A stretch of DNA of 35,637 nucleotides. Origin: Actinomycetota bacterium (GTDB taxonomy: Bacteria; Actinomycetota; CADDZG01; JAHWKV01; JAOPZY01). Below the pieces are notes generated by a model that was given only the letters and a program-made list of their open reading frames with translations, searched no databases and was not told where the DNA came from. Every line of letters starts with the position of its first letter. Position 1 is the stretch's first letter. Location of the stretch: contig JAOPZY010000188.1 of the NCBI GenBank assembly GCA_025963875.1, positions 1-35,637 of the forward strand, given 5' to 3'. This document shows, in pieces, positions 1 through 35,637 of this stretch. Position numbers and translations under genes: made by a program.

Positions 1-132
1 CATGAGAGCCCCCCGCCCGGGGCAAGCGTTCCTCCCAGGGCCATCTCGGCCGTTTCCCGTCGGCGGCAATGAACGTTCCCGTCCGCCACTGCAGGGACTG
101 GGACTGCTTGCCCCGGGCTGGGGGCTCTCATG
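1..132. repeat. Long imperfect palindrome at the window edge
   Basis: Bases 1-27 and 106-132 are inverted copies matching at 26 of 27 positions (arms begin CATGAGAGCCCCC and end GGGGCAAGC; the single mismatch is at base 14). The 78-base interior holds a smaller dyad centred on GAACGTTC (71-78), flanked by GGCGG and CCGCC. No open reading frame here resembles a protein. It could be a bidirectional terminator for a gene left of the window, or a palindromic intergenic repeat. The left arm starts at base 1, so the element may extend beyond the window. Confidence 0.6.
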
Positions 133-140
133 CTTGAGGG

Positions 141-186
141 GTAGGGGCCGGGGCGGATCGTGGGGGGCGTTTGCCCCGGCCCCTAC
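141..186. terminator. Strong GC-rich stem-loop, possible terminator
   Basis: Bases 141-154 (GTAGGGGCCGGGGC) pair perfectly with 173-186 across an 18-base loop. A TTTT run occurs about 16 bases past the right arm on the plus strand, so it could end transcription entering from the left. On the minus strand it lies about 85 bases past the ABC permease stop and has no T tract. Bases 187-271 show nothing else recognisable. Confidence 0.5.
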
Positions 187-271
187 TCGTCCGGAACGTT
201 TTCAATCGGTTGCGTCAGGCGGGAACGAAGGACTCCAAGAGAACCTCATCTAGGGCACCGGCAATGTGGGA

Positions 272-1063
272 TTAGCGGGCCGCGTTGTGGTCGTACCGCC
301 TGCGGGCCCACAGGTAGCCGAGGGCGGCGATGCCGGCGCACCAGGCGGCGGCAAGGACAGCGCTGCGACCGATCGGGGTGCCGGTGAGCAGGCCGCGCAA
401 CGTATTGATGACTGGGGTGAATGGCTGGTTCTGGGCGAACCAGCGCACACCGGCCGGCATGGAGCCGGTGGGCACGAATGCGCTGCTGACAAACGGCAAC
501 ACGATCATGATGAGCGATAGGCTGTTCGCCCCCTCGGGGGTCTTGGCCTTCAGCCCAAAGGCCACGGCCAGCCAGGTGAGGGCGAGGGTGATTCCGGCAA
601 ACATGCCGGCCGCGGCAACCCATTCGACAGGGGTGGCAGTCGGGCGGAAGCCAAGGGCGAACGCAACGCCGACCACCAGCACGCCGCTGATCATCGTGCG
701 GATGAAGCTTCCGATGACCTGGCCGGTCAGCACCGAGGCACGGGTGATGGCCATGGTACGGAACCGGGCGATGATGCCTTCGTTCATGTCGGTGCAGATG
801 CCCACCGCCGTGGCCGCGGCCCCGGCGCCGGCGGTCATCAGGATGATGCCGGGAGCGAGGTAGTCGATGTAGTGACCACCGACCGCGGAGGGGCCGGTAA
901 GGCCGGCCCGCAACGTGGTGCCGAACACGCCGACGAACAACAGCAGGAAGAAGATTGGCACCATCAAGCCGCTGATCGTCATCGCCGGGTACCGCAGGGA
1001 GTGGCGGACGTTGCGGCGCAACATCGTGGTGGAGTCGCGCAGGGTAAAGGCGAGCGTGCTCAT
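272..1063 (-). CDS. ABC-2 type (DrrB-like) transporter permease
   Basis: A 263-residue membrane subunit of a drug or lipid-type ABC exporter. It has a short cytoplasmic N-terminus followed by about six hydrophobic segments, starting near residues 28-48 (SGLMVPIFFLLLFVGVFG). The ABC-2 family loop with FRTMAITRASVLTGQVIG is near residues 95-112, and the typical FVPTGSMPAGVRWFAQNQP region lies before the last segments. It sits 24 bases after the ATPase gene with an AAAGGA ribosome site, so it is the last gene of the RHH-DUF4097-ATPase-permease operon. The substrate cannot be read from sequence. Confidence 0.9.
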   Translation of the reverse strand: MSTLAFTLRDSTTMLRRNVRHSLRYPAMTISGLMVPIFFLLLFVGVFGTTLRAGLTGPSAVGGHYIDYLAPGIILMTAGAGAAATAVGICTDMNEGIIARFRTMAITRASVLTGQVIGSFIRTMISGVLVVGVAFALGFRPTATPVEWVAAAGMFAGITLALTWLAVAFGLKAKTPEGANSLSLIMIVLPFVSSAFVPTGSMPAGVRWFAQNQPFTPVINTLRGLLTGTPIGRSAVLAAAWCAGIAALGYLWARRRYDHNAAR

Positions 1064-1087
1064 GATCGGTTGTCCTTTACGCAGAAG

Positions 1088-2035
1088 TTATGTGGAAGTG
1101 TTGGGATGGCCGGTCAGGGCGAGGAAGACGTCATCGAGGTCCGCGCTCTGCACCGTGACGCGCTCGACGCGGAGGGCGTGCTGGTCGAGCCGGTCGAGCA
1201 GGGCCACGAGCGACTGAGGGGTGCCGTCGGTCGGGACCTGCAGGACGAGCGTGTCGTTGTCGCGTGACGCATCACCGAGGAGCTCGGCGGCGGCATCCAG
1301 TCCGTTGAGGTCGTGGAAGGAGAGCCGGGCGTGACCACCGGGGATCAGCCGCTTCAGCTCGTCGGGTGTGCCCTCGGCAACCAGATGACCGTGGTCGAGG
1401 ACGGCGATGTGGTCGGCAAGCTCGTCGGCCTCCTCCAGGTTCTGCGTCGTCAGGAAGACGGTGACCCCGGCGCCGACGAGCTCCCGGATGATCTGCCACA
1501 TCGTGAGGCGGCTGCGGGGGTCCAGGCCGGTGGTGGGCTCGTCGAGGAAGATGATGCGTGGGTCGCCGATGAGGGTCATGGCGAGGTCCAGCCGGCGCCG
1601 CATCCCACCCGAATAGGTGGCGACCATCTGCCGCGTCGCATCGACGAGGTCGAACCGGTCGAGCAGCTCGCTGGTGCGGCGGCGACCAAGAGGGCGGTCC
1701 AGGTGGTGGAGATCCGCCATCAACATCAGGTTCTCCTCGCCGGTGAGCAGGTTGTCCACCGCCGAGAACTGGCCGGTGACACCGATTGCGGCGCGCACGG
1801 CGTCGGGTTCGCGGGCCAGATCGAAGCCGGCGATGTGAACTTCGCCGGCGTCAGCGTCGAGGAGGGTCGACAGGATCTGGACGGTGGTGGTCTTTCCGGC
1901 GCCGTTGGGCCCGAGGAGCGAGAAGGTCGTCCCTTCGGCGATGTCGAGGTCGATCCCATCGAGGACGGTCTTCTCCCCGAACGACTTGCGCAGGCCGGCG
2001 ACCTTTAACGCCGGCGGAGCTGTGATGGTGATCAT
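1088..2035 (-). CDS. ABC transporter ATP-binding protein, DrrA-like
   Basis: A 315-residue ATPase of the daunorubicin-resistance (DrrA) type that powers the adjacent ABC-2 permease. Visible motifs are Walker A GPNGAGKTTT (about residues 39-48), the signature YSGGMRRRLDLA, Walker B IIFLDEPTTGLDP, and the H-loop replaced by TTQNLEEAD, as is usual in DrrA relatives. A C-terminal extension of about 90 residues follows, also typical of DrrA. The start has an AAGGAGG ribosome site and lies 9 bases after the DUF4097 stop, implying translational coupling. Confidence 0.93.
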   Translation of the reverse strand: MITITAPPALKVAGLRKSFGEKTVLDGIDLDIAEGTTFSLLGPNGAGKTTTVQILSTLLDADAGEVHIAGFDLAREPDAVRAAIGVTGQFSAVDNLLTGEENLMLMADLHHLDRPLGRRRTSELLDRFDLVDATRQMVATYSGGMRRRLDLAMTLIGDPRIIFLDEPTTGLDPRSRLTMWQIIRELVGAGVTVFLTTQNLEEADELADHIAVLDHGHLVAEGTPDELKRLIPGGHARLSFHDLNGLDAAAELLGDASRDNDTLVLQVPTDGTPQSLVALLDRLDQHALRVERVTVQSADLDDVFLALTGHPNTST

Positions 2036-2044
2036 GGCCCCTCC

Positions 2045-2914
2045 TTACCGGGTCGTTCGGGCGGCGTGGACACGCCGGATCGTGATGTCGCCCATGGCGG
2101 TGCGGGCGCGTACTTCGACCGCGTCTTGCCCCGCTTCAGGATGGCCGGTGTCGTCGAGGTCGCTGTGCACCGTTCCGAAGCTGGTGTTGAGGTCCAGCCA
2201 GGCCGTGACGCCGTCGCGGATTCCGACCTCAATCTTGCCGAGGGCCGTTTCTGCGAGGACTGCACCTCGGGCCACCTCGCCGAGACGGATGTCGCCATTG
2301 GCGGTCTTCGCAGCCACTCCGGCCTCTGCCCGGTCGACAAAGATCTTGCCGTTGGCGGCGTGGACTCGAAGGTCGCCGGTGACCGCGCCGATTCTCGTGT
2401 CTCCGTTGGAGTTCTTGACCACCGCGGTGCCGTCGATGACGCCGATCCCGAGGGCGCCGGAACCCGTCGTGATCTCGGCGTTGCCAGCCGCCCGGTCAAT
2501 GGTGATGTCGCCGAATCCGGTCTTGAGGTCCACGCCCCCAGCCTGGTCAACATGGATCTCGCCGACGCCAGTCCTGAGGCGGCAGTCGCCCAGTCGACCG
2601 GTGCAGTGAAACGCCGCTACTCCCACTTCACCCCGCAGCTGTGAGCCCGCAGGCAGGTCGATCTGCACGACGATCGACTCGCGGCCACCACGAAATGTGT
2701 ACTGCCTCCACCCCTTTGGTGCCTTGATCAGCAGCCTGCCGTTGGCGTACTCCACGCGAGTCTGCTGGGCGGCGGCCACGTCGGCCTTCTTTGCGCTGTC
2801 GCTCGGGCGCACTTCGACGACGGTGTCCGAGCGGTCACTTGCCACGATCCAGATGTCGCCGACGCCCAGCTCCACAGTCACGGAAATGGGTTCGGGCGTG
2901 TCGAAACTAGGCAT
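2045..2914 (-). CDS. DUF4097-family beta-repeat protein
   Basis: A 289-residue protein. After a short N-terminal beta region it consists of roughly 19-20-residue repeats rich in the pattern G.G.I.(V/I)(D/R), for example GVGEIHVD, GFGDITID, ANGKIFVD, ANGDIRLG and AMGDITIR. This predicts a beta-solenoid or beta-helix of the DUF4097 (adhesin-like) group. I see no signal peptide or membrane segment, so a cytoplasmic location is likely. The start chosen (MPSFDTPEP) has an AAGGAG site 7-8 bases upstream; a longer frame runs to 3139 but its extra residues are proline- and arginine-rich and overlap the upstream gene. The molecular role is unknown. Its position between a regulator and an exporter suggests a role linked to that transporter. 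Confidence 0.85.
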   Translation of the reverse strand: MPSFDTPEPISVTVELGVGDIWIVASDRSDTVVEVRPSDSAKKADVAAAQQTRVEYANGRLLIKAPKGWRQYTFRGGRESIVVQIDLPAGSQLRGEVGVAAFHCTGRLGDCRLRTGVGEIHVDQAGGVDLKTGFGDITIDRAAGNAEITTGSGALGIGVIDGTAVVKNSNGDTRIGAVTGDLRVHAANGKIFVDRAEAGVAAKTANGDIRLGEVARGAVLAETALGKIEVGIRDGVTAWLDLNTSFGTVHSDLDDTGHPEAGQDAVEVRARTAMGDITIRRVHAARTTR

Positions 2915-2933
2915 CCCAGTCTCCTTCTCTCGG

Positions 2934-3452
2934 TTAGCGCGCCCAGCCGGTGTAGCGCTGGGTGCCTTGCGGTGAACGTTGTTTGCGCCTGCGGTCGGGG
3001 TCGGTTCGTTCCAGTGCAGCGCTGGCCGCTCGCACCAGCCAGCTGTTGACCGAAAGGCCTTCGCCGGCGGCGGCCTGTTCGATCCGAGCCTTGAGCTGAT
3101 CGGGCATGCGGAGGTTGATCCGCGACATTGCTCCCTCATCGCCCTCGACCGAGCCGGCCGGCTCCCGGGAGCCGGCGTCCTCGGGTTGGTCGTCGACGGA
3201 CAGATCGACGGGCGGTGGCGTCACGACGAACTCGGGGTCACGTCCGCGCAGGCGCAGTTCAACCGACCCCGGAGCAAGCTCGCAGGTGATCTCCTCCGCC
3301 GCCGCCGCCAGCACGTCCTGCAGCGTGAGACGGATCGCTGCGTCCAGTGGTGCCACGAGGCGCTCAGCCAGCGCACGAGCCTCCTCACCGCCGGCCTCGG
3401 CGGCTACCGCAAGCTGGGTTTGGATGTTGTCGATGTAATGTCGTAGGTCCAT
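2934..3452 (-). CDS. Ribbon-helix-helix (HicB/Arc-like) regulator with N-terminal extension
   Basis: A 172-residue protein. Residues 1-55 are helical and alanine-rich, residues 56-80 look like a short beta segment (CELAPGSVELRLRG), residues 81-108 form an acidic linker, and residues 109-148 are a ribbon-helix-helix DNA-binding domain (SRINLRMPDQLKARIEQAA...LSVNSWLVRAA). The tail is basic. Such proteins are often named HicB-family antitoxins, but there is no HicA-type toxin beside it, so it is more likely the autoregulator of the operon. I chose the MDLRHY start because the promoter at 3459-3487 places transcription at that ATG; an upstream ATG at 3482 lies inside the promoter palindrome. Confidence 0.85.
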   Translation of the reverse strand: MDLRHYIDNIQTQLAVAAEAGGEEARALAERLVAPLDAAIRLTLQDVLAAAAEEITCELAPGSVELRLRGRDPEFVVTPPPVDLSVDDQPEDAGSREPAGSVEGDEGAMSRINLRMPDQLKARIEQAAAGEGLSVNSWLVRAASAALERTDPDRRRKQRSPQGTQRYTGWAR

Positions 3453-3458
3453 GGCGCC

Positions 3459-3487
3459 ATGATGGCACCAGAGTGGTGCCATGTCAA
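3459..3487 (-). promoter_or_regulatory. Promoter with operator palindrome in the spacer, leaderless start
   Basis: Read on the minus strand, a perfect -35 TTGACA (3482-3487) is followed by a 17-base spacer and a -10 CATCAT (3459-3464), then six bases (GGCGCC) and the ATG of the RHH gene. Transcription would start at or next to the ATG, giving a leaderless mRNA. Bases 3462-3482 are a perfect palindrome with arms ATGGCACCA and TGGTGCCAT around three bases, covering the whole spacer and touching both boxes. Extra TGCCA half-sites lie at 3497-3501 and 3509-3513. This is the expected layout for autorepression by the RHH protein. Confidence 0.72.
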
Positions 3488-3592
3488 GAGGATGTGTGCC
3501 AATTGTGATGCCACGACCTGGTGGACGTTACGCCGGTACCTCCGGGATTTCGATGAGGCTCGGAAGAAATCCGTCGTATGCGCGGGATGATT

Positions 3593-3606
3593 TCCGCACT
3601 TGCGGA
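3593..3606 (-). terminator. Small hairpin downstream of the MMPL gene
   Basis: TCCGC, ACTT, GCGGA forms a five-base-pair stem with a tetraloop, about 50 bases past the MMPL stop codon on the minus strand. There is no T tract, so termination is only a possibility. The rest of 3488-3654 shows only extra TGCCA half-sites of the neighbouring operator. Confidence 0.3.
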
Positions 3607-3654
3607 CAGGACTGCCTGCGTCAGTTGGAGGCCAACGGGGACCCCGGGGCGGCG

Positions 3655-5913
3655 TCAGTACTCGCGCTGGCGAATCCGTCGCGGTGGCGGCTGCTCGGCC
3701 CGGCGTCCTGGCGGAACCCCGTCGGGGCGCGGCGTGGTCGAAAGGGAAAGAGGAGCAGGAACCACGCTCCCTGCGAAGGCCGGCTCGGCCTCGATCCGCA
3801 GGGTCGGAATCATCCGGTCCAGCCACCGGGGCAGCCACCAGTTCGCCCGTCCCAGCAACTCCATCGTGGCCGGCACGAGCAGCATCCGCACCAGGGTGGC
3901 GTCGACGAGGACGGCGACCGCAAGGCCCAGGCCGATCATCTTGATGATCCGCTCGTCCCCGAGGACGAACGACAGGAACAGCGTGACCATGATCGCCGCT
4001 GCGGCCGTGATCACACGAGCCGTGGACGCCAGGCCCCCGGCGACTGCACTGCTGTTGCCGCCCGTTCGCTGGTACTCCTCCCGGATTCGTGACAGTAGGA
4101 AGACCTCGTAGTCCATCGACAGCCCGAATAGGATGGCGAACAGGATGATGGGGACGAAGGATTCGATGGGCCCCCCACGGTCGATGCCGGCAAGCGAGCC
4201 GAGCCAGCCCCACTGGAACACTGCCACGACGACGCCGTAGGCGGCGCCAATTGAGAGCAGGTTCATCACGACCGCCTTAAGGGGGACGAGGACGGACCGG
4301 AACACCGCCATGAGGAGCAGGAACGACAGCGCCAGGACCCCGGCGATGATGAACGGGAGCCGCACGCTGATGACCCTCGCCATGTCGTAGAAGAGGGGGG
4401 AGATGCCTGCCACATAGACCGTGGCCCCCGTGCCGTTCGTCGTCGACGGGATCACCGAAGCCCGCAGCGTCCGGATCAGCTCGTCGGTGCCCTTCGCCTG
4501 GGGTGCGAACGACGGGAAGACGGCGACGGCGGCCACATCGCCAGCAGCGTTCAACCGGGGAGGGGTGACGATCGCGACGCCGGGTACGCCCGCCAGCCGA
4601 GAAAGCAGCGGCGCGAGGACGCCGACCTGGCCGGGACCGGGCAATGAAGCGACCAGCAGCAGCGGCTCGTTGAACCCCGGCCCGAACCCTTGGGCGAGGA
4701 GGTCGTACGCCCGCCGGGGCGAAGTGGCCGTGGGGTTTGCCCCCGACCCCGCCCATCCCAGCCGGATCGACAGCAGCGGTGTCGCGAGGGCCCCCAGTAT
4801 CAGCAGCGCTGTAATGGCGACCAGCCACGGCCGGCGCTGCACGCCCCGGCTCCAGCGCTCCGCCGCCTTCGATTCCCGCCCACTCGCTCCCCGCCGCAGC
4901 CCAGGGAGACGGAGGCTGTCGATCTTCCTGCCGATGAACCCCAGCACGGCAGGCAGCAGTGTGACCGACGCCACGACCATGACGAGCACCGCGATCGACG
5001 GGCCGACGGCGAACCCGTAGATGAACGGCACGCCCGTGAGCAGCATCGCCATCAGCGCAACGACCACGGTGACGCCCGCCAGCACGACCGACCTGCCAGC
5101 GGTCCCCATCGCCCGTACCACCGCCTCCTCGACATCCATGTCCCGGGCGAGGCCCTCCCTGAAGCGCGTGACGATGAACAGGGCGTAGTCGATCCCGACG
5201 CCGAGGCCCACCATCGACGCCACCTGGGAGGAGAAGCTGTTGATGTCCATGACGTTGGCGACCAGCGCCAGCAGCGCAAATGAGACCCCGACGCCGCACC
5301 CGGCCGTGAGGAGCGGGAGCCCCATGGCGACGGCCGACCCGAAGGCGATCAGCAGGATCACCACGGCGGCCACCAGCCCGACTCCCTCCCGCTCCCCGGG
5401 TCCCTTCGTCTCGGCGAAGCGCACCGACTCCCCCCCGAGCGCAACCTGCACGCCGGGCAGGTGGACGGCGTCGACCTTGTCCCGGATCGCGAACATCACC
5501 GACTTGGGCACCTCGGTGGCCCGGGCGTTGAACTGGATGGTGGCATAGGCGATGTGCCCGTCCCTCGAGACGCCGGCCCCGCCCCCGCCGTAGGGGCTGA
5601 CGACCGTGACGACGTGGGGAAGACCGCCGACGTCAGCGAACAGCCGCTCCATCGGCGCCCGCACGGCGGGGTCGGTCGCGGCGCCGGACGAGCGGAAGGC
5701 GATGATGGCGGTGTCGCCGGCCAGCTCGGGGAAGCGGGCCCGCAGCACGTCGAACGCCCGCTGGGACTCGGTGTTGGGCAGCACCAGGTTGTTGCTCAGC
5801 GCCCCACCGCGTGTGGCGCCGAGCACGCCCACCCCGACGACGGCGACCAGCCACAGGCCGACGACGGCCCGCCGTCGCCGGTAACACCAACGCCCAACCG
5901 CTTCCAGTCCCAC
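3655..5913 (-). CDS. MMPL/RND-family membrane transporter
   Basis: A 752-residue RND-superfamily exporter of the MMPL type, which moves lipids or hydrophobic drugs using the proton gradient. It has the duplicated layout of one N-terminal transmembrane helix, a large extracytoplasmic domain, a helix bundle, a second extracytoplasmic domain and a second bundle. Both family signatures are visible: GLGVGIDYALFIVTRFREG in the first half and GLSMDYEVFLLSRIREEY in the second, with the buried Asp-Tyr pairs thought to carry protons. The chosen GTG (MGLEAVGRWCYRRRR) has an AGGGAGG site five bases upstream; a frame six codons longer begins at 5931 but would include that ribosome site. It is divergent from a TetR gene that probably represses it. 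Confidence 0.9.
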   Translation of the reverse strand: MGLEAVGRWCYRRRRAVVGLWLVAVVGVGVLGATRGGALSNNLVLPNTESQRAFDVLRARFPELAGDTAIIAFRSSGAATDPAVRAPMERLFADVGGLPHVVTVVSPYGGGGAGVSRDGHIAYATIQFNARATEVPKSVMFAIRDKVDAVHLPGVQVALGGESVRFAETKGPGEREGVGLVAAVVILLIAFGSAVAMGLPLLTAGCGVGVSFALLALVANVMDINSFSSQVASMVGLGVGIDYALFIVTRFREGLARDMDVEEAVVRAMGTAGRSVVLAGVTVVVALMAMLLTGVPFIYGFAVGPSIAVLVMVVASVTLLPAVLGFIGRKIDSLRLPGLRRGASGRESKAAERWSRGVQRRPWLVAITALLILGALATPLLSIRLGWAGSGANPTATSPRRAYDLLAQGFGPGFNEPLLLVASLPGPGQVGVLAPLLSRLAGVPGVAIVTPPRLNAAGDVAAVAVFPSFAPQAKGTDELIRTLRASVIPSTTNGTGATVYVAGISPLFYDMARVISVRLPFIIAGVLALSFLLLMAVFRSVLVPLKAVVMNLLSIGAAYGVVVAVFQWGWLGSLAGIDRGGPIESFVPIILFAILFGLSMDYEVFLLSRIREEYQRTGGNSSAVAGGLASTARVITAAAAIMVTLFLSFVLGDERIIKMIGLGLAVAVLVDATLVRMLLVPATMELLGRANWWLPRWLDRMIPTLRIEAEPAFAGSVVPAPLSLSTTPRPDGVPPGRRAEQPPPRRIRQREY

Positions 5914-5935
5914 TCCTGCCTCCCTCCGCACGATC

Positions 5936-5964
5936 GCAACGGTGGTTGCACTCGCTCCGGCGAG
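5936..5964. promoter_or_regulatory. Two adjacent dyads in the MMPL-TetR intergenic region
   Basis: GCAAC-GGTG-GTTGC (5936-5949) and CTCGC-TCCG-GCGAG (5951-5964) are two perfect five-base inverted repeats with four-base spacers, side by side in the 69-base gap between divergent starts. A TTGCAC at 5946-5951 may be a -35 box for the TetR gene. These are candidate TetR operators controlling both directions. Short dyads also occur by chance in GC-rich DNA. Confidence 0.4.
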
Positions 5965-5982
5965 GGGACAAACTAACGCATC

Positions 5983-6651
5983 GTGTCATCTCGTCGCCAA
6001 ACGGCAGCCCAAAGCAAAGCCGGGACCCAAGCCCAGGCCCCCGCTCAGACGCCGCTCCTCGGGGACCGCCTCCTCGACGCGGCGGCCACCGCCGTGGCTC
6101 TCCATGGCCCCGCCCGGACGACGATGGACGACGTCGCCCGGGCGGCCGGCTGCGCCCGCCAGAGCATCTACAAGCACTTCGCGACGAAGGACGAGCTCCT
6201 CACCGCCCTCTTCGCCCGGGAGGTGGAGCGCTACCTCCTGGCCCTCGAGCACATGCTCGCCGAGCGGGGCCGCCACGACGCCTCCGACCTCGAGGAGGCC
6301 TTCGTCTACACCCTCGGGTACCTCCGGGGTCACTCGCTCGTGGGGAGGATCCTCGCCGACCCCCAAGGCATGCTGTCGGTCCTCGCCCTCGGTGACGGCT
6401 CGGTGCTGGAGGCGGTTACCCGGGGCATCGGCCGGGTCCTCGGTGCCCTGGCGGACGACCGGGCGCTCCGAGCTGTCGACGGGGTCCTGGTCGGCGAGAT
6501 CTTCGTCCGGCTCATCGCGTCGTTCCTGCTGCTGCCACGGCTCGCCCTGGACCCGGAGGACGACGAAGCCGTGCGGGCACTCTTCAGAGAGTGCGTGGTC
6601 GAAGGGCTGAGAAGCCCCAGAGTTCGGGGATCGGCCAAGCGGAATGCTTAG
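5983..6651 (+). CDS. TetR/AcrR-family transcriptional regulator
   Basis: A 222-residue one-component repressor. The N-terminal 25 residues are a low-complexity Gln/Ala/Pro tail. The TetR helix-turn-helix follows at about residues 45-75 (RTTMDDVARAAGCARQSIYKHFATKDEL), then a helical ligand-binding domain. The start is a GTG without an evident ribosome site. It is divergent from the MMPL exporter with only 69 bases between starts, so regulation of that pump is the natural inference. The ligand is unknown. Confidence 0.88.
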   Translation: MSSRRQTAAQSKAGTQAQAPAQTPLLGDRLLDAAATAVALHGPARTTMDDVARAAGCARQSIYKHFATKDELLTALFAREVERYLLALEHMLAERGRHDASDLEEAFVYTLGYLRGHSLVGRILADPQGMLSVLALGDGSVLEAVTRGIGRVLGALADDRALRAVDGVLVGEIFVRLIASFLLLPRLALDPEDDEAVRALFRECVVEGLRSPRVRGSAKRNA

Positions 6652-6775
6652 GATTTTTTAAACAACTGATTTCGGCTTCATGTCCAGGCCTTTTCGGCCG
6701 ATCAGCTGTTAGGTTCGCCCAGGGGGGCAGCGGCTGCAATAGCCGTTCACCGACTTTCCGCCAAAGGAGTTTTCT

Positions 6776-8263
6776 ATGCAGCTGGGCCTCGTGTCTCGTC
6801 TCGCGTTCAAGCCGATGTCCAAATTGCTTCTGGTCGCCACCGTGGCCTCGCAAACCGCGCTGTTCGCCGTAGCCGCCGTCCCCGCGGGCGCCGCGCCTGC
6901 GGCAGCGACGGGCACCATCACCGAGTTCCGGCCGGCGGGGATCTCCCAGACGGCGACCAGCGACCCCCTCGGCATCACGAGCGGCCCCGACGGCAACCTC
7001 TGGTTCACCGACGCCGGCGCCAGCACGATCGCCAAGATCAGCCCGAGCGGCTCGGGCCTGGCCGAGTTCAAGACCAACACCGGGGCAGCCTCGCCGGTCG
7101 CCATCACCAAGGGCCCGGACGGCCGGATCTGGTTCACGGAGCTGTCGGGCAGCGTCAACCAGGTGGGCCGCTCCACCACGACCGGCACGCAGAACGAGTT
7201 CGGCATCAACAAGGCCAGCGCCCTGCCCACCAGCATCGTGACCGGCCCCGACGGCCACATGTGGTTCACCGACTTCGGCAACGGCACCATCGGGACCATT
7301 GACCCCAACGCGGCCCCCGGGACGGTCGCCACCACGTTCCCGATCACCGTCCCGACCCTCATGCCCGACTCCATCGCCTCCGGTCCCAACGGCAACCTCT
7401 GGTTCACGGAGCAGGGCGTCAACGGCGGCAAGATCGGCGAGATGACGACGGCAGGGGTCCAGGTCAGCGACACCCAGGCGGCGAGCGGCACGGGCGCCGG
7501 GATCGCCGGCATCACGGTCGGTCCCGACGGCAACCTCTGGTTCACCGAGCAGAACCACGGCCGGATCGGCAGAATGACGCCCACCCACGTCGTGACCGAG
7601 TTCGCGCCGCTCCCGGGCCAGGGCGCACCCACCGCCATCACCGCCGGCTCCGACGGTGCCCTGTGGTTCGTCGACCAGGGCAACAGCGCCATCGGCCGCA
7701 TCACCACCAGCGGGTCGGTCACGGAGTTCTCGGTCCCGACGCCGAACGCGTTCTCGCCCAACGTGCAGCCCACGGGCATCACGTCCGGCCCGGACGGCAA
7801 CATCTGGTTCACCGAGCAGGACACCAAGGCCGCCATCGGGCGACTCATCGTCGCCACCCCGGCACCGGGCACGGTGACCGTCAGCCCCTCGAACGTCGCC
7901 TTCGGCAACGAGAAGGTCGGCACCTCCGGCCCGGCGATCCCCGTCACGCTCAACAACGGCACCACGGCGCCGGTCAGCGTGAGGTCTGTAGCCGTCAGCG
8001 GCGCGAACGCCGGTGACTTCCAGCTCTCGGGCGACTCGTGCTTGGGGGCCAACGTGGCCGGCGGATCGAGCTGCAAGGTGAACGTCACCTTCCACCCGAC
8101 CTCGGCTGGTCCCCGCAGCGCCACCTTGACCTTCAGCGACACCGCCGGCTCGCAGACTGCGTTGCTCATGGGCCAGGGCACGGGCCCGAGCCCCAGCCCC
8201 TGCGACATGAGCCTGCTCAGCATCCTGCTCCGGCTGCTGGGTCTGCTTCCCCCCTGCAAGTAG
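6776..8263 (+). CDS. Secreted Vgb-like beta-propeller protein with Ig-like C-terminal domain
   Basis: A 495-residue exported protein. Residues 1-45 form a signal peptide ending near AGAAPAA. Residues about 48-365 contain seven or more blades with the motif GPDGN(L/I)WFTE, as in virginiamycin B lyase (Vgb) and related propellers. Residues about 370-470 are a choice-of-anchor-D / ASPM-SPD-2-Hydin-like beta domain (VSPSNVAFGNEKVGTSG...SCKVNVTFHPTSAGPRSATLTFSD). The tail has a short hydrophobic stretch and two cysteines. The ATG has an AAAGGAG site six bases upstream. Lyase activity should not be assumed: many such propellers are structural. Nothing nearby suggests an antibiotic substrate. Confidence 0.82.
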   Translation: MQLGLVSRLAFKPMSKLLLVATVASQTALFAVAAVPAGAAPAAATGTITEFRPAGISQTATSDPLGITSGPDGNLWFTDAGASTIAKISPSGSGLAEFKTNTGAASPVAITKGPDGRIWFTELSGSVNQVGRSTTTGTQNEFGINKASALPTSIVTGPDGHMWFTDFGNGTIGTIDPNAAPGTVATTFPITVPTLMPDSIASGPNGNLWFTEQGVNGGKIGEMTTAGVQVSDTQAASGTGAGIAGITVGPDGNLWFTEQNHGRIGRMTPTHVVTEFAPLPGQGAPTAITAGSDGALWFVDQGNSAIGRITTSGSVTEFSVPTPNAFSPNVQPTGITSGPDGNIWFTEQDTKAAIGRLIVATPAPGTVTVSPSNVAFGNEKVGTSGPAIPVTLNNGTTAPVSVRSVAVSGANAGDFQLSGDSCLGANVAGGSSCKVNVTFHPTSAGPRSATLTFSDTAGSQTALLMGQGTGPSPSPCDMSLLSILLRLLGLLPPCK

Positions 8264-8270
8264 CCTTGTA

Positions 8271-8298
8271 GGCTTGCCGGCCCGAAGGCCGGCAAGCC
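8271..8298 (+). terminator. Stem-loop terminator after the propeller gene
   Basis: GGCTTGCCGGCC and GGCCGGCAAGCC form a perfect 12-base-pair stem around the tetraloop CGAA, starting seven bases after the stop codon. It has no T tract, which is common in high-GC actinobacteria. It separates the propeller gene from the epimerase gene. Confidence 0.72.
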
Positions 8299-8353
8299 CA
8301 GCAGGGCTACGATACGAATCGTCCGGGAGCAGCAACCAACCTCGGAGGTTCTC

Positions 8354-9262
8354 GTGGCGGGTGGCGATGTCGTGGTCGGTGGTGCGAGCGGGCTGATCGG
8401 CTCCGCGCTCGTCGCCACCCTGCAGCAGCGAGGGAGGCAGGTTCGCCGCTTGGTCCGGCCCGGTGCCCAGGGGGGCTCGGACACCATCCCCTGGGACCCG
8501 GCGGCGGGCACGATCGATGCCGAGGCCCTCGAGGGCGTCGGGGCCGTGGTCAACCTGGCAGGCAAGGCCGTCGGCCCCCATCGGTGGACCGAGGCCCACC
8601 GCACCGAGGTGCTCGAGAGCCGGACCCGCTCCACGTCGTTGCTGGCGAAGACCATCGCCGCCCTCGACAACCCGCCGTCGGTCCTCGTCAACGCCTCCGC
8701 CTCGGGCTACTACGGCGACCGTGGCGACGAGATCCTGACCGAGGACGCGCCTCCCGGGAGCGGGTTCCTTGCCGGCGTCTGCCAGGCCTGGGAGGCGGCG
8801 ACCGCACCCGCGTCCGAAGCGGGGATCCGGGTTGCCATGCTCCGCACCGGCCTCGTGCTCGCCTCCAGCGGCGGCGCCCTGGGGGCGATGCTGCCCATCT
8901 TCAAGCTGGGGCTCGGCGGCAAGATCGGATCCGGCACCCAGTGGTGGAGCTGGATCGACCTCGAGGATGAGGTCGGCGCCATCCTGCACCTGATCGATCA
9001 CGACCGGGCATCCGGGCCGTTCAACCTCGCCGCACCGGACCCGGTGACCAATGCCGGCTTCACGGCACTCCTCGCCAAGGCGCTGAGCCGCCCGGCCGCC
9101 CTCACCGTCCCCAAGTTCGTCCTGCGAACCGCCCTGGGCGGCTTCGCCGACGAGGCCTTGCTTGCCTCCCAGCGCCTGTCACCGGTCAAGCTGCTCGACA
9201 GCGGCTACCGGTTCCTCTCGACCGATCTCCTGGGAGCTCTGCAGGTCATGCTCGCCGCCTGA
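8354..9262 (+). CDS. TIGR01777-family NAD(P)-dependent epimerase-like protein
   Basis: A 302-residue short-chain-dehydrogenase-like protein. The Rossmann nucleotide motif VVVGGASGLIGSALV is at residues 6-20, SASGYYGDRGDE with the YYG motif is near residues 115-126, and the family's WWSWIDLEDEVGAILHLI segment is near residues 197-214. The C-terminal region (SRPAALTVPKFVLRTALGGFADEALLASQRLSPVKL) matches the DUF1731 domain of this family. The GTG start has a GGAGG site six bases upstream, and a possible -10 TACGAT lies at 8308-8313. The physiological substrate is not established for the family. Confidence 0.9.
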   Translation: MAGGDVVVGGASGLIGSALVATLQQRGRQVRRLVRPGAQGGSDTIPWDPAAGTIDAEALEGVGAVVNLAGKAVGPHRWTEAHRTEVLESRTRSTSLLAKTIAALDNPPSVLVNASASGYYGDRGDEILTEDAPPGSGFLAGVCQAWEAATAPASEAGIRVAMLRTGLVLASSGGALGAMLPIFKLGLGGKIGSGTQWWSWIDLEDEVGAILHLIDHDRASGPFNLAAPDPVTNAGFTALLAKALSRPAALTVPKFVLRTALGGFADEALLASQRLSPVKLLDSGYRFLSTDLLGALQVMLAA

Positions 9263-9351
9263 CGGAGCCGGTCTGCCGTGGGGGTGCCGCCTTCTTTGCG
9301 AACTACGTTGCGCAATTCACAACATCAGGCACAAAGAACGACGCTCTGTCC

Positions 9352-9357
9352 TAGCAT
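9352..9357 (+). promoter_or_regulatory. -10 box for a leaderless transcript
   Basis: TAGCAT lies exactly six bases before the ATG at 9364, and there is no Shine-Dalgarno sequence. This is the typical spacing for leaderless actinobacterial genes. A matching -35 box is not obvious. Confidence 0.5.
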
Positions 9358-9363
9358 GGGCCC

Positions 9364-9828
9364 ATGCCCGACCCATACCGGGTGCTGACCCAGGCGAGCG
9401 TGGTTGCCCTCGTTGACTGGCCCAGCCCCGACGTCCCGCGCACCCTCGTGCGGGCCGGCTTCGACGTCTACTCCCTCAACCGCTTGCGCGAGACGGCCGC
9501 CTCCTATGCCTGGTATCCGTCGCGCGAGCAGGTGCCCGAGGGGGATGACACCACGGTCTTCGAGCCGGCGGAGGAGGGAGATGGCTACCTCGTCTGCCAC
9601 CCGGCGGTCACGCCTGCGACGGTGGACATCCTGAACGTGTACCGGCCCGCGGACGAGCTTGCGGGTCTTGCTCGCCTCGCCCTGCAGCTGGGAGCCAGGG
9701 CGCTGTGGCTGCAGCCCGGCTCGACGTCTCGGGAGGCCAGAGACATCGCAGAGGCTGGAGGCGCTGCGTTCATGGAGGACATCGATATCGCAGATGCGGT
9801 CCGCTCGGCCCGGATGCCACTCCGGTGA
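9364..9828 (+). CDS. CoA-binding-domain (PF13380-like) protein
   Basis: A 154-residue cytoplasmic protein resembling the stand-alone CoA-binding domain family. The C-terminal half carries the best signature: VDILNVYRPADELAGLARLALQLGARALWLQPGSTSREARDIAEAGG, close to the family's DVFR...ALWLQPG...EAA..A...G pattern. The N-terminus (VVALVDWPSPDVPRTLVRAGFDVYSLN) keeps the Rossmann-like layout but lacks the usual GAS...N glycine-rich turn, so nucleotide or CoA binding may be altered. Its stop is 13 bases from the convergent TetR stop. Confidence 0.68.
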   Translation: MPDPYRVLTQASVVALVDWPSPDVPRTLVRAGFDVYSLNRLRETAASYAWYPSREQVPEGDDTTVFEPAEEGDGYLVCHPAVTPATVDILNVYRPADELAGLARLALQLGARALWLQPGSTSREARDIAEAGGAAFMEDIDIADAVRSARMPLR

Positions 9829-9841
9829 CCGACGGGGACCC

Positions 9842-10396
9842 CTAGCGGCGTGCCCCGACGAGCCCGGCGAAGGCCGCGGCACCGGTCTCCCAGGTCTGGT
9901 CGAGTTCCGAATTCTCTGGGTACCGGCCGTCGATCTCCAGGATGACCATGCCGTGGGCGAACGACCAGAGGGCCTGGGCCAGGTGGGGCTCGCCGGTGAC
10001 GAGGTGGAACGGCTCTCCCACCCACTCCTCCAGCCCGGGGGTCAGGTCCCCCCGGGGAAGGCGCCCGGCAGTCGCCAAGCGGTAGAGGTTGGGCCGGGCG
10101 AGGCTGAACCGCCGGTAGGTCGCCAGCAGGGTGCGGGTGGCGTCGACCGGGTTGTCCCGTCCCTGCAGGGCGGCATGCAACGCGGCGCCGATTTCGCGGA
10201 AGGCCTCCTCGATCAGGGCAACCTCGACGGCCTTCTTGCTTGCAAGATGCTTGTAGAGGGAGGGGGCCCGGATGCCGAGCTCCTCTCCCAGCCTTCGCAT
10301 CGTGAGGGCCTCGGGGCCTTCCCGTTCGAGGAGGAGGCGGGCGGCGGCAACGATCTCGCCGGCCCGCGCCGAACGACCGACCGGATCCGCGATCAC
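9842..10396 (-). CDS. TetR-family transcriptional regulator
   Basis: A 184-residue TetR protein. The helix-turn-helix is at about residues 30-58 (LTMRRLGEELGIRAPSLYKHLASKKAVE), followed by a helical domain with a segment like the WHG / TetR_C_13 group (RPNLYRLATAGRLPRG). The GTG start overlaps the stop of the upstream oxidoreductase gene by four bases (GTGA), so the two are translationally coupled. It probably represses its own operon through the palindrome at 10883-10901. Confidence 0.87.
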   Translation of the reverse strand: MIADPVGRSARAGEIVAAARLLLEREGPEALTMRRLGEELGIRAPSLYKHLASKKAVEVALIEEAFREIGAALHAALQGRDNPVDATRTLLATYRRFSLARPNLYRLATAGRLPRGDLTPGLEEWVGEPFHLVTGEPHLAQALWSFAHGMVILEIDGRYPENSELDQTWETGAAAFAGLVGARR

Positions 10397-10860
10397 GCGG
10401 TCGCAGGGGGGTCGAGCTCGAACACCGGGTGGCGGGGTGCGATAGCCGCGATCTCCTCGGGGCTCGAGTCGGGGCCGACCCCCTCGAAGAACACCCCGAC
10501 CTCGGCCTTCCAGCGTCGCAGGTAGGCCCGGAGGATCTCCGGCTTGTCGCCGTCGCCCACCTCATGGGCGGTCCGGTGCTCACGCCGCCGCCCCAGGAGA
10601 AGGTCGAGGCGCCCACCCGATGCCCGCACGTTGCGCACCCACTCGCCCTCGCCCCGTGGCGAAACGAGGTACTGACGGCCGTCGACGGTCAGCAGGTTGA
10701 CGGGTGTCCGCCGGGGGAGGCCGCTCTTGCGGCCCGTGACCTCGAGGACCCGGCTTCCCCAGACGCTGACCCCCAGCCGGGTGAGCCGGGCCACCAGGCG
10801 GTTGAAGACGTGCTTCGTGAACCATCCGGGTTTCCGGTAATGCCGGGGTGCGTTCTCCAT
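10393..10860 (-). CDS. Nitroreductase/deazaflavin-dependent oxidoreductase-like protein (DUF385)
   Basis: A 155-residue split-barrel protein of the DUF385 / Ddn family, many members of which bind F420. Visible signatures are VLEVTGRKSGLPRRTPVNLL and YLVSPRGEGEWVRNVRASG. A Lys/Arg-rich N-terminus (RKPGWFTKHVFNRLVARL) precedes the core. The ATG at 10860 has a GAGGAG site seven bases upstream. A longer start at 10902 would place the operator palindrome inside the coding region and is less likely. It is the first gene of a two-gene operon with the TetR regulator. The substrate is unknown. Confidence 0.83.
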   Translation of the reverse strand: MENAPRHYRKPGWFTKHVFNRLVARLTRLGVSVWGSRVLEVTGRKSGLPRRTPVNLLTVDGRQYLVSPRGEGEWVRNVRASGGRLDLLLGRRREHRTAHEVGDGDKPEILRAYLRRWKAEVGVFFEGVGPDSSPEEIAAIAPRHPVFELDPPATA

Positions 10861-10882
10861 GACGGCTCCTCGCTCTGCAGGG

Positions 10883-10901
10883 TGGCTAACAGCGTTAGCC
10901 A
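10883..10901. promoter_or_regulatory. TetR-type operator palindrome
   Basis: TGGCTAAC-AGC-GTTAGCCA is a perfect eight-base inverted repeat with a three-base centre, 23 bases upstream of the preferred start of the oxidoreductase-TetR operon. A TTGACA box in the operon's direction lies at 10928-10933; the -10 box is not clear (CAGACT is the best at an acceptable spacing). AT-rich short dyads of this kind are typical TetR-family operators. Confidence 0.6.
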
Positions 10902-11002
10902 TAAGTCTGGGCTCCTGGCCTTTCGCCTGTCAAGGCTCGAGACTTCAAGGAAACCCCCGCCGCCTGTCGATTCCAACGGCCCCCGTTCGTAGTTATGGTG
11001 AA

Positions 11003-11019
11003 GGCGCCGCAGGGGCGCC
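11003..11019 (+). promoter_or_regulatory. GGCGCC hairpin in the YCII leader
   Basis: GGCGCC, GCAGG, GGCGCC forms a six-base-pair hairpin followed by GG, ending 23 bases before the ATG at 11043. It resembles the leader hairpin at 12752-12769 in stem and placement but not in loop sequence. Confidence 0.35.
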
Positions 11020-11042
11020 GGCGAGATGAAGGGAGCATTGCA

Positions 11043-11396
11043 ATGCCCAAGTACGCTGCGCTGATCTACGGCGACATGACGCAGTACGCCAACGTCAGCC
11101 CGGAGGACGGCGCAAAGATGATGAAGGCCTACGAGGACTACACCCAGGCCATCCAGAGCGCCGGCGTCATGGAGGGGGGCGAGGGCCTGCAGCCCACGAA
11201 CACCGCCACGACCGTCCGGGTCCACAACGGGGAGATCTCGACCACCGACGGGCCGTTCGCAGAGACCAAGGAGCAGCTCGGCGGCTTCTACATTCTCAAC
11301 TGCAAGGACCTCGACGAGGCCATCGAGTGGGCCGCCAAGATCCCCGGGGCGAACGGCGGATCCATCGAGGTCCGTCCCGTCATGGAGTACGAGTAA
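11043..11396 (+). CDS. YCII-related (DGPF-domain) protein
   Basis: A 117-residue protein of the YciI-like alpha-beta ferredoxin fold. It begins MPKYAALIYGDMTQY and carries the family motif TTDGPFAETKEQLGGFYIL near residues 61-80, then DLDEAIEWAAKIPGA and EVRPVMEYE. The start has a GAAGGGAG site about nine bases upstream. It lies directly before an ECF42-type sigma factor, the usual genomic partner of DGPF proteins, and the two reading frames overlap. The biochemical role of these proteins is not established. Confidence 0.88.
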   Translation: MPKYAALIYGDMTQYANVSPEDGAKMMKAYEDYTQAIQSAGVMEGGEGLQPTNTATTVRVHNGEISTTDGPFAETKEQLGGFYILNCKDLDEAIEWAAKIPGANGGSIEVRPVMEYE

Positions 11397-12649
11397 GCAT
11401 CGATCCGGCGCAGGGTGTCGTCGACCGCCTGTTCCGCGAAGAACGCGGACGGGCGGTCGCGACGCTCATCCGGCTCACCGGCGACTTCGACCTCGCCGAG
11501 GAGGCCGTCCAGGAGGCGTTCGTCGTCGCGCTGGAGCGCTGGCCCCGCGACGGGCTGCCTCCCAATCCCGGCGCCTGGCTCACGATGACCGCCCGCAACC
11601 GGGCCATCGACCGGCTCCGCCGGGACCGCCGGCTGGCCGAGAAGCGGGAGGCCATCGCCCAGCTCGCCGCCTTGGAGGCCGAGGGCGACGACCAGAAAGA
11701 ACACCCCTTCCCGGATGACCGGCTCCGGCTCATCTTCACCTGCTGCCACCCGGCCCTCGCTCCCGAGGCGCGGGTCGCCCTGACGCTGTGGACGCTCGGC
11801 GGCCTCACCACCGAGGAGATCGCCCGGGCGTTCCTCGTCGGCGAGACGACCATGGCGCAGCGCCTTGTCCGTGCCAAGCGCAAGATCAAGATCGCCGCCA
11901 TTCCGTACCGGGTCCCGCCCGATCACCTCCTCCCCGAGCGGCTCCGTTCCGTCCTCTCGGTCCTCTACCTCGTGTTCAACGAGGGCTATGCGGCCACCAG
12001 CGGCGACGCCCTCGTCCGCCGGGATCTCTGCGCCGAGGCCATCCGCCTCACCCGGGTCCTGGCCGGGCTGATGCCGGCGGAGCCCGAGGTGATGAGCCTG
12101 CTCGCCCTCATGCTGCTGCACGACGCACGCCGTGCCGCCCGTCTTTCGGAGGCGGGGGACCTCGTGCTGCTCGAGGACCAGGACCGGGGCCGGTGGGACC
12201 ACGCCGAGATCGAGGAGGGGGTGGCCCTGATCGGGCAGTCGGCCCGGACCGGCCACCGGGGCATCTACCACCTCCAGGCGGCGATCGCCGCCGAACACGG
12301 CCGGGCACCGAGGGCCGAGGACACCGACTGGCGCCGCATCGCCGCCCTCTACCAGGAGCTCGCCCGCGCCATCCCCTCCCTCGTGGTCGAGCTGAACCGA
12401 GCCGTGGCGGTCGCCATGGCCGAGGGGCCGGCTGCCGGGCTGGCGCTCATCACCCCCCTGGAGGCCGACCTTGCGCGGTACCACCACTTCCACGCCGCCC
12501 GGGCCGACCTGTTGCGGCGCCTCGGCCGCCTGGACGAGGCGGCGGCAGCCTACGAGCGGGCCCTCGGCCTCACCGCCAACGCCGTCGAGCGCCGTTTCCT
12601 GCGCCGCCGCCTTGCCGAGGTCCGTGCCCACTGTACCGAGGCACCGTGA
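11327..12649 (+). CDS. ECF42-type RNA polymerase sigma factor with C-terminal TPR-like extension
   Basis: A sigma factor of up to 440 residues, about twice the usual ECF size. Region 2 is near residues 38-95 (TGDFDLAEEAVQEAFVVALERW, PNPGAWLTMTARNRAIDRLRRDR). Region 4 is near residues 150-190 (LGGLTTEEIARAFLVGETTMAQRLVRAKRKI). The rest (YLVFNEGYAATSG, LCAEAIRLTRVLAGLMP, AEHGRAPRAEDTDWRRIAALYQ) is the DUF6596/TPR-like extension of ECF42. No anti-sigma factor is adjacent, as is usual for the group. The only canonical start before the conserved region is GTG 11327, giving a 70-base overlap with the YCII gene; homology begins only near codon 25, so the true start is uncertain. Confidence 0.9.
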   Translation: MGRQDPRGERRIHRGPSRHGVRVSIDPAQGVVDRLFREERGRAVATLIRLTGDFDLAEEAVQEAFVVALERWPRDGLPPNPGAWLTMTARNRAIDRLRRDRRLAEKREAIAQLAALEAEGDDQKEHPFPDDRLRLIFTCCHPALAPEARVALTLWTLGGLTTEEIARAFLVGETTMAQRLVRAKRKIKIAAIPYRVPPDHLLPERLRSVLSVLYLVFNEGYAATSGDALVRRDLCAEAIRLTRVLAGLMPAEPEVMSLLALMLLHDARRAARLSEAGDLVLLEDQDRGRWDHAEIEEGVALIGQSARTGHRGIYHLQAAIAAEHGRAPRAEDTDWRRIAALYQELARAIPSLVVELNRAVAVAMAEGPAAGLALITPLEADLARYHHFHAARADLLRRLGRLDEAAAAYERALGLTANAVERRFLRRRLAEVRAHCTEAP

Positions 12650-12700
12650 CCATCGCCGCATCGTGGCCGCCGGGGCGGCAGGCTGGCGGGCAGACCCTTC

Positions 12701-12727
12701 TGCTGCCATCATTTACCAAGGGCAGCA
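12701..12727 (+). terminator. Stem-loop after the sigma-factor gene
   Basis: TGCTGCC (12701-12707) pairs with GGCAGCA (12721-12727) over a 13-base AT-rich loop, about 50 bases past the sigma-factor stop. It may be a weak terminator or part of the leader of the next gene. Confidence 0.35.
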
Positions 12728-12749
12728 ATCGGGCGGAGCGGAACGCACC

Positions 12750-12774
12750 GAGGCGCCCCTCAAGGCGCCGGATA
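12750..12774 (+). repeat. 25-base leader hairpin repeat, copy 1
   Basis: This 25-base stretch begins GAGGCGCC, has the loop CCTCAA, and ends GGCGCCGGATA. It folds into a GGCGCC/GGCGCC hairpin and is identical, in opposite genome orientation, to 24028-24052. Weaker similarity extends about ten bases upstream (GAAC near the 5' side of both). It ends exactly 18 bases before the ATG at 12793. Confidence 0.75.
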
Positions 12775-12792
12775 AGAACAATGGGAGGTTGT

Positions 12793-13220
12793 ATGGACCT
12801 GAGCAAGCTGAGTCGTGGGATCGCATCGTCGTCATCACCGGCGCTTTGCTGGTGATCGACTTGTTGTTCCTGCCGTGGATCTCTGTCAGCCTGCCGTTTA
12901 TCGGCACGGTGAGCAACACGGGAATCTCCGCGCCAAATGGCTTCCTGGGCTTCCTGGCGGCGTTGGTGACGGCGGCCATGGTTGCCCAGATCCTCGTGTC
13001 GAAGTTCACGTCCGCGAGGTTGCCGGACCTGCCGGTCCCGTGGCCACGCGCCCACATGCTCGGCGGCGTCGTCGTGCTGGCGCTGCTCGTCCTGAAGCTG
13101 GTCCTCCACACTAGCCTGCTCGGCTTCGGCGCCTACCTCGGCATCCTCTGCGCCGCCGGCCTGGCCTTCGGGGGCTACACGGTGAACCAGGAGTCGACCC
13201 GGGCGGGCACGACGGGATAG
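12793..13220 (+). pseudogene. Small multi-pass membrane protein gene with a one-base frameshift
   Basis: The ATG at 12793 has a GGAGG site four bases upstream and encodes MDLSKLSRG, then hits a stop after 20 codons. The next frame, entered at base 12819, reads DRIVVITGALLVIDLLFLPW and continues for about 134 codons to 13220 with four hydrophobic segments and a loop TSARLPDLPVPWPRAHML. Adding one G to the GGG at 12817-12819 joins these into a single protein of about 142 residues starting MDLSKLSRGDRIVV, which fits a family of small actinobacterial membrane proteins I recall as beginning MDLSKL. The frame without the ATG has only a TTG directly abutting the ribosome site. It is either a recent frameshift or a sequencing error. 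Function unknown. Confidence 0.7.
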
Positions 13221-13223
13221 CGG

Positions 13224-14039
13224 CTACTGGCCGCTGAGAACAACCTCATCGGCCCACACCGTCAGGCCCTTGAACTCCACGGGCCCGTAGGCCGTCACCA
13301 TCGCCACGTCCACGGCGTCGCGGCCGTGGCCGATGACCACCCGCCCGATCCTGGGAACGTTGACCCGGGCGTCGAACGTCCACCAGCGGCCCTCGAGGTA
13401 GGCCTCGAACCAGGCGCAGAAGTCCATGGGCTCGTCCGGCGGGGTGACGGCGATGTCGGGGATATAGCCGCACACGTACCGGGCCGGGATGTTGAGAGCC
13501 CGGCAGAAGGTGATGGCGAGGTGGGCGAAGTCCCGGCAGACGCCGGTGCCGCGCTCGTAGGCGTCGAGGGCCGTCGTCGTGGCGGTGCTGGCCCCGTAGC
13601 CGAAGGTGAGGTGGTTGTTCACCCAGTCGCAGATCGCCTGGACCTGCTGCCACCCGGGCTCGACGTTGCCGAACAGCTTCCAGGCCCGGTCGCTCAGCAG
13701 CTCCGACAGGCAGAACCGGCTCGGCAGCAGGTAGAGAAGCGCGTCGGAGGGAAGGTCCTCAACCGGAATCCGCTCGGCCCCCTTGTCGGCCTCGTCATAC
13801 GTCGGAGGGACCTCGACGGTGGCGTCGTAGCGGACGCGGGACGGGCCCTTCGGCAGCGTCATGCGGTCGCAGAGGTTGCCGAAGGAGTCGCGGTAGGCGG
13901 AGATCTCGACGTTCGGCGTGGTCTCCCAGGACTGGGTCAGCACTCGGTGGGGGCCATCGGGACGGGGTCGCACCTGCCAGACCGTGGGCGTCGGGAAAGC
14001 CGACTCGTACCGGAACTCACACCCCACGTGCACCTGCAT
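13224..14039 (-). CDS. Transglutaminase-like family protein
   Basis: A 271-residue protein with an N-terminal beta domain (about 1-110) and a papain-like transglutaminase core. The catalytic-cysteine motif RGTGVCRDFAHLAITFCRALNIPARYVCGYIP is near residues 162-193. The later motif reads DFCAWFEAYLEGRWWTFDAR, followed by RIGRVVIGHGRDAVDVA. The usual catalytic His before AW is replaced here by Cys, so activity may differ. I chose ATG 14039, with GGAGG about 12 bases upstream; a TTG seven codons earlier overlaps the ribosome site. It has no signal peptide. Role unknown; relatives are annotated as proteases or amidohydrolases. Confidence 0.86.
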   Translation of the reverse strand: MQVHVGCEFRYESAFPTPTVWQVRPRPDGPHRVLTQSWETTPNVEISAYRDSFGNLCDRMTLPKGPSRVRYDATVEVPPTYDEADKGAERIPVEDLPSDALLYLLPSRFCLSELLSDRAWKLFGNVEPGWQQVQAICDWVNNHLTFGYGASTATTTALDAYERGTGVCRDFAHLAITFCRALNIPARYVCGYIPDIAVTPPDEPMDFCAWFEAYLEGRWWTFDARVNVPRIGRVVIGHGRDAVDVAMVTAYGPVEFKGLTVWADEVVLSGQ

Positions 14040-14120
14040 GCTGGTAGCTTCCCTCCCCAACGTTAAGACAGGGTTACGATCCTGTTAATCCACGCCTATC
14101 GCATGCTCCTTACGGCCTGG

Positions 14121-14126
14121 TAGCTT
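14121..14126 (+). promoter_or_regulatory. -10 box for a leaderless transcript
   Basis: TAGCTT lies six bases before the GTG at 14133, with no ribosome site. The 93-base gap to the divergent transglutaminase gene also contains an imperfect dyad, TTAAGACAGG...TCCTGTTAA (about 14064-14088), which may be an operator, and a TTAACA box for the minus strand. Confidence 0.45.
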
Positions 14127-14132
14127 CACCCC

Positions 14133-14720
14133 GTGGACGACCCGCCGCAGCGCCCTCCCAGACCCCGCCCCCGCCTGGGCCTCGCCATCGGGCTCATCGT
14201 CCTGGGCATCGCCCTCGGCATCCTGTCGTTCGTCATGGTGACCCTGCCCCTCCTCAGGCTGGTGAAGGAGGCCCCGACGCTGGCGACGCCCGGCTCCGTC
14301 ACCCTGCATCTGAACAAGGGCCTGTACAAGGTGTTCGAACCGACCGGCACCGTCACCAATGCCGTGACGCCGATCCACGCCGCCGACGTGAACGTCACAG
14401 CCCCGGGCGGAGGTGGCATACCGGTCGGCGATACCGACCCGAACGAGAACATCACCCGTGGCAACCGCCGCTACGCGTCGGCCGCCGCCTTCCGGGTCTC
14501 GACGCCCGGGGACTACACGGTGAGGATCGGGGGCGCCCATGGCCAGGCGCTGATCGTCCGGTCGCTGGCCGATGCGGTCCGCTCCCGGGTGGGCTGGGTC
14601 GCCGCCATCCCCATCGGGGGCCTGTGCTTCCTTATCGGCCTCGTCCTGCTCATCGTCGGGATCGTTCGCCGGAGCAGGGCGAAGAAGGCAACGTTCTCGG
14701 GGGAGCCGCCGCCCGCCTAG
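14133..14720 (+). CDS. Two-helix membrane protein of unknown function
   Basis: A 195-residue protein. Residues 1-14 are proline- and arginine-rich, residues 15-42 form a first transmembrane helix (LGLAIGLIVLGIALGILSFVMV), and residues 45-145 form an extracytoplasmic beta-rich domain with SVTLHLNKGLYKVFEPTG and STPGDYTVRIGG. A second helix spans about 150-177, and the tail is basic. I do not recognise the family. The GTG start fits a leaderless transcript. The next gene, a lipoprotein, follows in the same direction. Confidence 0.72.
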   Translation: MDDPPQRPPRPRPRLGLAIGLIVLGIALGILSFVMVTLPLLRLVKEAPTLATPGSVTLHLNKGLYKVFEPTGTVTNAVTPIHAADVNVTAPGGGGIPVGDTDPNENITRGNRRYASAAAFRVSTPGDYTVRIGGAHGQALIVRSLADAVRSRVGWVAAIPIGGLCFLIGLVLLIVGIVRRSRAKKATFSGEPPPA

Positions 14721-14761
14721 CCGATCCTTGCTTCTCAGGCCTTCTCTGCGAAACTGTCACG

Positions 14762-15352
14762 GTGGCTCAGATGGCGACGGCGCGACGCTTCGCGGCGAAT
14801 GGCGGGAGGGTGGCGGTCCTTGCCCTCCTTGCGGTCCTCGTGGCCTGCTCCAAGTCCAACCCCGGGCCGGTGATCATCCCCGCCCCCACGACGGCTGTGC
14901 CAACCGGGACGTCGACGCCGGCCACGGCCACGGTCACGCCGACCTCCACGCCCACCCCCACACCGACGAAAACCACCACGCCCAAGCCCACACCGACCGC
15001 CACGGCCACACCGGCCGTCATGCCAACGGTCCAGGTTTCCGAGGCCAGCGGCGCCACCAAGGGCCTGAAGGTGGGCCAGATCATGACCCTGCGCCTGGCG
15101 CAGGCCACCGATGGGGGCTTCAACTGGACCTTCCAGACCAAGCCCGACCCCGCCATCCTCACCGTGGTGAGCGACCAAACGCTGGCGGCCTCGCCGGCGC
15201 CGGTCAGTGGGACGGTGGGGGCCAACGGCTCCCACCGCTGGGTGTTCAAGGCCGCCGGGCCGGGCACCACGTCGTTCACCGTGATCGAGCAGGGCCCTGG
15301 TGCGGGGGCGCCGGTGCTGACCTACTCGCTGACCGTCGCCGTCTCGCCCTGA
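14762..15352 (+). CDS. Lipoprotein with chagasin-like (I42) inhibitor domain
   Basis: A protein of about 196 residues. A lipoprotein signal peptide ends in the lipobox LVAC (Cys 29). Residues about 35-85 are a Thr/Pro linker of TPTST/TPTK repeats, probably crossing the cell wall. Residues about 90-196 resemble the peptidase-inhibitor I42 (chagasin) fold: LKVGQIMTLRLAQATDGGFNW, then GSHRWVFKAAGPGTTSFTVIE and a final strand. The inhibitory loops deviate from the NPTTGY and RPW consensus, so protease inhibition is uncertain. I chose GTG 14762 because GAAACT lies six bases before it (leaderless); ATG 14771 is the alternative. Confidence 0.75.
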   Translation: MAQMATARRFAANGGRVAVLALLAVLVACSKSNPGPVIIPAPTTAVPTGTSTPATATVTPTSTPTPTPTKTTTPKPTPTATATPAVMPTVQVSEASGATKGLKVGQIMTLRLAQATDGGFNWTFQTKPDPAILTVVSDQTLAASPAPVSGTVGANGSHRWVFKAAGPGTTSFTVIEQGPGAGAPVLTYSLTVAVSP

Positions 15353-15353
15353 G

Positions 15354-15371
15354 CCGTCCCCTCGGGGACGG
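15354..15371 (+). terminator. Hairpin after the I42 lipoprotein gene
   Basis: CCGTCCC and GGGACGG form a seven-base-pair stem around CTCG, starting one base after the stop codon. It lacks a T tract and lies just before the TACACT -10 box of the next gene. Confidence 0.55.
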
Positions 15372-15373
15372 GC

Positions 15374-15379
15374 TACACT
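15374..15379 (+). promoter_or_regulatory. -10 box of the FmdB gene
   Basis: TACACT lies nine bases before the ATG at 15389, close to the preceding hairpin. There is no clear ribosome site, so a very short or absent leader is likely. Confidence 0.45.
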
Positions 15380-15388
15380 CGAAACAAG

Positions 15389-15631
15389 ATGCCACTCCAC
15401 GAGTACCTCTGCCATGCCTGCGACGGTCGCTTCGAGGCCATCACCTCCTCGGCCAAGGCCGACAGCGTGGCGTGCCCGATGTGCCAGAGCGAACAGACCC
15501 GCCGGCTGATCTCGGTCATTGCCGGCATCGGCCGCGGCTCCTCGTCCGGCCCGGCACCCATGAGCCCCATGGGTATGGGCATGGGCGGCGGCGGTTGCTG
15601 CGGTGGGAGTTGCGGCTGCGGCAGCCGTTGA
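15389..15631 (+). CDS. FmdB-family zinc-ribbon protein
   Basis: An 80-residue protein. It begins MPLHEYLCHAC and has paired zinc ligands C8/C11 and C29/C32 (ACPMC), the FmdB putative regulatory zinc ribbon. The C-terminal third is a low-complexity Gly/Met/Cys tail (MGMGMGGGGCCGGSCGCG), a common feature of FmdB proteins. It is a small soluble protein. The name comes from the formamidase cluster, but the general function is unknown. Confidence 0.9.
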   Translation: MPLHEYLCHACDGRFEAITSSAKADSVACPMCQSEQTRRLISVIAGIGRGSSSGPAPMSPMGMGMGGGGCCGGSCGCGSR

Positions 15632-15694
15632 TGTGCGAAGTGAGGTAAAAAGAGCGCGCATACGCGGCAAAATTACCCCAGTTAACGCCCTGCC

Positions 15695-16498
15695 CTAGAT
15701 CGAAGGGTTTTCGAAGGGTGACAGTCCCGGGGCCGACCACCGCCCCGCCTCGGCCTCCCGTGATCGGCGCTGGACCGTGATCAGCACCGCCTCCAGCAGC
15801 ACCTCCGGCCCCCAGACGTAGGCCGCGGCGCCCGGCACCTTCGCCCACGCCAGGTTGCCCAGCTGGTTGCCCAGCGCCATGCGGGCGCCGGGATCGAGCT
15901 GCCAGCGGCGCTCGAGGAAGGAGCGGATGAGCCCGTACTCCTCCTCGGTCAGCAGGGTCGTGTCGAGTGGCGGCAGGTTGGCATCGGGCCGGATCCCGAG
16001 CGCCACGGGGGAGGGTTGCGCCATCTTGGGTTGCCGCACCACGATCGTGCCGGCCACCAGGTCTCCCAGCCGCTGCCGGCGGCGCGTGAAGAGGATCAGG
16101 AACAGCCCGATGGCCACGACCGCGACGTCGATCGGCCGGAAGAAGTTGCGCAACAGCACCGGCCCGAGGCCCACCGGCTGGCCGTCGGTCTGGATGACCC
16201 GCAGCCCGAATGCCCGCTTGCCGGGGGTGAGGCCGTTCCAGATCTCTTCGAAGAACGGGTGGTACCCGAAGACCAGCAGCAGGAGGAAGCCGACGTAGAA
16301 GGCTGCGCCCAGGCCCCCGGCCAGGCCCAGGAGGCCGAGGATCCCCGCGACACCGACGAGGATCTGGATGGCAAGCAGCACGGCTCCGAGGATCAGCGCG
16401 TCGATGACGGCGGCCCCCACCCGGGAGCCGAGCTCGGCGATGTCCACCCGGACCGCCACCGCCTCGGGGGTGACGATAGAGTGCGCTTCGATGCTCAT
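15695..16498 (-). CDS. RDD-family membrane protein
   Basis: A 267-residue protein. It starts MSIEAHSIVTPEAVAV. The RDD domain has a first helix with the conserved Arg and Asp (LGSRVGAAVIDALILGAVLL), a central helix near residues 60-85, the segment WNGLTPGKRAFGLRV and a third helix before RRRQRLGDLVAGTIVV. The cytoplasmic C-terminus (about 175-267) is hydrophilic and contains FLERRWQLDPGARMALGNQLG. RDD proteins are poorly understood; some affect ion transport. It is divergent from the SpoIIM-like gene with 51 bases between starts, a pairing typical of MoxR/DUF58 clusters. Confidence 0.88.
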   Translation of the reverse strand: MSIEAHSIVTPEAVAVRVDIAELGSRVGAAVIDALILGAVLLAIQILVGVAGILGLLGLAGGLGAAFYVGFLLLLVFGYHPFFEEIWNGLTPGKRAFGLRVIQTDGQPVGLGPVLLRNFFRPIDVAVVAIGLFLILFTRRRQRLGDLVAGTIVVRQPKMAQPSPVALGIRPDANLPPLDTTLLTEEEYGLIRSFLERRWQLDPGARMALGNQLGNLAWAKVPGAAAYVWGPEVLLEAVLITVQRRSREAEAGRWSAPGLSPFENPSI

Positions 16499-16549
16499 GG
16501 TCGCCTCACGGGTCGGCTCGTCGCGGTAGCAGGCGGGTTCTGAGCCACG

Positions 16550-17566
16550 ATGGATGTCGACTCGTTCATCCAGCATTATCGGCCCGAATGGGAACGCCTG
16601 GAGCAGGCCTGCGCCAAAGGGAGCCGGGGCCTCGCCAAGCGCACGGGCCCGGAGATCGACGACCTCGTCCGCCTGTACCTGCGCACATCCTCCCACCTTG
16701 CCGAGGTCCGGACCCGCTACAGGGACCCCCGGTTGGAGGCCTACCTCAACCGGGTGGTGGGCGTCGCCCATTCCGCGCTCTACGGGTCCAAGGCCCGCAG
16801 CTGGCGCCAGTTCATCAAGCTGTTCGGCCCCCGCTACCGCGAGGCTGCCCGCCGCACGCTGCCCTTCATCCTCGTCGCCGCGGCGATCATGGTGCTGGTC
16901 TCGGGCGTCGTCGAGGTCTGGGTCGCCGGCTCCCGTGAGGCCCAGGCGGGGCTGCTGCCGCCCTTCGCCCGTGACGCCGTGCAACGGGCGGGTGGCCACC
17001 GCCCCGACCTGGGCGTCGCCCCGGCAGGCCTCTCGGCGTTCATCTTCCTCAACAACGTCCGGGTCGCCCTCCTCTCGTTCCTCACCGGGCTCGCACTCGG
17101 CATCGGCAGCATCTACTTCGTCGCACAGAACGGCCTGCTTCTCGGCACGCTGGCGGGGGCCTACCAGGCGGCCGGCAAGGCCGGTATCTTCTGGCCGCTC
17201 ATCCTGCCCCACGGGCTGCTGGAGCTGACCGCGATCTGCATCGCGGCCGGGGCAGGGCTGCGGATGGGATGGAGCCTCATCGAGCCCGGCGACCGCACCC
17301 GCGGGCAGTCCCTCGTGGCCGAGGCCCGCGACGCCGTCTTCGTCATGGTCGGCGTGGTGCCCGCCTTCGCGGTGGCGGCGCTCATCGAGGGGTTCATCAC
17401 CCCCTCGGGGATCAACCATGCGCTGTCGATCACCCTCGGGGTCGTGGTCGCCGTGATCTACGTCGTGCTCCTCTTCGCCCCCCTGCAACGCCGCAAGCGG
17501 CCGGCCCCGCTGCTCCCACCGGGCGGAGGGGACCCTCTGCCGGTTACAACGTCCCCCGCGACTTGA
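16550..17566 (+). CDS. SpoIIM-family (stage II sporulation protein M-like) membrane protein
   Basis: A 338-residue protein. A soluble helical N-terminus (about 1-100) contains FIQHYRPEWERLEQAC and YLRTSSHLAEVRTRYRDPRL. Five or so transmembrane helices follow, beginning RTLPFILVAAAIMVLVSGVV and including the conserved FIFLNNVRVALLSFLTGLALGIGS and LPHGLLELTAICIAAGAGLRMG. In sporulators SpoIIM aids septal peptidoglycan degradation. In actinobacteria this homologue accompanies MoxR/DUF58/RDD genes and is not a sign of endospores. Its last 23 bases overlap the convergent DUF58 gene. Confidence 0.9.
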   Translation: MDVDSFIQHYRPEWERLEQACAKGSRGLAKRTGPEIDDLVRLYLRTSSHLAEVRTRYRDPRLEAYLNRVVGVAHSALYGSKARSWRQFIKLFGPRYREAARRTLPFILVAAAIMVLVSGVVEVWVAGSREAQAGLLPPFARDAVQRAGGHRPDLGVAPAGLSAFIFLNNVRVALLSFLTGLALGIGSIYFVAQNGLLLGTLAGAYQAAGKAGIFWPLILPHGLLELTAICIAAGAGLRMGWSLIEPGDRTRGQSLVAEARDAVFVMVGVVPAFAVAALIEGFITPSGINHALSITLGVVVAVIYVVLLFAPLQRRKRPAPLLPPGGGDPLPVTTSPAT

Positions 17567-18848
17567 TCCTCAGGTACTGGTCGGCCAGCGCTCCCGCCAG
17601 GTCCTCGGGCAGCCGGTCGACCACCGTGGCCCCCATCGCCACGAGGCGGGCCGCGGCATCGGACCTCGCCGCGATCGACGCCGCGGCCGCCGCCTTGCCG
17701 TAGGCGTCCTCGCTCGTTGCCGGGACGAGGGTCGCCTCGGCCTCGATCGCGGGGTCGACCACCGAGGCCACGACCACGAGGTGGCGGCTCATCAGCATGG
17801 GCAGCGCCTGGAAGAGCCCTTCCATCGCCGCCTGGTCCGTCAGCTCGGTCAGCAGCACCAGCAGGGCGCGGCGGCGGTACCGGGTGAGCACGGAGGAGAA
17901 CACGCGCCGGTAGTTGGGGGCCTCGAGCGACGGCTGGAGGTCGAACAGCAGGTCGAGGATGCGCCTGGCCTGGGTGCGGCCGCTGCGCGGCCCGGCGGCG
18001 ACGAGCACGTCGGCGCCGAAGGCCGCCATGCCCACGTGGTCGCCGATCCGCCCCGCCAGCTCCGCCAGGGCGATGCCGGCGTCGAGGGTGTGTTCGAAGC
18101 GGGGCACCCCCGCCACGGTCCCGGCCATGGTCCGGCTCGCATCGACCAGCAGCAGCACCTGCTGGTTGCGCTCCTCACGGTAGGTGTTGGAGATGGGTTT
18201 CGTGCTGCGCGCCGTCGCCCGCCAGTTGATCCGGCGGAACTCGTCGTCGGGGTGGTACTCGCGCAGCGAGTCGAACTCCCCGCCGCCGCCCCGGATGGAC
18301 GACAGCCGGTAGCCGCTCTGCAGCATCCTCGCCCGCTGGAGGCGCAGCTCCGCCTGCTTGCGACCCGGCAGCGCGGGATAGCACTTGAGGCGGGCGACGA
18401 GCGGCAGGGTCCGCTGCCGCCCCCCGAGCCCGAGCGGTCCTCCGGTGCGGACCGTGAGCGGCCCCAGCGTCAAACGACCCCGCCTGCTGGGGATGATGTC
18501 CTCCTCGAGGACGCCCCAGCCGTGCGGGTCGAGGACGGTGCCCTGCCGGGCGGGATACAGGCCCGTGGAGGGAGCCGCTGCCTCGTGCGTCGCCACCGTG
18601 AGCCGCAGGCCGGTGGGGTTGTGCAGGCGGAGCGTCCCCTTGGCGGGGCGGTCGAGTGCCACCACGTCGGGGACATCCCAGGTCGCCTGGAGGGAGGCCG
18701 GCCCGGGGGCGATCCGGACGTCGATGGCGAGGGCCACGAGGGCCGCCAGGTTGACCGCCAGCAGGTCGAGCCATGCCGGACCCGGCAGCAGGGCGGCCAC
18801 GACCGAAGCCGCCAGCACCACCGCGACGAACCGGAGGGTGGCGTACAT
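17544..18848 (-). CDS. DUF58-domain protein (MoxR partner)
   Basis: A 434-residue membrane-anchored protein. Two N-terminal helices (about 1-45) are followed by a beta domain and the DUF58 signature FDSLREYHPDDEFRRINWRATARS near residues 200-223. A vWA-like fold follows with VLLLVDASRTM. DUF58 proteins pair with MoxR AAA ATPases and are thought to assist metal-ion-linked or chaperone-type assembly in the envelope. I chose ATG 18848; an in-frame extension upstream is Arg-rich and overlaps the MoxR gene. The end overlaps the SpoIIM-like gene tail-to-tail. Confidence 0.9.
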   Translation of the reverse strand: MYATLRFVAVVLAASVVAALLPGPAWLDLLAVNLAALVALAIDVRIAPGPASLQATWDVPDVVALDRPAKGTLRLHNPTGLRLTVATHEAAAPSTGLYPARQGTVLDPHGWGVLEEDIIPSRRGRLTLGPLTVRTGGPLGLGGRQRTLPLVARLKCYPALPGRKQAELRLQRARMLQSGYRLSSIRGGGGEFDSLREYHPDDEFRRINWRATARSTKPISNTYREERNQQVLLLVDASRTMAGTVAGVPRFEHTLDAGIALAELAGRIGDHVGMAAFGADVLVAAGPRSGRTQARRILDLLFDLQPSLEAPNYRRVFSSVLTRYRRRALLVLLTELTDQAAMEGLFQALPMLMSRHLVVVASVVDPAIEAEATLVPATSEDAYGKAAAAASIAARSDAAARLVAMGATVVDRLPEDLAGALADQYLRIKSRGTL

Positions 18849-18858
18849 CCCAGGGTGC

Positions 18859-18879
18859 CCGGCGCCGGCCTGGCGCCGG
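18859..18879 (-). promoter_or_regulatory. GGCGCC hairpin between MoxR and DUF58 genes
   Basis: CCGGCGCC and GGCGCCGG form an eight-base-pair hairpin with a five-base loop in the 38-base MoxR-DUF58 gap, ending ten bases before the ATG. It may tune read-through or DUF58 translation. It resembles the hairpins at 11003-11019 and 12752-12769. Confidence 0.4.
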
Positions 18880-18886
18880 CTGGGAC

Positions 18887-19837
18887 TCACTTCGGCACGG
18901 GAACGCGCTCGACGACGCCGTCGAGCACGGCGTCGGTGGTCGCCCCCTCCATCTCCAACTCGGGCCGCAGCACGATCCGGTGCCGCCAAGCCGGCTTCAC
19001 GAGCGCCTTGACGTCGTCGGGCGTCACGAAGGCCCGGCCGGACAGGTACGCCCAGGCCTTGGCGACGTTGAGCAGCATGGCCGCCCCGCGGGGGCTCACA
19101 CCCAGTGCCAGCGAGGGGCTGCGGCGGGTCTGGTCGGCGAGGGCCCAGATGTAGCCGAAGAGCTCCTCGGCGACGGTGACCCCGACGACATCGCGTGCGG
19201 CTGCGTCCAGCGCCGCCGCCCCCGCCACCGGCCGGACGCCCAGGGCGGCGAGGTCGTGGGGGTCCCGGCCCTGGTGGTGCATGCGCAGGACCTCCATCTC
19301 AGGGTCGTGCCCCGGGTAGCCGACGCGCAGCTTGAGGAGGAACCGGTCGAGCTGCGCCTCCGGCAGGGGATAGGTGCCCTCGAACTCGATCGGGTTCTGC
19401 GTGGCCACGACCAGGAACGGCGACGGGAGGGGGTAGGCCTCGCCTTCGACGGTGACCTGGCGCTCCTCCATGGCCTCGAGCAGGGCGGCCTGGGTCTTGG
19501 GTGGCGTGCGGTTGATCTCGTCCGCCAGGACGAGGTTGGCGAACAGCGGCCCGGGGCGGAAACGGAAGGTCCCGGTTGCGGACTCGTAGACCATGTTGCC
19601 GGTGACGTCCGACGGCATCAGGTCCGGGGTGAACTGGATGCGCCGGAAGTCGAGCGCCAGCGAGCAGCCCAACGCCTTGACGAGCAACGTCTTGGCGACG
19701 CCCGGCACGCCCTCCAGGATGATGTGGCCGCGCACCAGCAGGGCCGCCAGCATGCCGAAGACCACGGGTTCCTGGCCCTTGACGGCCTTGCCCACCTCGG
19801 TCCGGACTGCGCGCAACACCTCGTTCGGCTCCGCCAT
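18887..19837 (-). CDS. MoxR-type AAA+ ATPase
   Basis: A 316-residue AAA+ protein of the MoxR group. Walker A is GVPGVAKTLLVKAL (about residues 39-52). Walker B is ANLVLADEINRTPPKTQAALLEAMEE (about 100-125). The sensor segment is VVATQNPIEFEGTYPLPEAQLDRF, and the C-terminal lid holds LGVSPRGAAMLLNVAKAWAYLSGRAFVTPDDV. MoxR ATPases act as chaperones for vWA-domain partners, here most likely the DUF58 protein encoded just downstream. It follows the DUF4350 gene by 14 bases, suggesting one transcript. Confidence 0.94.
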   Translation of the reverse strand: MAEPNEVLRAVRTEVGKAVKGQEPVVFGMLAALLVRGHIILEGVPGVAKTLLVKALGCSLALDFRRIQFTPDLMPSDVTGNMVYESATGTFRFRPGPLFANLVLADEINRTPPKTQAALLEAMEERQVTVEGEAYPLPSPFLVVATQNPIEFEGTYPLPEAQLDRFLLKLRVGYPGHDPEMEVLRMHHQGRDPHDLAALGVRPVAGAAALDAAARDVVGVTVAEELFGYIWALADQTRRSPSLALGVSPRGAAMLLNVAKAWAYLSGRAFVTPDDVKALVKPAWRHRIVLRPELEMEGATTDAVLDGVVERVPVPK

Positions 19838-19851
19838 GCGTCTCCCTTCCG

Positions 19852-20940
19852 TCAGGTCCAGGACCCCTCCACCCGCCGCCGGAGCTCCTCCAGGTCGCGG
19901 CCGAGGGCGATCAGCTCCTCCTCCGTGGTGGGTCCGGGCCCGTACAGCAGCCGTTGCACGTGATCGGGGTTGCCGCCGGAAAGCTGCGCCACCGTGGAGG
20001 ATAGGGCGCCGTTGTCAGCCGCCGGAGGCTCGGGGCCGAGGCCGAGCCGGGACCGCAGGCGCCGCCGGGTGCCCCGCCGCAGGACGTCGCCCGCGAACGC
20101 CCGAGCCCGGGCCGACCGGTACAGGCGGGCCACGGCGTGGACAAGCTCACCGGACGGCACGGGCGAGGGGATCGCCTCGTTGGTGGGCTTGCCGAACCTC
20201 CGGCCACGCACGAAGGCGAAGATCACGGCCGCCAGGGCGATCTCGAACAGCACGACGCGGGCACCTGCCGGCAGGGAGCCCAGCAGTCCCTTCGGAGGGG
20301 CGCCGCCGGGGGGCAGGGGAGGGCCGAACACCACCGGACCGCCGGATCCGAACACGCCCTGCGCGAAGGCGGCATTGTCCGCCTTGCCCAGCAGCGCGTT
20401 GGTCAGGGGCGAGATACCGCCCAGGACCACGACCTTCCCGCGGCCCACCGGGGCCGTGACCTCGAAGGTCCCGCCACTGATCGGGAAGCACCCGACGCCC
20501 CCCGCGTCCGACTCGAGGACCGAGTCCCCCGCATCCACCGCGAGCGTGTGCACGCCGGCGATCTCGGGGGCGACGCATCCCGGTGCCAGGGTCGTTGGGC
20601 CGAAGGCGTAGTGACCGACCCTCCCGACCGTTCCCACCCCCCCCGCGGCGGCGGTCTCGGACTGGGGATTGGCAACCACCAGCGTGCCGCCTGCCCGCGC
20701 CCACGAGACGAGATCGCCGGCCTGGTTGGCGTCGCGGAGATCCTGGAGGAGGACAAAGACCGCCGGGCCATCCGGCGGGGTGTCGCCGGTACGAACCGTG
20801 CCGCCCATGGCCTGCAGGTACCGGCGCAGCGCCAGGGTCCCGTGGGGGCCGCCGTCGGCGCTCCCGGAAGGCCCCGCCAGCACGGCCCCCGCCACGATCA
20901 GCACCGCCAGGACGCCCAGCAGGACCCAGGGCCGCTTCAC
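19852..20940 (-). CDS. DUF4350-domain membrane protein
   Basis: A 362-residue protein. An N-terminal transmembrane helix (about 5-24) leads into an extracytoplasmic domain (about 30-225) with TLALRRYLQAMGGTVRTG and LVSWARAGGTLVVANP, matching the glutamine-amidotransferase-like DUF4350 fold. A second helix (about 230-247) is followed by RGRRFGKPTNEAIPSPVPSGE and a cytoplasmic tail with ELIALGRDLEELRRRVEGSW. It is the family found between DUF4129 and MoxR genes. The GTG start has only a weak AGGGG ribosome site. A strong stem-loop precedes it. Confidence 0.82.
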   Translation of the reverse strand: MKRPWVLLGVLAVLIVAGAVLAGPSGSADGGPHGTLALRRYLQAMGGTVRTGDTPPDGPAVFVLLQDLRDANQAGDLVSWARAGGTLVVANPQSETAAAGGVGTVGRVGHYAFGPTTLAPGCVAPEIAGVHTLAVDAGDSVLESDAGGVGCFPISGGTFEVTAPVGRGKVVVLGGISPLTNALLGKADNAAFAQGVFGSGGPVVFGPPLPPGGAPPKGLLGSLPAGARVVLFEIALAAVIFAFVRGRRFGKPTNEAIPSPVPSGELVHAVARLYRSARARAFAGDVLRRGTRRRLRSRLGLGPEPPAADNGALSSTVAQLSGGNPDHVQRLLYGPGPTTEEELIALGRDLEELRRRVEGSWT

Positions 20941-20969
20941 CGGGGCGCCCCTGGTGGCGACTCGAACCT

Positions 20970-21014
20970 AGATTCCGTCAAAAAGACCGCCAAGCCGACT
21001 TTTTGACGGAATCT
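20970..21014. repeat. Perfect 16-base-arm stem-loop inside the MoxR cluster
   Basis: AGATTCCGTCAAAAAG (20970-20985) pairs perfectly with 20999-21014 across a 13-base loop. It fills the 91-base gap between the DUF4129 stop (21032) and the DUF4350 start (20940). Each arm contains an A5/T5 run next to the loop rather than after the stem, so it is not a classic terminator. It may still block read-through and separate DUF4129 from the DUF4350-MoxR-DUF58 genes, or be a palindromic repeat. Confidence 0.7.
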
Positions 21015-21031
21015 TCTAACGCGGGGGCGCT

Positions 21032-21964
21032 TCAAGCGGCCCTCACCGACCGCTCGGCGGCGGCGAGGGTGTCGACGGCGCCGGTCGTGGCCTCCGCCCT
21101 CCCGTACATGACGGACTCGAAGATGGTCGTTGCCTTCGCCACGGCCGGGTAGACGTCGGGGAGGCCGCCCGCCACCGCCCGCCGGCACTCGCCGGCCGTG
21201 AGGCTCGGCGTGTCGGGCACGATGCCCCGGCCCGCCAGGGCGGCAAGCAGCGCCCCGTACCGCGCCCGTACCGCCCCGGCCAGGTCGCCGCGCCCCATCG
21301 CCTCCCGGGCCAGGCGGTCCCAGTCCGTCCTGCCCTGCCTGGCAGCCGCGGCGGCGGCCTTGCGCTCGGGGACCACGTAGCCGATCCGGCGGATCAGGAC
21401 GACGACCACCACCGCGAGGATCCCCGCCGTGACGAACACCAGCAGGCCGTGGGGGAGCGGGATGCGGTCCACGGCCCTCGTGATGCTCTGCCACAGGCTG
21501 ACGGCAAACACCCAGATGTCGTGGCGGATGCGATCGAAGAAGCTCGGCTGCGTGCGGATGCCGCGCAGCGCCTCGCGCAGCGCGGTCGCCATGTGCGCGG
21601 CGTCGGGAGGTCTGGCGGACACCGCCGCCCTGGCGGCGTCCTCCATCGCCGCAAGGTGGTCGTCGGCGCTGCGGAAGTCGTCGGCGCTGGTCCCGCCGAG
21701 GCCGTCGAGGAAGCGGTCGGGGGGGACGCGGACCGGCCCACCGGGAAGGTCGACGTCGACGGGGAGGCCGAGCGCCTCGCGCACCGCCTGCATCTTGGGC
21801 GCTGCGGGCTGCACCGCATCCGCCTCCGCAAGGCGCCGGGCGCGGTCGAGCCGGGCGACGAAGTCGTTGGCGCTGATGGCCGCCGGCGCTCCCCACCCGG
21901 TCGCGGGGCCGGCGATCAGTGCCGCGCAGGCAACGGCGGCCGCCACGAGGAGCCGGCGCCTCAT
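21032..21964 (-). CDS. DUF4129-domain membrane protein
   Basis: A 310-residue protein. A signal peptide or anchor spans residues 1-26. An extracytoplasmic helical region (about 27-165) follows, then one transmembrane helix (LLVFVTAGILAVVVVVLIRRIG) and a cytoplasmic DUF4129 domain (about 200-305: LAREAMGRGDLAGAVRARYGALLAALAGRGIVPDTPSLTAGE...ATTIFESVMYG). The ATG overlaps the stop of the upstream gene by four bases (ATGA). DUF4129 is a regular member of MoxR/DUF58 clusters. Its function is unknown. Confidence 0.85.
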   Translation of the reverse strand: MRRRLLVAAAVACAALIAGPATGWGAPAAISANDFVARLDRARRLAEADAVQPAAPKMQAVREALGLPVDVDLPGGPVRVPPDRFLDGLGGTSADDFRSADDHLAAMEDAARAAVSARPPDAAHMATALREALRGIRTQPSFFDRIRHDIWVFAVSLWQSITRAVDRIPLPHGLLVFVTAGILAVVVVVLIRRIGYVVPERKAAAAAARQGRTDWDRLAREAMGRGDLAGAVRARYGALLAALAGRGIVPDTPSLTAGECRRAVAGGLPDVYPAVAKATTIFESVMYGRAEATTGAVDTLAAAERSVRAA

Positions 21965-22908
21965 GCGGCCTGGGCGCTCTGCAGGCGCTGGGCACCCACC
22001 GCCAGATCGAAGGCCTCCTTGCGGATCCGGAGGTCGAAGTAGGCCACCACGGTGACCGCCACGAGGAAGGGGAACACGAAGACCTGGAGGAGGCTGCCGC
22101 CGATGCCAACGAACAGCCACCCCACCCGCCCGGCCACGACGCCGAGGACGAACGAGGGGGTCTCGATGAGGGCGTAGCCGAACCAGGCGACGACACCCTT
22201 GAGCACCTCGATGCCGCACATCCGCCACCAGTGGCCCCCGGTGAGCCGCCACGAGCGCCCCAGCGCCGAGACCGGTCCGGCCCCCTCGACCACCAGCGCC
22301 ACCGGCGCCACGAGCAGCCGGATGTACAGGAAGACCCCCGGCACTACGAAGATGAAGAACCCAACCCCGATGATCAGGACCCGCAGGAGCCCCAGGCCCA
22401 GGACGGCCCAGGAACGCCGCATGGTCCTCCGCCATGCCTGCCCGGGCGTGATGGGGGTGCCGAGGTAGCAGCCCGCCGCGGCGGCGGCGAGGGCCACGGT
22501 AACCAAGGGCAGGGCGAGCACCGCGAGCAGGCTGCCGAGCGAACCGACGCCGGTGCCGGTGCCGGTGGTCGACGGAGTCAGCCCGTGCTGCAGGGAGCGG
22601 ATCGTGTCGCCGACCTGCGAGAAGTAGTCCCGGCTCAGGAAGGAGCTGAGGAGCTGGACGGGCACGACCACCACCGCGGCGGTGCCGGCGAGCAGCTTCC
22701 AGTTCCGCCGGTACAGGCCGATGGCGGTGTCGACGACCTCCCCCACGCCCCGGGGCAGCAGGGCAACGGCTGAGCCCGCACTGTCCGAGGCGGGGGGCCA
22801 CGTCGCCGGAGGCGGAGGCCCGGCATCGAGCGGGAGCTCGGGAAGCGGCGGAGCGACCGCCCCCACGGGACGGCGCTCAGGAGGGCCTTCTGGTTCGATT
22901 CCGCCCAA
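21961..22908 (-). CDS. Multi-pass membrane protein heading the MoxR cluster
   Basis: A 315-residue protein. Residues 1-50 are proline-rich and cytoplasmic. The motif LLPRGVGEVVDTAIGLYRRNWKLLAGTAAVVVVP opens a bundle of about six helices, with WRRTMRRSWAVLGLGLLRVL, the family-typical RLLVAPVALVVEG and SWRLTGGHWWRM. This matches the group annotated as glycerophosphoryl-diester-phosphodiesterase membrane-domain-like proteins, for which no enzymatic activity is implied. The start is TTG with no ribosome site; GTG at 22866 is an alternative. It overlaps the DUF4129 gene by four bases, so it is probably the first gene of the operon. Confidence 0.78.
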   Translation of the reverse strand: MGGIEPEGPPERRPVGAVAPPLPELPLDAGPPPPATWPPASDSAGSAVALLPRGVGEVVDTAIGLYRRNWKLLAGTAAVVVVPVQLLSSFLSRDYFSQVGDTIRSLQHGLTPSTTGTGTGVGSLGSLLAVLALPLVTVALAAAAAGCYLGTPITPGQAWRRTMRRSWAVLGLGLLRVLIIGVGFFIFVVPGVFLYIRLLVAPVALVVEGAGPVSALGRSWRLTGGHWWRMCGIEVLKGVVAWFGYALIETPSFVLGVVAGRVGWLFVGIGGSLLQVFVFPFLVAVTVVAYFDLRIRKEAFDLAVGAQRLQSAQAA

Positions 22909-22954
22909 TGTACGCGCACACTAGCCGGTGCAGCCGAGGGCGGCAACGACGGTG

Positions 22955-24010
22955 TCAGCCGGCGGTCACCGGCGGCTCCTTCGCCGCCTTGAGGATCGTG
23001 TTGAGCGGCGCCAGGTCGTAGATGTCCGACGTGGGGGGCAACGGGATCTGGCCGAGGGCGACGGCGTGGGCGGCGTCGGTCGCGATCGCCGGGGAGAGCG
23101 GGTCGTCGGTGAAGGTCAGATGGAGCCACGAGAGGTCGGCGACCGCCTGGGAGACGGTGACGCCGGTGACGGCTTTGATGGCCGCCGCCGCGTCCTTCTC
23201 GATCTGTGCCGAGGGCTGTTTCACGAGGTCGTTGGCCGCCACTTGGCCCACCAGCAGGTTCGCGACGGCGTCGGGGTGCTGCTGCAGGTAGGCGCTGCGG
23301 ACGACCAGCACGGCCGTGGGGTAGCGGCCGCCCGGCCACAGCGTCGCCTCGTCGAGGAAGACCTTGGCGTTGCCCTCGACCTGCAGCTGGCTGGCCCAGG
23401 GCTCGGGGACCCAGGCCCCGGCGATGCTGCCCTGCTGGAGGGCCTGCAGCATCGATGGGTTGGGCATGGCGACGACGGTGACGTCGCCGCCGGGGCTCGG
23501 GTTGAGGCCCTGGGACTTGAGCCACGTGCGGAGGGCGACGTCCTGTGTGTTGCCCGCCTCGGCAACCGCGACCTTCTGGCCACGCAGGTCGGCCGGGGTC
23601 TTGATCGCGTACTTGGTCATGAGGAAGGCCCCGCCGGAGCTGGCGCCCGAGATGATCTTGACCGCCCCCTTCGTGGCGACGAAGGCGGCGATGGCGGGGT
23701 TGGGGCCGAGGTAGGCGGCGTCGAGGGTACCCGCCTGCAGCGCAGCCGCCTCGTCCGGCCCGGCCTTGAAGGCGGTTGCCGTCAGGGTGACGCCCGGGCC
23801 GAGGCTGTTGTTGAAGACGTTGTCCTGGATCCCGATCAGGGCGGCGGCCTGGGTGAGGTTGGCCTGGTAGCCGAGACGGAGCGTCAGCGGCGCCGCGGGG
23901 GCCGTGCCCCCGGGCTTGCCCGCGGTGGCGACACCCTTCGAGGTGCAGCCGGCAGCGCCCAGCGCCACCAGCAGGAGGACCGGTACGAGGCGGGCGCGTC
24001 GAGCTTCCAC
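22955..24010 (-). CDS. SsuA/NMT1-type ABC substrate-binding lipoprotein, orphan
   Basis: A 351-residue periplasmic-type binding protein of the nitrate / sulfonate / taurine family. A lipoprotein signal ends in LGAAGC (Cys 22), followed by a Gly/Ala/Pro linker. The type-2 binding fold has LRLGYQANLTQAAALIG, AGTLDAAYLGPNPAIAAFVATKG, TPADLRGQKVAVAEAGNTQDVALRTWL and GSIAGAWVPEPWASQL. The N-terminal features suit binding of a small anionic or heterocyclic ligand. No permease or ATPase gene of this class is adjacent, so partners must lie elsewhere. The GTG start follows a GGAGG site by 12 bases and a hairpin repeat by 18. Confidence 0.88.
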   Translation of the reverse strand: MEARRARLVPVLLLVALGAAGCTSKGVATAGKPGGTAPAAPLTLRLGYQANLTQAAALIGIQDNVFNNSLGPGVTLTATAFKAGPDEAAALQAGTLDAAYLGPNPAIAAFVATKGAVKIISGASSGGAFLMTKYAIKTPADLRGQKVAVAEAGNTQDVALRTWLKSQGLNPSPGGDVTVVAMPNPSMLQALQQGSIAGAWVPEPWASQLQVEGNAKVFLDEATLWPGGRYPTAVLVVRSAYLQQHPDAVANLLVGQVAANDLVKQPSAQIEKDAAAAIKAVTGVTVSQAVADLSWLHLTFTDDPLSPAIATDAAHAVALGQIPLPPTSDIYDLAPLNTILKAAKEPPVTAG

Positions 24011-24027
24011 GCTGATCGATTTCCTCC

Positions 24028-24052
24028 TATCCGGCGCCTTGAGGGGCGCCTC
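24028..24052 (-). repeat. 25-base leader hairpin repeat, copy 2
   Basis: Read on the minus strand this is identical over 25 bases to 12750-12774: GGCGCC, loop CCTCAA, GGCGCC, then GGATA. It ends 18 bases before the GTG of the binding-protein gene, the same distance as in copy 1. It shares no gene homology with copy 1's downstream gene. Confidence 0.75.
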
Positions 24053-24164
24053 TGGCTTTGTTCGGATCGTACCGGCGACCGGGGTCTGGCGCGCGGGATA
24101 AAAAGTGTTTCTGGGAGATTATCGGCAGGTTACCTGTGAACCGAACACGTAGACGAACTGTCCG

Positions 24165-24183
24165 CCACGCAACGTGGTATCAA
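24165..24183 (+). promoter_or_regulatory. Promoter and dyad before the FG-GAP protein
   Basis: CCACG-CAA-CGTGG (24165-24177) is a perfect dyad directly abutting TATCAA (24178-24183), a -10-like box seven bases before the ATG at 24191. A second dyad, CAGGT-T-ACCTG, lies at 24126-24136. Both could be operators. The nearby AAAGGGG is only two bases from the ATG, so a leaderless start is plausible. Confidence 0.42.
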
Positions 24184-24190
24184 AGGGGAC

Positions 24191-26395
24191 ATGCGGGTCT
24201 CCCGGATGCCCTCGACCCGACTGCTCCGCGTGGCGCTCATCCTTTTCCTCGCGGCCGCAGCGTCCGTCCACCTGGCCGCCCCGGCGATGGCCGCGCCTGC
24301 CCTTGTGTGGCAGCGGGTGATCCCCGGCGCCGTCGTCCAGTCCTCGCCGGCACCGGTCGTCCTTCCCGACGGGACCGGCGGGATCGTCGTCGGGGCACAC
24401 GACGGCAAGGTCTACACCCTGAACGCCAGCGACGGCACCGACGCTCCCGGGTGGCCCCAGCAGACGACCAACGCCATCGACTCCTCCCCGGCGATCGCCC
24501 CCACCGACGGGTCCGGTGCCCCCCAGATCTACATCGGCAGTGGCGTCGCGTCCGCGGTCCAGGCGGGGGGCCTCTACTCCTTCGACACGGCCGGCCACAC
24601 CCGCTGGCACATCAACGCCTCCGACAACGCCGGCCCGAGCCTGTCCTTCGCCGCCACACCGGTCATCGGCGACATCAACCGCCACAACGTGGCCGACATC
24701 ACCGCCGGGGACCTCGGCCAGACGGTGCTGTCCGTCACAGCGAACGGCGTCACCAACCCCGGGTGGCCCTACCTGGCGCTCGACAGCACCTTCTCCTCGG
24801 GTGCGCTGGCCGACGTGAACGGCGACGGCCAGACCGACCTCGTCGTGGGCGGCGACTCCAACCCCGGCCCCCAGGGGACCCACCCGAGGGGCGGCATCGT
24901 CCGGGCGCTCACCGGCAGCGGCGGCGTCCTGTGGGAGTACCGCATCGACGAGCAGGTGATCTCCTCCCCGAGCATCGGCGACATCGACGGCGACGGGCGC
25001 CCGGACATCGTCTTCGGTTCGGGCAACTACTGGGCCAACCACGGGGGCTCGGTCACGTCGAGGATGGTCTCGGCCATCAACATCGACGGCACGCCGAAGC
25101 CGGGCTGGCCGAGGGCCATCGACGGGTTCGCCATGGCGTCGCCGACCCTGGCCGACGTGAACGGCGACGGGCAGCTCGACGTCGTCATGGGGGCGTGGAA
25201 CACCGACGGGGGCAGCGGCTCGGTCTACGCCTGGGACGGCAAGACCGGCAACGAGATCTGGGCGCACCACAACGTCGGCAACGGCACGGTCATCGGTCAG
25301 ATCGTCACGGCCGACTTCAACGGCGACGGCGCCCAGGACCTCCTGGTCCCCACCTCGAACGGGGCCTACGCGCTCGACGGGAAGACGGGCCAGCAGCTCT
25401 TCAGCGTCGAGCCCGGCCTGTCGATGCAGAACTCCCCCCTGATCGTCGATGTGACCGGGAAGGGCCAGCTCAGCATCATCGTCGCCGGCGAGAACGGCTC
25501 GCACCAGGGAGTCATCTCCCGCTACGACGTGCCCACCACCGACAAGGCGACGTTTGGTGCCCTCGGCTGGCCGATGTTCCGCAAGGACGCCCGCCGGACG
25601 GGTTCGTGGACCAACCCCCCGTTGGTGCAGAACGCCTGCGTGCGTCCCGGCGGCTACTGGATGGCTGCGTCCGACGGCGGCGTCTTCAACTTCTGCGACG
25701 CCGGGTTCTACGGCTCCACCGGCTCCATCCACCTCAACCAGCCCATCGTGGCCATGGCGCCCACGCCGACGGGGAAGGGCTACTGGATGGCGGCCTCCGA
25801 CGGCGGCATCTTCAACTTCGGCGACGCCGGGTTCTCCGGTTCCACCGGCTCCATCCACCTCAACCAGCCGATCGTCGGCATGGTCCCGACGCCCTCCGGG
25901 CACGGTTACTGGCTCGTGGCCTCCGACGGCGGCATCTTCAACTTCGGCGACGCGGCCTTCCTGGGCTCCACCGGGTCCATCCACCTCAACCAGCCCATCG
26001 TGGGCATTGCTCGGACACCCGACGGCGGCGGCTACTGGCTCGTGGCGCGCGACGGCGGCATCTTCAACTTCGGCAACGCGCCCTTCCTGGGCTCCACGGG
26101 CTCCATCCACCTGAACCAGCCGATCGTGGCGATGGCGACGTCCGGCGCCGGCTACTGGCTGACCGCCTCCGACGGGGGCATCTTCAACTTCGGCACCGCG
26201 CCCTTCCTGGGCTCCACCGGGTCCATCCACCTCAACCAGCCCATCGTGGGCATGTCACCCACGGCCTCGGGCGGCGGCTACTGGCTCGTGGCGCGCGACG
26301 GAGGGATCTTCAACTACGGGGACGCTGCATTCCTCGGCTCCACCGGCTCCATCCGCCTGAACAAGCCGATGATCGGCATGGCGGGGGCCGGCTAA
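24191..26395 (+). CDS. Secreted FG-GAP/VCBS beta-propeller protein with six C-terminal repeats
   Basis: A 734-residue exported protein. A signal peptide ends near residue 36 (APAMAAPA). Residues about 38-475 carry FG-GAP/VCBS blades with calcium-loop motifs such as DVNGDGQTDLVVG, DIDGDGRPDIVFG, DVNGDGQLDVVMG and DFNGDGAQDLLV. Residues about 485-734 hold six tandem repeats of 40-42 residues with the core GYWLVASDGGIFNFGDAAF and STGSIHLNQPIVGM. The first repeat alone has cysteines (NACVRPGG, NFCDAGF). Such repeats end many secreted actinobacterial proteins and may bind the cell surface or a polymer; this is inference. The stop is four bases from the convergent glgP stop. Confidence 0.88.
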   Translation: MRVSRMPSTRLLRVALILFLAAAASVHLAAPAMAAPALVWQRVIPGAVVQSSPAPVVLPDGTGGIVVGAHDGKVYTLNASDGTDAPGWPQQTTNAIDSSPAIAPTDGSGAPQIYIGSGVASAVQAGGLYSFDTAGHTRWHINASDNAGPSLSFAATPVIGDINRHNVADITAGDLGQTVLSVTANGVTNPGWPYLALDSTFSSGALADVNGDGQTDLVVGGDSNPGPQGTHPRGGIVRALTGSGGVLWEYRIDEQVISSPSIGDIDGDGRPDIVFGSGNYWANHGGSVTSRMVSAINIDGTPKPGWPRAIDGFAMASPTLADVNGDGQLDVVMGAWNTDGGSGSVYAWDGKTGNEIWAHHNVGNGTVIGQIVTADFNGDGAQDLLVPTSNGAYALDGKTGQQLFSVEPGLSMQNSPLIVDVTGKGQLSIIVAGENGSHQGVISRYDVPTTDKATFGALGWPMFRKDARRTGSWTNPPLVQNACVRPGGYWMAASDGGVFNFCDAGFYGSTGSIHLNQPIVAMAPTPTGKGYWMAASDGGIFNFGDAGFSGSTGSIHLNQPIVGMVPTPSGHGYWLVASDGGIFNFGDAAFLGSTGSIHLNQPIVGIARTPDGGGYWLVARDGGIFNFGNAPFLGSTGSIHLNQPIVAMATSGAGYWLTASDGGIFNFGTAPFLGSTGSIHLNQPIVGMSPTASGGGYWLVARDGGIFNYGDAAFLGSTGSIRLNKPMIGMAGAG
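25652..26392 (+). repeat. Six tandem 120-126-base coding repeats
   Basis: The GGCTACTGG/GGTTACTGG repeat starts fall at 25652, 25778, 25904, 26030, 26150 and 26276, so the period is 126 bases with the fourth and last units shortened to 120. Nucleotide identity is high, notably in the GGCTCCACCGG and CATCCACCT blocks, which suggests recent duplication or gene conversion and makes the array liable to slip or collapse in assembly. Confidence 0.85.
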
Positions 26396-26399
26396 GGCC

Positions 26400-28955
26400 T
26401 CAGTCGCAGATGCGCCGGGCACGGCCTGCCGTCGCCCAGGCGACTCGGCCCACCTCTGCGAAGGTCAGCAGATCCGGGTGGGAGGGGACGACCCGCAGGG
26501 CGAAGCCGTACCTCCCCGGCCGTTCGATGGAGAACGAGCCGTTGTAGCACCACGTGGTGCCGTCGGCGCCCTTGCCGGCAACCTCCATCGGCTCGATCAG
26601 CTCGCCCATCAGGAACTCGCCCTGGTCGAGGGGCCCGTGCACGAGCTGCACGGCCACGTCGTCGGGCGTGAGCGCTCCGAGCCGCACCTGCGCCAGCACG
26701 TTCTGGGACTTGCCCAGTTCCGGAACGAGGTCGTCCTCGCCGGCGGCCTCGATCGCGACGTCGCTCCACTGCTTCTGCACGTTCGCCTTCCACGCCGCCA
26801 GCGCCTTCGCCCGCTGGTACCCGTTGGCGGCCAGCGCCTCCGCCCGGGCTGCCGCGGGGTCGTAGGCCCACTCGACATACTCCCGGAGCATGCGGGTGGC
26901 GCTCACCTTGGGGCCGAGGGTCTTGAGCGAGGACCGGATCTTGCGCACCCACCCCCTGGGAACCGAGCGGGCCTTGCGGTCGTAGAAGAGGGGCACGATG
27001 CGGCGCTCCAGCACGTCGAAGAGGTTGGCGGCCTCGACCCGGTCCCGCCGGCCGAGATCTTCGTAACCTTCCACCGACAAGATGGCCCAGCCGTTCTCGC
27101 CGTCGTACATCTCGTCCCACCATCCGTCGAGGATCGAGCAGTTCAGCACCCCGTTGAGGGCAGCCTTCTCGCCGCTGGTGCCCGAGGCCTCCAGGGGCCG
27201 GCGGGGTGTGTTGAGCCACAGGTCGACGCCCTGGCACAGGAGCTTGGCCATCGAGATGTCGTAGTTCTCGAGAAAGGCCATCCGCCGCCGGACCTGGGGA
27301 TCCTGCGAGAAGTTGAAGATCTCCCGGATCATCGCCTTGCCGGGCTCGTCGGCGGGGTGGGCCTTGCCGGCGAAGAGGATCTGGACCGGGCGCTCCGGAT
27401 CGTTGAGCAGGGCCTTCAGCCGCTCGGGCTGGGAGAGCAGGAGGGTGGGGCGCTTGTAGGCGGCGAACCGCCGGGCGAAGCCGATGGTGAGCACCCCGGG
27501 GTCGAAGATGTCGTCGCACCAGGCGAGGTCGCCCTCGCTGATGCCCTGCAGCATCCGTGAAACCTTGAGACGCTTGCGCACGAAGCCGACCAGCCGTTCC
27601 CGGCACTGCTCCCGCACCCGCCAGATGTCCTCGTCCGACGCGTCGTCGAGGCGGGCCCACCGGTCCGGTCCGGCGTCCCACCATTCGGGCAGGACGTAGC
27701 GGTCGAGGGTGGTGGTCATCTCGCTCGAGACCCAGGTCGCGGCGTGGATGCCGTTGGTGACGGAGTGGATCGGGATCTCGTCGAAGGAGATGTCCGGCCA
27801 CAGGTGCTGGAACAGGTGCTTGGACGTCTGCCCGTGCAGGCGGGCCACGGCGTTGCAGTACCCCGAGAGCCGGAACGAGAGCACCGCCATGTTGAACAGA
27901 TCGCCCGACCCTCCTGGCTCCAGGCCGAGCTCCATGAAGTCGGAGAACGCCACGCCGACTTCCTCGGCCCACGCGGAGAAGTACCGCTCGATCAGCGCTC
28001 TCGGGAAACGGTCGATGCCGGCCGAGACCGGCGTGTGGGTGGTGAAGACCGCACCGGCCCGGACCGCCTCGATCGCCTCGGGGAACGTCAGGCCGTCGCG
28101 GCGGATGAGCACCCGCAGCCGCTCCAGGGCGAGGAACCCGGCGTGGCCTTCGTTGATGTGGAAGACCTGGGGTGTCCGGCCCACGGCCTCGAGCGCCCTG
28201 ACCCCGCCGATCCCGAGGAGGATCTCCTGGCGCAGCCGGTGCTCCTCTCCCCCGCCGTAGAGGTTGTCGGTGATCGCCCGGGACTCCTCGGAGTTCTCCT
28301 CGACGTTGGTGTCGAGGAGGAACAGCGGGATCCTGCCCACCTGGGCCTTGAGGATCTGGGCGATGATCGGCGTGCCCGCAAGGTCGACGGTCACGCGGCC
28401 CACCGGCTCAAGCGCCATTTCGGCGGGGTCGAGCGAAGGATAGTGCTCCACCTGCCAGCCCTCGACGTTCAGCTCCTGGCGGAAGTAGCCGTGCTTGTAG
28501 AACAGCCCCACGCCGACCAGCGGCAGGCCCAGGCTCCCCGCCGCCTTGACGTGGTCGCCGGCGAGCACGCCAAGGCCCCCCGAGTACTGGGGGAGCGCGG
28601 CGTCGATGCCGAACTCCGGCGAGAAGTAGGCGACCGACTTGAGCGCCAGGTCGGACCGCTCCGCGAACCATCGCGGCCGTGCCAGGTGGTTGCGCAGGTC
28701 GTCGTGCACCTCGTGGAGGAACGCGAGGAAGCTGCGGTCCCGCGCCAGGGACTCGAGGCGCTCCTTGCCGATCATGCCGAGCAGGCGCATCGGGTCGCCG
28801 CCCGCCGCCTCCCAGACCTCGGGGTCCGCCCAGCGGAACAGGTCCTGGGAGCGCGAATCCCAGGACCAGCGGAGGTTCATGGCGATCTCGCGCAGTCCGG
28901 AGAGAGACTCGGGCAGCTGTGCGCGCACGGTGAAGCTCTGGAGCGCTCTAGGCAT
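26400..28955 (-). CDS. glgP: Alpha-glucan (glycogen) phosphorylase, GT35
   Basis: An 851-residue phosphorylase that releases glucose 1-phosphate from alpha-1,4 glucan ends. It belongs to the actinobacterial-type family with an N-terminal DUF3417 domain (about 1-110: LPESLSGLREIAMNLRWSWD). Core motifs include YFSPEFGI, LPQYSGGLGVLAGDH, VFHINEGHAGF, VTNGIHAATW and FARRFAAYKR. The pyridoxal-phosphate lysine lies in EASGTSGEKAALNG (Lys 597). The C-terminal 130 residues, with a VQLVHGPLDQGEF segment, are a beta domain. It is downstream of glgX on the same strand but 301 bases away. A 15-codon reading frame overlaps the start. Confidence 0.95.
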   Translation of the reverse strand: MPRALQSFTVRAQLPESLSGLREIAMNLRWSWDSRSQDLFRWADPEVWEAAGGDPMRLLGMIGKERLESLARDRSFLAFLHEVHDDLRNHLARPRWFAERSDLALKSVAYFSPEFGIDAALPQYSGGLGVLAGDHVKAAGSLGLPLVGVGLFYKHGYFRQELNVEGWQVEHYPSLDPAEMALEPVGRVTVDLAGTPIIAQILKAQVGRIPLFLLDTNVEENSEESRAITDNLYGGGEEHRLRQEILLGIGGVRALEAVGRTPQVFHINEGHAGFLALERLRVLIRRDGLTFPEAIEAVRAGAVFTTHTPVSAGIDRFPRALIERYFSAWAEEVGVAFSDFMELGLEPGGSGDLFNMAVLSFRLSGYCNAVARLHGQTSKHLFQHLWPDISFDEIPIHSVTNGIHAATWVSSEMTTTLDRYVLPEWWDAGPDRWARLDDASDEDIWRVREQCRERLVGFVRKRLKVSRMLQGISEGDLAWCDDIFDPGVLTIGFARRFAAYKRPTLLLSQPERLKALLNDPERPVQILFAGKAHPADEPGKAMIREIFNFSQDPQVRRRMAFLENYDISMAKLLCQGVDLWLNTPRRPLEASGTSGEKAALNGVLNCSILDGWWDEMYDGENGWAILSVEGYEDLGRRDRVEAANLFDVLERRIVPLFYDRKARSVPRGWVRKIRSSLKTLGPKVSATRMLREYVEWAYDPAAARAEALAANGYQRAKALAAWKANVQKQWSDVAIEAAGEDDLVPELGKSQNVLAQVRLGALTPDDVAVQLVHGPLDQGEFLMGELIEPMEVAGKGADGTTWCYNGSFSIERPGRYGFALRVVPSHPDLLTFAEVGRVAWATAGRARRICD

Positions 28956-28995
28956 GGGTGTGGTCCACGGGAGGGCCGGTCTCCTTCTTGCTCAT
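28948..28995 (-). CDS. Possible 15-residue leader peptide overlapping the glgP start
   Basis: ATG at 28995 opens a frame MSKKETGPPVDHTHA whose TAG lies two bases past the glgP ATG codon. glgP itself has no ribosome site close enough (the nearest AAGGAG is within this small frame), so coupled translation is a reasonable guess. The small frame also lacks a clear ribosome site, and coincidence is possible. Confidence 0.25.
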   Translation of the reverse strand: MSKKETGPPVDHTHA

Positions 28996-29256
28996 CGCTT
29001 GTTTTCCAGGGAACCCGAGTTTAGACCACTGCTCGCCTGCTGGACCAAGCCGGTCAGGTCAGGCGGATTGCCTCCCTGGGACGAGGTGCCCCGCCGGCTG
29101 GGATCTTTCGCCTAGTGGACCGGACGTTTGTCCTAGCCTCCTGCACTCGGTCCTTCCGTCTATACCCGGATGGAGCGCAAGCCGGAAGGATAGGAGCAGA
29201 TCGCGCGCATACGCGCGAATGGCGACCAACCTCCTCCCCCTCGGCCCGGCCGGGCG
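28956..29256. other. 301-base glgX-glgP intergenic region
   Basis: No protein gene is convincing here apart from the 15-codon frame. On the minus strand TAAACT (29018-29023) could be the glgP -10 box with a poor -35. TCCTTCCG (29151-29158) pairs with CGGAAGGA (29183-29190) over a 24-base loop, and TCGCGCG-CATA-CGCGCGA (29201-29218) is a tight hairpin 39 bases past the glgX stop that may terminate glgX. The 13-mer GCGCGCATACGCG inside the latter recurs at 15654-15666. Confidence 0.5.
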
Positions 29257-31416
<2,160 letters not shown>

Positions 31417-31422
31417 GGGCGT

Positions 31423-31428
31423 AGGTTA
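31423..31428 (-). promoter_or_regulatory. -10 box of glgX, leaderless
   Basis: On the minus strand TAACCT is followed by six bases (ACGCCC) and the GTG start of glgX. No ribosome site or good -35 box is visible. Confidence 0.45.
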
Positions 31429-31466
31429 ATCGCCCTGGGGGTCCGGCCGCCCCCAACGACCCCTAG

Positions 31467-31515
31467 TACTCCGTCAGGAATATCCTATTGACAATTACTC
31501 CAGTCCGAGTATTCT
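31467..31515 (+). promoter_or_regulatory. PadR promoter with operator in the spacer, leaderless start
   Basis: A consensus -35 TTGACA (31488-31493), a 16-base spacer and a -10 TATTCT (31510-31515) lie seven bases before the ATG at 31523, with no ribosome site. The spacer contains TACTC-CAGTCC-GAGTA, a perfect dyad that runs one base into the -10 box (31496-31511). A second related dyad, TACTCC-GTCA-GGAATA, lies just upstream (31467-31482). PadR repressors usually bind such ACT...AGT dyads in their own promoters, so autoregulation is likely. Confidence 0.7.
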
Positions 31516-31522
31516 ATGTGCC

Positions 31523-32155
31523 ATGCCACCGAACAACCGCTCCAATCCCCTCGCTCTCGCGGTGCTGAGCTGCCTGTACGAGCGCCCCATGCATCCGTAC
31601 GAGGTGGCCCAGACCCTCCGCCACCGTGCCAAGCACGAGAGCATCAAGCTGAACTACGGGTCCCTGTACAACGTGGTGGAGGGCCTCGAGAAGCGGGGCT
31701 TCATCCGGGTCACCGAGACGGTCCGTGAGGGCCGCCGGCCCGAGCGCACCATCTACGAGGTCACCGAGACGGGTTCCCGGGAGTTCATCGACTGGCTGTC
31801 GGCGTTGATCACGACGCCGGTCAAGGAGTACCTCCAGTTCGAGGCTGCGCTCTCGCTCCTCCCGGCCCTTCCCCCCGGCGAGGCGGCGGCGTTGCTCCGC
31901 GAACGTATCAACGAGCTCGAACACCGCCTCAACTTCTCGAAGCTGACGATGGACAACATGCGGAAGGCCGGCTTGCCAAGGCTGTTCGGCGTCGAGAACG
32001 AATACGTCGAGGCGCTGATGCAGGCCGAGCTGGACTACGTGCGGAACCTCGTCAAGGAGATCGAGGGCGGCACCCTGGAGGGCCTCGAGATGTGGCAGCA
32101 CTGGTTCGAGGGCGACACCGACAAACGGCCTCCTCCGCCAACGCCGGAGCTCTAG
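31523..32155 (+). CDS. PadR-family transcriptional regulator
   Basis: A 210-residue protein. The winged-helix PadR domain (about 8-90) has LALAVLSCLYERPMHPYEVAQTLRHR, LNYGSLYNVVEGLEKRGFIR and the wing GRRPERTIYEVTETG. The C-terminal domain (about 95-200) is helical and dimerising (Vir_Reg/PadR C-terminal type) with a Pro-rich end. PadR proteins commonly repress neighbouring efflux pumps and are released by the pump's substrate. Here an ABC exporter follows two genes downstream. Confidence 0.92.
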   Translation: MPPNNRSNPLALAVLSCLYERPMHPYEVAQTLRHRAKHESIKLNYGSLYNVVEGLEKRGFIRVTETVREGRRPERTIYEVTETGSREFIDWLSALITTPVKEYLQFEAALSLLPALPPGEAAALLRERINELEHRLNFSKLTMDNMRKAGLPRLFGVENEYVEALMQAELDYVRNLVKEIEGGTLEGLEMWQHWFEGDTDKRPPPPTPEL

Positions 32156-32228
32156 ATCCCCGCGCAGGGCCACCGATGAGGGGAGCGCGCCGACACCGTC
32201 TCAGAGAACGACCCAGGAGGTGACCCGA

Positions 32229-32798
32229 GTGAGAAAGCTTCTTTCCTTCATGGTGATGACCCTCGATGGCTACCACGAGGGACCGAACCACGAGTTCGAC
32301 TGGCCGAACGTCGACGACGAGTTCAACGAGTTCGCCCTCAGCCAGCTCAACGACATCGACACGCTGCTGTTCGGCCGCGCCACCTACGAGGGCATGGCGA
32401 GCTACTGGCCCTCCCCGGCGGCGCAGGAAGGCGATCCTCTGGTTGCCCGATTCATGAACAGCGTGCCGAAGATCGTCTTCTCGACGACGCTCCCGTCAGC
32501 CGAGTGGGAGAACACCACGCTCGTCAGCCGGGATGTCGCCGCAGCGGTCTCGGAACTGAAGGCCCAGCCCGGAAAGAGTCTCGCGATCTTCGGCAGTTCG
32601 AACCTGACGGTGAGCCTGCTGGAGCGGTGCCTCGTCGACGAGCTTCGCGTGATGGTCATGCCCGTTCTCCTCGGCGCCGGCAACTCGCTGTTCGCCGGCC
32701 TGAAGGATCGCCTCCACCTGAAGCTCACCAGGACGACGACCTTCAGCTCGGGCAATGTCCTGCTGCGCTACCGACCCGAAGAGGGGAGCCGACCATGA
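32229..32798 (+). CDS. Dihydrofolate reductase-like (RibD C-terminal domain) protein
   Basis: A 189-residue protein of the DHFR / RibD_C family. It begins MRKLLSFMVMTLDGYHEGPNHEFDW and continues with LLFGRATYEGMASYWPS, KIVFSTTL, and the nucleotide-binding IFGSSNLTVSLLERCLVDELRVMVMPVLLGAGNSLF. The chosen GTG has AGGAGG eight bases upstream; a GTG at 32220 overlaps that site. Its stop overlaps the ABC ATPase start (ATGA), so it is translated with the exporter. The family reduces varied pterin- or flavin-like substrates, and the true substrate here is unknown. Confidence 0.9.
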   Translation: MRKLLSFMVMTLDGYHEGPNHEFDWPNVDDEFNEFALSQLNDIDTLLFGRATYEGMASYWPSPAAQEGDPLVARFMNSVPKIVFSTTLPSAEWENTTLVSRDVAAAVSELKAQPGKSLAIFGSSNLTVSLLERCLVDELRVMVMPVLLGAGNSLFAGLKDRLHLKLTRTTTFSSGNVLLRYRPEEGSRP

Positions 32799-33787
32799 CA
32801 CCAAGTATCGAGGCACTGGGCCTCACGAAGCGGTTCGGCAAGACGCTGGCCCTGGACGGGCTCGACCTCGTCGCCGAGGCGGGGCAGGTCCTTGCCGTCC
32901 TCGGTCCCAACGGCGCCGGCAAGACGACGTTCATCCGGGCGGTGGCAACCCTGGTGCAGCCCGACGGCGGGGAGCTCAGGGTGGCCGGCCACGATGTCCG
33001 GAGGGAGCCGGGCGTCGTCCGGAGCCTCATCGGCCTGGCGGGCCAGTACGCCGCGGTCGAGCCGACGATGACGGGGCGCGAGAACCTGGAGATGATCGCC
33101 CGGCTGTTCGGCCAGAGCCGGCGGGACGCGAAGGCCAACGCCGTGCGCGTGCTTGCCCAGTTCGGGCTGTCCGAGGCCGCCGACCGCCTCGTCCGGACCT
33201 ACTCCGGCGGCATGCGGCGCAAGCTGGACCTGGGGGCGAGCCTCGTCGGCGAGCCACGGATCCTTCTGCTGGACGAGCCGACCACCGGTCTCGATCCCCG
33301 GGCGCGCATCGAGCTGTGGGACGCCATCCGGGAGCTGGTGGATCACGGCACCGACGTCGTGCTCACCACCCAGTACCTCGACGAGGCCGACCACCTCGCG
33401 AGCCAGATCGTGATCATCGATCACGGCAGGGCGATCGCCGCGGGGACCCCGACGGAGCTCAAGCAGCGAGCCGGCCACAGCGTGGTCGAGGTCCACGTCC
33501 GGGAGCCCGAGGACATCCCGCGGGTTGCCTCGGCCCTTGCCGAGCTCGGCGACGGGGAGCCCCAGATCGACGAGGCGACCCGGCGGGTGAGCATGACCGT
33601 GCCGGCCGGCACGGCGCAGCTCATCGGCGACCTCCCGTCGCTGGCGGCGGTCGGGCCGGCCCTCGAGGACATCGCGGTGCGGCACCCGAAGCTCGACGAG
33701 GTCTTCCTCGCCCTGACGGGGCAGTCCCTGGAGCAGCCTGCCGGCGCCGCAAAGCGACGCGGCCGCGAGCCCGCACCCGTCGCCTGA
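32795..33787 (+). CDS. ABC transporter ATP-binding protein, DrrA-like
   Basis: A 330-residue ATPase. Walker A GPNGAGKTTFIRA is near residues 37-49, the signature YSGGMRRKLDLGASL near 138-152, and Walker B ILLLDEPTTGLDP near 160-172, followed by TTQYLDEADHLA. The C-terminal 90 residues form the DrrA-type regulatory region. It has the same domain plan as the ATPase at 1088-2035 but differs along its whole length, so they are paralogues and not a recent duplication. It is coupled to the DHFR-like gene and precedes its permease by 46 bases. Confidence 0.94.
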   Translation: MTPSIEALGLTKRFGKTLALDGLDLVAEAGQVLAVLGPNGAGKTTFIRAVATLVQPDGGELRVAGHDVRREPGVVRSLIGLAGQYAAVEPTMTGRENLEMIARLFGQSRRDAKANAVRVLAQFGLSEAADRLVRTYSGGMRRKLDLGASLVGEPRILLLDEPTTGLDPRARIELWDAIRELVDHGTDVVLTTQYLDEADHLASQIVIIDHGRAIAAGTPTELKQRAGHSVVEVHVREPEDIPRVASALAELGDGEPQIDEATRRVSMTVPAGTAQLIGDLPSLAAVGPALEDIAVRHPKLDEVFLALTGQSLEQPAGAAKRRGREPAPVA

Positions 33788-33833
33788 TCCGACCCCTGGC
33801 AACCCGTATCACCCTCAGCCGAAGGAGACCACC

Positions 33834-34655
33834 ATGGCCATCGCCGCACCCGCACTGCCGGCAGCACCCGCCGCGCACCGTGCGAACCTGACCTCCAGCA
33901 CCTTCGTCATCGCCAAGCGGGGGGCTCTCAAGTTCCTCCGCACGCCGCAGCTCATCGTCGTCGGCACCCTGCAGGGTGCCATGTTCCTGCTCATCTTCCG
34001 CTACGTGTTCGGCGGGGCCATCAGCTCCGGGGCCTTAAGCTACGTGAACTTCCTCGTGCCGGGCTTCGTCACCTCGTCGGTCCTCTTCGGGGGCATGGGG
34101 TCCGCCTCGGCGGTCGCGGAGGATCTCCAGGCTGGCTTCATCGACCGCCTCCGGTCCCTGCCGATCCCCCGCAGCTCGGTGCTGACGGGCCGGGTCGTCG
34201 CCGACATGGCGATGCTCGTGTGGAGCCTGATCATCACGTCCGCCATCGGCTTCGCCGTCGGGTTCCGCCTCCACGGCTCCGTGCCGGCGGCGCTCGGCGC
34301 CTTCGCACTGTGCGTCGCCTTCGGGTTCGCCTTCGACTGGCTGTTCATCGCCCTCGGCATGATCTCCGGGACCCCGCAGGCGGCCCAGGGCATCGGCTTC
34401 ATGGTCTTCCCCTTCACCTTCATCTCCAGCGCCTACGTCCCGGTGTCGAGCATGCCCGGGTGGCTGCAGTCCTTCGCCGCCAACCAGCCGGTCACCATGA
34501 TGGTGAACTCCGTGCGGGCGCTGACGCAGGGACAGGCCGCGGTGGCGACGCTCGGCCACCCAGCGGGCTACTTCGTCGTCCGCTCCCTGCTCTGGGCGGC
34601 TGCGATGGTGGTGGCGTTCGCCCCGCTGGCCGTGGCCCGCTACCGCCGGGGCTGA
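33834..34655 (+). CDS. ABC-2 type transporter permease, DrrB-like
   Basis: A 273-residue membrane subunit with about six helices. It has an Ala/Pro-rich cytoplasmic N-terminus, KFLRTPQLIVVGTLQGAMFLLIFRYVFGG, then VNFLVPGFVTSSVLFGGMG, DRLRSLPIPRSSVLTGRVVADM and FISSAYVPVSSMPGWLQSFAANQPV, all typical of the DrrB group. The ATG has AAGGAG seven bases upstream. It completes a PadR / DHFR-like / ATPase / permease unit that is probably an inducible exporter. Confidence 0.93.
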   Translation: MAIAAPALPAAPAAHRANLTSSTFVIAKRGALKFLRTPQLIVVGTLQGAMFLLIFRYVFGGAISSGALSYVNFLVPGFVTSSVLFGGMGSASAVAEDLQAGFIDRLRSLPIPRSSVLTGRVVADMAMLVWSLIITSAIGFAVGFRLHGSVPAALGAFALCVAFGFAFDWLFIALGMISGTPQAAQGIGFMVFPFTFISSAYVPVSSMPGWLQSFAANQPVTMMVNSVRALTQGQAAVATLGHPAGYFVVRSLLWAAAMVVAFAPLAVARYRRG

Positions 34656-34674
34656 CGTCCTCGGTTGGATTGTG

Positions 34675-34723
34675 GAAGTCCGCAACGTTCTCCGCGTCTG
34701 ACACGGCTAACGTTGCGGACTTC
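34675..34723. terminator. Bidirectional stem-loop between ABC permease and glgB
   Basis: GAAGTCCGCAACGTT (34675-34689) pairs perfectly with 34709-34723 across a 19-base loop. It lies midway in the 91-base gap between two convergent stops (34655 and 34747), as expected for a shared terminator. There is no T tract on either side. Confidence 0.65.
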
Positions 34724-34746
34724 TGGGCCGACCCAGGCCGGGAGCG

Positions 34747-35637
34747 TCAGGCCCCGGGGGGCGCCTTGAAGAACAGGGCCGAGAGGCCCGGCAGGGTGAG
34801 GTTCAGGGAGTAGGGACGGCCGTGCATCTGCAGCGCCTCGGCGTTGACCCCGCCCTCGTTGCCCTGGTTGGACCCGCCGTAGATGCCGGCGTCGCTGTTG
34901 AGCAGCTCCCGCCAGTAGCCCCCCGACGGCACGCCCACCCGGTAGTTCGTCCGGGTCACCGGCGTGAAGTTGCACACGATCAGCACCGGATCTCCCCCGC
35001 TCGACTTTCGCATGAGGGCGACCACACTCGACTGGGAGTCGTTGGCATCGATCCACTCGAAGCCCGCAGGGTCGTTGTCCAGCTCGTGCAGGGCCGGCTC
35101 GGCCTTCAGCGCTGCGTTCAGGTCCTGCACCCAGTGCTGGAGCCCGACATGGTCCGGGAAGTCGAGGAGGTTCCAGTCGAGGCTGGTCTCGTGGTACCAC
35201 TCGTTCCACTGGCCGAACTCGCTGCCCATGAAGAGCAGCTTCTTGCCCGACTGGGCGTACATGTAGCCGAAGAGGGCCCGGAGGTTGGCGAACTTCTGCC
35301 AGTCGTCACCCGGCATCTTGCCGATGAGCGACCCCTTCCCGTGTGTCACCTCGTCGTGGGACAGCGGGAGCACGAAGTTCTCCGTCCAGGCGTAGAGGGC
35401 CCGGAAGGTGAGGAGGTGGTGCTGGTAGCGCCGGTGGATCGGGTCCTTGGAGAAGTACTCCAGCGTGTCGTGCATCCAGCCCATGTCCCACTTGAGCCCG
35501 AAGCCGATGCCCCCCAGTTCCACAGGCTTCGACACCCCGGGGAACGCAGTCGACTCCTCGGCGAAGACCTGCACGTCAGGATGGTCCAGGTAGATCCCCG
35601 AGTTCAGCTGACGAAGGAAGGCGATCGCCTCGAGATT
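34747..35637 (-). CDS. glgB: 1,4-alpha-glucan branching enzyme, C-terminal part (cut by window edge)
   Basis: Partial: about 297 C-terminal residues are in the window and the frame stays open to the edge. It encodes the end of the GH13 barrel and the C-terminal beta domain of GlgB. Visible motifs are the acid/base region (VFAEEST), [21 protein letters not shown], the [13 protein letters not shown] region with the catalytic-site His-Asp, and [14 protein letters not shown]. The C-terminal domain holds [20 protein letters not shown]. It makes the alpha-1,6 branches of glycogen, opposing the GlgX activity encoded about 3.3 kb to the left. Confidence 0.95.

Follow-up and report, generated by a model that had tools for sequence, protein, structure and literature searches.

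The dimer of a ribbon-helix-helix (RHH) protein presents a two-fold symmetric beta-ribbon, and in Arc of P22 position 11 is a beta-strand residue that faces the DNA. Arc places two dimers on an operator whose half-sites are about 11 bp apart and lie between the -35 and -10 elements. The DUF1778 antitoxins AtaR, KacA and TacA work together with an acetyltransferase toxin. In M. tuberculosis, the RHH antitoxin MazE6 binds upstream of its own gene to an operator of 18 bp that takes in the -10 box (PMC9477884), while AmrZ of Pseudomonas is an RHH repressor of its own gene with 5'-GGC half-sites (PMC3325190). An RHH-Toastrack-ABC operon of Actinobacteria was noted in 2024, in an account whose passages on it describe gene neighbourhoods without an operator or promoter layout (PMC11237479).

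Here we analyzed such an operon in a 35,637-nucleotide stretch of DNA from an Actinomycetota bacterium (the window). Its first gene shares the RHH fold with Arc, and the variable beta-strand residue of the family aligns with Arc residue 11. In contrast to Arc with its two half-sites, three phased half-sites of the form TGGYRCCA are present, the third of them lying in the start codon; the protein has about 80 additional residues that form an N-terminal domain, its C-terminal tail is conserved, and the operon is chromosomal and spread over a phylum. MazE6 is likewise an actinobacterial RHH protein with an operator over its own -10, but belongs to a toxin-antitoxin pair and binds as one dimer per operator, with no three-site array. 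AmrZ differs in regulating several unrelated genes, in its Lys-Val-Arg contact set and in sites for which no phasing into a start codon is known. By profile and fold the closest solved relatives of the RHH domain are AtaR, KacA and TacA, yet no acetyltransferase toxin is encoded at the window operon. The gene set reported in 2024 (RHH factor, Toastrack/DUF4097 protein, ABC ATPase, permease) is like the one found here.

The RHH protein and its operon

The preliminary description of this DNA had assigned the first gene of the operon to the RHH class, and this was borne out by several methods. A Pfam TacA1/HicB match, barely above cut-off, begins at residue 111, and PDB profile matches were obtained to AtaR (E 2e-4) and Arc (E 0.04) as well as to KacA, AmrZ and Mnt. 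In the AF2 model (mean pLDDT 73), N-terminal helices and a beta-hairpin are followed by a linker, the RHH domain (residues ~111-150, near the C terminus) and a low-confidence tail; helices were placed at 118-130 and 135-150, and in the fold search the model matched the AtaR-DNA complex and Arc best. One strand followed by two helices was thus found by profiles, model and fold search. For the N-terminal domain the fold search gave no convincing PDB match. The tail ends in a TGWxR motif that, though modelled with low confidence, is conserved in most homologues (window 2937-2990) and may be a docking peptide.

In the operon, the four genes (Table 1) are separated by gaps of, in order, 16, 9 and 24 bp. 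The starts of the three downstream genes are preceded by the Shine-Dalgarno-like sequences AAGGAG, AAGGAGG and AAGGA, in which the first gene differs from them. Among 65 loci with enough sequence, DUF4097 lies downstream of the RHH gene in 60 and both drrAB-type ABC genes are present in 53. The Toastrack (DUF4097) fold has been proposed, in the same 2024 account, to assemble sub-membrane signalling complexes (PMC11237479). A homologue of the window RHH protein was also recognized in Lun1 of the lunaemycin cluster (S. lunaelactis pSLUN1, L265 3501-4034), which is listed with unknown function. The lun1 gene has the same three-site operator in the leaderless layout and is followed by DUF4097, P450 and ferredoxin genes, the latter two in place of the ABC genes. 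The constant core therefore consists of operator, RHH gene and DUF4097, whereas the cargo varies.

This partnership bears on the reading of the RHH protein as the antitoxin in a toxin-antitoxin pair of HicB or TacA type, autoregulating as such pairs do. The Pfam family name points that way, and RefSeq names some homologues 'toxin-antitoxin system HicB family antitoxin' (L264 5001-5537; L266 5001-5519). A HicA or TacT toxin gene, however, adjoins neither the window gene nor those of the annotated relatives inspected; the partners in the operon are DUF4097 and ABC or P450/ferredoxin genes, with DUF4097 as the constant one. An antitoxin role is on these grounds extremely unlikely, and the HicB label, with no toxin gene near, is likely misleading.

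Upstream of the RHH operon, at 3655-6651, the window holds a gene for an MMPL-family transporter and a divergent one for a TetR-type regulator, probably a separate efflux pair.

Predicted promoter and operator in the window

On the minus strand the letters bear out the arrangement claimed in the preliminary description, with a -35 element, a 17-bp spacer (3481-3465), a -10 element and the ATG in succession; six bases separate CATCAT from the ATG of the RHH gene. Given these positions, a typical transcription start point would fall on the first base of the ATG. As a -10 element CATCAT is non-canonical, with C in the first position. An ORF start called by the program at 3482 was rejected, as homologues begin at 3452 and the extension to 3482 is unconserved.

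Table 1. Features of the RHH operon and its promoter region in the window. Positions relative to the start codon are given in brackets.
Feature	Position	Strand	Basis
RHH autorepressor candidate, 172 aa	2934..3452	-	Pfam, PDB profiles, AF2 model, fold search
DUF4097 (Toastrack) protein	2045..2917	-	Pfam PF13349, E 4e-12
DrrA-type ABC exporter ATPase	1088..2035	-	TIGR01188, E 5.4e-96, above cut-off
ABC-2 permease (DrrB-like)	272..1063	-	Pfam PF01061
-35 element TTGACA	3482..3487	-	Sequence letters; TTG at -36/-35 in 148/158 in-register relatives
-10 element CATCAT	3459..3464	-	4/6 match to TATAAT; family form CANNNT
ATG of RHH gene and predicted transcription start	3450..3452	-	Homologue alignment, fixed register; start point inferred
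Operator half-site 1, TGGCACCA	3474..3481 (-29..-22)	-	Letters; conserved columns in 95 relatives
Operator half-site 2, TGGTGCCA	3463..3470 (-18..-11)	-	Letters; conserved columns in 95 relatives
Operator half-site 3, TGGCGCCA	3452..3459 (-7..+1)	-	Letters; conserved columns; register count
Possible accessory half-site TGGCACAC	3494..3501 (-49..-42)	-	Weak conservation at about -51..-44 in relatives
Possible accessory half-site TGGCATCA	3506..3513 (-61..-54)	-	Letters only

A perfect palindrome with nine-base arms had been described in the spacer, together with two half-sites further upstream, and all of these are present (the latter at 3513-3506 and 3501-3494). The palindrome, ATGGCACCA-CTC-TGGTGCCAT at 3482-3462 on the minus strand, fills the spacer and extends by one base into the -35 and by three bases into the -10 element. 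It is the single exact palindrome with 9-base arms and a 3-base gap in the window, compared to 0.43 in a base-shuffled window, equivalent to about 0.0015 in every 120 bp. Allowing up to two mismatches, TGGCACCANNNTGGTGCCA has a single occurrence in the window, where 0.03 would be expected, and its exact form occurs once in the 3.84-Mb genome.

The view of the operator as one palindrome with stray copies had nevertheless to be replaced by one of three half-sites with an 11-bp period, the third of which covers the start codon. This third half-site, absent from the preliminary description, is TGGCGCCA, and its last base is the A of the ATG. The full layout, TGGCACCA-CTC-TGGTGCCA-TCA-TGGCGCCA-TG, reads as three 8-bp units in 11-bp steps, and the short half-sites about one helical turn apart that mark operators of the RHH class are found here in this form. 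The -10 hexamer comprises the final two bases of half-site 2, the 3 bp that follow and the T with which half-site 3 opens. At the position of the outermost accessory site, TGGCATCA, no conservation was detected in the stacked upstreams of 95 relatives.

Conservation across Actinomycetota

Homologues were collected from relatives, from the GTDB genome collection (80 loci) and from genomes of the phylum (396) and of the class (395). The upstream sequences of 95 high-scoring homologues were stacked gap-free at the start codon, and no indels were found between -36 and the ATG. Conserved columns comprised the TTG of the -35 element and the three half-sites, with a column information of up to 2.5 bits compared to 0.07 at -100..-75. 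The exact register (at least 19 of 24 matches) was present in 158 of 206 Actinomycetota loci, while shuffled upstreams reached it in 2 of 20,600 cases. The last 83 loci were added once the three-site pattern had been settled; 73 of them had 20 or more of the 24 matches, whereas 60 shuffled 450-bp upstreams gave 18 at best. In a reverse scan of the 396 genomes with the three-site pattern (at most two mismatches), matches were found in 30 genomes, compared to one match with the reversed control. In 24 of these 30 genomes the match lay within ~400 bp of the RHH gene, an overlap of two tables that was counted by eye.

The conserved unit is the 8-bp near-palindrome TGRYRYCA (TG-R-YR-Y-CA), present in three copies beginning at -29, -18 and -7. 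Its centre is a pyrimidine-purine step, with CG, TG or CA in 532 of 558 units. As the conserved unit the long palindrome was rejected: 12 loci have exact 9-bp arms, the first two half-sites are reverse complements of each other in 29 of 186, and the long palindrome in the window is incidental. Examining homologous RHH-DUF4097 operons for the palindrome had been proposed as a check. The outcome is favourable in substance, with the operator found in one constant position ahead of the RHH gene throughout the phylum, but the long palindrome itself is unconserved.

The fixed register also extends to the start codon. Among the 158 in-register loci the gene begins with ATG in 157, Shine-Dalgarno-like bases occur in 3, and the -10 element is located at -12..-7 relative to the start codon in the form CANNNT, with A at -11 in all 158 and T at -7 in 157. 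The fixed zero-length leader, the use of ATG and the lack of Shine-Dalgarno sequences support a predicted leaderless start. It could be argued that transcription begins further upstream and that half-sites 2 and 3 belong to a 5' untranslated region, as CATCAT is a weak -10 element and the program-called ORF reaches 3482. Such a leader is very improbable in view of the constant distance of the -10 and -35 elements from the ATG over 158 loci, the start-codon and Shine-Dalgarno counts and the unconserved extension to 3482; in addition, leaderless mRNAs are common in the phylum, accounting for 21% in S. coelicolor (PMC4895711) and 26% in M. tuberculosis (PMC3898074). In some distant relatives the operator lies 80-300 bp 5' of the called start, and the leaderless layout is therefore not universal. 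For distant homologues of the Thr/Ser type described below (L024, L029, L030, L132, L133, L135, L137, L140) this distance is 130-300 bp; these genes are either not leaderless in the layout of the window, or their start was miscalled.

Residue-operator covariation and proposed regulation

The beta-strand of the window RHH protein reads R-x-N-x-R, in which R111 and R115 are invariant among homologues and, like them, the outer TG and CA of the operator unit are nearly invariant. The residue between the two arginines, Asn in the window, aligns with Asn11 of Arc in the PDB profile match. Where this residue is Asn, the units are mostly TGG..CCA, and where it is Ser or Thr, TGA..TCA predominates; positions 3 and 6 of the half-sites are A or T at a mean fraction of 0.18 for Asn (n=107), 0.68 for Ser (n=22) and 0.79 for Thr (n=52). 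Of the rare Ala forms, two carry TGATATCA. A first test of covariation on 113 loci provided too few independent pairs, and more loci were therefore fetched. On an IQ-TREE tree built with the beta-strand masked, independent Asn versus Ser/Thr pairs differed as predicted in 8 of 8 cases (sign p 0.008), and on a FastTree tree in 7 of 7. Only a single pair is located on strongly supported branches and most lie on low-support, weak deep branches, so that the direction is firm and the phylogenetic p-values are approximate. The beta-strand residue that sets specificity in the RHH class is thus represented here, on comparative grounds, by the covariation of the Arc-11 equivalent with bases 3 and 6.

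This covariation is the strongest evidence that the RHH protein, and no other, would read the operator. TetR proteins also bind palindromes and one is encoded about 2.5 kb away (5983-6651), which raises the idea that the operator is real but read by another regulator of this kind. The operator, however, accompanies the RHH gene throughout the phylum and covaries with its beta-strand residue, and the tetR-type gene adjoins the MMPL gene, its likely target. Reading of the operator by another regulator is consequently very unlikely.

On the basis of sequence comparison, it is highly likely that the RHH protein is an Arc-like autorepressor of which up to three dimers bind and block the leaderless promoter of its own operon, comprising the RHH, DUF4097, DrrA-type ATPase and ABC permease genes. 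The earlier interpretation of an autorepressed exporter operon is thereby supported and made more exact. Each dimer would read one 8-bp near-palindromic half-site TGRYRYCA, and three dimers would line up along one face of the DNA, as Arc places two, in one-turn steps of 11 bp from just inside the -35 element to the start codon. A need for phased spacing has likewise been described for RelB (PMC2812701). The -10 element takes bases from half-sites 2 and 3, and the predicted start point coincides with the final base of half-site 3; binding of the repressor and of RNA polymerase should therefore be mutually exclusive, and with a leaderless mRNA the operator would sit over the point where transcription and translation begin. 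The conserved C that opens the -10 element may reflect a constraint to preserve the CA of half-site 2. As this module recurs ahead of the RHH gene in well over a hundred actinobacterial relatives, the start of this drug-exporter-type operon is very probably a 32-base self-shutting switch. The RHH protein might instead bind the operator and mainly activate, or act as a dual regulator, as AmrZ both activates and represses (PMC3325190) and extra half-sites lie upstream of the -35 element. We regard this as quite improbable, given that the conserved sites overlap the -35, the -10 and the start, an arrangement suited to steric repression.

For induction of the proposed autorepressor, the co-conserved partner DUF4097 would be the first candidate for the signal, and it is a reasonable idea that it binds the predicted N-terminal domain or the TGWxR tail. 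More tentatively, RHH and DUF4097 might form a self-contained sensor-repressor pair, in which the Toastrack protein or a substrate of the exporter binds the N-terminal domain or TGWxR tail and releases the RHH protein from the three-dimer operator that is merged with promoter and start codon, while the operator class would be switched across the phylum by a single beta-strand residue (Asn or Ser/Thr); this possibility is a doubtful one.

RHH autorepression and leaderless genes are both familiar. Apparently undescribed in the open-licence literature searched are the fusion of a three-site operator with promoter and start codon, the constancy of its register over the phylum and the correlation between residue and site; no published account of the operator of this RHH operon was found there. 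Promoter, operator, predicted transcription start and start codon are merged in about 32 bp whose register is held over the phylum. A concrete and testable regulator and operator can thus be named for an exporter operon that is widespread in actinobacteria and whose first gene, Lun1 included, carries the database label of an orphan HicB antitoxin or a hypothetical protein, and the homologues offer a natural series of matched repressor-operator pairs for studying the DNA specificity of one RHH beta-strand residue.

In the window's own genome the three-site pattern matches the operator of the 3482 region only. A two-mismatch copy of the two-site operator, TGCCACCACCCTAGTGCCA, is located on contig C106 (L002 1501-1519) between two apparent genes and could be a second target or due to chance. 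Near-perfect three-site operators with no detected RHH gene of the family adjacent were observed at G330:C1:2189218-2189249 (L154) and G175:C43:3028-3059 (L152); possibly they are further targets or the sites of other regulators.
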